DNA of 49,210 bases from NCBI GenBank assembly GCA_018710845.1, contig DVJB01000067.1, positions 1-49,210 of the forward strand, given 5' to 3'. The position numbers were made by a program, and so were the translations under genes. The notes beneath the pieces were generated by a model. The model ran no database searches. It saw nothing but the letters and a program-made list of their open reading frames with translations, and had not been told where the DNA came from. The first letter of the stretch is position 1. Each line of letters starts with the position of its first letter. Positions 1 through 49,210 of the stretch are shown in pieces. This stretch comes from Candidatus Onthomonas avicola. Lineage in GTDB: Bacteria > Bacillota > Clostridia > Oscillospirales > Oscillospiraceae.

Positions 1-72
1 AAATTCTTTCTTCTTTGTCCGTACCTGCGCCAACTCATCACTAAGCGCAGACATTGTCATCTGTTTATCCAT
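1..72 (-). CDS. IS5-like transposase, N-terminal fragment (runs off window)
   Basis: Reading leftward from an ATG at 72 there is an open frame of 24 codons (MDKQMTMSALSDELAQVRTK then KKEF) that runs off the window. The phrase around SALSDELAQVRTKKKEF resembles the start of IS5-group DDE transposases common in gut Clostridia. That is recognition from memory, not a search. Only the N-terminus is visible, so an intact element cannot be told from a remnant. Confidence 0.5.
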   Translation of the reverse strand, partial: MDKQMTMSALSDELAQVRTKKKEF

Positions 73-150
73 GGTCTTATTATATCACTTCTGGCAGTAT
101 CGCGCCTACTTTTCTGTGCGGTATTGCCTTAAGGCTTTGTACGAGATGAA

Positions 151-196
151 GCGGGGCGTCCGCCTGATTTTTCAGGTCGGAAGCCCCGCTTTTTTG
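151..196 (+). terminator. Rho-independent terminator-like hairpin
   Basis: GCGGGGC (151-157) pairs with GCCCCGC (183-189), with an inner CCTGA/TCAGG stem, followed by a run of T. It points rightward, so it does not serve the leftward operon ending at 327. It lies between the IS5-like fragment and that operon and may belong to the mobile element. Apart from this hairpin I see no gene in 73-326. Confidence 0.55.
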
Positions 197-326
197 CGTT
201 CTGCAGCCTTGTTCTCCGTTGTCAGTTGTCAAATGTGTAGAAGTTTGCACCTGTCAAATAGACACCATTCTCTCAGGCGAAAGAGCGGAGAGGTTTTGTC
301 AGCTCCGGCAAAGGGGAAGATTGTGT

Positions 327-1274
327 TCATGACACGGACGGTTCCTCTGGAAGAACGCGGAAGGCGACCTCGTGCCCGTTAATGAGCTGTGCCCTGTGGC
401 AGAAGAACACCCGACCGCGGTAGTCCGACCGGAGCTGCTCTAACAGGCGGCAGGTGCAGGGGTCCAAGATCTCGCCCAATACCTCTCCCTGCTCCGCCAT
501 CTCCCCGGGACGGCGGCGGCACAGGAGCAGACCGCCGACAGTGGAGAGGACATTGTGCAGATGGCTCTCCCGAAACAGCGTGGCCGGCTCGGTCAGCTGG
601 GGGAACGGCTGGCGGGAGAAGCCCTTGGCAGAGAGGAATCGCAGGACGCACTCCGCCGCCAGCTCCGCGGCTGCCTCGTCAATGCAGTCGGTGGAGGTGG
701 TGTAGAGGGAGAAGGCCTGCGTGGACCAAATCTGCCAGTTGTAGTTAAGTGTTGTGGTGTCATAGGACTGCGGCGTGCGCAACAGGATATAGGGCAGGCC
801 AAAAGCGCGTGCCTCCTCCACCCTCTGATAGCCCGTCTCCATCATGCGCACATGGGGCAGATGGTCGCCGGGCAGGTAAAAGCTGGTCAGATGGACGCCG
901 TACTGATACCCTTGCAGGGCACTGAAGAGGTTAGCCGCGATACGTTGGGTGGTCTCTCCTTGGCTGTAGCCGGGAAACATCCGGTTGATGTCGGTATTGT
1001 CCGCTGCCCAAAACCGGCGGCCAACGTTCATGGAGAATTGGTTGGCGCACGGGATGACCAGGATGCCGCAGTACGGGGAGAGCAGATCCTCCCGCTCCGC
1101 CCGCTCCAGCGCCTGGATCAACTTCCCGCAGACATACATCTGCTGAATTTCATTGCCGCGCAGTGCGCCCATCACGGCCAGACTTTTCTGACCCAGTGTG
1201 CCAAAATACCACCCCTTGACCGGAAGAGAGGGGCGGTAGGGGGTGTCCACGGTGAACAAAACTTCTTCTCTCAT
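327..1274 (-). CDS. M14/AstE-AspA-like protein, RGNE variant, probably inactive
   Basis: A 315-residue homologue of the succinylglutamate desuccinylase/aspartoacylase branch of the M14 zinc carboxypeptidases. In this family H-x-x-E plus a later His bind zinc and a late Glu is catalytic. Here the first motif reads LRGNE, so the zinc His is replaced by Arg39 while Glu42 remains. The third-ligand region (GVHLTS, His128) is kept. I find no clear match to the catalytic Glu, which in the neighbour lies in VVEMG. Its start overlaps the stop of the upstream M14 gene by four bases (ATGA), so the two are probably translationally coupled and may form a heteromer. Substrate is unknown. It could bind a ligand without hydrolysing it. 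Confidence 0.8.
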   Translation of the reverse strand: MREEVLFTVDTPYRPSLPVKGWYFGTLGQKSLAVMGALRGNEIQQMYVCGKLIQALERAEREDLLSPYCGILVIPCANQFSMNVGRRFWAADNTDINRMFPGYSQGETTQRIAANLFSALQGYQYGVHLTSFYLPGDHLPHVRMMETGYQRVEEARAFGLPYILLRTPQSYDTTTLNYNWQIWSTQAFSLYTTSTDCIDEAAAELAAECVLRFLSAKGFSRQPFPQLTEPATLFRESHLHNVLSTVGGLLLCRRRPGEMAEQGEVLGEILDPCTCRLLEQLRSDYRGRVFFCHRAQLINGHEVAFRVLPEEPSVS

Positions 1275-2191
1275 GCCTTACCTCCCAGAATCCGGGCGAT
1301 CAGCGAGCCCTCGTACACCACAGGATACTCCCGCAGGGTGAACAGCAGGCCGGAGGCGGGACTCTTCAGCCGCTCCCGGACCTCGCCGGTGAGCGGGTCC
1401 ACCACCGCGCCCAGTTCCTGCCCTCGCTCTACCTGGACAGCGTGCTCTGCCGCCGGGAGAAAGATGCCGGGGCAGGACGCATTGACAAAGGAGACGGCCC
1501 GGTCGTGGCTGATGATGGGCTCGCGCACCGGCTCCATCGGACCGCTCCACAGCTCCATCGAGGCCATCAGGGAGAGAATCCCCTGGAGCAGCTGGTCTCC
1601 GTATTCCCGTGTCAAACGCATCCCCACACCCATCTCCACCACTAGAGTGGGGGTATCCAGGGCATTGAGGCTGTGGGCCAGAGTGGACTCGAGCACGGTG
1701 GCGGCGGCGTGAATCCAGATGAAATCCATATTCAGCTGCCTGGCCATCGGCACGAGCCGGGGCGCGGTGTTGACATTGATGCGCACCTGCGGGATTTCCC
1801 GCAGGAAGATATTGCTCGCGTGGATGTCAATGCAGGCGTCTGCCCCGGCCAGGTCGCCCACCAGCCGGGCCGCCAGGAACTCGGACATGGAGCCGTTCTC
1901 GTTGCCCGGAAAGGTGCGGTTCATATCCAGGTCACACAGCGGGATGCCGCGCGTCATGGTGCTGATGCCCAGCGGATTGAGCGCGGGGTAGAGCTCCACG
2001 GTGCCGTGCAGGTGTTCCGGGTGCTCCGCCAGCAATTGGTTTAGCCGCCAGAGCACATATTGCCCCTCCAGCTCGTCGCCATGGGTGCCGGTGACCACGC
2101 ACAGGCGCTTGCCGCCCGAGCCGATCGTATTTTTGCGGATGACAAGCTCCTCTCCCACCGCCAGGGGGAGAAGCACAACTTCTTTTACCAT
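1271..2191 (-). CDS. M14/AstE-AspA-like zinc deacylase or carboxypeptidase
   Basis: A 306-residue protein of the succinylglutamate desuccinylase/aspartoacylase family. The expected active-site set is visible: HGDE (His37, Glu40), DMNRTFPG near 89-96, DIHAS with His124, and VVEMG with Glu186. It should cleave an amide from an acylated amino acid or small peptide. The actual substrate cannot be read from sequence. It follows the transglutaminase gene by 45 bp with a GGAAAGGA ribosome site and overlaps the next M14 gene by ATGA. Its place in an ATP-grasp/alpha-E/transglutaminase operon suggests processing of a product made by the ATP-grasp enzyme. Confidence 0.85.
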   Translation of the reverse strand: MVKEVVLLPLAVGEELVIRKNTIGSGGKRLCVVTGTHGDELEGQYVLWRLNQLLAEHPEHLHGTVELYPALNPLGISTMTRGIPLCDLDMNRTFPGNENGSMSEFLAARLVGDLAGADACIDIHASNIFLREIPQVRINVNTAPRLVPMARQLNMDFIWIHAAATVLESTLAHSLNALDTPTLVVEMGVGMRLTREYGDQLLQGILSLMASMELWSGPMEPVREPIISHDRAVSFVNASCPGIFLPAAEHAVQVERGQELGAVVDPLTGEVRERLKSPASGLLFTLREYPVVYEGSLIARILGGKA

Positions 2192-2236
2192 AGATTGAGA
2201 CGTCCTTTCCGCCGTTGCGGGTTCTATTGTTTCGTT

Positions 2237-3010
2237 TTATTGCTGACTCACGCGCATGAACACCGTCTGCCGCTGGTCGGTATGGCCCAAAAAGACGCCG
2301 CGCTCCATCGGGCAGTCTCCGAAGTCCCGCCCGATGCCAAAGCGGAGGTAACCCTCGTCCGCCCGGAGTCCACGGGTGGGGTCGATGCCAATCCAGACAC
2401 CGTCCAGCCAAACCTCACACCAGGCGTGGCTGGCGCCCTCTCCTTCCGGCAGTCCGCTGACGTACCGGGCAGGGAGTCCTGCCTGCCGGGACAGGGAGAG
2501 ATAGATATGGGCAAAGTCCTGACACACGCCGCACCCGGCGGCAAAGGCTTGGGCAGCCGTGGTGTTCACCCCCGTCTCGCCGGGAGCATAGGTGATACGG
2601 TCCCGCACCGCCTCGGAGAGCGCCCAGGCGCGCTCGCGCCCGCCGGGGGGAAGGCTGAGTGTGCCGAGCCAGTCTGTCATCTCCGCGCTCGGCTGAGTAT
2701 AATCTGAAGGGAAACGAAACACCGGCAGGCATGCCTCCGGCCTGCGCCGGGTAAAATCCACCCTTGCGGTGCCTCGCACCGAGTACCGGAAGTGGTCGTG
2801 GGGCTGATTTGCACGCCCAATCTGGAGTAGATTGCCAAACCCGTCCCGTTGACGGGCGTAGGGCACAGACGGGTCCAGGTCAAGGGTGACGTCCAGAATC
2901 TCCTGCCCGGGAAAGGAAGGCGGGACACAGCGCAGAACGAAGGCATGCTCCCGCACCGGTGTGGAAAACTCCACCAGCGTATCGTATTGAAAGTGAAGGG
3001 TGCGGCTCAT
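2237..3010 (-). CDS. Transglutaminase-like cysteine protease family protein
   Basis: A 257-residue protein with an N-terminal beta-rich domain (about 1-95) typical of bacterial transglutaminase-like proteins, then the papain-like core. The catalytic triad is visible: Cys163 in GVCQDFAH, His195 in ASHAWCEVW, and Asp210 in GIDPT. There is no signal peptide, so it is probably cytoplasmic. Bacterial members usually act as peptidases or amidases rather than crosslinkers. The start overlaps the alpha-E stop (ATGA at 3007-3010), indicating tight translational coupling. ATP-grasp, alpha-E and transglutaminase genes are a known conserved neighbourhood thought to make and process small peptides. Confidence 0.88.
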   Translation of the reverse strand: MSRTLHFQYDTLVEFSTPVREHAFVLRCVPPSFPGQEILDVTLDLDPSVPYARQRDGFGNLLQIGRANQPHDHFRYSVRGTARVDFTRRRPEACLPVFRFPSDYTQPSAEMTDWLGTLSLPPGGRERAWALSEAVRDRITYAPGETGVNTTAAQAFAAGCGVCQDFAHIYLSLSRQAGLPARYVSGLPEGEGASHAWCEVWLDGVWIGIDPTRGLRADEGYLRFGIGRDFGDCPMERGVFLGHTDQRQTVFMRVSQQ

Positions 3011-3678
3011 ATGCGGAACAGCCCTTCCACGCTATTCAACAGCAACACGCGGTCCACCTGGTCACCCTCCAGCGTCTTGCGCGTGATCACCTCCAGCGCC
3101 TCCGGTTCTGGCGTCAGGTCGGTCTTGTACAGGCGGTTAATCAGTTTTTGCAGTTCCCGGTCCAACCGCTGACTCTGCCAGTCCAGACGGAGCATCAGGC
3201 TGATGCGCTCCACCAGGCCGCCGGTCTTGGTGATGTTCCGGGCGGTCTCCACCTCCACAGAGTCATCAAAGCTGCCCCGGAAGGCCATGATGTCGTCGAG
3301 TACCCACTGCAGCTCCACTGCGGGCGCGTCGCTGCGGGAGGCCAGGTCCATCGCGGAGTGGGCCATTTGCAGATAGGCCAATGTGGGAGAGGTGATGGTT
3401 TCGCGCAGCATCATGCCGTTGCCCAACATGGCTTCCACGTTGGAATAGACAGAGTAGATAGAGCTCGCGTCAAAGAGGTAACGCCGACAGAAGTCCTCCC
3501 CGCTGTCGTAGTTGCAGGGAATGCCCATCCTCCGGCAGAAACCCTCGTAGTCGATCCCGGGGCCGTCGATCAGTCGGTCAAACTGCTTGAGCATGTACTG
3601 GATGGAGGTATATGCCCGCTCGGCGTAGCGGCCCAGCCAGAATAAACGGTTCTGTTTACTCAGCGTGACAGTATCCAT
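3007..3678 (-). CDS. Alpha-E domain protein
   Basis: A 223-residue, largely helical protein beginning with SKQNRLFWLGRYAERA, the hallmark start of the alpha-E family (formerly DUF403). The biochemical role is not established. The family nearly always accompanies a circularly permuted ATP-grasp gene and a transglutaminase gene, as here. The start lies inside the end of the ATP-grasp gene (19-base overlap), so the two are probably made in fixed ratio. Clostridial members are shorter than the roughly 300-residue proteobacterial ones. No catalytic motif is evident. Confidence 0.88.
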   Translation of the reverse strand: MDTVTLSKQNRLFWLGRYAERAYTSIQYMLKQFDRLIDGPGIDYEGFCRRMGIPCNYDSGEDFCRRYLFDASSIYSVYSNVEAMLGNGMMLRETITSPTLAYLQMAHSAMDLASRSDAPAVELQWVLDDIMAFRGSFDDSVEVETARNITKTGGLVERISLMLRLDWQSQRLDRELQKLINRLYKTDLTPEPEALEVITRKTLEGDQVDRVLLLNSVEGLFRI

Positions 3679-4988
3679 GTGTCCTTAAAGCCTCCTCCCT
3701 GAGAAGAATTGACGATAAAGCTGTCGGGATTGCGGGAAAAGCGGGTCAGGCCGCTCGGCCAGGCCACCGTCTCCTCCGCACCGGAAAGTACGAAGGCGCG
3801 CAGGTCTGCCTTCCGATCCACCACAGTGCCATTGTCCAGAATGGGCAGATCCTGGAAGTCGATGACCTCTTGAGCGATGAAGCGGCGCGGCTGGGCGAGG
3901 ATGGTCTCCCGCATAGCGAGCAGTTGCTCGCGCGTAAGCTTGCTGCCAAAGACCACGCCGTAGCCGCCCGCCTCCGCCACGTCTTTGATCACTAACGTGT
4001 CAAGGTTGTCCAGAATGTACGCCTGGTCCTCCGGGTACATTGGCAGGTAAGTGGGCGCGTTGGAGAGGATAGGTTCCTCATCCAGGTAGTAGCGGATCAT
4101 CTTGGGGACAAAGTAGTAGATCCCCTTGTCGTCCGCCACGCCGTTGCCAAAGGCGTTGAGTACCGCCACGTTGCCCGCCCGGTAGGCGGCCATCAGGTTG
4201 GGGATGCCGATCAGGGACTCCGGCTCGAAGCACAGCGGGTCCATGTATTCGTCTGACACCCGGCGATAAATCGCCCCCACCCGCTGGTCACCGTGGGTGG
4301 AGCGGTAGTAGAGTGCACTGTCATGCACATACAGATCTCCTGACTCTGCCAGCACTGCACCGGCCTGTTCGGCTAGGTAGGAGTGCTCAAAATAGGCAGC
4401 GTTGTAGCGTCCCGGGGTGAAGACCACATTGATGCCGCCGGTGTTCACGCTGTCCATCGTCCGACGCAGAAGTTGTCCGTAGTTGCGGTTGTCCACAATG
4501 TGGTTGTGCCGGAACGTGTCCGGACTGCACCGGCGGCAGAGCTCCCGCGCGATTAACGGGTAGGAGGCGCCGGAGGGAATGCGCAGGTTGTCCTCGAGCA
4601 CATACCACACGCCGTCCTTCCCCTTGACCAGGTCGATGCCGGAGATGTGGCTGTAGATCCCCTTCGGTGGCGTGATCCCCTCGCACTGGGGCAGATAGCC
4701 GGGTGAGCGGTAGACAAAGTCCTCGGGAACCACGCCGTCGGCGATGATCCGTTTCTCCCCGTAGATATCCGCGAGGAACCGGTTCAGGGCGGTCACCCGC
4801 TGGACTAGGCCACGTTGCAGGTGCTCCCACTCCTGCGCCTCGATGACGCGTGGAAACGCGTCAAAGGGAAACAGCCGTTCTTGAAAAACACCGTTCTTAT
4901 AAATACCAAATTTGACGCCGTAGCGCGCCAGCTGCTGGTTGATCTGCTGCTCGTGTCGGATCAGGTCGTTGAGCTGTTCACTGTTCAT
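3660..4988 (-). CDS. Circularly permuted ATP-grasp protein
   Basis: A 442-residue member of the circularly permuted type 2 ATP-grasp family (DUF404/DUF407 group). Typical stretches are FPRVIEAQEW, the nucleotide-site region LVIKDVAEAGGYGVVFG, and DLRAFVLSG near the C-terminus. Such enzymes are predicted to ligate amino acids or peptides through an acyl phosphate, but the substrate is unknown. I chose the ATG at 4988 because AAGGAG stands just upstream. A longer in-frame start at 5048 would lie inside the leader hairpin. It is the first gene of a five-gene leftward operon with overlapping or close junctions. Confidence 0.87.
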   Translation of the reverse strand: MNSEQLNDLIRHEQQINQQLARYGVKFGIYKNGVFQERLFPFDAFPRVIEAQEWEHLQRGLVQRVTALNRFLADIYGEKRIIADGVVPEDFVYRSPGYLPQCEGITPPKGIYSHISGIDLVKGKDGVWYVLEDNLRIPSGASYPLIARELCRRCSPDTFRHNHIVDNRNYGQLLRRTMDSVNTGGINVVFTPGRYNAAYFEHSYLAEQAGAVLAESGDLYVHDSALYYRSTHGDQRVGAIYRRVSDEYMDPLCFEPESLIGIPNLMAAYRAGNVAVLNAFGNGVADDKGIYYFVPKMIRYYLDEEPILSNAPTYLPMYPEDQAYILDNLDTLVIKDVAEAGGYGVVFGSKLTREQLLAMRETILAQPRRFIAQEVIDFQDLPILDNGTVVDRKADLRAFVLSGAEETVAWPSGLTRFSRNPDSFIVNSSQGGGFKDTWILSR

Positions 4989-5004
4989 CCTCTCACTCTC
5001 CTTG

Positions 5005-5048
5005 AAAAAAAGTGCGGCACCAGCGTCAAGCCGACGCCAGTGCCGCAC
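5005..5048 (-). terminator. Leader terminator/attenuator before the ATP-grasp operon
   Basis: Reading leftward, GTGCGGCAC (5048-5040) pairs with GTGCCGCAC (5020-5012). Two G-U pairs continue into GCGTC/GACGC, giving about 16 bp with a 5-nt loop, followed at once by seven T (5011-5005). The ATP-grasp ribosome site AAGGAG begins two bases later. This has the form of an intrinsic terminator between promoter and first gene. The G-U pairs form only in the leftward RNA, so it is built for this direction. Confidence 0.75.
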
Positions 5049-5062
5049 CTTTATTATGTTTT

Positions 5063-5092
5063 ATTATAAGGCAGGCGGGGGAATCTTGTCAA
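5063..5092 (-). promoter_or_regulatory. Sigma-A promoter of the ATP-grasp operon
   Basis: Leftward TTGACA (5092-5087), 18 bp, TATAAT (5068-5063), both perfect consensus hexamers. The predicted start near 5056 lies about eight bases before the leader hairpin, giving a leader of roughly 68 nt. Confidence 0.85.
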
Positions 5093-5237
5093 GATCGGAA
5101 TGAGGGCTGCTTTATCCGCCGCGTGTAGGTGCTATAATGATGTGTGACAGATAGGGAAAAGAATGGCGAATAGGGATGGCCTGTGTTAAGGTTAAGTTGC
5201 CGAGACAAAACCGAAAGGCAGGTGCTCCCCATTTGCT

Positions 5238-5503
5238 ATGGATAAGATAACACAAACGGCCCGATATAGGCAAGCTATCACCAAGTACGCCGAGAAATAT
5301 GGCGTCACAGAAGCGGCGAAGCGCTGCCGCATGAACCGGCAGTACGTTTGTCGCCGGAGAGCGCGGTATGACAGGGCTCTGGGCTCCCCGGAGGACCTCC
5401 CCCACCGTCCCCTCAGCCATCCCAAGCGGCACCAGCCGGAGGAGATCAGGCTCATGGATGATATGCGCCGCAGAAATCCCAATGCCGGTCTGACGGTGTG
5501 GAC
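5238..5503 (+). pseudogene. Truncated IS481-like integrase/transposase N-terminus
   Basis: About 88 codons beginning MDKITQTARYRQAITKYAEK resemble the helix-turn-helix N-terminus of IS481-type DDE integrases (TEAAKRCRMNRQYV, then SHPKRHQPEE). The match stops after LTVW near 5503, where the IS3-type end sequences begin. No catalytic DDE part follows on the far side of the IS. No convincing ribosome site precedes the ATG. It reads as a remnant cut by the neighbouring insertion. Confidence 0.6.
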
Positions 5504-5504
5504 C

Positions 5505-5540
5505 GCTATCATAAAAGTTGGAGTGCTATCATAAAAGTTG
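5505..5540. repeat. Tandem duplication of IS3-end sequence
   Basis: GCTATCATAAAAGTTG occurs at 5505-5520 and again at 5525-5540, a 20-bp period. The second copy is the outer part of the left end of the IS3-type element. The first is an extra copy in the same orientation abutting the truncated integrase. It may mark an earlier insertion or an imprecise transposition. Confidence 0.75.
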
Positions 5541-5595
5541 AGTCCCATAATGCAAGGAAGGATGATAAAATGAAAACAGCAAGGAGGGACACGAC

Positions 5596-5895
5596 ATGGG
5601 AAAATGGTATACAAAAGAGGAGCGCCGAGAGGCGCTGAAGCTGGCGGAGGAGATTGGACCAGCGGCGGCAGCACGGCGGCTGGGCATCAACGCAGACACG
5701 CTGTACGGCTGGCGGGGCCGTGAGAAAGAGCGAGCTGCCGCACTGGAGGTGGCTGTAGGCGGCCGGAGCGAAGCTGAGCTGCTGGCGGAGATCAAGGCGT
5801 TGGGGGAACAGCTAAAGCAGGCCCAGCAGGATGTGGGAATTCTCCAGGAGGCGCTTTTTTTGCCAAGCGCCGGAGACCGTGAGTCCCGGCCATAA
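5596..5895 (+). CDS. IS3-family transposase OrfA
   Basis: A 99-residue protein with an HTH_Tnp-type helix-turn-helix (KWYTKEERREALKLAEEIG, then AAARRLGINADTLYGW) and a C-terminal leucine-zipper-like coiled coil (about 55-90), the normal OrfA design. An AAGGAGGG ribosome site precedes it. Near its end is a run of T at about 5855-5861, where a -1 shift would join OrfB as in the programmed frameshift of this family. Because OrfB is destroyed it cannot support transposition, though it may still be expressed. Confidence 0.8.
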   Translation: MGKWYTKEERREALKLAEEIGPAAAARRLGINADTLYGWRGREKERAAALEVAVGGRSEAELLAEIKALGEQLKQAQQDVGILQEALFLPSAGDRESRP

Positions 5896-6423
5896 GCACA
5901 GTTTCATCCATGCCCATCTGGACCGCTGGCCAGTGTCAGCTATGTGTGGGGCACTAGAGATCAGTGAGCAGGGTTACTACCGCTCCCTCCGGCGGCCGGA
6001 GAGGGGCTGGAGAGACCGCCAACTCCTGGAACAGATCTACGAGTGCCTGCGCCAGGAGGAAGAAAATGGCTGCAACTACGGTGTCCGGCGGATCATTGCC
6101 TAGCTCAGGCTCTACCGGGGCTATACCGGCGGAGACCGGCGGGTCTACCGCATCTGCCGGGAACACCACCTGATGATCCGGCTAAAACGCCGTCCCAACA
6201 GCATCACCAAAGCTGACCGTCAGGCGGAAAAGGCGGAAAACCTGATTCAGCGTGACTTCACCGCATGGACACGACCAAGATGAGCCGAGACGAAGTAAAG
6301 AGCGTGGTGTTTCGGTATATCCACTACTATAACTTGCGCCGCATCTCCTCTGTCACCGGCGGCCTTCTACCGTTGGTCTACAGAGAGCGCTACCTGCGCG
6401 CTGCGGCACAGACTGTGGCCTGA
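5850..6423 (+). pseudogene. IS3-family OrfB remnant with nonsense codon and internal deletion
   Basis: After the slippery T run the frame reads CQAPETVSPGHKHSFIHAHL and continues to NYGVRRIIA. There a TAG (6101-6103) occurs, probably a GAG-to-TAG change because the reading resumes LRLYRGYTGGDRRVYRICRE. It goes on to AENLIQRDFTA near 6265. The rve/DDE catalytic core that should follow is missing. The frame shifts to DTTKMSRDEVKSVVFRYIHY and ends RERYLRAAAQTVA. So it has a nonsense codon, a core deletion and a frameshift. Confidence 0.82.
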
Positions 6424-6496
6424 TTAAATGTTTCCAGTACGAAGTTTTCCTTGCAGTTGGTGACTAAACTTTTTTGACAACTCCACTGTACTTTGC

Positions 6497-6549
6497 TTGA
6501 TTTTCCAGGAAGGCTTTGCTATACTATTGTTAGCTATAACTAACAATAG
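6497..6549 (+). promoter_or_regulatory. Promoter and TTAG-N6-CTAA operator of the AraC regulator
   Basis: TTGATT (6497-6502), 17 bp, TATACT (6520-6525). A perfect 10-bp inverted repeat follows, CTATTGTTAG (6524-6533) and CTAACAATAG (6540-6549), overlapping the -10 and transcription start. The core TTAG-N6-CTAA spans 6530-6543. Its position over the start suggests repression. The same core occurs before the siderophore transporter and the flavodoxin operon. Confidence 0.75.
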
Positions 6550-6562
6550 AGAAGGAAAACCA

Positions 6563-7555
6563 ATGCACAAGCTAAGAAGGGCAGGGCTTTGCGCTAATGG
6601 GCCTGATCTGGATGCCAATTCACCAAGCTGCGGCCTCATGCAGGTAGCAACCGGCAAGATCCGCACGGAAAAATACACTGTGTTTCCTGGTATTTGGCTT
6701 GAGATCCTAGAGGCTCATGCGCTGTCTTTTCGCCCGTATCCCGCTGACCGCTGTATCAGAATCATCCACTGCGGGAAAGGCCGTTTGGAATATGAGTGCT
6801 CGGACCGGTTTGTTTCCCTCCAGCAGGGGGATCTTGTGATACACCCGTGTGCATACCAAGATCTGAAGTGGAATTGCCCGTTGGGATATTGTCACGGGCT
6901 CTCCATCGTCTTGGATCCGGAGGCTGCGTCGAAATGTGCCTCCTGCCTGCTGGCCGATGTGGAGATCGACCTGCCGGTTCTGTTCCAGCGGCTGCTTCCA
7001 GAGGGTGCATCCTTTTTTCTGCGCGCCAACGCGCAGCTAGAACATATTTTTTCGGAACTCTATGATGTGCCGCCATCCTTGAAAAAGGGGTACTATAAGG
7101 TCAAGACCTTGGAGCTGCTGTTGTTTCTCTCCCGCTTGGAGCCCGGCATGTCGGAGGCCGGACAACATATCTGCTCCAAACGTGAGGCGGCACTGGTCAA
7201 ACAGGTATTTGCCTTGATTGCGGAACACCGAAGTTCTCACATCACAGCACAAGAGCTGGCGCAGCGATTACACGTGTCCCCAGGCCAGCTGCGCCGCAGT
7301 ATGGGAAGGATGTACGGAAAGCCATTATATCAGTGTATCCGGTCCTACAAGATGCATTTGGCCGCTCAGGAACTGCTTTTATCGGCCCGCACTGTGGCGG
7401 ACATCGCCGGAGAATTCGGGTATGACAACAGCAGCAAATTCGCGGGCGCGTTTCAGGCGGTCATGGGCTGCTCCCCTGGGGCATACCGGGCGAATGCCGG
7501 CGCCCGGCAAAACGCCCCGGACAGTTTGGAGCGAAAAATAGTCATTTTGGAGTAG
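6563..7555 (+). CDS. AraC-family regulator, PchR-like, of the siderophore transporter
   Basis: A 330-residue protein with a ligand-sensing N-terminal half and a C-terminal AraC double helix-turn-helix (about residues 235-320: ITAQELAQRLHVSPGQLRRS, then VADIAGEFGYDNSSKFAGAF and CSPGAYR). The architecture fits PchR/YbtA-like activators, which respond to ferric siderophores and activate uptake genes. That is an inference helped by the adjacent transporter. I chose ATG 6563 because GAAGGA at 6551-6556 precedes it. The longer in-frame start at 6497 would run through the promoter and operator. The transporter operon begins about 150 bp downstream on the same strand. Confidence 0.85.
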   Translation: MHKLRRAGLCANGPDLDANSPSCGLMQVATGKIRTEKYTVFPGIWLEILEAHALSFRPYPADRCIRIIHCGKGRLEYECSDRFVSLQQGDLVIHPCAYQDLKWNCPLGYCHGLSIVLDPEAASKCASCLLADVEIDLPVLFQRLLPEGASFFLRANAQLEHIFSELYDVPPSLKKGYYKVKTLELLLFLSRLEPGMSEAGQHICSKREAALVKQVFALIAEHRSSHITAQELAQRLHVSPGQLRRSMGRMYGKPLYQCIRSYKMHLAAQELLLSARTVADIAGEFGYDNSSKFAGAFQAVMGCSPGAYRANAGARQNAPDSLERKIVILE

Positions 7556-7662
7556 ATGATCCGTTTCGCTGCCCGTATAATGAGATCGTTGCGTGCGCCC
7601 TCTCTCCGACGTACCGTCCGAAAAGAGACTGGTTCCCTGGGGAGGAAGAAGCGCATACATTT

Positions 7663-7691
7663 TTGCACAATAGTTAGATAGAGCTAACTAT
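7663..7691 (+). promoter_or_regulatory. TTAG-N6-CTAA operator before the siderophore ABC operon
   Basis: ATAGTTAG (7670-7677) and CTAACTAT (7684-7691) form a perfect 8-bp inverted repeat with a 6-bp spacer. TTGCAC at 7663-7668 is a plausible -35, with a weak -10 inside the right arm. The core is the same as before the AraC gene and flavodoxin, and points to a DtxR/IdeR-like or other metal repressor. Confidence 0.65.
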
Positions 7692-7707
7692 AAGGGAGGA
7701 GTTTTCC

Positions 7708-8751
7708 ATCAAAGCTTACCGCATGACTATTTTCCTGTTCCTAGTCCTGCTGGCTCTGTCCGTATGGTCCCTGTTTGTGGGTGTCATTGACGTAACGCCG
7801 GCAAGCCTGCTCTCCGGCAATTTCGAGCAGCTGGAGATCTTTCTCATCTCCCGTTTGCCCCGGCTGCTGGCTATTCTGTGCACCGGCGTGGGCATGAGCG
7901 TGGCCGGCCTCATCATGCAGCAGCTGTGCATGAACAAGTTCGTCTCTCCCACCACCGGGGCTACCATCTCCTCGGCTCAGCTGGGCATCCTGCTGGCGCT
8001 GCTGTTCCAGCCCAATTCCACCCTGTGGAGCCGGGCACTGTTCGCCTTTGCCGCCGCCATCCTGGGCACCTGGATCTTCGTGTGGTTCATCCAGCGCATC
8101 CAGTTCAAGGACGTGGTGATGGTCCCCCTGGTGGGCATCATGTTCGGCAACGTCATCGGCGGCATCACCAACTATCTGGCCTATCAGTTTGAGATGACCC
8201 AGGCCCTGTCCTCCTGGCTGGTGGGCCACTTCTCCCTGGTGGTCCGGGGCCGGTTCGAGCTGGTCTACCTGGCGGTCCCGCTGGTGATCTTGGCCTTCGT
8301 CTTTGCCAACCACTTCAACATCGTGGGCATGGGCAAGGACTTCTCCCAGAACCTGGGGGTGCACTACAACCTGGTGCTGTTCGCCGGGCTGTCTATTGCC
8401 GCCATGATCACCGCCTCGGTGGTGGTGGTCGTCGGTTCCATCTCCTACATCGGCCTCATCGTTCCCAATGTGGTGGCCATGTTCAAGGGGGACCGCATCC
8501 GGGGCACCCTGGTGGACACCGCCCTCTTCGGGGCCATCTTCGTGCTCGGGTGTGACATGATCGCCCGGTCGGTCATCGCTCCCTACGAGCTGCCCATTGA
8601 GCTCATCGTGGGCATCATCGGCAGTATCCTGTTCATCGGCCTGCTCCTCTATCGCCTGCGCCACGGCCGGAAGGCGGTGCGCCTGGGCGCGGCCCACACC
8701 GGCCCCTGCGCCGCGGCCGCCGCCCAGGGGGAAGGAGGGAACCAGTCATGA
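7708..8751 (+). CDS. yclN: Siderophore ABC permease, FecCD family (YclN-like)
   Basis: A multi-pass FecCD permease of about 347 residues. It shares with the YclN/CeuB/FatD branch the stretches SRLPRLLAIL, GLIMQQLCMNKFVSPTT, SSWLVGHFSLVVRGRFELVYL and SYIGLIVPN. It should form the membrane channel with the next gene. Start problem: the strong ribosome site AAGGGAGGAG (7692-7701) is 21 bases before the first ATG (7723) but an ideal 6 bases before ATC at 7708. Reading from ATC gives (M)KAYRMTIFLF, a natural-looking start. No ATG, GTG or TTG lies in frame between the stop at 7675 and 7723. If ATC is not used, the gene is 7723-8751. It overlaps the next gene by ATGA. Confidence 0.9.
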   Translation: MKAYRMTIFLFLVLLALSVWSLFVGVIDVTPASLLSGNFEQLEIFLISRLPRLLAILCTGVGMSVAGLIMQQLCMNKFVSPTTGATISSAQLGILLALLFQPNSTLWSRALFAFAAAILGTWIFVWFIQRIQFKDVVMVPLVGIMFGNVIGGITNYLAYQFEMTQALSSWLVGHFSLVVRGRFELVYLAVPLVILAFVFANHFNIVGMGKDFSQNLGVHYNLVLFAGLSIAAMITASVVVVVGSISYIGLIVPNVVAMFKGDRIRGTLVDTALFGAIFVLGCDMIARSVIAPYELPIELIVGIIGSILFIGLLLYRLRHGRKAVRLGAAHTGPCAAAAAQGEGGNQS

Positions 8752-9716
8752 GAACAGCAGCTTTCCGCGCCAATGTGCGCAAGCTCATCATTCTGGCGGC
8801 GCTGGCCCTGCTGGCCGCTGCGGCCTACCTGACGGTGGAGGTCAACCCCGAGTACTTCTCCTACGCCATGAGCCTGCGCGTCCCCAAGCTCATCGTCATG
8901 CTCATTGCCGCCTTTGCCATTGGGGGCGCGTCCCTGGTGTTCCAGTCCATCATCAACAACACCATCGTCACCCCCTGCCTGCTGGGGATGAACTCCCTGT
9001 ATACCCTCATCCACACGGCGGTGGTGTTCCTCGCCGGGTCGGGCAGCATCCTGGCGGTCAATGCCAACCTCTCCTTTGCGGTGGACCTGGTGATCATGGG
9101 GGTGTCTGCCACGGTGATCTACGGCTACCTGTTTAAGAAAACAAACTATAACGTGCTCTATGTGCTGCTCATCGGCACGGTGCTCACCTCCTTCTTCTCC
9201 AGCATCCAGTCCACCCTCACCCGGGTGATGGACCCCAACGAATATGACACCCTGCTCTCCACCCTGGTGGCCAGCTTCAGCAATGTCAACTCGGAGATCA
9301 TCCTCTTCTCCCTGGCGGTGCTGGCCGTCCTCATCTTTGTGCTGCGGAAAGACCTGGCCCTGCTGGATGTGCTCACCTTGGGCAAGGCCCAGGCCATCAA
9401 CCTGGGGGTGGACTATGACCGGAGCGTCCGCAGGCTGCTGCTGGGGGTGACTCTGGCCATTGCCGTGGCCACCGCTGTGGTGGGGCCCATCTCCTTTATG
9501 GGGCTGATCATCGCCAACCTGTCCCGGCAGCTGCTCAAGACCTACCGCCACAGCCAGCTGATCTTAGGCTCGATCTTCTTTGGCATGATCATCCTAGTGG
9601 CAGGGCAGCTCGTTGTGGAGCACGTCTACCACTATGCCATCCCCATCAGCGTATTTATCACCGTGGGCGGAGGAATCTACTTCCTCTATCTGCTGCTCAC
9701 CAGAAGGAGGGTTTGA
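8748..9716 (+). CDS. yclO: Siderophore ABC permease, FecCD family (YclO-like)
   Basis: A 322-residue membrane protein with about nine hydrophobic segments. It matches the shorter FecCD permeases of petrobactin/catecholate systems (YclO/CeuC/FatC): SLRVPKLIVMLIAAFAIGGA, SIINNTIVTPCLLGMNSLY and VGPISFMGLIIANLSRQLLK. It pairs with the preceding permease. Its ATG overlaps the upstream stop (8748-8751), and the ATPase gene starts 3 bases after its own stop, so the transporter is made as one unit. Confidence 0.92.
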   Translation: MRTAAFRANVRKLIILAALALLAAAAYLTVEVNPEYFSYAMSLRVPKLIVMLIAAFAIGGASLVFQSIINNTIVTPCLLGMNSLYTLIHTAVVFLAGSGSILAVNANLSFAVDLVIMGVSATVIYGYLFKKTNYNVLYVLLIGTVLTSFFSSIQSTLTRVMDPNEYDTLLSTLVASFSNVNSEIILFSLAVLAVLIFVLRKDLALLDVLTLGKAQAINLGVDYDRSVRRLLLGVTLAIAVATAVVGPISFMGLIIANLSRQLLKTYRHSQLILGSIFFGMIILVAGQLVVEHVYHYAIPISVFITVGGGIYFLYLLLTRRRV

Positions 9717-9719
9717 CCG

Positions 9720-10472
9720 ATGTTCGTGCGTGAATTGACCAAACAGTATGACGGGAAGACCGTGGTGGACGGCGTCTCCTTCGAGATTCCCAAGGGGAAA
9801 GTGCTCTCTCTCATCGGCCCCAACGGGGCGGGCAAGTCCACCGTCATGGGCATCATCTCTCGGCTCATCGCCCGGGATGCCGGGCTGGTGGACTTTGGGG
9901 GGCGGGACATCGCCAAGTGGAAGAGCAAGGAGCTCAGCAAGCGCCTGGCCATCCTCACCCAGAGCAATCAAATTCAGATGAAGCTCACCGTCCGGGAGCT
10001 GGTGGCCTTCGGCCGCTTCCCCTACACCGGGGGCCGCCTCACCGCCGGGGATGAGGCCATCATCGACCAGGCGATTTCCTACATGGAGCTGGAGGAGATG
10101 CAGGACCGGTTCATTGACGAGCTGTCCGGCGGCCAGCGCCAGCGGGCCATGATTGCCATGGTCATCGCCCAGGACACGGAGTTTGTCCTGCTGGACGAGC
10201 CCACCAACAACCTGGACATCTACCACGCCACCAACATGATGAAGATCGTCCGGCGGCTGTGCGACGAGCTGGGCAAGACGGTGATCCTGGTGCTGCACGA
10301 GATCAACTACGCCGCCTTCTACTCCGACTACATCTGCGCCTTTGTGGACGGAAAGATCGCGAAATTTGGCACGGTAAAGGAGGTGATGACCCGGGAGACA
10401 TTGTCGCGCATCTATCAGGTGGACTTTGAGATCCTGGAGATCGAAGGGAAACCCCTGTCCATCTATTACTGA
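9720..10472 (+). CDS. yclP: Siderophore ABC transporter ATPase (YclP-like)
   Basis: A 250-residue ABC ATPase with Walker A GPNGAGKS (33-40), Q-loop region LTQSNQ (79-84), signature LSGGQ (135-139), Walker B FVLLDE (155-160) and switch His in VLHEIN. Overall it closely follows YclP/CeuD, including AFGRFPYTGGRLT and SYMELEEMQDRFIDELSGGQ. It powers ferric-siderophore import through the two FecCD permeases. GAAGGAGGG at the end of the previous gene is the ribosome site. Confidence 0.93.
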   Translation: MFVRELTKQYDGKTVVDGVSFEIPKGKVLSLIGPNGAGKSTVMGIISRLIARDAGLVDFGGRDIAKWKSKELSKRLAILTQSNQIQMKLTVRELVAFGRFPYTGGRLTAGDEAIIDQAISYMELEEMQDRFIDELSGGQRQRAMIAMVIAQDTEFVLLDEPTNNLDIYHATNMMKIVRRLCDELGKTVILVLHEINYAAFYSDYICAFVDGKIAKFGTVKEVMTRETLSRIYQVDFEILEIEGKPLSIYY

Positions 10473-10511
10473 CCACCCACGTTTTCCGTACTTTTGTTAG
10501 AAAGGAATCTT

Positions 10512-11627
10512 ATGATGAAAAAAATTCTCTCCCTTGTTTTAGCTCTGGCTATGTCCCTGGCCCTGGCCGCCTGTGCGGGCGGCGACACCGGCAGTGCTGA
10601 CAGTGATGTCACCTTGGACGGTGCCGACCAGCAGACGGCAGTTTCCGACGACGAGAGCAGCGACGGCAATACGGACAGCAATATCGCCTCGGACGGTGCC
10701 AACCAGGAGGCGTCAGCTTCCGGTGATGAGAGCGGCGCCCCGTCCGAAGTCCCCGACGAGGTCACCATCACCAGCCTGAACGGCAGCGGCGAGGCGGTGG
10801 AGCTGACGGTTCCCTATGCCCCCCAGCGCATCGCCATTCTGGACATGGCCAGCCTGGACATCCTGGACGCCCTGGGCGTGGGTGACCGGGTAGTGGGTAC
10901 CGCCGACACCAGCCTGGAGTATCTCCAGGGATACATCAATGACGAGATCACCAACCTGGGCACCATCAAGGAGGCAGACCTGGAGGCGGTCATGGCCTGC
11001 GAGCCGGATGTGATCTTCATCGGCGGCCGTCTGGCCAGCTCTTACGATGCCCTGAGCGAGATTGCCCCCGTGGTCTACCTGGCCACCGATACCGAGCTGG
11101 GTGTGGTGGAGAGCGTACGGCAGAACGCCACCACCATTGCCTCCCTGTTCGGCCTGGAGGCGGAGGTAGAGGAGCTGATGGCCCAGTTTGACAGCCGTAT
11201 CCAGGCATTGGCTGAGGTAGCGGAAGGGCATACCGCCATTGTGGGGCTGGTCACCAGCGGCAGCTTCAACGTGCTGGGCAACGACGGCCGCTGCTCCATG
11301 ATCTGCCGGGAGATTGGCTATAAGAACATTGGCGTGGACGCCGATATCGACACCTCCACCCACGGAAACGAGGCATCCTTCGAGTTCATCGTGGAGCAGG
11401 ACCCAGACTACATCTTCGTCTTGGACCGTGACGCCGCCATCCAGACTGAGGGCGCCCAGCTGGCCCAGGAGGTCCTGGAGAATGAGCTGGTCATGGGCAC
11501 CCGGGCCTATCAGGACGGGCACATTGTCTACCTGTCCAGCCCCGCCGTGTGGTACACCGCCGAGGGTGGAATCACCGCCCTGGACATCATGCTTCAGGAT
11601 TTGGAGAACGTTTTGCTGTCGGAGTAA
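10512..11627 (+). CDS. yclQ: Ferric-siderophore-binding lipoprotein (YclQ-like)
   Basis: About 371 residues. A lipoprotein signal with lipobox LAAC (Cys21) is followed by an acidic Ser/Asp/Gly linker and a PBP2-type helical-backbone (TroA/FhuD class) domain starting at VPYAPQRIAILDMASLDILDALG. It captures the siderophore outside the cell for the YclNOP-like importer. The linker contains an imperfect duplication of about 25 residues (DGADQQTAVSDDESSDGN against DGANQEASASGDESGAPS). The start is ATG 10512 or 10515. AAAGGA at 10501-10506 suits either, 10515 slightly better. An in-frame TTG at 10494 has no ribosome site. The siderophore type cannot be read from sequence. Confidence 0.92.
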   Translation: MMKKILSLVLALAMSLALAACAGGDTGSADSDVTLDGADQQTAVSDDESSDGNTDSNIASDGANQEASASGDESGAPSEVPDEVTITSLNGSGEAVELTVPYAPQRIAILDMASLDILDALGVGDRVVGTADTSLEYLQGYINDEITNLGTIKEADLEAVMACEPDVIFIGGRLASSYDALSEIAPVVYLATDTELGVVESVRQNATTIASLFGLEAEVEELMAQFDSRIQALAEVAEGHTAIVGLVTSGSFNVLGNDGRCSMICREIGYKNIGVDADIDTSTHGNEASFEFIVEQDPDYIFVLDRDAAIQTEGAQLAQEVLENELVMGTRAYQDGHIVYLSSPAVWYTAEGGITALDIMLQDLENVLLSE

Positions 11628-11991
11628 CTGTCCTCAAGTCCGTTTTGACTTTGCAGATCATCCCAGAATAACCATTGATACCGCAAAGAATTGCGGTGCG
11701 ACATTTCATTCTATACGCACACGAAGTTGTGGTATATGATGCGGCAGCCGCCCAGTAGCCGGGCAGGCAAATACCGCCGGAGGGCAGCACGTGCTGCCCT
11801 CCGGCGGCCATTTTCGCCCAAAAGTACGAAAAACCGAGATTCTGAAATCACATCAGAAAAAAGACAATCTTGCGGTAAAAATAGGAAAAAGACAAAAAAG
11901 GCGGATCATCCGATTGGGATCGGTTTTCAACTATGCTCAAACTATGCTCAAGTCACCGGTTTTCAAAATCGAATTTCTTCAAAAAGTTAGA
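11628..11991. other. Intergenic region without a recognisable gene
   Basis: Between the siderophore operon and the tRNA terminator. It holds a strong palindromic hairpin (11774-11807), an AT-rich stretch (about 11815-11990) unlike the GC-rich surroundings, and a tandem pair of the 11-mer ACTATGCTCAA (11930-11940, 11941-11951). Open frames here have no ribosome site or recognisable protein. The AT-rich part next to tRNA genes could be a relic of an integrated element, but I see no second copy of a tRNA 3' end. Confidence 0.5.
11774..11814 (+). terminator. Probable terminator of the siderophore operon
   Basis: A perfect 17-bp palindromic stem (11774-11790 with 11791-11807) with no spacer bases, followed by CCATTTT. 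The T run is short, so termination may be partial. It lies about 150 bp after the yclQ-like stop. Confidence 0.55.
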
Positions 11992-12026
11992 AAACCACCG
12001 GAAAATCGCCGATTTTCCGGTGGTTT
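11992..12026 (-). terminator. Terminator of the tRNA operon
   Basis: A perfect 17-bp stem (11992-12008 with 12010-12026) built on AAACCACCGG and CCGGTGGTTT, followed leftward by TTTTCTAACTTTTT. It begins four bases after the 3' end of tRNA-fMet. Confidence 0.75.
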
Positions 12027-12030
12027 ATAG

Positions 12031-12104
<74 letters not shown>

Positions 12105-12113
12105 ATATTTCAC

Positions 12114-12197
12114 TGCCGGAGACCGGGCTCGAACCGGTACGGGATTGCTCCCACGGGATTTTAAGTCCCGGGTGTCTGCCAATTCCACCACTCCGGC
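12114..12197 (-). tRNA. tRNA-Leu (TAA)
   Basis: 84 nt, CCA not encoded. The acceptor arms GCCGGAG and CTCCGGC pair perfectly. The anticodon loop is ACTTAAAAT, and the long class II variable arm GTGGGAGCAATCCCGT is present. It is the first of two tRNAs in a leftward unit, nine bases before tRNA-fMet. Confidence 0.95.
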
Positions 12198-12222
12198 ATG
12201 GCCGTCTCTCGACTGCCTGATT

Positions 12223-12251
12223 AGTATAGCACCGGAGGGGAGGGCTGTCAA
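12223..12251 (-). promoter_or_regulatory. Promoter of the tRNA-Leu/tRNA-fMet unit
   Basis: Leftward TTGACA (12251-12246), 17 bp, TATACT (12228-12223). The predicted start lies about 20 bases before tRNA-Leu. Confidence 0.85.
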
Positions 12252-12306
12252 GCGTTTTTTTGAAAAAGTTTGGTCTGCGGCCCGGAGAAAAGCGGTAAGG
12301 TTTTTG

Positions 12307-12336
12307 TTTACAGCTGTGTCGATTCTATTGTACAAT
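12307..12336 (+). promoter_or_regulatory. Probable promoter of the SBP-lacZ operon
   Basis: TTTACA (12307-12312), 18 bp, TACAAT (12331-12336). The leader to the ATG at 12421 contains CCCGC/GCGGG around a GGCGGCCGCC core (about 12380-12404), ending just before the ribosome site. A short frame, ATG at 12348 to TAA, encodes only MRWKCHLI. Confidence 0.6.
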
Positions 12337-12420
12337 GAGTTTGTAAAATGAGGTGGAAATGCCATCTAATTTAAGTTAAGCCCGCGGGCGGCCGCCGCAG
12401 CGGGGGAGAGGAGATGCGCC

Positions 12421-13857
12421 ATGCGCAGGAAGAGACTGGCCCTGTTGCTGCTGGCCGCGGCGATGCTGGTATTGCTGGCCGGGTGCGCGCAGGGAAATCA
12501 GACTGACTTTACCGCCGAACAGCTGGAGGTCTGGATCTGGGATGAGAGCGAACGGGAGACTTGGCAGACCATCGCCGCGAGCTGGACGGAGCGGACGCGC
12601 ATTGCGGTGGAGATCACGGTCAAAGATGAGGAGAGCTACTGGGAGGATGTCTCCTCCGGTCTGCTCCCTGACCTGCTTTGGATCGACGGTGGACATCTGC
12701 AGGATTGTATCCAGAGCGGACTGCTGCTGGCCCTGGATGACCGGCTGGAGGGCTCTTCCGTCCAAATAGAAAATGATTATGAGCCGCTGCGGACCCTGTA
12801 TCAGTCCGGCGGGAGCACCTGGGCGGTGCCGAAGGACAGCCGGGTGACCGCGCTGTGGTATTCGCGCTCCATCTTCGACAGCCGGCAGATGGACTACCCG
12901 GACGAGACGTGGACTTGGCAGGATGTATATGAGGCGGCGCGGGAGCTGACCAACCGTGGCAGCGGCCTGTACGGCTTTGTGCTAAATCAGACGGACACGG
13001 CCAACGGCTGGTATAACCTGGTCTACTCCGCCGGCGGCGCGATTCTGCGCGTGGACGAGTCCGGCGTGTCCGCTGCCGCCTGGGACGACGGGCAGACGCT
13101 GGCGGCCATGGAACTGCTGGCCGGCCTGATCGCGGACACCATGCCCAGCCAGCCCACCATGGCCCAGCAGGGGACGATGGAGCTGTTCACCTCCGGACAC
13201 GCGGCGATGGTGCTGCTCGACAGCGATCAGGCGCTGGAGCTGCTCTCGCAGGGCGGATCGAGCCAGTGGGCCTGCACTGTGCTGCCCTACTGGGACCAGG
13301 ATGGCAGCGGCGACTGCGGCGAGGGAGAGCGGGCCGCCGTTCTGGATGGGACCGGCTGGGCTATCTCCGGCCGATGCGAGGACCCCAACGCCGCCTTTGA
13401 CCTGCTCGAGGCCTTTGCCGGCCAGACCGGACAGGAGGCGCAGGTGAGCGCCGGCATCGCCCTGCCCGCCGTCTCCGGATTGCAGGAGACCTGGGAGGAG
13501 ACAATCTGGACGGGCGCGCTCGCGCCATATCGCACGATGTTGGAGAGTGCTCTGCTGGTCCAGACGCCCCGGCAGGCTGCGGGCCAGACCTGGGAGGATT
13601 ACGCGATGGAGACCACGCTTTACACCGCCTGGAATAACCCAGACACGATGGGGGAGATGCTCGCCGAGCAGCAGACCTATACCGCCTCAGAGCTGTCGGG
13701 GGCGTCTGCCCCGGCGGATGCGGCGGGACAGGATGCCGGGACGGATGAAGATACATCACAGAGCACCCAGACGGATGGAGATCCGGCACAGAGCGCGGAG
13801 AGCTCCGCTCCGGAGGACGGAACGGACAGTGCGGAGAGTGGGGAGGATACGCCATGA
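12421..13857 (+). CDS. Extracellular solute-binding lipoprotein (carbohydrate ABC type)
   Basis: A 478-residue protein with a lipoprotein signal, lipobox LAGC (Cys22), and a family-1 sugar-binding fold. Features include LLPDLLWIDGGHLQDCIQSG, a hinge-region WAVPKDSRVTALWYSRSIF, and YGFVLNQTDTANGWYNLVYS. It should bind an oligosaccharide outside the membrane. Two oddities stand out. No permease or ATPase gene lies in the window, so it must share a transporter encoded elsewhere. Also, the last 60 or so residues (after TASELSGASAPAD) are an acidic Ser/Thr/Asp/Gln tail, unusual for this family. GGGGGAGAGGAG precedes the ATG. The stop overlaps the lacZ start (ATGA), which suggests the ligand is a beta-galactoside, though this is inferred from context. 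Confidence 0.82.
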   Translation: MRRKRLALLLLAAAMLVLLAGCAQGNQTDFTAEQLEVWIWDESERETWQTIAASWTERTRIAVEITVKDEESYWEDVSSGLLPDLLWIDGGHLQDCIQSGLLLALDDRLEGSSVQIENDYEPLRTLYQSGGSTWAVPKDSRVTALWYSRSIFDSRQMDYPDETWTWQDVYEAARELTNRGSGLYGFVLNQTDTANGWYNLVYSAGGAILRVDESGVSAAAWDDGQTLAAMELLAGLIADTMPSQPTMAQQGTMELFTSGHAAMVLLDSDQALELLSQGGSSQWACTVLPYWDQDGSGDCGEGERAAVLDGTGWAISGRCEDPNAAFDLLEAFAGQTGQEAQVSAGIALPAVSGLQETWEETIWTGALAPYRTMLESALLVQTPRQAAGQTWEDYAMETTLYTAWNNPDTMGEMLAEQQTYTASELSGASAPADAAGQDAGTDEDTSQSTQTDGDPAQSAESSAPEDGTDSAESGEDTP

Positions 13858-16800
13858 ACAAAACGGACGTCGATGTTCCCTGGCGGACTCCCGGCTTCTT
13901 TGCCGAGGGCTGCCTTCCGCCCTACTCGGGGCACACCTGTTACCCGGACCGGGCGGCGGCGCGGCGGGGACGGGAGAGCAATCCCCTGCGCTGCAGCCTG
14001 AACGGTGTCTGGCGGTTCCACTACGCCCGCAATCCGGCGCAGGCGGTGCCCGGATTCTGGACGGAGGAGTTTGACTGCGGCGGCTGGGAGTACATCCGGG
14101 TGCCCGGCCATATCCAGCTCCAGGGCCACGGCAGGCCGCAGTATGTCAACGTGCAGTACCCTTGGGACGGATGGGAGGCGGTCCCGCGCGGCCGCGCCCC
14201 GGAGCGGGAAAACCCGGTGGGGAGCTACGTCCGCACCTTTCGCCTGCCAAAGGAGATGGAGGGGATGCGCGTCTGCATCTCCTTCCAGGGGGTGGAGAGC
14301 GCCTTCGCCCTCTGGCTCAACGGGCGCTATGTCGGCTGCGCCGCAGACAGCTTTGCCGCCCATGATTTCGAGCTGACGGAGCATCTGCGCCCCGGAGAGA
14401 ACCGCCTGGCTGTCCGGGTCTGGCAGTGGAATCCCGGCAGCTGGCTGGAGGACCAGGACTTTTTCCGCTTCTCCGGCATCTACCGCGACGTCTATCTCTA
14501 TGCCTGCCCGGCGGTCCACCTGCGCGACCTCGCGCTGCGGCCCGCCCTTTCAGATGACTTTGGAACGGGAACCCTGGGCGTCCGCTGCGCGCTAGAGGGC
14601 GGACCGTGGCGGGTGGAGGCAGTCCTCTCCCGCAGGGGGGAGGAGCTACACCGGGAGACGTTCTCCGGTGACGGGGCGGAGCTGTCCTTCTCCTGGCAGG
14701 TGGAGCGGCCCGACCTCTGGTCGGCGGAGGCGCCCAACCTCTACGATCTGGAGCTGACCCTCTCAGACGCCGCGGGCCGGGTGACAGAATACGTCCCGGA
14801 GACGCTCGGCTTCCGCCGCTTTGAGCTGCGAGACGGCCTGATGCGGCTGAACGGGAAACGCATCGTCTTCTGCGGCGCGAACCGGCACGACTTTACCTGC
14901 GACCGGGGCCGCGCGGTGACGGAGCGGGAGATCGAGCGCGACCTTATTACCATGAAGCGCAACAACATCAACGCCGTGCGCACCAGCCACTATACGAATT
15001 CCCAGGTGCTCTACGGCCTCTGTGACAGGCTCGGTCTGTACGTCCTGGCGGAGAACAATCTGGAGAGCCACGGCACCTGGTCCCTCCCGGAGAGCGGACC
15101 TGCCCTCCCGGGGGACGACGAGACCTGGCTGCCCCTCCTGCTCGACCGGGTGGAGCGCACCTATCACCGCGAGAAGAACCACCCCTCCATCCTGATCTGG
15201 TCCTGCGGGAACGAGTCCTTCGGCGGACGGGTGATCTGGGAGATGTCCCAGCGCTTCCGCGCCCTGGACGACAGCCGCCTGGTCCACTATGAGGGCATCT
15301 TCCACGACCGGCGCTATCCGGACACCTCTGACATGGAGAGCCAGATGTACCCCTCCGTCGCCGCCATCCGCACCTTTTTGCGCGAGCGGCCGGAAAAGCC
15401 CTTCCTCTGCTGCGAGTACAGCCACGCGATGGGCAATTCCTGCGGCGGAATGCACCACTACACCCGGCTCGCCGAGGAGGAGCCGCGCTACCAGGGCGGG
15501 TTTCTCTGGGATTTCATTGACCAGACCCTCCGCACGCGTGACCCCTTCGGCCGCGAGACGCTGGCCTACGGCGGCGACTTCGGTGAGCGGCCGACAGACG
15601 GCAACTTCAGCGGCAACGGTCTCTGCTTTGGCGACGGCTCGGAGAGCCCCAAGATGCAGGAGGTCAAGTACAATTACCAGCCCATCCGTATCACCGTGAC
15701 GGGGGACAGGGCGGAGGTCTGGAACAAGCAGCTCTTCACCGGCACGGAGGTCTACGACGCCCGCCTCACCGTCGCGCGAGACGGGGCGGAGATTGCCCGG
15801 GTGGACCTGGACCCGATCTCCGTCCCGCCGCTGGGCCGGGCGGAGATCGCCCTGCCCCTGCCCGACTGCTCCGAGCCGGGGGAGTGGGCAGCGACGCTCT
15901 CCTTCCACTTGAGACAGGATACGGCGTGGGCGCCGCGCGGTCATGAGGTGGCCTTTGGTCAGGGGGTCTGGCGGGTGGACGCGCCCGCGCAGCCCCTGCC
16001 GGCGGGGACGCTGGAGGTGGTCGAGGGGGACTTCAACCTCGGCGTGCGCGGCGAGGGCTTTGACTGCCTCTTCCGCCGGGTGACGGGGGAGCTGATCTCC
16101 TACCGCTGGGCGGGACGGGAGCTGCTGCGCGAGCCGCCGCGGCCCAATTTCTGGCGCGCCCCGACGGACAACGACCGCGGCTACCGCTTTGGGCAGCAAC
16201 TCGGCGCCTGGAAGCTCGCCTCGGAGTACGCCGCCGCGGAGGATAGCTGCCGTGTAGAGCGCGGCGCGGACTGGGTGCGCGTGGCCGGGACCTACCGCCT
16301 GCCCGGCGTGGAGGCCGAATGCGCGTTTTCTTACACCGTCCTGGCGGACGGGACGGTGCGCGTCGCGCTGGACTGGCCGGGGAAAGAGGGCCTGCCCCCC
16401 ATGCCGGAGTTTGGGATGCTGCTCCAGACAGACGCGGACTTTTCCCAGCTCGACTGGTACGGGCGCGGCCCGGCGGAGTGCTACTGCGACCGCGACCAGG
16501 GCGCGCGCCTGGGCATCTGGCATTCGACGGTGACCGGCGAGGTGACCCCCTATCCCCGCCCGCAGGAGTGCGGCAGCCGCACCGGCGTGCGGTGGATGTC
16601 GGTGACCGACCGGCGCGGGCACGGCCTGCGCCTGGAAGGGGAGGGGATGGAGTGCTCCGCCCTGCCCTACACCCCCGCCCAGCTGGAGCCGGCCGCCCAT
16701 CACTGGGAGCTGCCGCCCGTCTTCCAGACGGTGCTGCGCCCGGCGGCGGCGCGCATGGGCGTCGGCGGGGACGACAGCTGGGGCGCCTGGCCGCTGGAGG

Positions 16801-16859
16801 AGTACCGCCTCCCGGCCAGTGTGCCGCGCCGGTTCTGCTTCTCCCTGCGCGGGCTGTGA
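13854..16859 (+). CDS. lacZ: Beta-galactosidase, GH2 LacZ type
   Basis: 1001 residues, the normal length for LacZ. Domains in order: sugar-binding jelly roll (about 10-210), immunoglobulin-like domain (about 215-320), TIM barrel (about 325-610), a second Ig-like domain, and the beta-galactosidase small-chain domain (about 720-1000). The acid/base residue is Glu454 in WSCGNES and the nucleophile is Glu521 in CCEYSHAMGNS. There is no signal peptide, so it is cytoplasmic and acts on imported lactose or beta-galactosides. It is translationally coupled to the upstream solute-binding protein. The released galactose can enter the GalK-GalT route encoded next. Confidence 0.95.
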   Translation: MNKTDVDVPWRTPGFFAEGCLPPYSGHTCYPDRAAARRGRESNPLRCSLNGVWRFHYARNPAQAVPGFWTEEFDCGGWEYIRVPGHIQLQGHGRPQYVNVQYPWDGWEAVPRGRAPERENPVGSYVRTFRLPKEMEGMRVCISFQGVESAFALWLNGRYVGCAADSFAAHDFELTEHLRPGENRLAVRVWQWNPGSWLEDQDFFRFSGIYRDVYLYACPAVHLRDLALRPALSDDFGTGTLGVRCALEGGPWRVEAVLSRRGEELHRETFSGDGAELSFSWQVERPDLWSAEAPNLYDLELTLSDAAGRVTEYVPETLGFRRFELRDGLMRLNGKRIVFCGANRHDFTCDRGRAVTEREIERDLITMKRNNINAVRTSHYTNSQVLYGLCDRLGLYVLAENNLESHGTWSLPESGPALPGDDETWLPLLLDRVERTYHREKNHPSILIWSCGNESFGGRVIWEMSQRFRALDDSRLVHYEGIFHDRRYPDTSDMESQMYPSVAAIRTFLRERPEKPFLCCEYSHAMGNSCGGMHHYTRLAEEEPRYQGGFLWDFIDQTLRTRDPFGRETLAYGGDFGERPTDGNFSGNGLCFGDGSESPKMQEVKYNYQPIRITVTGDRAEVWNKQLFTGTEVYDARLTVARDGAEIARVDLDPISVPPLGRAEIALPLPDCSEPGEWAATLSFHLRQDTAWAPRGHEVAFGQGVWRVDAPAQPLPAGTLEVVEGDFNLGVRGEGFDCLFRRVTGELISYRWAGRELLREPPRPNFWRAPTDNDRGYRFGQQLGAWKLASEYAAAEDSCRVERGADWVRVAGTYRLPGVEAECAFSYTVLADGTVRVALDWPGKEGLPPMPEFGMLLQTDADFSQLDWYGRGPAECYCDRDQGARLGIWHSTVTGEVTPYPRPQECGSRTGVRWMSVTDRRGHGLRLEGEGMECSALPYTPAQLEPAAHHWELPPVFQTVLRPAAARMGVGGDDSWGAWPLEEYRLPASVPRRFCFSLRGL

Positions 16860-16909
16860 GATGCCCGGGCTGGTGACAAAATGACGGGGTTTCCCGCACA
16901 AAACGGCGG

Positions 16910-16979
16910 TTGAAGTGCCGTGGGGTACGTGTTATCATGAAGCAAAGCGCCGCCGGGCGGAACCCTGCCGCCCGGCGGC
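16910..16979 (+). promoter_or_regulatory. galK promoter with 5' leader hairpin
   Basis: TTGAAG (16910-16915), 17 bp, TATCAT (16933-16938). The predicted start is near 16945. From 16949 a perfect 12-bp stem GCCGCCGGGCGG/CCGCCCGGCGGC ends at 16979, with loop AACCCTG, followed by seven A rather than T. It is therefore a structured 5' leader, not a terminator. Confidence 0.75.
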
Positions 16980-17027
16980 AAAAAAACGATTTTGCAAAAT
17001 AATAATTTTAAAAATGAGGTGAGACCA

Positions 17028-18323
17028 GTGTTGACCATTCGGGAACTGAAGGAACGGCTGGCCGGCGATTTCTACCGGCCGCTGCTGGCCAAAACATACT
17101 GCAAGGCGGCCGACCAGCTCGCTGCTGAGACCGGGCGTATCCAAGGCGTGGTCTCCGGCTATCAGCGGGTTTTTGCGCGCGGCGAGGAGGCGGAGGTCTG
17201 TGTCTGCACCGCCGCCGGCCGCACTGAGGTGGGCGGCAACCACACGGACCACCAGCGCGGCAAGGTGCTCGCCGCCAGCGTCAACCGCGACGCGGTGGCC
17301 TGCGCGGGGCGCAATGACCTCGGCTTGATCCGCATCTATTCCGAGGGCTACGGCCTGGTCACGGTGGACACCGCGGCACTCGCCAAGGTCCCAGAGGAGG
17401 AGAACACCACCATCTCCCTCGTGCGCGGCATTGCCGCACGCATCACGGCAATGGGCTACCCGGTCGCCGGGTTTGACGCCTATCTGCGCTCCGATGTGCC
17501 GGGCGGCTCCGGCCTGTCCTCCTCCGCCTGCTATGAGGTGCTCGTCGGTGTGATGATAAACCATCTGTTCTGCTCCGACGCGCTCACCCTCACCCAGATC
17601 GCCCAGATCGGCCAGTATGCCGAGAACGTCTATTTCGGCAAACCCTCCGGTCTGATGGACCAGATGGCCTGCGCCCTTGGCGGCATCGTCGCCATCGACT
17701 TTGCCGACGCGGAGCACCCCGTCTGCCGCCAGGTGGACTTTGACTTCACCCAGGCGGGCCACGCCCTGTGCATCATCGACACCGGTGGCTGCCACGCCGA
17801 CCTGACGCCGGACTACGGCGCGGTGCCGGAGGAGATGCGCGCCGTCGCCGCGGCCCTGGGCGGCGAGGTGCTCAGCGAGGTGGCTGAAGAGGCGCTCTAC
17901 GCGAACCTACCCGCCGTCCGCGCCGCCTGCGGCGACCGGGCGGTGCTGCGCGCGATGCATTACTATGGCGACGTGCGCCGCGTGGAGCAGCAGGTCGCCG
18001 CGCTGGAGGCGGGGGACTTTGACTGCTTCCTCGCCCTGGTGAGCGAGTCGGGACGGTCCTCCTTCTGCTACCTGCAAAACGTGGCCACCTATCGCAACCC
18101 GAAGGAGATGCCGGTCGCCGTCGCGCTGGCGGTGGCCGAGCGGCTGCTGGCGGGCCGTGGCGCGGTGCGCGTGCACGGCGGCGGCTTTGCCGGCACGATC
18201 CAGGCCTATGTCCCGCTGGAGATGGCAGCGCCCTTTACCGCCGGGATGGAGGCCGCCCTCGGCAAGGGGACCTGCCACGAGATGGCGATCCGCCCGGTCG
18301 GCGGCGCCGTGCTGATGGACTGA
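17028..18323 (+). CDS. galK: Galactokinase
   Basis: 431 residues of the GHMP kinase family. It has the galactokinase signature GRTEVGGNHTDH (64-75), ATP-binding PGGSGLSSSA, and the C-terminal GHMP motif VHGGGFAGTIQAYV. It phosphorylates galactose to galactose 1-phosphate, the substrate of GalT encoded 16 bp downstream. I chose GTG 17028 because GAGGTGAG at 17015-17022 precedes it at good spacing. TTG 17031 is possible. An in-frame TTG at 16992 has no ribosome site. It has its own promoter. Confidence 0.93.
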   Translation: MLTIRELKERLAGDFYRPLLAKTYCKAADQLAAETGRIQGVVSGYQRVFARGEEAEVCVCTAAGRTEVGGNHTDHQRGKVLAASVNRDAVACAGRNDLGLIRIYSEGYGLVTVDTAALAKVPEEENTTISLVRGIAARITAMGYPVAGFDAYLRSDVPGGSGLSSSACYEVLVGVMINHLFCSDALTLTQIAQIGQYAENVYFGKPSGLMDQMACALGGIVAIDFADAEHPVCRQVDFDFTQAGHALCIIDTGGCHADLTPDYGAVPEEMRAVAAALGGEVLSEVAEEALYANLPAVRAACGDRAVLRAMHYYGDVRRVEQQVAALEAGDFDCFLALVSESGRSSFCYLQNVATYRNPKEMPVAVALAVAERLLAGRGAVRVHGGGFAGTIQAYVPLEMAAPFTAGMEAALGKGTCHEMAIRPVGGAVLMD

Positions 18324-18339
18324 CGGGAGGGAAAAAGAT

Positions 18340-19833
18340 ATGCTGGAAACGCGCATCTCTCAGCTGGTGGAGTACGCCATCCGCCACGGCCTGATCGAGG
18401 AGGGCGACCGCGTCTGGGCCTCCAACCGCCTGCTCGAGGCCCTCGGGCTGGACGGCTTTGACGGCCTGAAGCCGGTAGACGAGCTGCCGGCGCTGCAGGA
18501 GATTCTGGACGACCTCAACCGCTCCGCCTATGAGCGCGGCCTGATCGCGGGGGACACGGCGTCGTTTACCGACCTCTATGACACGGCGCTGATGGGCCTG
18601 CTCACCCCGCGCCCCTCCCAGGTGGCCGCCGCCTTCTGGGCGAAGTATGACCGCTCTCCCCGCGAGGCGACGGACTGGTACTATGCCCTCTCCGGCGACA
18701 CGAACTACATCCGCCGCGACCGCATCGCCAAGGACGTGAAATGGCTCTCCGAGACGGACTACGGCACGCTGGATATCACGATCAACCTCTCCAAGCCGGA
18801 GAAGGACCCGCGCGCCATCGCGGCTGCGGGCAAGGCGAAGGCGTCCGGCTACCCCAAGTGCCTGCTCTGCGTGGAGAATGAGGGTTACGCCGGCCGGATG
18901 GACCACCCCGCCCGGCAGAACCACCGCGTCATCCCCCTCACCCTCGCCGGGGAGGCATACTGCCTGCAATACTCCCCCTATGTCTATTACAACGAGCACT
19001 GCATCGTCTTCAACCGCCGTCACATCCCGATGGTGATCGACCGGCGCTGCTTTGACCACCTGCTCGAGTTTGTCACCCTCTTTCCGCACTACTTTGTCGG
19101 CTCGAACGCGGACCTGCCCATCGTGGGCGGCAGCGTGCTCAGCCACGACCACTATCAGGGCGGCAATTACACCTTCGCCATGGCCCGCGCCGCGGTGGAG
19201 CGGGAGATCACGATTCCCGGCTTTGAGGGCCTCTCCGCCGGGATTGTGAAGTGGCCGATGTCGGTCATCCGCCTGCGCGGGGGAGACCGGACGCGGATTG
19301 CCGCGTGCAGCGAGCACATTTTGAATGTCTGGCGGGGGTACTCCGACCCGGCGGCGGACATCCTCGCCGAGACGGACGCGCCGCACAACACGATCACCCC
19401 CATCTGCCGCAGAAGGGGGGAGGACTACGAGATGGACCTCGTCCTGCGCAACAACCGCACGACGGAGGAGTACCCGCTCGGCATCTTTCATCCCCACGCG
19501 GAGAAGCACCATATCAAGAAGGAGAACATCGGTCTGATCGAGGTGATGGGCCTGGCCGTCCTCCCCGCCCGGCTGAAGGCGGAGCTGGCGGCGCTGGAGG
19601 AGGGCATCCTCTCCGGGGCCGACCTGGATGCCGACCCCCGCACCGCGCCGCACGCCGCCTGGGTGCGCGAGATGGTGCTCCCGGCCCATCCCGAGCTGAA
19701 CGCGGCCAACTGCGCGGACATTCTCCGCCAGGAGACCGGACGCGTCTTTGCCGGCGTGCTGGAGGACGCGGGCGTCTATAAGCGCGACGCGGCGGGGCAG
19801 GCTGCCTTCCTGCGCTTTGTGGACGCGCTGTGA
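18340..19833 (+). CDS. galT: UDP-glucose-hexose-1-phosphate uridylyltransferase (Firmicutes type)
   Basis: 497 residues, the length of the Firmicutes GalT family (not the shorter HIT-type GalT of E. coli). The active-site stretch GGSVLSHDHYQGGNY carries the histidines. YPKCLLCVENEGYAGRMDHPARQNHR and HAEKHHIKKENIG are also characteristic of the family. It converts galactose 1-phosphate and UDP-glucose to UDP-galactose and glucose 1-phosphate. No galE lies in the window. GGGAGGG precedes the ATG. A strong terminator follows. Confidence 0.95.
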   Translation: MLETRISQLVEYAIRHGLIEEGDRVWASNRLLEALGLDGFDGLKPVDELPALQEILDDLNRSAYERGLIAGDTASFTDLYDTALMGLLTPRPSQVAAAFWAKYDRSPREATDWYYALSGDTNYIRRDRIAKDVKWLSETDYGTLDITINLSKPEKDPRAIAAAGKAKASGYPKCLLCVENEGYAGRMDHPARQNHRVIPLTLAGEAYCLQYSPYVYYNEHCIVFNRRHIPMVIDRRCFDHLLEFVTLFPHYFVGSNADLPIVGGSVLSHDHYQGGNYTFAMARAAVEREITIPGFEGLSAGIVKWPMSVIRLRGGDRTRIAACSEHILNVWRGYSDPAADILAETDAPHNTITPICRRRGEDYEMDLVLRNNRTTEEYPLGIFHPHAEKHHIKKENIGLIEVMGLAVLPARLKAELAALEEGILSGADLDADPRTAPHAAWVREMVLPAHPELNAANCADILRQETGRVFAGVLEDAGVYKRDAAGQAAFLRFVDAL

Positions 19834-19865
19834 CCAGGGCGCGGCGAGCCAAGCGAGATTTTTCT

Positions 19866-19907
19866 GCCGGCCGGACGAGCGTTTCCTCGCCCGGCCGGCG
19901 CTTTTTT
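19866..19907 (+). terminator. Terminator of galK-galT
   Basis: GCCGGCCGG plus ACGAG pairs with CTCG plus CCCGGCCGGC around a short loop and is followed by six T (19902-19907), a typical intrinsic terminator. Confidence 0.85.
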
Positions 19908-19927
19908 GCAAAATGCGCCGCGCGCAA

Positions 19928-20005
19928 TTGCAAAAAGGGGAGGACTGTGCTAAACTAATAAATCGACGCCCCCTGCCGCGACATTACCGCCGGGATGGCG
20001 TCGAT
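19928..20005 (+). promoter_or_regulatory. nfnAB promoter with 5' leader stem
   Basis: TTGCAA (19928-19933), 17 bp, TAAACT (19951-19956). At the predicted start, ATCGACGCC (19962-19970) pairs perfectly with GGCGTCGAT (19997-20005) around a 26-nt GC-rich loop. The pair CTGACAAA occurs twice just after it. I see no Rex palindrome. Confidence 0.7.
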
Positions 20006-20046
20006 ACCTGACAAATTCTGACAAACGAGTGCGGAGGGGACGTAAC

Positions 20047-20901
20047 GTGTACAAAATCGTGCAAAAGAAAATGCTCAATCCCACCATCTGCCTGCTGGAA
20101 ATCGAGGCGCCCTTTGTGGCGCGCAAAGCCCAGCCGGGGCAGTTCATCATCCTGCGCATTGACGAGAAGGGAGAGCGCCTTCCGCTCACCATCGGCGGCT
20201 TTGACCGCGAGCGCGGCACGGTGACCATTATCTTCCAGCTCGTCGGCCTGACCACCCGCGCCCTGGCCAAGCTGGAGGAGGGGGACGCCCTGCTCGACTT
20301 CGTCGGCCCGCTCGGCCAGCCGACCGAGATGGAGGGCCTGCGCTCCGCCTGTGTGATCGGCGGCGGCCTGGGCACCGCCATCGCCTATCCGGTGGCCAAG
20401 GGCCTGCATGACGCCGGCGTGGAGACTGACGTGATCGTTGGCTTCCGCAACAAGGATCTGGTCATCCTGGAAGACGAGTTCCGCGGCGCGTGCGATCACT
20501 TTTATCTCATGACGGACGACGGCTCCTATGGAGAAAAGGGCTTTACCACCGCCAAGGAGCAGGAGCTGCTCGCCGCAGGCAAGCGTTACGATGTCATCAT
20601 CGCCATCGGCCCGGTGCCCATGATGAAGTTTGTCGTCAAGACCGCCGAGCCCTTTGGCGTGCCCTGCCGCGTCTCGCTCAACCCGATCATGATTGACGGC
20701 ACCGGCATGTGCGGTGGCTGCCGCGTGAGCGTGGGCGGCAAGATGAAGTTCGCCTGCGTGGACGGCCCGGAGTTTGACGGCTATCAGGTGGACTTCGACG
20801 AGCTGATGAACCGCAATGCCACCTACCGCGATCAGGAGGCCACGGCGGAGCGGGACCATATGTGCCGCTTTGACCAGATGGCCCACACGCTGATTCGCTG
20901 A
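20047..20901 (+). CDS. nfnA: NfnA: ferredoxin-NADP reductase-like small subunit
   Basis: 284 residues. An FAD-binding ferredoxin-reductase domain (about 1-95, with RLPLTIGGFD) is followed by an NAD(P)-binding domain starting VIGGGLGTAIAYPVAKG and a C-terminal [2Fe-2S] motif. Ligands visible are Asp217, Cys222, Cys225 and Cys237 (MIDGTGMCGGC, then FACVDGP), matching the Asp/Cys3 cluster known in NfnA. With NfnB it forms the flavin-based electron-bifurcating NADH-dependent ferredoxin:NADP oxidoreductase. GTG 20047 is preferred because GGAGGGG lies seven bases upstream. The SudB or dihydroorotate-reductase-like reading is less likely given the partner gene. Confidence 0.88.
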   Translation: MYKIVQKKMLNPTICLLEIEAPFVARKAQPGQFIILRIDEKGERLPLTIGGFDRERGTVTIIFQLVGLTTRALAKLEEGDALLDFVGPLGQPTEMEGLRSACVIGGGLGTAIAYPVAKGLHDAGVETDVIVGFRNKDLVILEDEFRGACDHFYLMTDDGSYGEKGFTTAKEQELLAAGKRYDVIIAIGPVPMMKFVVKTAEPFGVPCRVSLNPIMIDGTGMCGGCRVSVGGKMKFACVDGPEFDGYQVDFDELMNRNATYRDQEATAERDHMCRFDQMAHTLIR

Positions 20902-20914
20902 GGAGGGAGCTAGT

Positions 20915-22315
20915 ATGACAAAACGGAATATGACCCCGGTCAAGACCCCGATGCCCAACCAGGACCCCCAGGTCCGCAGCCGCAACTTTGAGGAGGTCGC
21001 GCTGGGCTACACCGAGGAGATGGCCCGCCAGGAGGCGGCGCGCTGCCTCGACTGCAAGAACCACCCCTGTGTCTCCGGCTGCCCGGTGAACGTGCGCATC
21101 CCGGAATTTATCGCCAAGGTGGCCGAGGGCGACTACGAGGCCGCCTGGCAGATCATCACCGACACCAACGCCCTGCCCGCCATTTCCGGCCGTGTCTGCC
21201 CGCAGGAGAGCCAGTGCGAGGCCAAGTGCGTGCGCGGCATCAAGGGCGAGCCGGTGGGCATCGGCCGCCTGGAGCGCTTTGTCGCCGACTGGCACCGTAC
21301 CCACAGCCAGGATCACGTGCAGCGCCCCGCCTCCAACGGACACCGCGTGGCGGTGGTGGGCTCCGGTCCCTCCAGCCTGACCTGCGCGAGCGACCTGGCC
21401 AAGCTGGGCTACGAGGTCACCATCTTTGAGGCGTTCCACACCGCCGGCGGCGTGCTGGTCTATGGCATCCCCGAGTTCCGCCTGCCCAAGGCCATCGTGC
21501 AGGGCGAGGTGGACCGCCTGCGGGAGCTGGGCGTGGAAGTGATGACGGACATGGTCATCGGCAAAGTGCTCTCCATCGACGAGCTGCTGGGCGAGATGGG
21601 CTATGAGGCGGTCTTCATCGGCACCGGCGCCGGACTGCCCCGCTTTATGAATATCCCCGGTGAGGGCCTGGCGGGCGTGTGCTCCGCCAACGAGTACCTC
21701 ACCCGCATCAACCTGATGAAGGCCTATCTGGACGATTACGACACCCCGGTGCTCAAGAGCCGCGCAGTCGCCGTCGTCGGCGGCGGCAACGTGGCGATGG
21801 ACGCCTGCCGCTGCGCGCAGCGCCTGGGCGCGGAGAAGGTCTACATCGTCTACCGCCGCTCCCGCGAGGAGATGCCCGCCCGGAATGAGGAGATCGAACA
21901 CGCCGAGGAGGAGGGCATCGAGTTCAAGCTCCTCTGCAACCCGGTAGAGGTGCTGGGCGACGAGCACGGCCATGTCTCCGGCCTCAAGTGCATCCGCATG
22001 GAGCTGGGCGAGCCGGACGAGTCCGGTCGCCGCCGCCCGGTGGAGGTCCCGGGCAGCGAGTTTGTACTCGATGTGGACACCGTCATTATGGCCCTCGGCA
22101 CCTCGCCCAATCCGCTCATCCGCTCCACGACCCCCGGCCTGGAGGCCAACCGCCGCGGCTGCCTCGTGGTGGGAGAGGACGACGTGTCCACTACGCGCGA
22201 GGGCGTCTTTGCCGGCGGCGACGCGGTCACCGGCGCGGCGACCGTCATCCTCGCCATGGGCGCCGGCAAGAAGGCCGCCGCCGCAATCGACCAGTACATC
22301 CGGAGTAAGGCGTAA
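20915..22315 (+). CDS. nfnB: NfnB: bifurcating transhydrogenase large subunit (GltA-like)
   Basis: 466 residues of the glutamate synthase small-chain-like family. The N-terminal iron-sulfur domain has Cys44, Cys47, Cys52 and Cys56 (CLDCKNHPCVSGC) and Cys95, Cys101 and Cys105 (CPQESQCEAKC). A dinucleotide fold AVVGSGPSSLTCASDLAKLG binds FAD and a second fold AVVGGGNVAMDACRCAQRLG binds NADP(H). It is the bifurcating-flavin subunit of Nfn, oxidising NADPH and passing electrons to ferredoxin and NAD. It follows nfnA by 13 bp with GAGGAGGGAG. A lone GltD-like glutamate synthase subunit is unlikely because no large glutamate synthase gene is present. Confidence 0.9.
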   Translation: MTKRNMTPVKTPMPNQDPQVRSRNFEEVALGYTEEMARQEAARCLDCKNHPCVSGCPVNVRIPEFIAKVAEGDYEAAWQIITDTNALPAISGRVCPQESQCEAKCVRGIKGEPVGIGRLERFVADWHRTHSQDHVQRPASNGHRVAVVGSGPSSLTCASDLAKLGYEVTIFEAFHTAGGVLVYGIPEFRLPKAIVQGEVDRLRELGVEVMTDMVIGKVLSIDELLGEMGYEAVFIGTGAGLPRFMNIPGEGLAGVCSANEYLTRINLMKAYLDDYDTPVLKSRAVAVVGGGNVAMDACRCAQRLGAEKVYIVYRRSREEMPARNEEIEHAEEEGIEFKLLCNPVEVLGDEHGHVSGLKCIRMELGEPDESGRRRPVEVPGSEFVLDVDTVIMALGTSPNPLIRSTTPGLEANRRGCLVVGEDDVSTTREGVFAGGDAVTGAATVILAMGAGKKAAAAIDQYIRSKA

Positions 22316-22335
22316 ACGGTCGTCAGACAAAGAGA

Positions 22336-22373
22336 CGCGGTATCCTGACAGAGCGCAGGATACCGCGTTTTTT
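22336..22373 (+). terminator. Terminator of nfnAB
   Basis: A perfect 12-bp stem CGCGGTATCCTG (22336-22347) and CAGGATACCGCG (22356-22367), followed by six T. It may also help end the leftward fructokinase-DUF1294 transcript, which stops at 22401. Confidence 0.9.
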
Positions 22374-22400
22374 GTAAAAAATCGTGATAGAACGCGCCGT

Positions 22401-22691
22401 TTAGGGCAAAATAAACCGCAGCCAGAGCCAGATGGCCACGTGAATGGCCAACAGGACGGGCACGCCGATCATAAACTTGCCGTGGCGCGTCTTGTGCCGG
22501 AAGACCAGCATCCCGAGCAGCGCGCCTAAACTGCCGCCGAGTACCGCCGTCAGCAGCAGTGACGTTTCGCGAATACGCCAGGAATGCCGTTTGGCCCGGC
22601 GCTTGTCCACGCCGAAGAGGGCGAAGGCCAACAGATTGATGAACACAAGCCAAACGGCCAGCGGGCCCATCAGCCAGGAAATCCACTCCAT
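22401..22691 (-). CDS. DUF1294 small membrane protein
   Basis: 96 residues with hydrophobic segments near 8-25, 44-65 and 72-92. A conserved basic stretch (FGVDKRRAKRHSWRIRE) sits between the first two, as in the DUF1294 family. Function is unknown. The start ATG 22691 is ten bases after the fructokinase stop, with its ribosome site (GAGGTGTGAGGCGAG) across that stop, so it is the second gene of the fructokinase operon. Confidence 0.8.
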   Translation of the reverse strand: MEWISWLMGPLAVWLVFINLLAFALFGVDKRRAKRHSWRIRETSLLLTAVLGGSLGALLGMLVFRHKTRHGKFMIGVPVLLAIHVAIWLWLRFILP

Positions 22692-22701
22692 AATGCTCGC
22701 C

Positions 22702-23652
22702 TCACACCTCCACAGGCGGCTCGACCTCGTCCAGGGTGGGCATACTGGGAATCGCGCCGCTACGGCTGACAGTGATGGAGCCAACTTGATTGGCAAAGGC
22801 CAGAATCGCCTCCACCTTGCGGATGGGAATGGGTGTACTCAGGTCCATCGTGGACAGCTTGGCCAGCACGGCGCCAAAAAAGGCGTCGCCTGCGCCGTTG
22901 GTGTCCACCACCTGACAGGGCACACCGGGCACATGACCGGTCTTGTTGCGGTAGCGGTAAAAGACGCCGTCTGCCCCCAGGGTGACGAGCACCATCAGGA
23001 TACCGTAGTCCGCCAGCTGGGCGGTGCCCTTCTCCAGGTCGTCTGTGCCTGTGAGAAGCCGCAGCTCGCTGCGGCTGATCTTGATGATATCGCACAGGGA
23101 AAACGCCTGCTTGATGCGGTAGATGGCGTCCGCCTCACTCGGCCAGAGGTCGGCCCTATAGTTGGGGTCGAAAGTGATCAGCGTGCCCATCCGGCGCGCC
23201 ATGGCCGCAACGACCAGTACAGCCGACTGCGCCGGCTCACGCGAGAGGGCAACGGAACCAAAATGTAAAATCCGCGGCCGCGTGGCCAGGCCGGTCACCG
23301 CCTCCTCCTGTGTGAGCAGGGAGTCGGCGCCCGGTGAGCGGTAAAAGGAAAACGAGCGCTCGCCCGCCGCGTCCAGCGTAACGACGGCCAGCGTAGTCAG
23401 TTCCGTGGGATCGGTGAGCAAAAAGGTGTCGTCCACGCCGTTTTCCCGCAGGCTGCGGCGCAGCTGCTCGCCAAAACGGTCCGGACCGACCTTGCCGATA
23501 AAGGCGCTGTCCGCTCCCAGACGCGCGGCGGCGACGGCCACATTGGCCGGCGCCCCACCCGGATAGGCCGCAAACTGCGGCACTCCGCCGGAGGTCTGGC
23601 CGGTCTGGGTCAGGTCGATCAGGATCTCGCCGATGGTTGTGATCAGTGCCAT
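22702..23652 (-). CDS. scrK: PfkB-family sugar kinase, probable fructokinase
   Basis: 316 residues. It begins ITTIGEILIDLT and has the N-terminal PfkB motif GGAPANVAVAAARLGADSAFIGKVG and the C-terminal DTNGAGDAFFGAVLAKL with catalytic Asp. These are closest to ScrK/fructokinase, but ribokinase-like sugar specificity cannot be excluded. It phosphorylates a sugar, probably fructose, in the cytoplasm. A LacI-type operator overlaps its early transcribed region, as is usual for sucrose/fructose genes. No sucrose hydrolase or transporter is nearby. AGGAGG precedes the ATG. Confidence 0.88.
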   Translation of the reverse strand: MALITTIGEILIDLTQTGQTSGGVPQFAAYPGGAPANVAVAAARLGADSAFIGKVGPDRFGEQLRRSLRENGVDDTFLLTDPTELTTLAVVTLDAAGERSFSFYRSPGADSLLTQEEAVTGLATRPRILHFGSVALSREPAQSAVLVVAAMARRMGTLITFDPNYRADLWPSEADAIYRIKQAFSLCDIIKISRSELRLLTGTDDLEKGTAQLADYGILMVLVTLGADGVFYRYRNKTGHVPGVPCQVVDTNGAGDAFFGAVLAKLSTMDLSTPIPIRKVEAILAFANQVGSITVSRSGAIPSMPTLDEVEPPVEV

Positions 23653-23733
23653 AGATGCCTCCTTTGTGAGAGCTGGGCGTCACGGGGATCGCCCGCCGGC
23701 ACCGCTGTACAGAATATACAAAGCAAAATACTT

Positions 23734-23788
23734 GGAAACGTTTTCTGTCTGGTAATTTCATTATAACAGTAGAGTTTTAGAAATGCAA
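23734..23788 (-). promoter_or_regulatory. Fructokinase promoter and LacI-type operator
   Basis: Leftward TTGCAT (23788-23783), 17 bp, TATAAT (23765-23760). Just downstream of the predicted start, GAAAACGTTTCC (23745-23734) contains the AAACGTTT palindrome with the central CG typical of LacI/GalR-family operators, placed to block initiation or elongation. No LacI-family gene lies in the window. Confidence 0.75.
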
Positions 23789-23844
23789 CTGATTTTGACA
23801 GAAAAGTTTTTGCCCTTGCCAGGCAAATTCTTCCGCCGGAAGGG

Positions 23845-23942
23845 TTGACAGAGAGATGCCGGCTGTGCTATTATTGGTTAGGCAAAGCTAACACTCCTCC
23901 AAACGAGGAGTTCTCTTTTGGCAGAATGTTAGCCTTGGCTAA
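23845..23942 (+). promoter_or_regulatory. Promoter with two TTAG-N6-CTAA operators before DUF3793-flavodoxin
   Basis: TTGACA (23845-23850), 18 bp, TATTAT (23869-23874). Operator 1, GTTAG-N6-CTAAC (core 23878-23891), covers the predicted start. Operator 2 is the perfect palindrome TTAGCCTTGGCTAA (23929-23942), just before the ribosome site. Between them ACTCCTC (23893-23899) and GAGGAGT (23905-23911) form a small hairpin followed by TCTCTTTT, a weak terminator-like element. Confidence 0.75.
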
Positions 23943-23962
23943 TTATGGAAGGAGGCGGCGAA

Positions 23963-24574
23963 ATGGACCCTGAACTCGAGCAGCTCTTTGCCTGGCACTG
24001 TGCGCCCACCTTTGCCGGGCTGAAGGCGGCGAGTCTGGTCAGCTCTCCCCGCGCGCAGCGGGAGCAGCTGGCCGGGCAGCTTGGCCGGTACAACCGTGCA
24101 TTCCGGCGGCAGGGCCTGCGCTTTCGCCTGATTCCGACCCGCAGGGCCTGCGATCTGCTCCTGGTTTACCGGCCTGACATGCTCGAGCGGCTGCTGGCCC
24201 ATCCGGAGGTGCGGCGGCTGCTGGCCGCGCGCGGCTATCCGGTGGACGCGCCGCCCGAGCGGCAGCTGGAGCACCTGTGCCGGCAGCTTGCCGTGCGGGA
24301 GGAATTTCCACATGAGGTGGGCGTCTTTCTGGGCTACCCGCTCGAGGATGTGCTCGGGTTTGTGGAGCATCAGGGCAGGGAGTGCAAATGTGCCGGTCCC
24401 TGGAAGGTCTATTCCGATGTGGACCGTGCGCAGGCGCTCTTCCGGCGCTATGGCCAGTGCCGGGAGGCGGTGTGCCGCCGGGTGGCGGAGGGGACTTCCC
24501 TCGTGCGCCTGTTCGGCGGGGCAGAGCCGCAGCCGGTGGAATGGAACAATCGTGTAGGAGGTAACGGACAATGA
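23963..24574 (+). CDS. DUF3793 family protein
   Basis: 203 residues of the DUF3793 family, found in anaerobic Firmicutes, often with flavodoxin or metal-uptake genes. Stretches seen: FAWHCAPTFAGLKAASLVS, the conserved EFPHEVGVFLGYPLEDVLGF, CKCAGPWKVYSD and a late Cys near YGQCREAV. The Cys and His residues suggest metal binding, but no function is established. ATG 23963 is chosen because GGAAGGAGGCGG is immediately upstream. Its stop overlaps the flavodoxin start (ATGA), so the two proteins are coupled. The two operators upstream suggest metal-responsive control. Confidence 0.82.
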   Translation: MDPELEQLFAWHCAPTFAGLKAASLVSSPRAQREQLAGQLGRYNRAFRRQGLRFRLIPTRRACDLLLVYRPDMLERLLAHPEVRRLLAARGYPVDAPPERQLEHLCRQLAVREEFPHEVGVFLGYPLEDVLGFVEHQGRECKCAGPWKVYSDVDRAQALFRRYGQCREAVCRRVAEGTSLVRLFGGAEPQPVEWNNRVGGNGQ

Positions 24575-24999
24575 GCAAAGCAGCAGTGATTTATTGGAGT
24601 CAGACAGGCAACACCCAGCAGATGGCCGAGGCGGTGGCCGAGGGCATCCAAAATGCCGGCGGCGAGGTCAACCTCTGCCAGGTGTCCGACATCACGCCGG
24701 AGGCGGCGGCGGGGTATTCCCGCCTGGCCCTGGGCTGTCCCGCGATGGGCGCTGAGGTGCTGGAGGAGGCGGAATTTGCCCCCTTCTTTGAGAGCCTGCA
24801 GGGCTCGCTGGGCGGCAAGAGAGTCGCGCTCTTCGGCTCCTACGGCTGGGGCGACGGCGAGTGGATGCGCAACTGGCAGGAGGACGTGACCGCCTCGGGC
24901 GCGGAGCTGGTGAACGGAGAGGGTCTCATCGCCAACAACGAGCCGGACGAGGAGGCGCTGGATGCCTGCCGCGCGCTGGGCGCGGCGCTGATGGCGTGA
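24571..24999 (+). CDS. Flavodoxin
   Basis: 142 residues, short-chain flavodoxin. FMN phosphate-loop YWSQTGNTQQMAEAV (about 8-22), isoalloxazine loops around LGCPAMGAEVLE (50s) and FGSYGWGDGEWM (90s). A small cytoplasmic electron carrier that can replace ferredoxin, commonly induced when iron is scarce. Co-expression with DUF3793 under TTAG-N6-CTAA boxes shared with the siderophore importer supports an iron-response role here. That link is inference. Confidence 0.93.
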   Translation: MSKAAVIYWSQTGNTQQMAEAVAEGIQNAGGEVNLCQVSDITPEAAAGYSRLALGCPAMGAEVLEEAEFAPFFESLQGSLGGKRVALFGSYGWGDGEWMRNWQEDVTASGAELVNGEGLIANNEPDEEALDACRALGAALMA

Positions 25000-25074
25000 C
25001 CATCCCGGAGACGCCGGAGAAGGGACGCCGGATTCTGACATCTGAAATCTGAGAAAATCGAATCCATCGTGTGC

Positions 25075-25385
25075 GACCGGACAGGCTCAAATGGGGCGGG
25101 CCTGTCCGGTCAGTTTGTTGTCAGACAGCAGACTTGTCATCTGTGGCTAAGATCAAAATTTAGAAAGCCCTCCGCAGGAGTTTTGTTGCGTAGGCAACAA
25201 AACAAAATGCAATTCGTTTTGGGGACGGACATGTGCCGGCCCCAAAACACAGGGAGGTCGGGAGTGTGCCCGAAGGGCGCGCGAGCGACCGCATATTCGA
25301 ACAAAATCTACGATTTTGTTCGAGCGTGTCGATATGAATCGACACGCCGACCGGACAGGCTCAAATGGGGCGGGCCTGTCCGGTC
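25075..25385. repeat. Hairpin array bounded by two identical 37-nt stem-loops
   Basis: Region between the flavodoxin gene and a convergent membrane-protein gene. The bounding units 25075-25111 and 25349-25385 are identical: a 12-bp stem GACCGGACAGGC/GCCTGTCCGGTC with a 13-nt loop. Between them are perfect or near-perfect hairpins at 25180-25203 (10 bp, loop GTAG), 25216-25248 (9 bp plus 3), 25256-25290 (5 bp plus 8 bp with two G-T pairs, loop GAA), 25297-25323 (12 bp) and 25324-25347 (10 bp, loop ATGA). The last six hairpins lie almost end to end. No T runs follow them. No credible coding frame is present. Confidence 0.85.
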
Positions 25386-25405
25386 ATTGTCTTTCTTGGC
25401 GGTAT

Positions 25406-26224
25406 TTACTTGTTCTGCCCATCCGTGCGCTCCCGATAGAGGCGCATGGCCTCCTCACGGATGCGTGCGAGGGTGTCGCGATAGCGGGCGGAGCGGATGT
25501 GCTGGTAACGGCGGCGGAAGCGCTTGGAGTAGTGCGCCGCTCGGGCGACCAGATCGCTGTGGCGCAGCTCCAGCGCGGCGAGGGCGGCCTGCAGGCGAGC
25601 CTGCTCGGCCTTCTGCCGTCCAGCCAGCTGCAGCTCTCTCTGCCGCGCGGCCAGCTCATCCCGGGCCTGCTCGGCCAGGGTGAGGAAGCGCGTCGTGAGG
25701 GCCAGCCGCTGTACGGTGTACCCCGTATCCGCCAGCACCAGCAGCGCGAGCACGCCGGCCAGCCACCAGCGCAGCGGCGGCTGCAGCCGGGCCATCCAGG
25801 CCTCGGTCACCGGGTGAATATAGGCAATGGCCAGATAGGCGATGACGCCCCACCACAGGCTGATGGGCAGGCAGATACGTCCGTGCAGGTTCAGCGGCAC
25901 GCGGGAGTAGTCCCAATAGCGCATATGGGTGGTCGTCTCCAGCAGCCAGCCGACAAAGTACTCCCAGGCGGACATCACCACGCAGGCCGTCAGGTAAAAC
26001 AGCACCGGCCGGTCGAGCAGCGGCGTAAAGAACAGGACGATCAGCAACATCCCGACTCCGTAGATGGGGCACAGCGGGCCGGTCAGAAAGCCCCGGCGCA
26101 CCAGCCGGCGCGCCTTGGCGGAGCAGTAGATTGTCTCCATCCCCCAACCGAGGAAGGAGTACCAGAGAAAGTAGAGAAACAGCTCGGAGAGCGGAATGCC
26201 GAGCAGGCAGGGTTCGTTCATCAC
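25406..26224 (-). CDS. PF06541 membrane protein (putative ABC-transporter type IV)
   Basis: 272 residues. About five hydrophobic segments in the first 165 residues, including FLYFLWYSFLGWGMETIYCS and FLTGPLCPIYGVGMLLIV, the marks of the PF06541 family. A long basic coiled-coil tail (about 175-265) follows, rich in Arg/Glu/Ala. The family name suggests a transporter, but no transport function is demonstrated and there is no partner ATPase here. It starts four bases after the DUF4364 stop, so it is the second gene of that operon. The charged tail probably faces the cytoplasm. Confidence 0.83.
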   Translation of the reverse strand: MMNEPCLLGIPLSELFLYFLWYSFLGWGMETIYCSAKARRLVRRGFLTGPLCPIYGVGMLLIVLFFTPLLDRPVLFYLTACVVMSAWEYFVGWLLETTTHMRYWDYSRVPLNLHGRICLPISLWWGVIAYLAIAYIHPVTEAWMARLQPPLRWWLAGVLALLVLADTGYTVQRLALTTRFLTLAEQARDELAARQRELQLAGRQKAEQARLQAALAALELRHSDLVARAAHYSKRFRRRYQHIRSARYRDTLARIREEAMRLYRERTDGQNK

Positions 26225-26228
26225 CGGC

Positions 26229-26750
26229 TCACTCCAACAGCTGATTCAAAATGACGTGGTAGATCTCCTCCGGCCGCTCTCGGAACCGGCGGCAGATCTG
26301 CTCTGCCAGCGGCCGGTCGGGCGCCAGCAGCTCCAGCGTCATCATATTGCCGCGGTCGTCGTCCAGCACCAGCCGGGCGGTGTAGCCCGAGTCGTCCGGA
26401 CGGGGCAGCGCCTCGGCGCGCACCTGCTGCGCGCGCAGCAGTCTCCGGTTGAGAGCGTCCGTGCTGCGGTCGCAGCGCACGCGCACGGAGTAGGGCAGCT
26501 CCTCCTCCGTCGTCTTGCCGTTGCTGCGGCCCTTCGGCGTGATGGAGATCAGGCCGTCCGCGTTGGTCTGCACATGGCCCGTCTCCTCCAGCTTGCCGAG
26601 CGCCTCGGCAAACTGGAAATAGTTCACCCCCTCGTCGCACAGGGCCAGGTCGGTCAGGTCCGCCATCGACACCGGCACGTCCAGCCGCGCGAGGATATAG
26701 AGCACCAGCTCCATCACTTCCAGCGGCGTCTTGATAAAACCAATTGACAT
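26229..26750 (-). CDS. DUF4364 family protein
   Basis: 173 residues of the DUF4364 family. The N-terminal 75 residues (FIKTPLEVMELVLYILARLD, then YFQFAEALGKLEETGHV) look like a winged helix-turn-helix, so a role as a small regulator is plausible but unproven. A C-terminal part of beta strands ends in an EEIYHVILNQLLE helix. It lies first in an operon with the PF06541 membrane protein, a pairing I believe recurs in Clostridia. It is transcribed divergently from the amidohydrolase. Confidence 0.8.
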   Translation of the reverse strand: MSIGFIKTPLEVMELVLYILARLDVPVSMADLTDLALCDEGVNYFQFAEALGKLEETGHVQTNADGLISITPKGRSNGKTTEEELPYSVRVRCDRSTDALNRRLLRAQQVRAEALPRPDDSGYTARLVLDDDRGNMMTLELLAPDRPLAEQICRRFRERPEEIYHVILNQLLE

Positions 26751-26773
26751 AAAACCATCCTTTCCGGGGTGGA

Positions 26774-26841
26774 CGGCAGCGCTCCGTCTGCCGGAAGTTT
26801 TGTTGTGATCTTATTATAATGCCTGCGTGCGTTGGCCGCAA
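26774..26841 (-). promoter_or_regulatory. DUF4364 operon promoter with leader hairpin
   Basis: Leftward TTGCGG (26841-26836), 17 bp, TATAAT (26818-26813). CGGCAG and CTGCCG (26774-26779, 26788-26793) form a stem in the leader, downstream of the predicted start near 26806. An alternative outer pairing is TTCCGG/CCGGAA. Confidence 0.7.
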
Positions 26842-26862
26842 GTGCGCATTTTCAGCCGGACC

Positions 26863-26916
26863 TTGTCATTTGTGCCCAGACGGGGTATTATGGAGAAAAG
26901 AGGGAGCGCCTCCCTC
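26863..26916 (+). promoter_or_regulatory. Amidohydrolase promoter with leader hairpin
   Basis: TTGTCA (26863-26868), 17 bp, TATTAT (26886-26891). GAGGGAG (26900-26906) and CTCCCTC (26910-26916) make a 7-bp stem right at the predicted start. A second small stem, GCCC/GGGC, follows. Confidence 0.7.
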
Positions 26917-26990
26917 ATAGGCTGCCCCGGTGCGGGCATACTGACGGATGGGACAGGCCCATAAAATCTATGATACGAGGAGAATGCCGT

Positions 26991-28583
26991 ATGACAGGAC
27001 AGCTCCTGCTTCGGAACGCCAATGTGATCACCATGGACGTACCTTTTCGCGCCGAGGCGCTGCTCGTGGAGGACGGACGCATCTGCGCGGTGGGCCGGCT
27101 GGACGAGGTACAGGCCGCCGCCCGCCCGGACGCGCGCCGGGCAGACCTCGGCGGACGGACGGTGCTGCCCGCCTTTCTCGACCCGCACAGCCACGCCCTG
27201 GCCTATGCCGTCTCCCTGCTGCAGATCTCGCTCGCCGGCTGCGCGACGCCGGAGGAGGTCTGCGCGCGGCTGCGTGAGGCGGTGCGCCGCCGGCCGCCGC
27301 GGGCAGGGGAGTGGGTGCAGGCTGCGGGGTATGACCACAACCGTTTTCCGGACAGGCGTCACCCCGCGCGTGAGCTGCTGGACGCCGCCGTACCCGACTT
27401 CCCCCTCGTCATCCAGCACCAGTCAGGGCATGCGGGCGTGCTCAACACCCGCGCGCTCAAGGCGCTTGGCCTCGGGCCGGAGACGCCCGATCCGGAGGGC
27501 GGCAGCTATGGCAGGGGGGCGGATGGCCGGCTCACCGGCTATCTGGAGGAGAACGCCTTTCTCGCCGCCCTGGGCCGCATCCCCCTGCCCGGCCCCGAGG
27601 CGCTGTGCGCGGCGGCAGAGGAGGCGCAGACGGTCTACGCCTCCCACGGCATTGCCACCGCGCAGGAGGGGATGATGACGGCGGCGCTCGCGGACTATTA
27701 CGCCGCCCTAGTGGAGCGCGGCGCGCTGCGTCTGGACGTGGTGGGCTATGCCGCGCCGGCCCAGCTGCCGCTCTTTCAGAGCCGGCTGCCCCGGTGCTGC
27801 GGACAGTACAGCGGCCGGTTCCGGCTGGGCGGGGTCAAGCTGGTGCTCGACGGCTCGCCGCAGGCCCGCACCGCCTGGCTCAACGAGCCGTACGAAGGGG
27901 ACACCGCCCGCGGCTATCCCGCCCTGACGGACGAGGCGGTGATCTCCGCCCTGCGCGCGGCGACTTGTGTGGGCCTGCAGACGCTGGCCCACTGCAACGG
28001 CGACGCGGCCTGTGATCAGTTCATCCGCTGCTGCGCCGTGGTGGAGCGGGAGCTGCCCGCACTGAGACAGCTGCGCCCGGTGATGATTCATGCCCAGCTC
28101 CTGCGGCGCGACCGGATGGGGGAGATGGCGCGGCTCGGCATTATCCCCTCCTTTTTTGCCGCGCATATCTACCACTGGGGGGAGGACCACATCGCAAACC
28201 TCGGCCGGGCGCGGGCGGAGCGGATCAGCCCCCTCGGCAGCGCAGCCCGGGCGGGCCTGCCGTTCACCCTTCATCAGGATACGCCCGTTCTGCCGCCGGA
28301 TATGCTCGAGACGGTGTGGTGTGCCGCCGTGCGGCGCACGCGCGCGGGCACAAATCTTGCCCCGGAGGAGCGAGTGAGCGTGTATGAGGCGCTGCGGGCG
28401 GTCACCGCCCACGCCGCCTGCCAGTACGGCGAGGAGAGGGAGAAGGGGACCCTGAGCCCGGGCAAGCGGGCCGACCTGGTCGTGCTGGACGGAGACCCGC
28501 TCACGATGCCGGCCGAGGAGCTGCGCGCGCTGCGGATACTTGCCACGTTGAAGGAGGGGGAGGTACTCTACCGGGCACAATAA
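26991..28583 (+). CDS. Amidohydrolase, YtcJ-like
   Basis: 530 residues of the amidohydrolase_3/YtcJ-like family. The N-terminal beta-sandwich begins LLLRNANVITMD. The metal-binding motif DPHSHA follows near residue 65, and ITAHAACQYGEEREKGTLSPG then GKRADLVVLDGDP closes the composite domain. These metal-dependent hydrolases cleave amides or related bonds of small molecules. The substrate is not predictable. No signal peptide, so cytoplasmic. ATG 26991 is preferred because GAGGAG precedes it. A longer in-frame start at 26832 would lie upstream of the promoter. Confidence 0.87.
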   Translation: MTGQLLLRNANVITMDVPFRAEALLVEDGRICAVGRLDEVQAAARPDARRADLGGRTVLPAFLDPHSHALAYAVSLLQISLAGCATPEEVCARLREAVRRRPPRAGEWVQAAGYDHNRFPDRRHPARELLDAAVPDFPLVIQHQSGHAGVLNTRALKALGLGPETPDPEGGSYGRGADGRLTGYLEENAFLAALGRIPLPGPEALCAAAEEAQTVYASHGIATAQEGMMTAALADYYAALVERGALRLDVVGYAAPAQLPLFQSRLPRCCGQYSGRFRLGGVKLVLDGSPQARTAWLNEPYEGDTARGYPALTDEAVISALRAATCVGLQTLAHCNGDAACDQFIRCCAVVERELPALRQLRPVMIHAQLLRRDRMGEMARLGIIPSFFAAHIYHWGEDHIANLGRARAERISPLGSAARAGLPFTLHQDTPVLPPDMLETVWCAAVRRTRAGTNLAPEERVSVYEALRAVTAHAACQYGEEREKGTLSPGKRADLVVLDGDPLTMPAEELRALRILATLKEGEVLYRAQ

Positions 28584-28596
28584 CGGCGAAACAGGC

Positions 28597-28627
28597 GTGC
28601 CGTCCGGATAGACAGCACGCCCGTTTT
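28597..28627 (+). terminator. Bidirectional terminator between amidohydrolase and lipoprotein
   Basis: GGCGTGC and GCACGCC pair around a 14-nt loop, followed by CGTTTT rightward. Reading leftward the same stem is followed by CTGTTT. It serves the convergent genes ending at 28583 and 28666. Confidence 0.65.
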
Positions 28628-28665
28628 ATGGAAGATCCGTCTCGGCTTGTGTCTCTGAAGACCGC

Positions 28666-29700
28666 TCACCGCGCGGTGGGCAGAAGCTCCTCCAACGTGT
28701 ACGCCCCGGTCGCCGTGTCGGTGGTGTAGGAGAAGGAGATGGTCACGCCCGGGTCCATCGCGCCCAGCTCGGCGGCGAGTTCCTCGCTGCACTGGAAGAC
28801 GAACGGCTCGCCGTCCACCAAAATTTCCACCGAGTGGCTGTCCGCCAGACCAACCAGCTCACCGGAACCCTCCGCTGCCTCTGTGGCTTCGGTAGCGGCA
28901 CTGGCGGCGGCGTCGGTGACGGTATAGAGGAAGAGCGGGTCGGTGATGCCGTCGGCATAGGGGTTGGCCATCAGCGTGAAGGTGCCGGAGGCGATCACGG
29001 TTCCGTCCTCACCGGTCAGCACCGCCTCGGCGGTGTAGTTGTCCTCGCCGTTTGCGCTCCAAGCGGTGATGGTGGTCTCCGTCGCGCTGCGGTCAGACAT
29101 CCAGACCAGGCCGAAGGCGTCCCAGCCCTCGTCATAGCTCAGCCCGTGCTCCTCGGGGACCAGGGTGTCGATGGGCAGGTCGGAGTAGTCCCCAAAGGCG
29201 GCCGCGGCGCACTCCTGCACCGACTGGCGGACATAGAGCTCGTTGTTCTCCCCGGTGGTCATCAGCAGGTCGCCGTGGTTGGCGAGCATGTAATACAGGA
29301 CACTCCAGAAATAATCTGTGTACGCTGCGCTGTGCGCGCCGGCGACGCCGTCACTGACCGCCAACAGGATGCTGTCAAATACCGGCAGCATGTCCTGCGC
29401 GTCCTGCGGGATTTCGGCCTGGGCCCCGGTCTCCCCGTCCGAGGGGGTCTCGGGTGCCGACTCCTGCGTCGGGGCCTCCGTTTCCTCGTCCTCCGGCGCG
29501 GTGTCCGTCACGGCGGGGTCCTCCGGCTCGGGATCTTCGGTCTCGGCGGTGTCGTCCGTCTCCGCCGTCCCGGTCTCGCCGGTCTCCGAGGTGGAGTCCT
29601 CCGCCGTGTCCTCCCCGGCGGGAGCGGAACCGTTGCAGGCGGCGAGGGCGAATACGAGCGCGAGGGCGAGCAGCAGCGCGAGCATTTTCCTGAGCTTCAT
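28666..29700 (-). CDS. Acidic-linker lipoprotein of unknown function
   Basis: 344 residues. Lipoprotein signal with lipobox LAAC (Cys22), then about 75 residues almost wholly of Glu, Asp, Thr, Ser, Pro and Ala (EDTAEDSTSETGETGTAETD and onward), then a globular part from about residue 100 (DMLPVFDSILLAVSDGVAGA). I do not recognise the globular domain. It has few Cys and ends in a beta-rich part (SVEILVDGEPFVFQCS). The linker probably lets the domain reach through the wall. GGAGG precedes the ATG. It lies just downstream of mreB on the same strand but after a terminator, so it is probably expressed separately. Confidence 0.75.
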   Translation of the reverse strand: MKLRKMLALLLALALVFALAACNGSAPAGEDTAEDSTSETGETGTAETDDTAETEDPEPEDPAVTDTAPEDEETEAPTQESAPETPSDGETGAQAEIPQDAQDMLPVFDSILLAVSDGVAGAHSAAYTDYFWSVLYYMLANHGDLLMTTGENNELYVRQSVQECAAAAFGDYSDLPIDTLVPEEHGLSYDEGWDAFGLVWMSDRSATETTITAWSANGEDNYTAEAVLTGEDGTVIASGTFTLMANPYADGITDPLFLYTVTDAAASAATEATEAAEGSGELVGLADSHSVEILVDGEPFVFQCSEELAAELGAMDPGVTISFSYTTDTATGAYTLEELLPTAR

Positions 29701-29744
29701 GGGAAATACCTCCTTATAGATTGGAATTGATTGGGATAATTTAC

Positions 29745-29774
29745 AAAAACCGGAAGGACGGGGTGTCCTTCCGG
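29745..29774 (-). terminator. Terminator of mreB
   Basis: Leftward CCGGAAGGAC (29774-29765) pairs with GTCCTTCCGG (29759-29750), a perfect 10-bp stem, followed by five T. Confidence 0.85.
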
Positions 29775-29785
29775 GGTCTGAGTGT

Positions 29786-30814
29786 TTAGCTGTTCATCTG
29801 TTTACGGCGGCTGAGGTTCATCGTGCCGTCCTGCATCTCGCGGATGGACTCCAGGCTCTTGCCGGTGCCGTAGGCCACGCAGGAGATGGCGTCGTCCGCC
29901 ACATGGGTCTCAATGCCGGTGTGCGACTCGACGAGCTGGTCAAAGCCCCAGACGAGGCTGCCGCCGCCGGTCATCACGATGCCGTTGGTGGAGATATCCG
30001 CCACCAGCTCGGGCGGCGTGCGCTCCAGTACACCGTGGATCGCGTCCACGATTCGCTGAGCCGGCTCCTCAAAGGCCTCAATCATCTCACTGGAGGAGAC
30101 GGAGATCACCCGCGGCAGGCCGGTCATCTGGTCGTGGCCGGTCACCTCGACCGTCTGCTCCTCCGGGCGGGGGAAGACGCAGCCGATGGAGATCTTCAGC
30201 TCTTCCGCCGTGCGCGAACCGATGAGCACGTTGTGCTTGCGGCGGATGTATCGAATCACGGCGTCATCAAACTGGTCGCCGGCGATCTTGATGGAGGTGG
30301 ACTCCACCACACCGGAGAGGGAGATCACCGCCACGTCCGTCGTGCCGCCGCCGATGTCCACGATCATGTGGCCTTCCGGCTGGGCGATGTCGATACCCGC
30401 GCCGATGGCCGCCGCGACCGGCTCCTCGATCAGGTAGACCTTGCGCGCTCCAGCCTGGATGCCGGCGTCAATGACGGCGCGCTCCTCCACCTCGGTGATG
30501 CCCGAGGGGACGCAGATGACCACGCGGGGCTTGAACAGGCGCACCGGGGCCACCTTGCGGATGAACTCGCGCAGCATCCGCTCCGTCATGTCATAGTCGG
30601 AGATCACGCCGTCGCGCAGCGGCCGCAGGGCGACAATGTTGCCGGGCGTACGGCCCAGCATGCGGCGGGCTTCGGTGCCCACCTTGAGCAGGCGGCCGGT
30701 GGTCTTGTCAATGGCGACCACCGACGGCTCGCGCAGCACCACGCCCTTGCCCTGCACATAGACGAGGACGGAGGCGGTGCCGAGGTCAATGCCAATATCA
30801 CGTACAAAGCTCAT
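29786..30814 (-). CDS. mreB: Rod shape-determining protein MreB/Mbl
   Basis: 342 residues, the normal MreB length. Actin-fold motifs: phosphate-1 DIGIDLGTASVLVYV, connect-1 PSGITEVEERAV, phosphate-2 VDIGGGTTDVAVISL, adenosine motif VMTGGGSLVWGFD. It forms membrane-bound filaments that guide lateral wall synthesis. It is a lone copy without mreCD, as often for Mbl-type paralogues. I chose ATG 30814 because the protein then starts MSFVRDIGIDLG and GGAAGG lies nine bases away. ATG 30820 is also possible. Confidence 0.93.
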   Translation of the reverse strand: MSFVRDIGIDLGTASVLVYVQGKGVVLREPSVVAIDKTTGRLLKVGTEARRMLGRTPGNIVALRPLRDGVISDYDMTERMLREFIRKVAPVRLFKPRVVICVPSGITEVEERAVIDAGIQAGARKVYLIEEPVAAAIGAGIDIAQPEGHMIVDIGGGTTDVAVISLSGVVESTSIKIAGDQFDDAVIRYIRRKHNVLIGSRTAEELKISIGCVFPRPEEQTVEVTGHDQMTGLPRVISVSSSEMIEAFEEPAQRIVDAIHGVLERTPPELVADISTNGIVMTGGGSLVWGFDQLVESHTGIETHVADDAISCVAYGTGKSLESIREMQDGTMNLSRRKQMNS

Positions 30815-30853
30815 ATCCATACACCTTCCAGGGGAAAACTGCCTTTGCCAGAC

Positions 30854-30910
30854 CGCGGGCGGGCACGCCCGCGTCACCGTTATTATACCCACTCCCGTTC
30901 GGTATTGCAA
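30854..30910 (-). promoter_or_regulatory. mreB promoter with leader hairpin
   Basis: Leftward TTGCAA (30910-30905), 17 bp, TATAAT (30887-30882), about 40 bp after the comF stop. CGCGGGC (30873-30867) and GCCCGCG (30860-30854) form a perfect 7-bp stem with a 6-nt loop, starting about two bases after the predicted transcription start. Confidence 0.8.
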
Positions 30911-30948
30911 TTGCCTGCCGGGACTTCGCCGAAAAAAATCAGAAGAAT

Positions 30949-31644
30949 TTATCGGCGTTTTTCGACATCCCCGCGCACGCCGCCGCGGGCGAGGGCCAGA
31001 CAGAACACCTCTGCCGCGCCTGCTTCCAGCAGCACGCGGCTGCACGCGGAGAGCGTAGAACCGGTGGTGACAATGTCATCTATCAGCAAAATCCGGCGGC
31101 CGGACACCTCCGCCTTCCGGCAGAGCCGGTAGGCGCCGGCGGCGTTCTGCTCCCGCGCCCGGCCGGGGAGGGAGGACTGCGGCCGGGTGTAGCGCGCCTT
31201 CACCAGCAGCCGGACCGGCCGCATCTGATAGGCCAGCGCCGCCTCCTCCGCCAGCAGGCGCGCCTGGTCGTAACCGCGCGCATACCGCCGCCTCCAGTGC
31301 AGCGGCGCCCAGGTCACGAGATCGGGCGGGTCGGGGAAGTGCTCTTCGGCGCAGGCGCGCAAAAGCGGGCCATAGGCGCTGGCATAGTACGGCCGTCCCT
31401 GAAATTTAAAGCGCCGCAGCGAGCGTACCACCTGCTTTTCATAGCGCAGCGGCGCGGCGCAGACGGTGTAGTCGAGGCCGAGCCGGAGCGCGTCCCGCCC
31501 GCCGGTGCGCGGCATCGTCTCCCGGCAAGGACGGCAGATGCCGAGCGCGGGGGAACCGGCCTCCAGCAGCGCGCCGCAGAAGACGCAGCGGGGCGGGTAG
31601 ATCAGGCCGAGCAGTTCCCGGCCCAGCGCGGCGGGGGAGCGCAC
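30949..31644 (-). CDS. comF: ComF-family phosphoribosyltransferase-like protein
   Basis: 231 residues. N-terminal zinc ribbon with Cys20, Cys23, Cys37 and Cys40 (CVFC, then CRPC), followed by a type I PRTase fold with the PRPP loop ILLIDDIVTTGST near residue 190. ComF homologues are needed for DNA uptake in some Firmicutes, but many genomes carry them without full competence, and the biochemical role is unclear. It begins three bases after the mrp-like stop, so it is the second gene of that unit. Confidence 0.88.
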   Translation of the reverse strand: MRSPAALGRELLGLIYPPRCVFCGALLEAGSPALGICRPCRETMPRTGGRDALRLGLDYTVCAAPLRYEKQVVRSLRRFKFQGRPYYASAYGPLLRACAEEHFPDPPDLVTWAPLHWRRRYARGYDQARLLAEEAALAYQMRPVRLLVKARYTRPQSSLPGRAREQNAAGAYRLCRKAEVSGRRILLIDDIVTTGSTLSACSRVLLEAGAAEVFCLALARGGVRGDVEKRR

Positions 31645-31647
31645 GGT

Positions 31648-32487
31648 TCAGCGAACGGAGGAGAGCTGGCCGTCCAGATAGGCGGCGGCATCCATCAGAT
31701 CATTGGGCTGGTGCTCCTCCAGGCGGCCCGCGTCACAGTCGGCGGCGAGGGAGGGGTCCATCGGCAGCTGGGCGAGCACCGGCACATGGTGCGCCGCGGC
31801 CACCTCGGCGATCTTGCTCTGGCCGAAGATGTGGTGGCGCTTGCCGCAGTCAGGACACTGGAAATAGCTGAAGTTCTCAATCAGGCCGAGCACCGGGATC
31901 TGCATCAGCTCCGCCATCTTGAGGGCTTTGGTCACGATCATGGACACCAGGTCCTGCGGAGAGGTGACCACCACGATGCCGTCCACCGGCAGGGACTGGA
32001 AAACGGTGAGCGGCACGTCGCCCGTTCCGGGAGGCATGTCCACAAACAGGTAGTCCACGTCCCCCCAGTAGGTCTCATTCCAGAACTGCTTGACCGCCCC
32101 GGCGATCACCGGACCGCGCCAGACGACGGGATCCGTCTCGTTGTCGGTGAGCAGGTTGAGGGAGATGACCTCGATGCCGCCCCGGGTCTTGGCGGGGAGC
32201 ATCCCCTCCTCGGCGGCCATGATCCGCCCGGAGAGCCCAAAGCCCTTCGGGATGGAGGGGCCGGTGATGTCGGCGTCCAGGATGCCGACCTTCTTCCCCA
32301 GCCGGGACATCGCCACGGCCAGCGTGGAGGTCACCATGCTCTTGCCGACGCCGCCCTTGCCGCTCACCACGCCGATGACGTGACCGATCTTGGAAAAGGG
32401 GTTGGCTGCCTCGTGAAGATCCTGCGGCGCGGTGCGCTCGGCGCAGTTCGCGCCGCAGGTGGAACAATCGTGCGTACACTCTGCCAT
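31648..32487 (-). CDS. Mrp/NBP35-type iron-sulfur carrier ATPase
   Basis: 279 residues. N-terminal Cys cluster CTHDCSTCGANC, deviant Walker A SGKGGVGKS (about 42-50), VDMPPGTGD, and CPDCGKRHHIFG near 210 whose two Cys bind a bridging cluster in the dimer. It holds and transfers Fe-S clusters to apoproteins. The extra N-terminal Cys motif resembles the NBP35-like subgroup common in clostridia. It has its own promoter and leads comF. Confidence 0.9.
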   Translation of the reverse strand: MAECTHDCSTCGANCAERTAPQDLHEAANPFSKIGHVIGVVSGKGGVGKSMVTSTLAVAMSRLGKKVGILDADITGPSIPKGFGLSGRIMAAEEGMLPAKTRGGIEVISLNLLTDNETDPVVWRGPVIAGAVKQFWNETYWGDVDYLFVDMPPGTGDVPLTVFQSLPVDGIVVVTSPQDLVSMIVTKALKMAELMQIPVLGLIENFSYFQCPDCGKRHHIFGQSKIAEVAAAHHVPVLAQLPMDPSLAADCDAGRLEEHQPNDLMDAAAYLDGQLSSVR

Positions 32488-32507
32488 TGTGAAAGACTCC
32501 TTTGTCT

Positions 32508-32569
32508 GTCCGGCGCGGGGCCGGACGCAGTGTTCGAACTAGTATAACACATTTCCGCCCAGACGGGAA
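32508..32569 (-). promoter_or_regulatory. Promoter and leader hairpin of the mrp-comF unit
   Basis: Leftward TTCCCG (32569-32564), 17 bp, TATACT (32546-32541). GTCCGGC and GCCGGAC (32508-32514, 32520-32526) form a 7-bp stem in the leader about eight bases after the predicted start, directly before the AAAGGAG ribosome site. Confidence 0.65.
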
Positions 32570-32595
32570 CGCCTTTTCCTCCGGGCGGGGCAGGG

Positions 32596-33534
32596 TCAAT
32601 GCCTGCCGTAGCTGCCGCCGCCGATGAACTCGCGGATGAGCGAGTCCTTCGCGACCAGCTCACTGTCGATGGGGACAAAGCGGTCAAAGGCCCAGATCAT
32701 CTCCAGAATCTCCCGCCGCCGGACATTTTCCGCCGGAATCTGCTGGAAGAGCGGCTCGGCATACTGCCGCAGGACGTTCACCTCGTAGGGCAGGGAGGAG
32801 TCAAAGATCAGGTCCGCGCGGTTCTTAAAGGGGGAGATATACATCTTCTCGCCCCGGCGCACGTTGTCCCACATCGCCAGCGTCCCGGCCACGTCCGTCC
32901 CGCGGAAGAGCAGATCGCGCACCGCCCGGCGCGTCAGGCGCATCCAAGTCCCCTTGAAGACCACCTTGCCCAGCCGCAGGATATTGGACCGGGCGGAGAT
33001 GTAGACCTTAAAGGCCTCCGGATGCTGTCCGGCGAGATCGTCGTTCAGGGCGTGGATGCCCTCAAAGATGGCGATCTCATCCTGTCCGAGCCGCAGCGGC
33101 GTCACAGCCCCCTCCATCCGCCGCTGATGGGCGAAGTCAAACTGGGGGATGGCGATCTCCTCTCCCCGCTCCAGGGCGGAGAAGTGCTCGTGCAGCAGCG
33201 CCATATCCAGGCAGCGTGGCGACTCATAGTCATAGTCCCCGTCCGGGGTCTTGGGGCCGTTGACGCGGTCGGGCGTCTGGAAGTAGTTATCCAGCGCGAT
33301 CGCGTGCGTGCCCACGCCGCGGCGGCGCAGCTCCTCCTCGATTTTGAGCGCGGTGGTGGTCTTCCCCGAGCCGGAGGGACCGGAGAGCAGGACGATGGGA
33401 CTGCGCGCGCGGTTTTGCAAAATGCGCTCGGCCGCCTGGCAGACGTGGCGCTGATAGCTCGCGTCGCTCTCGGCCAGGAAAGCTGCCGGATCGCTTGCGG
33501 CCCGGCGGTTGATCTCAATGAGCAGATAGGACAT
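32596..33534 (-). CDS. Uridine kinase-like nucleoside kinase
   Basis: 312 residues. P-loop GPSGSGKTTTA (about 50-60), DNYFQTPD and DYDYESPRCLDM like uridine/phosphoribulokinase members, and IAIFEGIHALND. It should phosphorylate a nucleoside, probably uridine or cytidine, in salvage. Clostridial relatives often carry an N-terminal TGS-type extension of about 200 residues. This one has only about 45 residues before the P-loop, so it is a short form. ATG 33534 is chosen for its AGGAGG. A longer open frame upstream is only a shadow of hemZ. Confidence 0.85.
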   Translation of the reverse strand: MSYLLIEINRRAASDPAAFLAESDASYQRHVCQAAERILQNRARSPIVLLSGPSGSGKTTTALKIEEELRRRGVGTHAIALDNYFQTPDRVNGPKTPDGDYDYESPRCLDMALLHEHFSALERGEEIAIPQFDFAHQRRMEGAVTPLRLGQDEIAIFEGIHALNDDLAGQHPEAFKVYISARSNILRLGKVVFKGTWMRLTRRAVRDLLFRGTDVAGTLAMWDNVRRGEKMYISPFKNRADLIFDSSLPYEVNVLRQYAEPLFQQIPAENVRRREILEMIWAFDRFVPIDSELVAKDSLIREFIGGGSYGRH

Positions 33535-33547
33535 GGGAAACCTCCTG

Positions 33548-35035
33548 TCAGCCGCCCAGCAGGGCGCGGTAGAAGGGGACGATGGCCTCCTTCTCCGCGC
33601 ACAGCTGCTGGACGCGCTGGATATACTCATAGGGATATTTCGGGTTGGTGAGGCGGGTGATCTTTCCCGTATGGGGGTCGGTGAGCTTGGTGGAGCCGCC
33701 CGCGCCGAGGGCGAGGATGGTGTGCAGCTCCTCCATAATGCACACGTTGTAGATCCCCTCATAGCCCGGACGGCACCAGCCGATGTTCTCCAGCGCGCCG
33801 GACATGTATTTTTGCCGGTAGAGGTAGTAGGGCCGGTAGCCCGCCTCCTCCAGCCTCGGCCAGGCGTAGGCGAGCATCCGCGCCGTCTCCTCCCCGCTGG
33901 GGAGGCCGCGCCCCTCCAGTGTCAGGCGCGAGCCCTTTTTGAGCGCGAGGGTGTGCACCGTGATGTTCTCCGGCGCGAGGGAGAGGACGGTCTCCAGCGT
34001 GTCCCGGAAGCCGTCCGCGCTGTCCTCCGGGAGGCCCGCAATCAGGTCCATGTTGATCGCCCAATCCCCGGCCCGGCGCGCGAGGTCGTAGGCGCGCAGG
34101 ACGTCGGCCGCCGTGTGCGCCCGGCCCATCGCCCGCAGGACGTGGTCCTGCATCGTCTGGGGATTGACGGAGAGGCGGTCCACCCCGTAATCGCGCAGCA
34201 CGGCGAGTTTTTCCGCGGTGATGGTGTCCGGGCGGCCGGCCTCCACGGTGCACTCGCTGAGGCCGGAGAGGTCGAGCGAGCGGTGCAGCTGGCCGAGCAT
34301 CCGGTCGAGCTGGGCGGGGGAGAGGGTGGTGGGTGTCCCGCCGCCGAAGTAGAGCGTCCGCACCTTCGCGCCCGCCTGGGGCAGGAGACGTGCGGCCGCG
34401 TCGATCTCGCGCCCCAGGGCCTCCAGATAGGGCTCCACCAGTTTGAGCGCGCGCTGGATGTCCGCCGAGACAAAGGAGCAGTAGGCGCAGCGCGTCGGAC
34501 AGAAGGGGATACCCACATAGAGCGACAGCTCCTCCGGCCGCAATCCGCGCGCGACCTCCAGTCCCGCCTCAGCCGCCTCCATGGCGAGCCGGGTCCGTTG
34601 GGGGGAGACGAAGAACTCCTCCCGGAACATCCGCTCCACCTCCGCGCGGCTGCGCCCGTCCACGAGGGCCTTGGCGGCCAGCTTGGCCGGGCGCACGCCG
34701 GTGAGCGCGCCCCAGTCGGGCGCGTGGTCGAGCAGGGGGAGGGCGGCCTTGTAAAAGGACTGTTTTATGATACGCTGGCACAGCCGGTCCCGTGTCAGCC
34801 CGTCGTCCGTCTCCGGCAGGACGGTCTCGGCCGTGCCCTCCGACCGCCGTCCGTCCAGCTGCAGGACAGTGCGGGCGCGGGCCGTGCCGTCCCGCAGGAC
34901 CAGCGCGCTGTGCGCTGCCGCCTCGTCCGGGGCGGGGGGCGCGTCCGGATACTCCGGCCGCTGGCCGGGCAGGAGGATGAGCATGATCTGTTCCACCGCG
35001 TAACGGTAGTCATGCCCCTCGAGATAGAGCTTCAT
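33548..35035 (-). CDS. hemZ: HemZ-like radical SAM coproporphyrinogen III oxidase
   Basis: 495 residues. About 165 residues of HemZ-type N-terminus (including LTGVRPAKLA) precede the radical SAM core with the CxxxCxxC motif in GIPFCPTRCAYCSF. LYFGGGTPTTLSPAQLDRM and INMDLIAGLP are typical of the HemN superfamily. The C-terminal region has YYLYRQKYMSGALENIGWC. HemZ is usually called an oxygen-independent coproporphyrinogen dehydrogenase, but in genomes without haem synthesis the role is doubtful, and I see no other haem gene. It ends 13 bases before the nucleoside kinase. Confidence 0.9.
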   Translation of the reverse strand: MKLYLEGHDYRYAVEQIMLILLPGQRPEYPDAPPAPDEAAAHSALVLRDGTARARTVLQLDGRRSEGTAETVLPETDDGLTRDRLCQRIIKQSFYKAALPLLDHAPDWGALTGVRPAKLAAKALVDGRSRAEVERMFREEFFVSPQRTRLAMEAAEAGLEVARGLRPEELSLYVGIPFCPTRCAYCSFVSADIQRALKLVEPYLEALGREIDAAARLLPQAGAKVRTLYFGGGTPTTLSPAQLDRMLGQLHRSLDLSGLSECTVEAGRPDTITAEKLAVLRDYGVDRLSVNPQTMQDHVLRAMGRAHTAADVLRAYDLARRAGDWAINMDLIAGLPEDSADGFRDTLETVLSLAPENITVHTLALKKGSRLTLEGRGLPSGEETARMLAYAWPRLEEAGYRPYYLYRQKYMSGALENIGWCRPGYEGIYNVCIMEELHTILALGAGGSTKLTDPHTGKITRLTNPKYPYEYIQRVQQLCAEKEAIVPFYRALLGG

Positions 35036-35049
35036 GCGTAAATCAATCC

Positions 35050-35078
35050 TTGCAAAATGGGCTGTAGTTGAATATCAT
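35050..35078 (+). promoter_or_regulatory. Promoter of the EamA transporter gene
   Basis: TTGCAA (35050-35055), 17 bp, TATCAT (35073-35078), divergent from hemZ. A weak stem (CCGG/CCGG with TCTCT/AGAGA outside it, 35081-35109) lies in the leader. Confidence 0.65.
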
Positions 35079-35123
35079 AGTCTCTGCCGGACCTTCGGCC
35101 CGGAAGAGAGGGGAGAGATCGAA

Positions 35124-36029
35124 ATGAATCGAAAAGCGGCCCTGTCCGTCCTTCTGGCAGGCGTGCTCTGGGGGATCATCAGCCTGTTCGTCCGCCGACT
35201 GAATGCCGCTGGACTGGAGGCGATGTCCATCTCATTCGTGCGCATGGCGGTCGCCGCCGTCGTCTTCACCGCCTTCCTGGCCGTGACTGACCGGAAAAAG
35301 CTGCGGATTCGCCCGCGCGACTGGTGGATGTTTGCCGGGACAGGGGTGGTCAGCGTCGTGCTCTTCAACTGGTTTTACTTCACGACCATCACCCGCAGCG
35401 AGGCGTCGGTGGCGGTGGTACTGCTGTACACCTCGCCGGCGTTTGTCATGCTGCTGTCCGCCCTGCTCTTTCGCGAGCGGATGACCGCGCGCAAGCTGGC
35501 GGCGCTCGGCATGACCTTCGCCGGCTGCGTCCTGGTGGCGGGGCTCACCGGCGGCGGACCGGCGATCGGGCCGGACGTGCTGCTGTGCGGCCTGGCCTCC
35601 GGGCTGTTTTACGCCCTGTACACCATCTTCGGCCGCGTCGCCCTCGGCCGGTATGACACCATGACGGTGACCGCCTACACCTTTCTCTTCGGCCTGGCGG
35701 GGTCCATCCCGTTTGGCCGGGCAGATCATGTGGCCGGCGCGATCGCCGCGGAGCCGGAGCTTCTCCTCTACTGCCTCGGCATCGGCGTGGTCTGCACCGT
35801 GCTGCCCTACCTGTTTTACACCTGGGGCCTGGCGCGGATGGAGTCCGGTCTGGCGGCGATCCTGGTGGCGGTGGAGCCGCTGGTGGGCGCCGTGCTCGGG
35901 ATGACGCTCTATCAGGAGGACCGCAGCCCGGCAAAGCTCGCCGGCATCGCGCTCATCCTCGGCGCCATCCTGGTCCTCAGCCGTCCGGACCGGGTCACCG
36001 CCCCATCGCCTGGCGCAGGAAGGGATTGA
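35124..36029 (+). CDS. EamA/DMT-family transporter
   Basis: 301 residues with ten hydrophobic segments arranged as two EamA repeats (about 8-140 and 150-290), the drug/metabolite transporter design. SEASVAVVLLYTSPAFVMLLSA and GLAAILVAVEPLVGAVLGM are the conserved fourth and ninth segments. Substrates of such exporters (amino acids, nucleosides, metabolites) cannot be told from sequence. ATG 35124 with GAGGGGAGAG upstream is preferred to 35034. Its last 35 bases overlap the convergent MBL gene. Confidence 0.88.
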   Translation: MNRKAALSVLLAGVLWGIISLFVRRLNAAGLEAMSISFVRMAVAAVVFTAFLAVTDRKKLRIRPRDWWMFAGTGVVSVVLFNWFYFTTITRSEASVAVVLLYTSPAFVMLLSALLFRERMTARKLAALGMTFAGCVLVAGLTGGGPAIGPDVLLCGLASGLFYALYTIFGRVALGRYDTMTVTAYTFLFGLAGSIPFGRADHVAGAIAAEPELLLYCLGIGVVCTVLPYLFYTWGLARMESGLAAILVAVEPLVGAVLGMTLYQEDRSPAKLAGIALILGAILVLSRPDRVTAPSPGAGRD

Positions 36030-36621
36030 TCTTCCGCTCCCGCGCCAGCGTGGAGGCGCCCATATGGCCGGGGTAGACCTGGAAGTCTCCCTCCAACTCG
36101 CCCAGACGGCGCAGGGAGGCGAGCATATCTTCCATGCTGCTGTTCGGAAAATCCGTCCGCCCGCAGGAGCCGGCGAAGAGGGTGTCTCCGGTGAAGAGGG
36201 CGTCTCCCACCCGGAAGGTCAGCCCGCCGGGGGTGTGCCCCGGCGTCTCGAGCACCTTGATGGTGAGCGCGCCCAGGGAGAGCGTGTCCCCCTCCGCGAG
36301 AAAACGGACCTCTTTCAGCTCTCCCAGCCCGTCGGCCGAGGGGGCGACAAAGCCGGTGGGGCAGAAGGGGTAGTCCTTCCGGCTCAGATAGACCGGCATG
36401 GAGCCGGCCTCGGCCAGAAAATCCCGCACGCCGTCCACATGGTCAAAGTGTCCGTGAGTGAGCAGGACCATCTCCGCCCGGTAGCCGAGCGCGGAGAGGG
36501 ACTGCGCCAGATAGCCGCCGTTGTCGCCCGGGTCGATGACGGCGGCCTTTTTGCTCCCCTCATCTCCGAGAAAATAGCAGTTGGTCTGCACCATGCCGAC
36601 GGTCAGACGTCTGATCAACAT
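35995..36621 (-). CDS. MBL-fold hydrolase (glyoxalase II-like)
   Basis: 208 residues of the metallo-beta-lactamase fold. Metal site THGHFDH (His56, His58, Asp60, His61), PGHTPGG near 128, FTGDTLF with the bridging Asp, and a late YPGHM. This is the YcbL/hydroxyacylglutathione-hydrolase-like group. Probably a thioester hydrolase, though the physiological substrate is unknown. Fourth gene of recJ-rel-dtd-MBL, 17 bp after dtd. The 3' end overlaps the convergent EamA gene. Confidence 0.88.
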   Translation of the reverse strand: MLIRRLTVGMVQTNCYFLGDEGSKKAAVIDPGDNGGYLAQSLSALGYRAEMVLLTHGHFDHVDGVRDFLAEAGSMPVYLSRKDYPFCPTGFVAPSADGLGELKEVRFLAEGDTLSLGALTIKVLETPGHTPGGLTFRVGDALFTGDTLFAGSCGRTDFPNSSMEDMLASLRRLGELEGDFQVYPGHMGASTLARERKINPFLRQAMGR

Positions 36622-36638
36622 CGCGTTTCCTCCCTTTC

Positions 36639-37082
36639 TCAGCGGTGGTCCGTGTCAAACAGCAGCGTCACCGGCCCGTCGTTGACGGAGGCGACCGCCA
36701 TCTCTGCGCCAAACTCTCCGTGCGCGGGCGGAAAGCCGAGCGCGCGGCAGCAGTCGAGAAAATACTTGTAGAGCGGCTCGGCCACCTGCGGCGGCGCGGC
36801 GTGAGAGAAGCCGGGCCGCCGGGACTTCACGTCGGCGTAGAGGGTGAACTGGCTCACCACCAGCACCGCCCCGCCCACGGCGGCCAGGTCCAGATTCATC
36901 TTGCCGCCCTCATCCTCAAATACCCGGCAGCGGCAGATCTTCTCCGCCAGGCGGCGGGCCTGCTCCTGCGTGTCCTCCGGGCCGACGCCCAGCAGGACGA
37001 GAAAGCCCCGGCCGATCTCCCCGCGCACCGTCCCGCCGATGGAGACGGAGGCGGAGGAGACGCGGGTCACAACAGCGCGCAT
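36639..37082 (-). CDS. dtd: D-aminoacyl-tRNA deacylase
   Basis: 147 residues, full length for Dtd. Conserved SQFTLYADVKSRRPGFSHAAPP (about 77-98) and the cross-subunit NDGPVT motif near 136. It removes D-amino acids wrongly attached to tRNA. ATG 37082 (MRAVVTRVSSASV) is the normal family start, with AGGAGG upstream. A start at 37124 would overlap rel. It sits 19 bp after rel, as in many Firmicutes. Confidence 0.94.
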   Translation of the reverse strand: MRAVVTRVSSASVSIGGTVRGEIGRGFLVLLGVGPEDTQEQARRLAEKICRCRVFEDEGGKMNLDLAAVGGAVLVVSQFTLYADVKSRRPGFSHAAPPQVAEPLYKYFLDCCRALGFPPAHGEFGAEMAVASVNDGPVTLLFDTDHR

Positions 37083-37101
37083 TCGCGTTTCCTCCTGCGT
37101 T

Positions 37102-39333
37102 TTAGTGATTGGACCGGCGCACATCCATCACGCCGGAGATGCCGTGCAGCTTGCGCATGACATCTTGAAGCTGGTCGAGGTTTTTCACCACCACCAGCGC
37201 GATGATGAGGGCGTAGCCATCCGGCATGCCCTTGGCGATGAGGGAGTCCACCCGGATTTTGGCCGCCGAGAGCACCGCCGCCACGTCCAGGAAGAGGTTC
37301 TGCCGGTCCTTGGCGGAGATATCCAGGCTGGTCTGGTAGCCGTCCACCTCGCTCGCGCCCCAGGAGACGGAGAGCCAGCGGCCCTGCTCCTCCCGGCGGC
37401 GCTCCGGGCTGGCGTTCGGGCAGTCCTGCCGGTGGACGGACACGCCGTAGCCCCGGGTGACAAAGCCGATGATGGGGTCGCCGGGGACGGGGGTGCAGCA
37501 TTTGGCGAACTTGACCATGCAGTTCTCCAGCCCCTCGACGATGACGCCGCTCTTGGTGTGGGTGAACTTCTTCTGCGGCAGCGGCGCCAGCTCACGGTTG
37601 GCGGAGATGTGCAGGTCCAGCGGCGGCTCCTCCTCCGCCTGGAGGGCGGCCTGGCGCTCGCGCTCCTCGCGGCTGATGCGAATCATCTCGTCCCGGATGC
37701 GGGTGACCGCCTTGGCGCTCGTGATGCCGCCGTAGCCGATGGCGGCATAGAGGTCGTCCAGCGAGCCGTAGCGTGCCTTTTTCAGCACGCGGGGGAGCAC
37801 GTCCTCCTGTGTGATCTGCGCGATGGTGTAGCCCGCGCGCTTGAGTTCGGACTCAAAGGCGGCGCGGCCGTTGGCGATGTTCTCGTCGCGGCGCTCGCGC
37901 TTGAACCACTGACGGATCTTGTTGCGCGCCTCGTTGCTCTTGCAGATCTTCATCCAGTCCCGGCTGGGGCCGCGGGCGTTCTTGGAGGTCATGATCTCCA
38001 CGATATCGCCGTTGTGCAGCTGGGAGTCCAGGGTGACGATCCGTCCATTCACCTTGGCGCCCACCATGCGGTTGCCCACGGCGGAGTGGATCGCGTAGGC
38101 AAAGTCGATCGGCGTCGAGCCGGCCGGCAGGCTGACCACGTCGCCCTGCGGGGTGAAGACGAATACCTCGTCGGAGAAGAGGTCCACCTTGAGCGACTTG
38201 ACGAATTCCTCCGCGTCCGAGCCCTCCTGGCTCTCCAGCAGGCGCCGGACCCACTCGTAGGAGTTCTCGTCTCCCAGCTCCTGGCCGCCGCCCTGCTTGT
38301 ATTTCCAGTGCGCGGCGATGCCGTATTCCGCCGTCTCGTGCATCTCCCAGGTGCGGATCTGTACCTCAAACGGGATGCCCTGCCGGCCGATGACGGTGGT
38401 GTGCAGCGACTGGTAGAGATTGGGCTTCGGGGTGGAGATATAGTCCTTGAAACGGTCGGGGACGAGGTTAAACATATTGTGCACAAAGCCGAGCACCTTG
38501 TAGCAGTCGGCCACCGTGTCTACGATCACGCGCAGGGCGTACAGGTCGAAGATCTCCGAGAGGGTCTTCTGCTTGGTGTAGATCTTGCGGTAGATGGAAT
38601 AGATAGACTTGATACGCGAGTAGATGGTGCACTTCACGCCCTCCTGGTCCAGCCGTTCCTTGATCTTGTTTTGCACGCTGAGCAGAAACTCCTGCTGGTG
38701 CGAGGTGAGGGCGGCCAGCTCCTCCTCGATCTCGTGGTAGCCCACCGGGTCGAGGTATTTCAGAGACAGGTCCTCCAGCTCCCACTTGATGCGCTGCATG
38801 CCCAGCCGGTGGGCGATGGGGGCGTAGATCTCCATCGTCTCTAACGACTTTTCGCGCTGCTTCTTCGGCGTCTGGTACTGCATCGTGCGCATGTTGTGCA
38901 GCCGGTCGCACAGCTTGACCAGGATGACCCGGATGTCCTTGCTCATCGCCAGCAGCATCTTGCGCAGGTTCTCCATCTGCTTTTCTTCCATGGAGACGTA
39001 CTGCACGCGCGTGAGCTTGGTCACGCCCTCCACCAGGTCGGCCACCGTCGGGCCAAAGCGGGCGGCGATCTCCTCGTGGGTGACCTCGGTATCCTCAATG
39101 CAGTCGTGCAGCAGGGCGGCGATGAGCGAGTCGGTGTCCAGCTTGAGGTCGGCCACGATATCCGCCACCGCCAGCGGGTGGGTGATATAGGGCGTGCCGT
39201 CGCGCCGCAGCTGCTTGGAGTGGTGGTTGTCTGCAAAGTGAAACGCGTCGCGCAGCCGCTGGCAGTCCAGAGAGGGGTTATAGGCCAGCACCTTCTCCTC
39301 CAGCGCCTGATACATCTCTAAAATGGGGTCCAT
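37102..39333 (-). CDS. rel: Bifunctional (p)ppGpp synthetase/hydrolase Rel
   Basis: 743 residues, full length. Domains: HD hydrolase (YITHPLAVA, then ALLHDCIEDT), synthetase with RFKDYISTPKPNLYQSLHTT and EVQIRTWEMHETAEYGIAAHW, TGS (FVFTPQGDVVSLPAGSTPIDFAY), helical, CCTPVPGDPIIGF zinc-finger region, and C-terminal ACT. The RFKD motif in the synthetase is the form linked to bifunctional Rel enzymes, and the HDxxED-type hydrolase residues are intact. It sets the stringent-response alarmone level. ATG 39333 lies four bases after the recJ stop with GGGAGG upstream, so the pair is coupled. An in-frame start at 39372 is less likely. Confidence 0.95.
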   Translation of the reverse strand: MDPILEMYQALEEKVLAYNPSLDCQRLRDAFHFADNHHSKQLRRDGTPYITHPLAVADIVADLKLDTDSLIAALLHDCIEDTEVTHEEIAARFGPTVADLVEGVTKLTRVQYVSMEEKQMENLRKMLLAMSKDIRVILVKLCDRLHNMRTMQYQTPKKQREKSLETMEIYAPIAHRLGMQRIKWELEDLSLKYLDPVGYHEIEEELAALTSHQQEFLLSVQNKIKERLDQEGVKCTIYSRIKSIYSIYRKIYTKQKTLSEIFDLYALRVIVDTVADCYKVLGFVHNMFNLVPDRFKDYISTPKPNLYQSLHTTVIGRQGIPFEVQIRTWEMHETAEYGIAAHWKYKQGGGQELGDENSYEWVRRLLESQEGSDAEEFVKSLKVDLFSDEVFVFTPQGDVVSLPAGSTPIDFAYAIHSAVGNRMVGAKVNGRIVTLDSQLHNGDIVEIMTSKNARGPSRDWMKICKSNEARNKIRQWFKRERRDENIANGRAAFESELKRAGYTIAQITQEDVLPRVLKKARYGSLDDLYAAIGYGGITSAKAVTRIRDEMIRISREERERQAALQAEEEPPLDLHISANRELAPLPQKKFTHTKSGVIVEGLENCMVKFAKCCTPVPGDPIIGFVTRGYGVSVHRQDCPNASPERRREEQGRWLSVSWGASEVDGYQTSLDISAKDRQNLFLDVAAVLSAAKIRVDSLIAKGMPDGYALIIALVVVKNLDQLQDVMRKLHGISGVMDVRRSNH

Positions 39334-39337
39334 ATCC

Positions 39338-41425
39338 TCATCCTCCCTCATCTGGCGGCCCATCAGACTCACCCCGGCCGCGCAGGCGGCGCAGGACCTC
39401 CGAGGCCTCCAGATCCACTTTTCTCCCGTCTGTCTGAATGGTAATGGTCATGGTATCCGCCCCACGCTCCAGGCCGATCAGACCGCGCTCGCAGAAGACC
39501 TCCAGGCAGATCATCGTGCGGCCAAACTCCTCCTGCTGTCCGCATGCGCGCGCGAACTCCCGGCTGAACCGGGCGGGGGACTCGCACAGCGTCCCGTTGC
39601 CGGCGCTGCGGGCCAGATAGCGCCAGAGGGCGACAAAGTCGCAGCGCTGGGGCGTCAGACGGCCCAGCTCCTCCGCGGTGAGCGGCGCGCCGGCGCGATA
39701 GCGGCGGTAGAGCTGCCGGCTGTCGGCGGGGCGGCTGGGCCGCAGGTCGCACAGCAGCAACTGGGCGGTGTGCGCGCCGCGAAAGTCGTTGAGCTGGAGC
39801 TGAAACGCCGCGTCGATCCGTGCGCCTACCACCAGCTGCGCCTCGCGCGGCGTGGCGGAGAAGAGAATGCCCTCCAGCTGCATGCCGTTTTTGCGCAGGC
39901 GCAGCCGGGTATGGCGTCCGCCGCCCACGCGGGTGAACCCGGTCACCGTCGCGCCGGTCAGGGCGAATACCGGGGTGGGATTGCCCGTCCCGTGCGGCTC
40001 GAGCAGGGAGAGCGCCTGCACATTTTTCCAGGTGATCAGCCGGGCGTCCTCCAGCAGCACGTCCACCGTCAGGCTGGAGGCGGCGGGATGCTCCGAACGC
40101 CAGGCGCCGGCCAGCGCGCTCATGCGCTCGCGAAAGACGCCGATCCGGTCGGGCGCGATGGAGAAACCGGCCGCCAGCTCGTGACCGCCGAAATTCTCCA
40201 GCAGGTCGGCACACTGCTCGAGCGCCTCAAAGAGGTTAAAGTGTCCGTAGGAGCGGCAAGAGCCCTTCCCATGGCCATGCTCCAGACAGATCATAAAGGC
40301 GGGTACGCGGTAGCGCTCGGCCAGACGGGAGGCGACGATGCCCACCACGCCCTGGTGCCAGTGCTCTCCCGCCAGGACGATGGCCCCGCGGGCGGCCTCC
40401 GGATGCCGGTCGAGGTAGTCACGGCACTGCTCGAAGGTCTCCAGCTCCACCTCCTGCCGGTCACGGTTGAGCGCGCACAGCTGCCGGGCGAGCAGAGCGG
40501 CCTCGGCCGCATCCTGCGTGAGCAGCAGCTGGACCGCGAGCTCCGGACAGCCCATCCGCCCGGCGGCGTTGATGCGCGGGGCGAGGGAGAAGCTGATGGT
40601 GGAGGCGGTCAGCGGCTTGCCGCTCTGCCCCGCCTCCTGCAAAAGGGCGGCCAGGCCCGGCCGCGGCCCGCGGGCGAGCCGGCGCAGGCCAAGGGCGACA
40701 ATGGCCCGATTTTCGCCCGTCAGCTCCATCACGTCCGCCACCGTGCCGATGGCGGCCAGGTCGCAGTACTCCGCCAGAGCCGCCGAACGGCGCTCCTGCG
40801 GCGTCAGGGCGAGCATCAGCTTGAGCGCGACGCCCACCCCGGCGAGCATTTGGAAGGGGTAAGAACAGTCCGGCCGGTGGGGGTTGACCACCGCGGCGGC
40901 GTCCGGAAGCATCTCCTTACACTCGTGGTGGTCGGTGATCACCACATCGATGCCGAGGCTGGCGGCAAAGTCAACCTCCTCCACATTGGTGATGCCGCAG
41001 TCCACCGTGACAATCAGCGTGACGCCCCGCGCGTGCATGGCGGCGATCGCCTCACGGTTGAGGGAGTAGCCCTCCGTCAGCCGGTTGGGCACATAGGGCA
41101 GTACGTCCCCGCCTGCCCGGGACAAAAAAGTGGTGAGCAGACAGGTGGAGGTGATCCCATCCACATCATAGTCGCCGTAGACGCAGATCCGCTCGCCCTG
41201 TTCCAGCGCCCGTGTCAGCCGGGCGGAAGCGCGGTCCATGTCGCGCAGGAGAAAGGGATCGTGCAGCAGTTCCTCGCCGCTGCGCAGGAAGGAGCGCGCC
41301 CGCTCCGGGGTATCATAGCCGCGGGCGGCCAGCACCAGCGCGGGCAGCGGAGAGAGGCCCGCCTGCTCCAGCAACGCTGCCGCTTTCGGCCGGGCATCCC
41401 GGATATTCCATTCGTCATACTTCAT
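39338..41425 (-). CDS. recJ: Single-stranded-DNA exonuclease RecJ
   Basis: 695 residues. DHH phosphoesterase core with GDYDVDGITSTCLLTTF, VDCGITNVEEVDFA, ITDHHECKEMLPDAAAVVNP, then DHHA1 motif GGHELAAGFSI and an OB-fold domain. A C-terminal extension of about 140 residues is typical of Firmicutes RecJ. It degrades single-stranded DNA 5' to 3' in repair and recombination. The start is uncertain: ATG 41425 gives the family-typical MKYDEWNIR but has only a weak ribosome site, and ATG 41449 adds eight residues. Confidence 0.92.
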   Translation of the reverse strand: MKYDEWNIRDARPKAAALLEQAGLSPLPALVLAARGYDTPERARSFLRSGEELLHDPFLLRDMDRASARLTRALEQGERICVYGDYDVDGITSTCLLTTFLSRAGGDVLPYVPNRLTEGYSLNREAIAAMHARGVTLIVTVDCGITNVEEVDFAASLGIDVVITDHHECKEMLPDAAAVVNPHRPDCSYPFQMLAGVGVALKLMLALTPQERRSAALAEYCDLAAIGTVADVMELTGENRAIVALGLRRLARGPRPGLAALLQEAGQSGKPLTASTISFSLAPRINAAGRMGCPELAVQLLLTQDAAEAALLARQLCALNRDRQEVELETFEQCRDYLDRHPEAARGAIVLAGEHWHQGVVGIVASRLAERYRVPAFMICLEHGHGKGSCRSYGHFNLFEALEQCADLLENFGGHELAAGFSIAPDRIGVFRERMSALAGAWRSEHPAASSLTVDVLLEDARLITWKNVQALSLLEPHGTGNPTPVFALTGATVTGFTRVGGGRHTRLRLRKNGMQLEGILFSATPREAQLVVGARIDAAFQLQLNDFRGAHTAQLLLCDLRPSRPADSRQLYRRYRAGAPLTAEELGRLTPQRCDFVALWRYLARSAGNGTLCESPARFSREFARACGQQEEFGRTMICLEVFCERGLIGLERGADTMTITIQTDGRKVDLEASEVLRRLRGRGESDGPPDEGG

Positions 41426-41481
41426 GTTCTGTCTCAAATACAATCGCATCCATCCGTCGAGAGAAAGAGATAATTAATCAC

Positions 41482-41510
41482 ATTATAGCAAACGATTTCT
41501 CGCATGACAA
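41482..41510 (-). promoter_or_regulatory. Promoter of the recJ-rel-dtd-MBL operon
   Basis: Leftward TTGTCA (41510-41505), 17 bp, TATAAT (41487-41482). The leader is AT-rich and short (about 25-50 nt) and, unlike most others in the window, contains no stem-loop. Confidence 0.85.
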
Positions 41511-41530
41511 GACTTGCGCAAAACAGAATG

Positions 41531-41568
41531 CCGCCGCGCTGCCCGGTGTTTTCCGGGCGGCGCGGCGG
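41531..41568 (-). terminator. Terminator of ftsH
   Basis: A 16-bp stem with one mismatch (41531-41546 with 41553-41568), loop of six, followed leftward by CATTCTGTTTT. It lies about 50 bp after the ftsH stop and just ahead of the recJ promoter. Confidence 0.65.
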
Positions 41569-41618
41569 ACGCGTCAAAACAGTGTATGGTGATTCGTGCC
41601 CTTCGGCAGTTGGAAGGC

Positions 41619-43769
<2,151 letters not shown>

Positions 43770-43789
43770 AAGGGAACCCCCTCTTTACG

Positions 43790-43855
43790 GCGGTCCGGAC
43801 GGCCGGACCGCATTCTTTCGCAACATAATATAGCACACCGATTTGGCAAATACAA
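43790..43855 (-). promoter_or_regulatory. ftsH promoter with leader hairpin
   Basis: Leftward TTGTAT (43855-43850), 17 bp, TATATT (43832-43827). GCGGTCCGG (43811-43803) and CCGGACCGC (43798-43790) form a perfect 9-bp stem with a 4-nt loop in the leader, ending about eight bases before the ribosome site. Confidence 0.75.
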
Positions 43856-43931
43856 GAAAAAGGCGGTGAACATTCTGTAAATCAGACAAGAAAGATTTTC
43901 TTTTCCGCTTTTTCTGGGCGGGAAAGTGTGC

Positions 43932-43965
43932 TATACTTATCTCTGCCTATGCGGCGCGCGCGCCG
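43932..43965 (+). promoter_or_regulatory. rlmB -10 element and leader palindrome
   Basis: TATACT (43932-43937) with only a weak T-rich -35 near 43909. The 14-nt palindrome CGGCGCGCGCGCCG (43952-43965) lies a few bases after the predicted start, before GGGAGG at 43991. Confidence 0.55.
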
Positions 43966-44004
43966 GGGCGAATTTTGACGTTTTGAAACCGGGAGGATTG
44001 CCAG

Positions 44005-44778
44005 GTGGAGGATAAAAAGCAGCGCCGGCGTGGTCCGGAGCGCGAGGAGGAGAACCTGATCGAGGGCCGCAACGCGGTCGTCGAGGCCCTGCGCGCCGGG
44101 ACGCCGGTGGATAAGATCATGCTCGCCAAAGGGGACACGGACGCCGCCCTCGGGCGAATTGCAGCCATGGCGCGCGAGCGCGGGCTGGTGGTGGTGGAGG
44201 CTGACCGGAGGAAGCTGGACCACATGAGCCAGACCCACGCCCATCAGGGCGTCATCGCCGTGGCCGCTGCCGCGGCTTACGCCAGTGTGGACGACCTGCT
44301 CGCCCGAGCCGAGGCGGCCGGGGAGCCGCCGCTGCTGGTGGTCTGTGACCAGCTCACCGACCCGCACAACCTCGGCGCGGTGATCCGCACCGCCGAGTGC
44401 GCCGGGGCGCACGGGGTGATTATCCCCAAGCGCCGCAGCGTGGGCCTGACTGCCGTGGTGGCCAAGACTTCCGCCGGCGCGCTCTGGCATCTGCCGGTTG
44501 CCCGGGTGGGCAATCTCACCGCCTGCCTCCAGGAGCTCAAGGAGCGCGGCGTCTGGATTTTCGGCGCCGCCGCCGGCGCCCCGCTCGGCCTGTATGAGGC
44601 AGACCTGCGCGGGCCGAGCGCGATTGTGATCGGCTCAGAGGGGTCCGGTATGAGCCGTCTGGTCGCTGAGACCTGTGACTTTACTGTCAGTATTCCCATG
44701 AAGGGAAAGCTGAATTCCCTCAACGCCTCGGCGGCTGCGGCCATTGTGCTCTATGAGGCCGTGCGCCAGCGCCGCTGA
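44005..44778 (+). CDS. rlmB: 23S rRNA 2'-O-ribose methyltransferase (SpoU/RlmB family)
   Basis: 257 residues. N-terminal L30e-like substrate-binding domain (about 18-90, IEGRNAVVEALRAG). The SpoU methyltransferase knot has the three family motifs: DQLTDPHNLGAVIRTAE, IVIGSEGSGMSRLV and IPMKGKLNSLNASAAAAIVLYE. It methylates a ribose in 23S rRNA (Gm2251 if a true RlmB). The start is GTG 44005 with GGGAGG eight bases away. The next gene begins 32 bp downstream on the same strand. Confidence 0.92.
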   Translation: MEDKKQRRRGPEREEENLIEGRNAVVEALRAGTPVDKIMLAKGDTDAALGRIAAMARERGLVVVEADRRKLDHMSQTHAHQGVIAVAAAAAYASVDDLLARAEAAGEPPLLVVCDQLTDPHNLGAVIRTAECAGAHGVIIPKRRSVGLTAVVAKTSAGALWHLPVARVGNLTACLQELKERGVWIFGAAAGAPLGLYEADLRGPSAIVIGSEGSGMSRLVAETCDFTVSIPMKGKLNSLNASAAAAIVLYEAVRQRR

Positions 44779-44810
44779 ACGCGTTGGAACACAATGATAA
44801 AGGTGATCGT

Positions 44811-47800
44811 GTGAGCGACAGATATGATCAATGGATGAGCGATCATCCGAAAGAGTGGGACGAGTTGGACATCGACCGGCTGCTGCGCCAGCTGCGTGAG
44901 CCGGAGCCGTCGGAGGAACCGGAGAGTATTTCCGCCCAAGAGGAACCGGAGGGCATTGCCGCTCAGATGGAGCAGACTCCGGAAGAACCCGCCGCCCGGC
45001 CGCCTGTGCCGGAAGATGAGGGCGGGGAGAAGAACTCCATCCCGCTGCCCGTCCCGGAAGAAGACCTGGAGGAGCCGGAACCTCCTGATTCGGGGGCCCC
45101 AGAGGTCCTCCAGTGGCCTGTGCCGGAGGAGATATTCCACCAGCCCGCCCAAGAGGAGCAGCGGGAAGAGGCAGAGGAGGACGCGGAGCGTACCCCGCGC
45201 CGTTTCCGGCTGCCCGGTCTCGCCGGGCTGTTTCGCCGCCAGGCGTCGGAGGAGCTGCCGCCGGAGGACGATGTGCCCTCCGGCCCGGAGGAGGGCTTGC
45301 CGGGGAGAGCGGATACGGCTGTCCCCGCAGAAGACCGGCCGGAGGAAGCCATCCCTCCTGAACCCGAGACACCGGAGAAACGGGAGACACCGCCTCCGCC
45401 GGTCTGGACAGAGAGACAGGAGACACCGCCTCCACCGGCTTGGACAGAGGAACGGGAGTCCCCCATCTATGCGCAACCAGCGATGGATGAGCGGGAGCGG
45501 ACGGCGTTTGCCAGCGGACAGGTGGTCACGCTGCGCCTGAACCGCCGTGCCCGCCCGGTCCAGGAGCGGGCGGAGGAGGCCGATTTCTCCCGGAATTTGG
45601 ACGGAGACGTGGGCCCTGACCTGCTGACCGACCTTCTGCCGCCGCTCTCCCGATTCGGCGTGTCGGAGGATCCCGCCCCAGCGGATTCTGGAGAGAAGGA
45701 GCGCGCGAACGAGACTCCGGTGGCCACGCCGCCCGCCCCGGAGGAGCCAGCTGCCCCGGATTCTGAATCGGTACAGGAGGATCCGCTGCCGGAGGAGACG
45801 GAGACGCCGTCTGCCCCGGAGGAGCCAGCCGCCCCAGATTCTGAATCGGGACAGGAGGATCCGCTGCCGGAGGAGACGGAGACAGAGACAGAAATGCCGG
45901 CGGAGCGGTTCACGCTGTATTTCTCCCAGCCCGAGGGGCCTGCCCCCGTCCAGCCGGAGTTGTTTGACCAGGACGCCCCGGAGAAAGAGACGCCGCCCAC
46001 CCCGGAGAAGCCAGCCGACCCGGAGCTTGAAGCGGGACGGGAGGAGCTGCCGCCGGAGAAGACGGAGGCAGAGACGGAAATGCCGCCGGAGCGGTTCACG
46101 CTGTATTTCTCCCGGCCCGAGGAGCCTGACCCCGCCCAGCCGGAGTTGTTTGACCAGGACGCGCCGGAGAAAGAGACGCCGCCCACCCCGGAGAAGCCAG
46201 CCGCTCCGGAGCCTGAGCCGGAGCGGGAAGAGACGGCCGAGCCGCGCCCGGAGCCGACCCGGCGTATTCCGGTGCCGGAGCCGGTTCAGACAGACACGGC
46301 TCCGGAGGAAGCGCTCCCGGACGGGGACTGGGAAGAGGCACCGCATGGCCCCGGTCTGCTGGGCTGGCTGAAAAGCCTCTTCCGCCGTCCCGCGCCCGAG
46401 GAGGATGAAGAGGCCGGTCCGGGTGAGGAGGATGCGCCGGAGGAAAAGGTGATTCCCATTCCCAACCGGGAACCGGGCGGCCTAAGACGCCGTCTGGACC
46501 GGATGGGAGAGATGGCCGACCGGTTTGCCGAGACCATGTTCCAGGGTGACGAGCTGGTCGACGAGGAGGAGGAGCGCGCCCAGCGGATTGCCGAGCAGTA
46601 CATTCCCGGTACCGATGAGGAGCGTCCCACACGGCCCAAGCTGCGGCCGCGAAAGAAGCCGAAGCAGAAAAAGCCGGTGCGGCGTGCCCCGGACACCTCG
46701 CCCAAGCAGCTCGCGCGCAGCTATTACAGCAGCTGGAAGAGCACGAAAAGCCGCCTGCCGTTCCAGCTGGCCGTCGCTGTGCTGCTGCTGGCTTGCTCTG
46801 CCGTGGCGGGCGGGGAGTTGCCCTTTGTGACGGTACCCGCGCTGGCGGAGAATCTCCGCCTGACCGGCGCGATTCTGGCCGGCGGACTGGCCTTGGCGGT
46901 GGCCATCGGGCTGGACACCTTGCTGGACGGCGTCGTTCAGCTCTTCCGCGGCCGTCCGAGCCTGGGCACGCTCTCCTCCCTCGGCGTGCTCTTCACGCTG
47001 GTGGACGCCGTGTGGTATGCCGTCCCCGGACGGGACGGGCCGCTGCCGTTCTGTGGCTTTGCCGCCCTGAGCCTCTGGGCAATGGCCTGGGGCAACTGCC
47101 GGAAAAAGCGAGGGCTCTACCAGTCCTGCCAGATGGCTGCGGCGGTCACGCAGCCGCAGCGGCTCACGATGGACCACGGCAAGTGGGACAACAAGGGTGT
47201 CTTTATCAAGGAGACAGGCGGCGTACGCGGGTTCGGCAGCCAGATGCAGGAGCCGGACGGCGCGCAGCAGGTCTATCGCTACGCCGCGCCGGTGATGATG
47301 GCCGCCGGACTGGTCTTCGGCCTGCTTGCCGTCATCGGACAGGGGACTGCCCAGCACCTGCTGTGGAATTGGTCGGTGATCTTTGTGCTTGCCACGCCTC
47401 TGTCGGCCACTATGGCCTACGGGTTGCCCTATGACCGGCTGGTCAAGCGGCTCAACCGCTCCGGCGTGATTCTGGCCGGCTGGGAGGGCGTGGACTCGAT
47501 GCACGGCCCTGCCGGTATCGCCATCACGGACACCGACCTCTTCCCGGACGGGTATGTGCAGTTTAAGGGTATTAAGAATTTCGGGCAGGTCTCGCTGGAG
47601 AAACTGACCGGCTGTACCGCCTCCATGATCCGGGAGGCAGATACCGGACTGGCCAAGATCTTTGACGACCAGATCCGCACCCAGGGCGGCTTCTACCGCC
47701 GAGTGGACGACCTGAAGTATTCCGAGGCGGGCGGCTTTTCCGGCAGCATCCGCGGCGACCAGGTGCTCATCGGCTCGGCGGGATATATGAAGGTGATGGG

Positions 47801-48338
47801 CATCCCGCTCCAGCAGGGATACCAGGTGAAAAATGCAGTCTTCTGCGTCATCAATGGCCAGCTGCAGGGCATCTTCTCCCTGGACTACAGCCAGCCGTAC
47901 TACATCCGCCCCGCCCTGAACGCGCTCATCCGCGGCGGCGTGAACCCGATTTTGGCCACGCGGGACTTCAATATCACGCCGCAGATGCTCCACCAGCGCT
48001 TCAAACTGCCCGTCGACCGGATGGAGTATCCCCCGGTGGACCGACGCCATCAGCTCTCGGCCAAGGGTCAGCCGCACAACGACGTGCTCGCCGCGCTTAT
48101 CTACCGGGAGGGCCTGGGTGCCTATACCGACGCGATTTTGGGCGGTCGCCGGCTGCGCGCCGTGGTGCGCCTGAATACGGCGGTGACGGTCGCCGCCTCG
48201 GCGGTGGGCGCGCTGCTCGGGTTCTACCTGACCATGATGAACGCCTACGCCTCGCTCAGCCTGCTCAACACGCTGTTCTTCCTGCTCATGTGGCTCATTC
48301 CGCCCCTGCTCATCTCGGGCAGTGTGAATCGGTTTTGA
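44811..48338 (+). CDS. Large protein: acidic repeat region plus degenerate P-type-ATPase-like membrane domain
   Basis: 1175 residues. Residues 1-640 are disordered and very rich in Glu/Pro, with internal repeats and short amphipathic pieces (LPGLAGLFRR, GLLGWLKSLFRRP). From about 650 there are hydrophobic segments, then a part resembling the cytoplasmic domains of heavy-metal P-type ATPases, and two final hydrophobic segments (about 1115-1170). The phosphorylation motif DKTGT is replaced by ITDTDLFPDG (905-914), no TGES is seen, and no GDGxND precedes the last membrane pair. So it is unlikely to pump ions and may be a scaffold or sensor. GTG 44811 is chosen with AAAGGTGA upstream. It ends at a strong terminator. 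The P-type relationship is by overall pattern and needs a profile search. Confidence 0.65.
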   Translation: MSDRYDQWMSDHPKEWDELDIDRLLRQLREPEPSEEPESISAQEEPEGIAAQMEQTPEEPAARPPVPEDEGGEKNSIPLPVPEEDLEEPEPPDSGAPEVLQWPVPEEIFHQPAQEEQREEAEEDAERTPRRFRLPGLAGLFRRQASEELPPEDDVPSGPEEGLPGRADTAVPAEDRPEEAIPPEPETPEKRETPPPPVWTERQETPPPPAWTEERESPIYAQPAMDERERTAFASGQVVTLRLNRRARPVQERAEEADFSRNLDGDVGPDLLTDLLPPLSRFGVSEDPAPADSGEKERANETPVATPPAPEEPAAPDSESVQEDPLPEETETPSAPEEPAAPDSESGQEDPLPEETETETEMPAERFTLYFSQPEGPAPVQPELFDQDAPEKETPPTPEKPADPELEAGREELPPEKTEAETEMPPERFTLYFSRPEEPDPAQPELFDQDAPEKETPPTPEKPAAPEPEPEREETAEPRPEPTRRIPVPEPVQTDTAPEEALPDGDWEEAPHGPGLLGWLKSLFRRPAPEEDEEAGPGEEDAPEEKVIPIPNREPGGLRRRLDRMGEMADRFAETMFQGDELVDEEEERAQRIAEQYIPGTDEERPTRPKLRPRKKPKQKKPVRRAPDTSPKQLARSYYSSWKSTKSRLPFQLAVAVLLLACSAVAGGELPFVTVPALAENLRLTGAILAGGLALAVAIGLDTLLDGVVQLFRGRPSLGTLSSLGVLFTLVDAVWYAVPGRDGPLPFCGFAALSLWAMAWGNCRKKRGLYQSCQMAAAVTQPQRLTMDHGKWDNKGVFIKETGGVRGFGSQMQEPDGAQQVYRYAAPVMMAAGLVFGLLAVIGQGTAQHLLWNWSVIFVLATPLSATMAYGLPYDRLVKRLNRSGVILAGWEGVDSMHGPAGIAITDTDLFPDGYVQFKGIKNFGQVSLEKLTGCTASMIREADTGLAKIFDDQIRTQGGFYRRVDDLKYSEAGGFSGSIRGDQVLIGSAGYMKVMGIPLQQGYQVKNAVFCVINGQLQGIFSLDYSQPYYIRPALNALIRGGVNPILATRDFNITPQMLHQRFKLPVDRMEYPPVDRRHQLSAKGQPHNDVLAALIYREGLGAYTDAILGGRRLRAVVRLNTAVTVAASAVGALLGFYLTMMNAYASLSLLNTLFFLLMWLIPPLLISGSVNRF
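45735..45890 (+). repeat. Two tandem 78-bp repeats inside the large acidic protein
   Basis: A 26-residue unit starting APEEPAAPDSES and ending EDPLPEETETP occurs at about 45735-45812 and again from 45813, almost identical in DNA and in frame. Confidence 0.85.
45891..46262 (+). repeat. Two tandem 186-bp repeats inside the large acidic protein
   Basis: A 62-residue unit beginning EMPAERFTLYFS, with QPELFDQDAPEKETPPTPEK in its middle, starts at 45891 and repeats from 46077. The strongest conservation is in ERFTLYFS and QPELFDQD, the only hydrophobic islands in the region. Confidence 0.85.
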
Positions 48339-48367
48339 CAGGCGGGAACGCTGCCGCAGGCAAAAAG

Positions 48368-48412
48368 AACCCCTTCTATCCGGCGGATCACTGTCGGATA
48401 GAAGGGGTTTTT
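48368..48412 (+). terminator. Terminator after the large acidic protein gene
   Basis: A perfect 15-bp stem AACCCCTTCTATCCG (48368-48382) and CGGATAGAAGGGGTT (48395-48409), with T continuing to 48412. The rlmB unit ends here. Confidence 0.9.
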
Positions 48413-48480
48413 CGCAACTGATAAATAGCGTTTCGAAAATTATATCTTCCCAAAGTACATAAATAACAAGAAAAACACTG

Positions 48481-49210
48481 TTAGTTTTCCCTTTGGATTT
48501 TTTGTTGTCGGTATTCGGTAGCACTCATATGATAATATTGCCTAAATTTGCGACAAAAATAGCCGGGATTTGCAAAGCCTGTTTCCGCAGCAATGATAGC
48601 GACCGGTTTTTGAGTTGTGCAGAGTTGTTTCGCAGCTTGTGACAAGCGGTATTGGATGAGATATGCCACAGGTGAAGTACAGATACCTGATTGGAATATG
48701 TTTAAAGCTCCACTCTTACTGAGTGATGCAGATGATGCAATCATGTCGAGTGTGAGTCCTTCTGCATAATGGTCGTGAATATATTGTATCATTGTCTGTA
48801 ATTTGGCTTGTTTGTGATCTGGTTTGGAAACTCCTGAAGAATAAATTGCATTATCTAAGTGACTCAATAAGATATCCCATATTTGTATAATGTTTTGTAG
48901 AGTACGTAGTTCGCTGTGCAAGAGATTTTTCTGAATACTAAAAATCTCACACAAGATCTGAAGAATTTGGTTTTGCCATGATATTTGAGGCTTAAAAACT
49001 TGGTATGAAATAGAAGAATTTATAATAGGAGCAATATATTTTTCATAAATAATGCTGTTTTCGGATGCTATCATGTGAGGCGAAAAAACGATATTAGGGG
49101 CATAGGCATTGCTGTATGCCTCATAGCAATGAAGGATACTACTATTGATAAATATACCGCAACCTTTTTGCAGTTCTATTCTGTTTGTCCCGATGAGACA
49201 TATCACTGTA
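48481..49210 (-). CDS. AraC-family regulator, AT-rich, N-terminus outside window
   Basis: At least 242 residues, open to the window edge. The C-terminal AraC helix-turn-helix pair is clear: GLTLDMIASSASLSKSGALN, then PVAIIAAETGFANPGYFCRK and MSATEYRQQK. The N-terminal part (GCGIFINSSILHCYEAYS) looks like the end of a cupin-type sensor domain. The GTG at 49206 is probably internal rather than the true start. Base use is far more AT-rich than everything to its left, with Ile, Asn, Gln and Ser favoured, which suggests recent acquisition. Its target is unknown. Confidence 0.85.
   Translation of the reverse strand, partial: TVICLIGTNRIELQKGCGIFINSSILHCYEAYSNAYAPNIVFSPHMIASENSIIYEKYIAPIINSSISYQVFKPQISWQNQILQILCEIFSIQKNLLHSELRTLQNIIQIWDILLSHLDNAIYSSGVSKPDHKQAKLQTMIQYIHDHYAEGLTLDMIASSASLSKSGALNIFQSGICTSPVAYLIQYRLSQAAKQLCTTQKPVAIIAAETGFANPGYFCRKFRQYYHMSATEYRQQKIQREN

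Follow-up and report, generated by a model that had tools for sequence, protein, structure and literature searches.

Between a flavodoxin gene and a convergent gene of Candidatus Onthomonas avicola, seven stem-loops occupy positions 25075 to 25385 of a 49,210-nt stretch of DNA (contig DVJB01000067.1, hereafter the window), which raises the question of what they belong to. All seven are present where an earlier note, made from the letters alone, had placed them (25075-25111, 25180-25203, 25216-25248, 25256-25290, 25297-25323, 25324-25347 and 25349-25385). The segment 25060-25400 folds with an energy of -172.9 kcal/mol; 100 shuffled versions average -114.1, and none of them reaches so low a value (z -8.7). 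The segment also contains a small hairpin (H0, 25170-25180) absent from the note's list. The identity of the first and last stem-loops, given as 37 nt, extends to 39 nt (25074-25112 equal to 25348-25386). The note's remark that no hairpin is followed by a T run was mistaken, as the T-rich stretch ATTGTCTTTCTT lies behind the right outer hairpin. A pattern scan for terminators reported none at this hairpin, probably because the loops allowed were limited to 8 nt.

A dispersed mobile element in the window

The seven stem-loops belong to a dispersed mobile element, of which the window contains one copy. The own genome (2.39 Mb) contains 22 separate matching places, the window included, among them one fragment and one match of 36 nt; its longer copies are 83-87% identical across the core. 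Matches occur in 15 of the 32 genomes of the genus, and homologues are abundant in the own genome, genus, family and order, in agreement with one of the readings first offered, a dispersed repeat family of gut Clostridia. The homologue search that had been recommended thus returned many relatives, with stems that change with compensation, and did not refute what the note had proposed. Read side by side, most own-genome copies show a hairpin on each flank that differs between loci. The element between these hairpins starts with CAGNNTGTCRAAAAA and closes with the inverted form of this sequence, which often lies within a terminal hairpin. Sister copies have the same arrangement as the outer hairpins of the window, but with a hairpin specific to each locus. 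The whole element in the window covers 25113-25347 (235 bp) and carries no transposase gene. Its parts and flanks, with R1 and R2 denoting two covariance models and with pair counts from 29 diverse copies, are as follows:

25074..25112, + strand: left copy of the duplicated host hairpin, 39 nt, identical to 25348-25386; the element boundary is uncertain by ~2 nt
25113..25163, + strand: element left end and linker, from comparison with sister copies
25164..25323, + strand: conserved structured core, ~165 nt (R1 112.6 bits, R2 119.1 bits)
25170..25180, + strand: H0, CTCC-GCA-GGAG, read from the sequence; CTCT/AGAG in copies L035 and L096
25180..25203, + strand: H1, GTTTTGTTGC-GTAG-GCAACAAAAC; both-sided variation in 7 of 10 pairs
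25216..25248, + strand: H2, with the conserved loop RCNTGYR (ACATGTG in the window); both-sided variation in 13 of 13 pairs
25256..25290, + strand: H3, a two-part hairpin; both-sided variation in 4 of 6 outer and 3 of 8 inner pairs
25297..25323, + strand: H4, TCGAACAAAATC-TAC-GATTTTGTTCGA; both-sided variation in 11 of 11 pairs, in a loose alignment (67% paired)
25324..25347, + strand: element right end, hairpin GCGTGTCGAT-ATGA-ATCGACACGC, carrying the right terminal repeat
25348..25386, + strand: right copy of the duplicated host hairpin, followed by the native T-rich tract

The right end (25324-25347) matches, in inverted orientation, the left end seen in sister copies, and the left terminal repeat of the window copy is degenerate (CAGTTTGTTGTC versus CAGACTGTCGAAAAAG in sister copies). 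A native A/T tract is found on the right side only, the left being devoid of an A-rich tract. Elsewhere in the window, tandem repeats of 78 and 186 nt occupy 45726-46253, possibly inside a repeat-rich coding region.

Copies vary in their composition. Two structured inserts of ~45 nt, located in H2 and H3, are optional: their presence varies by copy in the own genome (L021-L027 and L029). A second, diverged subfamily with the same hairpin order is represented there by L030 (G000:C9:6400-6900) and L024 (G000:C55:10500-11200); its ends resemble GACTGTCAAAAAAG, and the C55 copy lies directly behind a copy of the first subfamily. Further long palindromes after the core, giving larger hairpin chains, are seen in another family of the order (L325-L329 in G184, G207, G225 and G267). 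A phage or plasmid origin was considered and rejected: an exact 20-nt pattern has 0 matches in viral_contigs, and phages gave 2 partial matches. A plasmid search returned one matching record, from Vescimonas fastidiosa MM35, with 5 places, the best being a core copy (98.3 bits). In the record NZ_AP023416.1 of this isolate, the core copy (L345) lies between a hypothetical gene and a convergent gene for an NhaC-family antiporter.

Duplicated hairpins and a probable IS1182-type partner

The outer hairpins are two copies of a terminator-type hairpin of the host, duplicated at insertion; they are not part of the element, because they differ from locus to locus. The suggestion of a MITE-like mobile repeat with hairpin ends is thereby retained for the mobile repeat and abandoned for the hairpin ends, which are a duplicated, locus-specific target. 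The genus set comprises 94 copies, of which 85 have both flanks (9 were dropped for short flanks); 15 loci without the anchor motif were left out of the flank comparison. The best local alignment of left and right flanks has a median score of 19, versus 8 for cross-locus controls, whose 99th percentile is 12.9 and whose maximum of 28 probably stems from orthologous copies. This 99th percentile is exceeded by 50 of the 85 genus copies. Removal of two copies scoring exactly 13, one of which (L024) is a match between element ends, leaves 48 (score >13) with a locus-specific hairpin on both sides; orthologous copies among the genus set (L043, L044 and L047) are not independent. Each of the 48 repeated segments folds into a hairpin, with a mean energy of -21.8 kcal/mol and -6.7 kcal/mol for the weakest. 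Relative to a fixed point in the core, the left hairpin copy ends 52-69 nt before it at the majority of these loci, and the right one begins ~175-190 nt past it in insert-free copies. A clear duplication is absent in 37 of the 85 genus copies and in 33 of 50 distant copies. The distant set consists of 50 of the 68 R2 matches, leaving out same-place repeats, weak or antisense matches, the window and L259. Seventeen of these 50 exceed their own control; 13 read as target hairpins, and the remaining four have weak folds (L245, L331 and L251) or a match of the element's own ends (L339).

Comparison with related genomes, also recommended in the earlier note, revealed one empty site, that of the sister copy L003, whose flanks are contiguous in genome G031 with the element absent; a single-copy hairpin is not recognisable there. 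A syntenic empty site for the window copy was not found in four relatives (G031, G012, G007 and G021). In these, the flavodoxin gene or the convergent gene ends, as judged by eye, at a single hairpin, and in G031 the two genes are on different contigs. The same genome G031 carries a short element (L301; C15, ~777 to 1038) with similar ends, which lies between two copies of its own hairpin and is devoid of the core. It occupies the site where the own genome has the core-bearing copy L008. Thus, one intergenic place has been used twice, and the core is dispensable for insertion or duplication.

The element ends are common to IS1182-family insertion sequences in related genomes. Domains of the IS1182-type transposase (PF13751) occur in 8 of the 32 genus genomes, above the cut-off in 6, with no match in the own genome; relatives of the L063 protein, some of them partial, are found in 7 of 150 family genomes (E<=1e-60). 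Scores with the IS1182 transposase model NF033551 (cut-off 270 bits) are 380.5 for L063, 353.1 for L064, 386.1 for L266 and 385.3 for L268, and the ends of these four resemble the MITE ends. The complete copies L266 and L268 have the same hairpin on both sides (35 and 31 nt; -33.1 and -24.4 kcal/mol). Among the six IS1182 copies for which both ends are visible, no others have matching hairpins: in L064 and L271 the left and right hairpins differ, and L267 and L273 show a clear hairpin at one side only. The right flank of L063 is missing, as the contig ends there. The own genome has an incomplete transposase gene that scores 212 bits, under the NF033551 cut-off, and is accompanied by a similar right end with a hairpin behind it. 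The core is absent from all 13 IS loci. Two IS1182 copies of G021, the intact L064 and the decayed L075, lie at different loci and adjoin nearly the same hairpin sequence, for which simple target duplication does not account.

Collectively, the shared ends, the duplicated hairpins and the empty sister site point to a MITE that is probably moved by an IS1182-type transposase; a MITE of IS1182 type within a duplicated hairpin is very likely. The segment 25113-25347 would be a non-autonomous MITE mobilised in trans by an IS1182-family DDE transposase. In a scheme modelled on that published for stem-loop insertion of IS1272, the enzyme would pick a target able to form a hairpin, which in the window was probably the terminator lying between the convergent genes; the element would be joined at the base of the hairpin stem, and repair would then leave a full hairpin on each side.

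With genes called by a simple script, 55 loci comprise 22 convergent, 14 tandem antisense, 8 tandem sense and 1 divergent arrangement, and 10 with an uncalled side; in 44 of the 45 places with both neighbours called, one or both genes have their 3' end facing the element. This position at gene ends is as expected from terminator targeting. No sense preference was found in tandem contexts, and a 3'-UTR element functioning only in sense orientation is countered by the 8 sense and 14 antisense placements. In the 48 copies with duplicated hairpins, the native-facing sides are richer than the element-facing sides in A (5.0 versus 2.9 per 10 nt, p 6e-7) and in T (4.4 versus 3.0 per 10 nt, p 1e-5). 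Since the native A/T tracts are kept on the outer sides, a neighbouring gene usually meets its near hairpin copy without a U-tract, and its transcription should therefore cross the core and stop at the far hairpin. Judged from these tracts, neighbouring genes may transcribe the core by read-through, their transcription passing the near hairpin copy, crossing the element and ending at the far copy. A consensus promoter scan gave a single sigma-70-like match in the scanned stretch of the window; it lies inside the element, on the - strand (25332-25305; 9 of 12 positions).

The structured core and its possible role

Model R1 was built from 22 genus copies and R2 from 29 diverse copies, and the core at 25164-25323 is the sole window match of each. 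At E<=0.001, R1 finds the core in 51 of 150 family genomes (40 of 106 genera), and R2 finds it in 48 of 295 order genomes, 27 of them outside the own family. R2 also finds it in 7 of 291 class genomes; four of these are outside the order, with only G460 strong (52 bits, the others ~30). Copy numbers per genome are lower bounds, few candidates having been scored. A search of the whole window with Rfam 15 at gathering score gives two tRNAs only and leaves the core unmatched. The window copy and one relative give sub-threshold matches only at E up to 10, as do five further loci at E up to 0.5 (best 25.6 bits versus a cut-off of 75).

The stems vary with compensation, as the earlier note had proposed to check. 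In the 29 copies, hand-chosen for diversity, 38 of 51 pairs change on both sides, in 182 cells, and 84.3% of cells pair. Shuffles of the same copies give 71.4% paired, 22.7 pairs and 61.8 cells, and a control with slid partners at most 50.5% paired, 23 pairs and 78 cells. When H2 was aligned on its loop instead of its pairing (80 of 83 copies, those with the loop motif), pairing reached 94% in 44 distinct arm pairs; it was 38-63% when the arms were out of register and did not exceed 75% when they were permuted. H0 shows no both-sided change among the 29 diverse copies, and one U·G pair of H3 is present in 29 of 29. Very likely, the core is a five-hairpin chain that selection on base pairing has maintained across an order of bacteria. 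For the joint claim of a MITE with hairpin duplication and of selection on the fold, leaving aside any step that involves RNA, confidence is high.

Other readings of the core were tried and rejected. A long-range helix proposed by RNAalifold (GC-CUCC/GGAGGC) is, by eye, not retained in distant copies, and the local H0 fits better; the helix is uninformative because it is invariant in the 22 genus copies. RNAalifold run on 58 cores (the insert-free, distinct copies out of the 94) was misled by misaligned stems. A coding core, suggested by eye from a Shine-Dalgarno-like GGGAGG followed by a GUG frame, is contradicted by one-base indels in the H3 loop that break the frame between close copies.

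The strand that folds can be approached through mismatches in the palindromes. Scored without preference, these comprise 113 G·T and 38 A·C. Among genus copies, G·T is in excess in 41 and A·C in 2, with 16 equal; among distant copies, the numbers are 8, 3 and 13. The + strand has the lower energy in 73 of 83 copies (mean difference -5.9 kcal/mol), as compared with -2.9 on average for shuffles (71% lower on +) and just -3.1 for distant copies. The 83 copies are what is left of 106 R1 matches without 20 below 28 bits, the window duplicate of L001, L030 and a cut match of L004. The excess of G·T over A·C, together with the invariant U·G pair, favours the + strand as the folded molecule, short of proof.

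That the core works as RNA at all, in line with the note's reading of an undescribed structured RNA, is about as probable as that it does not. Against such a role stand the modest strand asymmetry of folding, the missing sense preference and the - strand position of the one promoter-like match. With the same even degree of belief, its most likely form would be a folded RNA of the + strand that acts within the extended transcripts produced by read-through. It is tempting to go further and to see here a new class of mobile structured RNA, a promoterless cargo that hops between terminators throughout an order, is transcribed from neighbouring genes owing to the hairpins left on its two sides, and keeps a conserved RNA function while its sequence and ends diverge; this wider proposal is tentative and falls somewhat short of an even chance.

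Several alternatives compete with a folded RNA. DNA hairpins with small GNA loops are very stable, and the core may be a DNA-level device, with hairpins that extrude or fold as single-stranded DNA and aid transposition or protect the element, so that RNA is unneeded. The placement relative to genes, without sense preference, is consistent with such a device, as are compact copies such as L257, L332 and L333, in which a promoter would hardly fit ahead of the core, and IS1182-family enzymes do act on hairpin DNA (PMC5678879, PMC4923244). However, insertion does not need the core, as seen from the core-less L301 and from the 13 IS loci, and the mismatch bias and U·G pair just described favour the + strand. 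A DNA device is possible on this evidence and rather doubtful. Alternatively, the core could be an element useful to the host, regulating or stabilising the 3' ends of genes and spread by the transposon. Its place at gene ends would agree with this, and the core is retained beside a gene in some copies whose ends cannot be recognised, for instance in L261 directly after a stop codon. But sense and antisense placements are both common, terminator targeting alone explains the location at 3' ends, and the gene calls rest on a simple script; such a role is unlikely.

Two explanations that dispense with a transposon of this type fare worse. Group IIC introns insert beside terminators, but a retroelement of that or another kind targeting terminators is largely excluded and very improbable, since inverted terminal repeats and a target duplication are present and no Rfam match to an intron was obtained. 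Convergent genes often share terminators, but a chance cluster of these is refuted by the fold (z -8.7), the 22 places in the own genome and the homologues in other families.

Relation to known systems

The general kind of element is known, and its core matches no RNA family among those searched; a literature search, not exhaustive, found no title on the element. IS1182 members may have long direct repeats. A non-coding transposon core under base-pair selection across several bacterial families is not something that a purely parasitic MITE needs, and learning why it is conserved would give new insight into short mobile repeats located at the ends of genes.

Structured RNA travelling with a DNA transposon is exemplified by IStrons, which combine a group I intron and an IS; the RNA of IStrons is a self-splicing intron as presented in PMC4227781, whereas nothing in the present element points to splicing. 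BOX, RUP and SPRITE of Streptococcus pneumoniae are likewise intergenic, MITE-like hairpin repeats, some of them terminator-like, and differ in that duplicated terminator hairpins are unmentioned in the description that PMC10969869 gives of them. The ISMac2-type, IS1182-derived MITEs of Methanosarcina acetivorans are also short and non-autonomous (160 and 169 bp); their target repeats are apparently 4 and 0 bp, and a structured core goes unmentioned in the relevant portion of PMC3852290. For ISPse1, an IS1182-family element of Paracoccus, 4-bp repeats are listed (PMC3281130), a point against the present interpretation.

A further parallel is provided by IS1272 and TnSha1 of staphylococci, in which an IS1182-family transposase inserts into hairpins without primary-sequence specificity; the targets of IS1272 include mapped terminators (PMC5678879, PMC4923244). 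According to these two papers, IS1272 deletes its target stem-loop partly or completely and yields no duplication, whereas in the present element the whole stem-loop is duplicated. In the account of PMC5678879, duplication of a whole stem-loop is drawn only as one branch of a model (pathway b). The copies described here provide dozens of natural examples of this outcome of IS1182-type transposition, and thereby make the mechanism testable.
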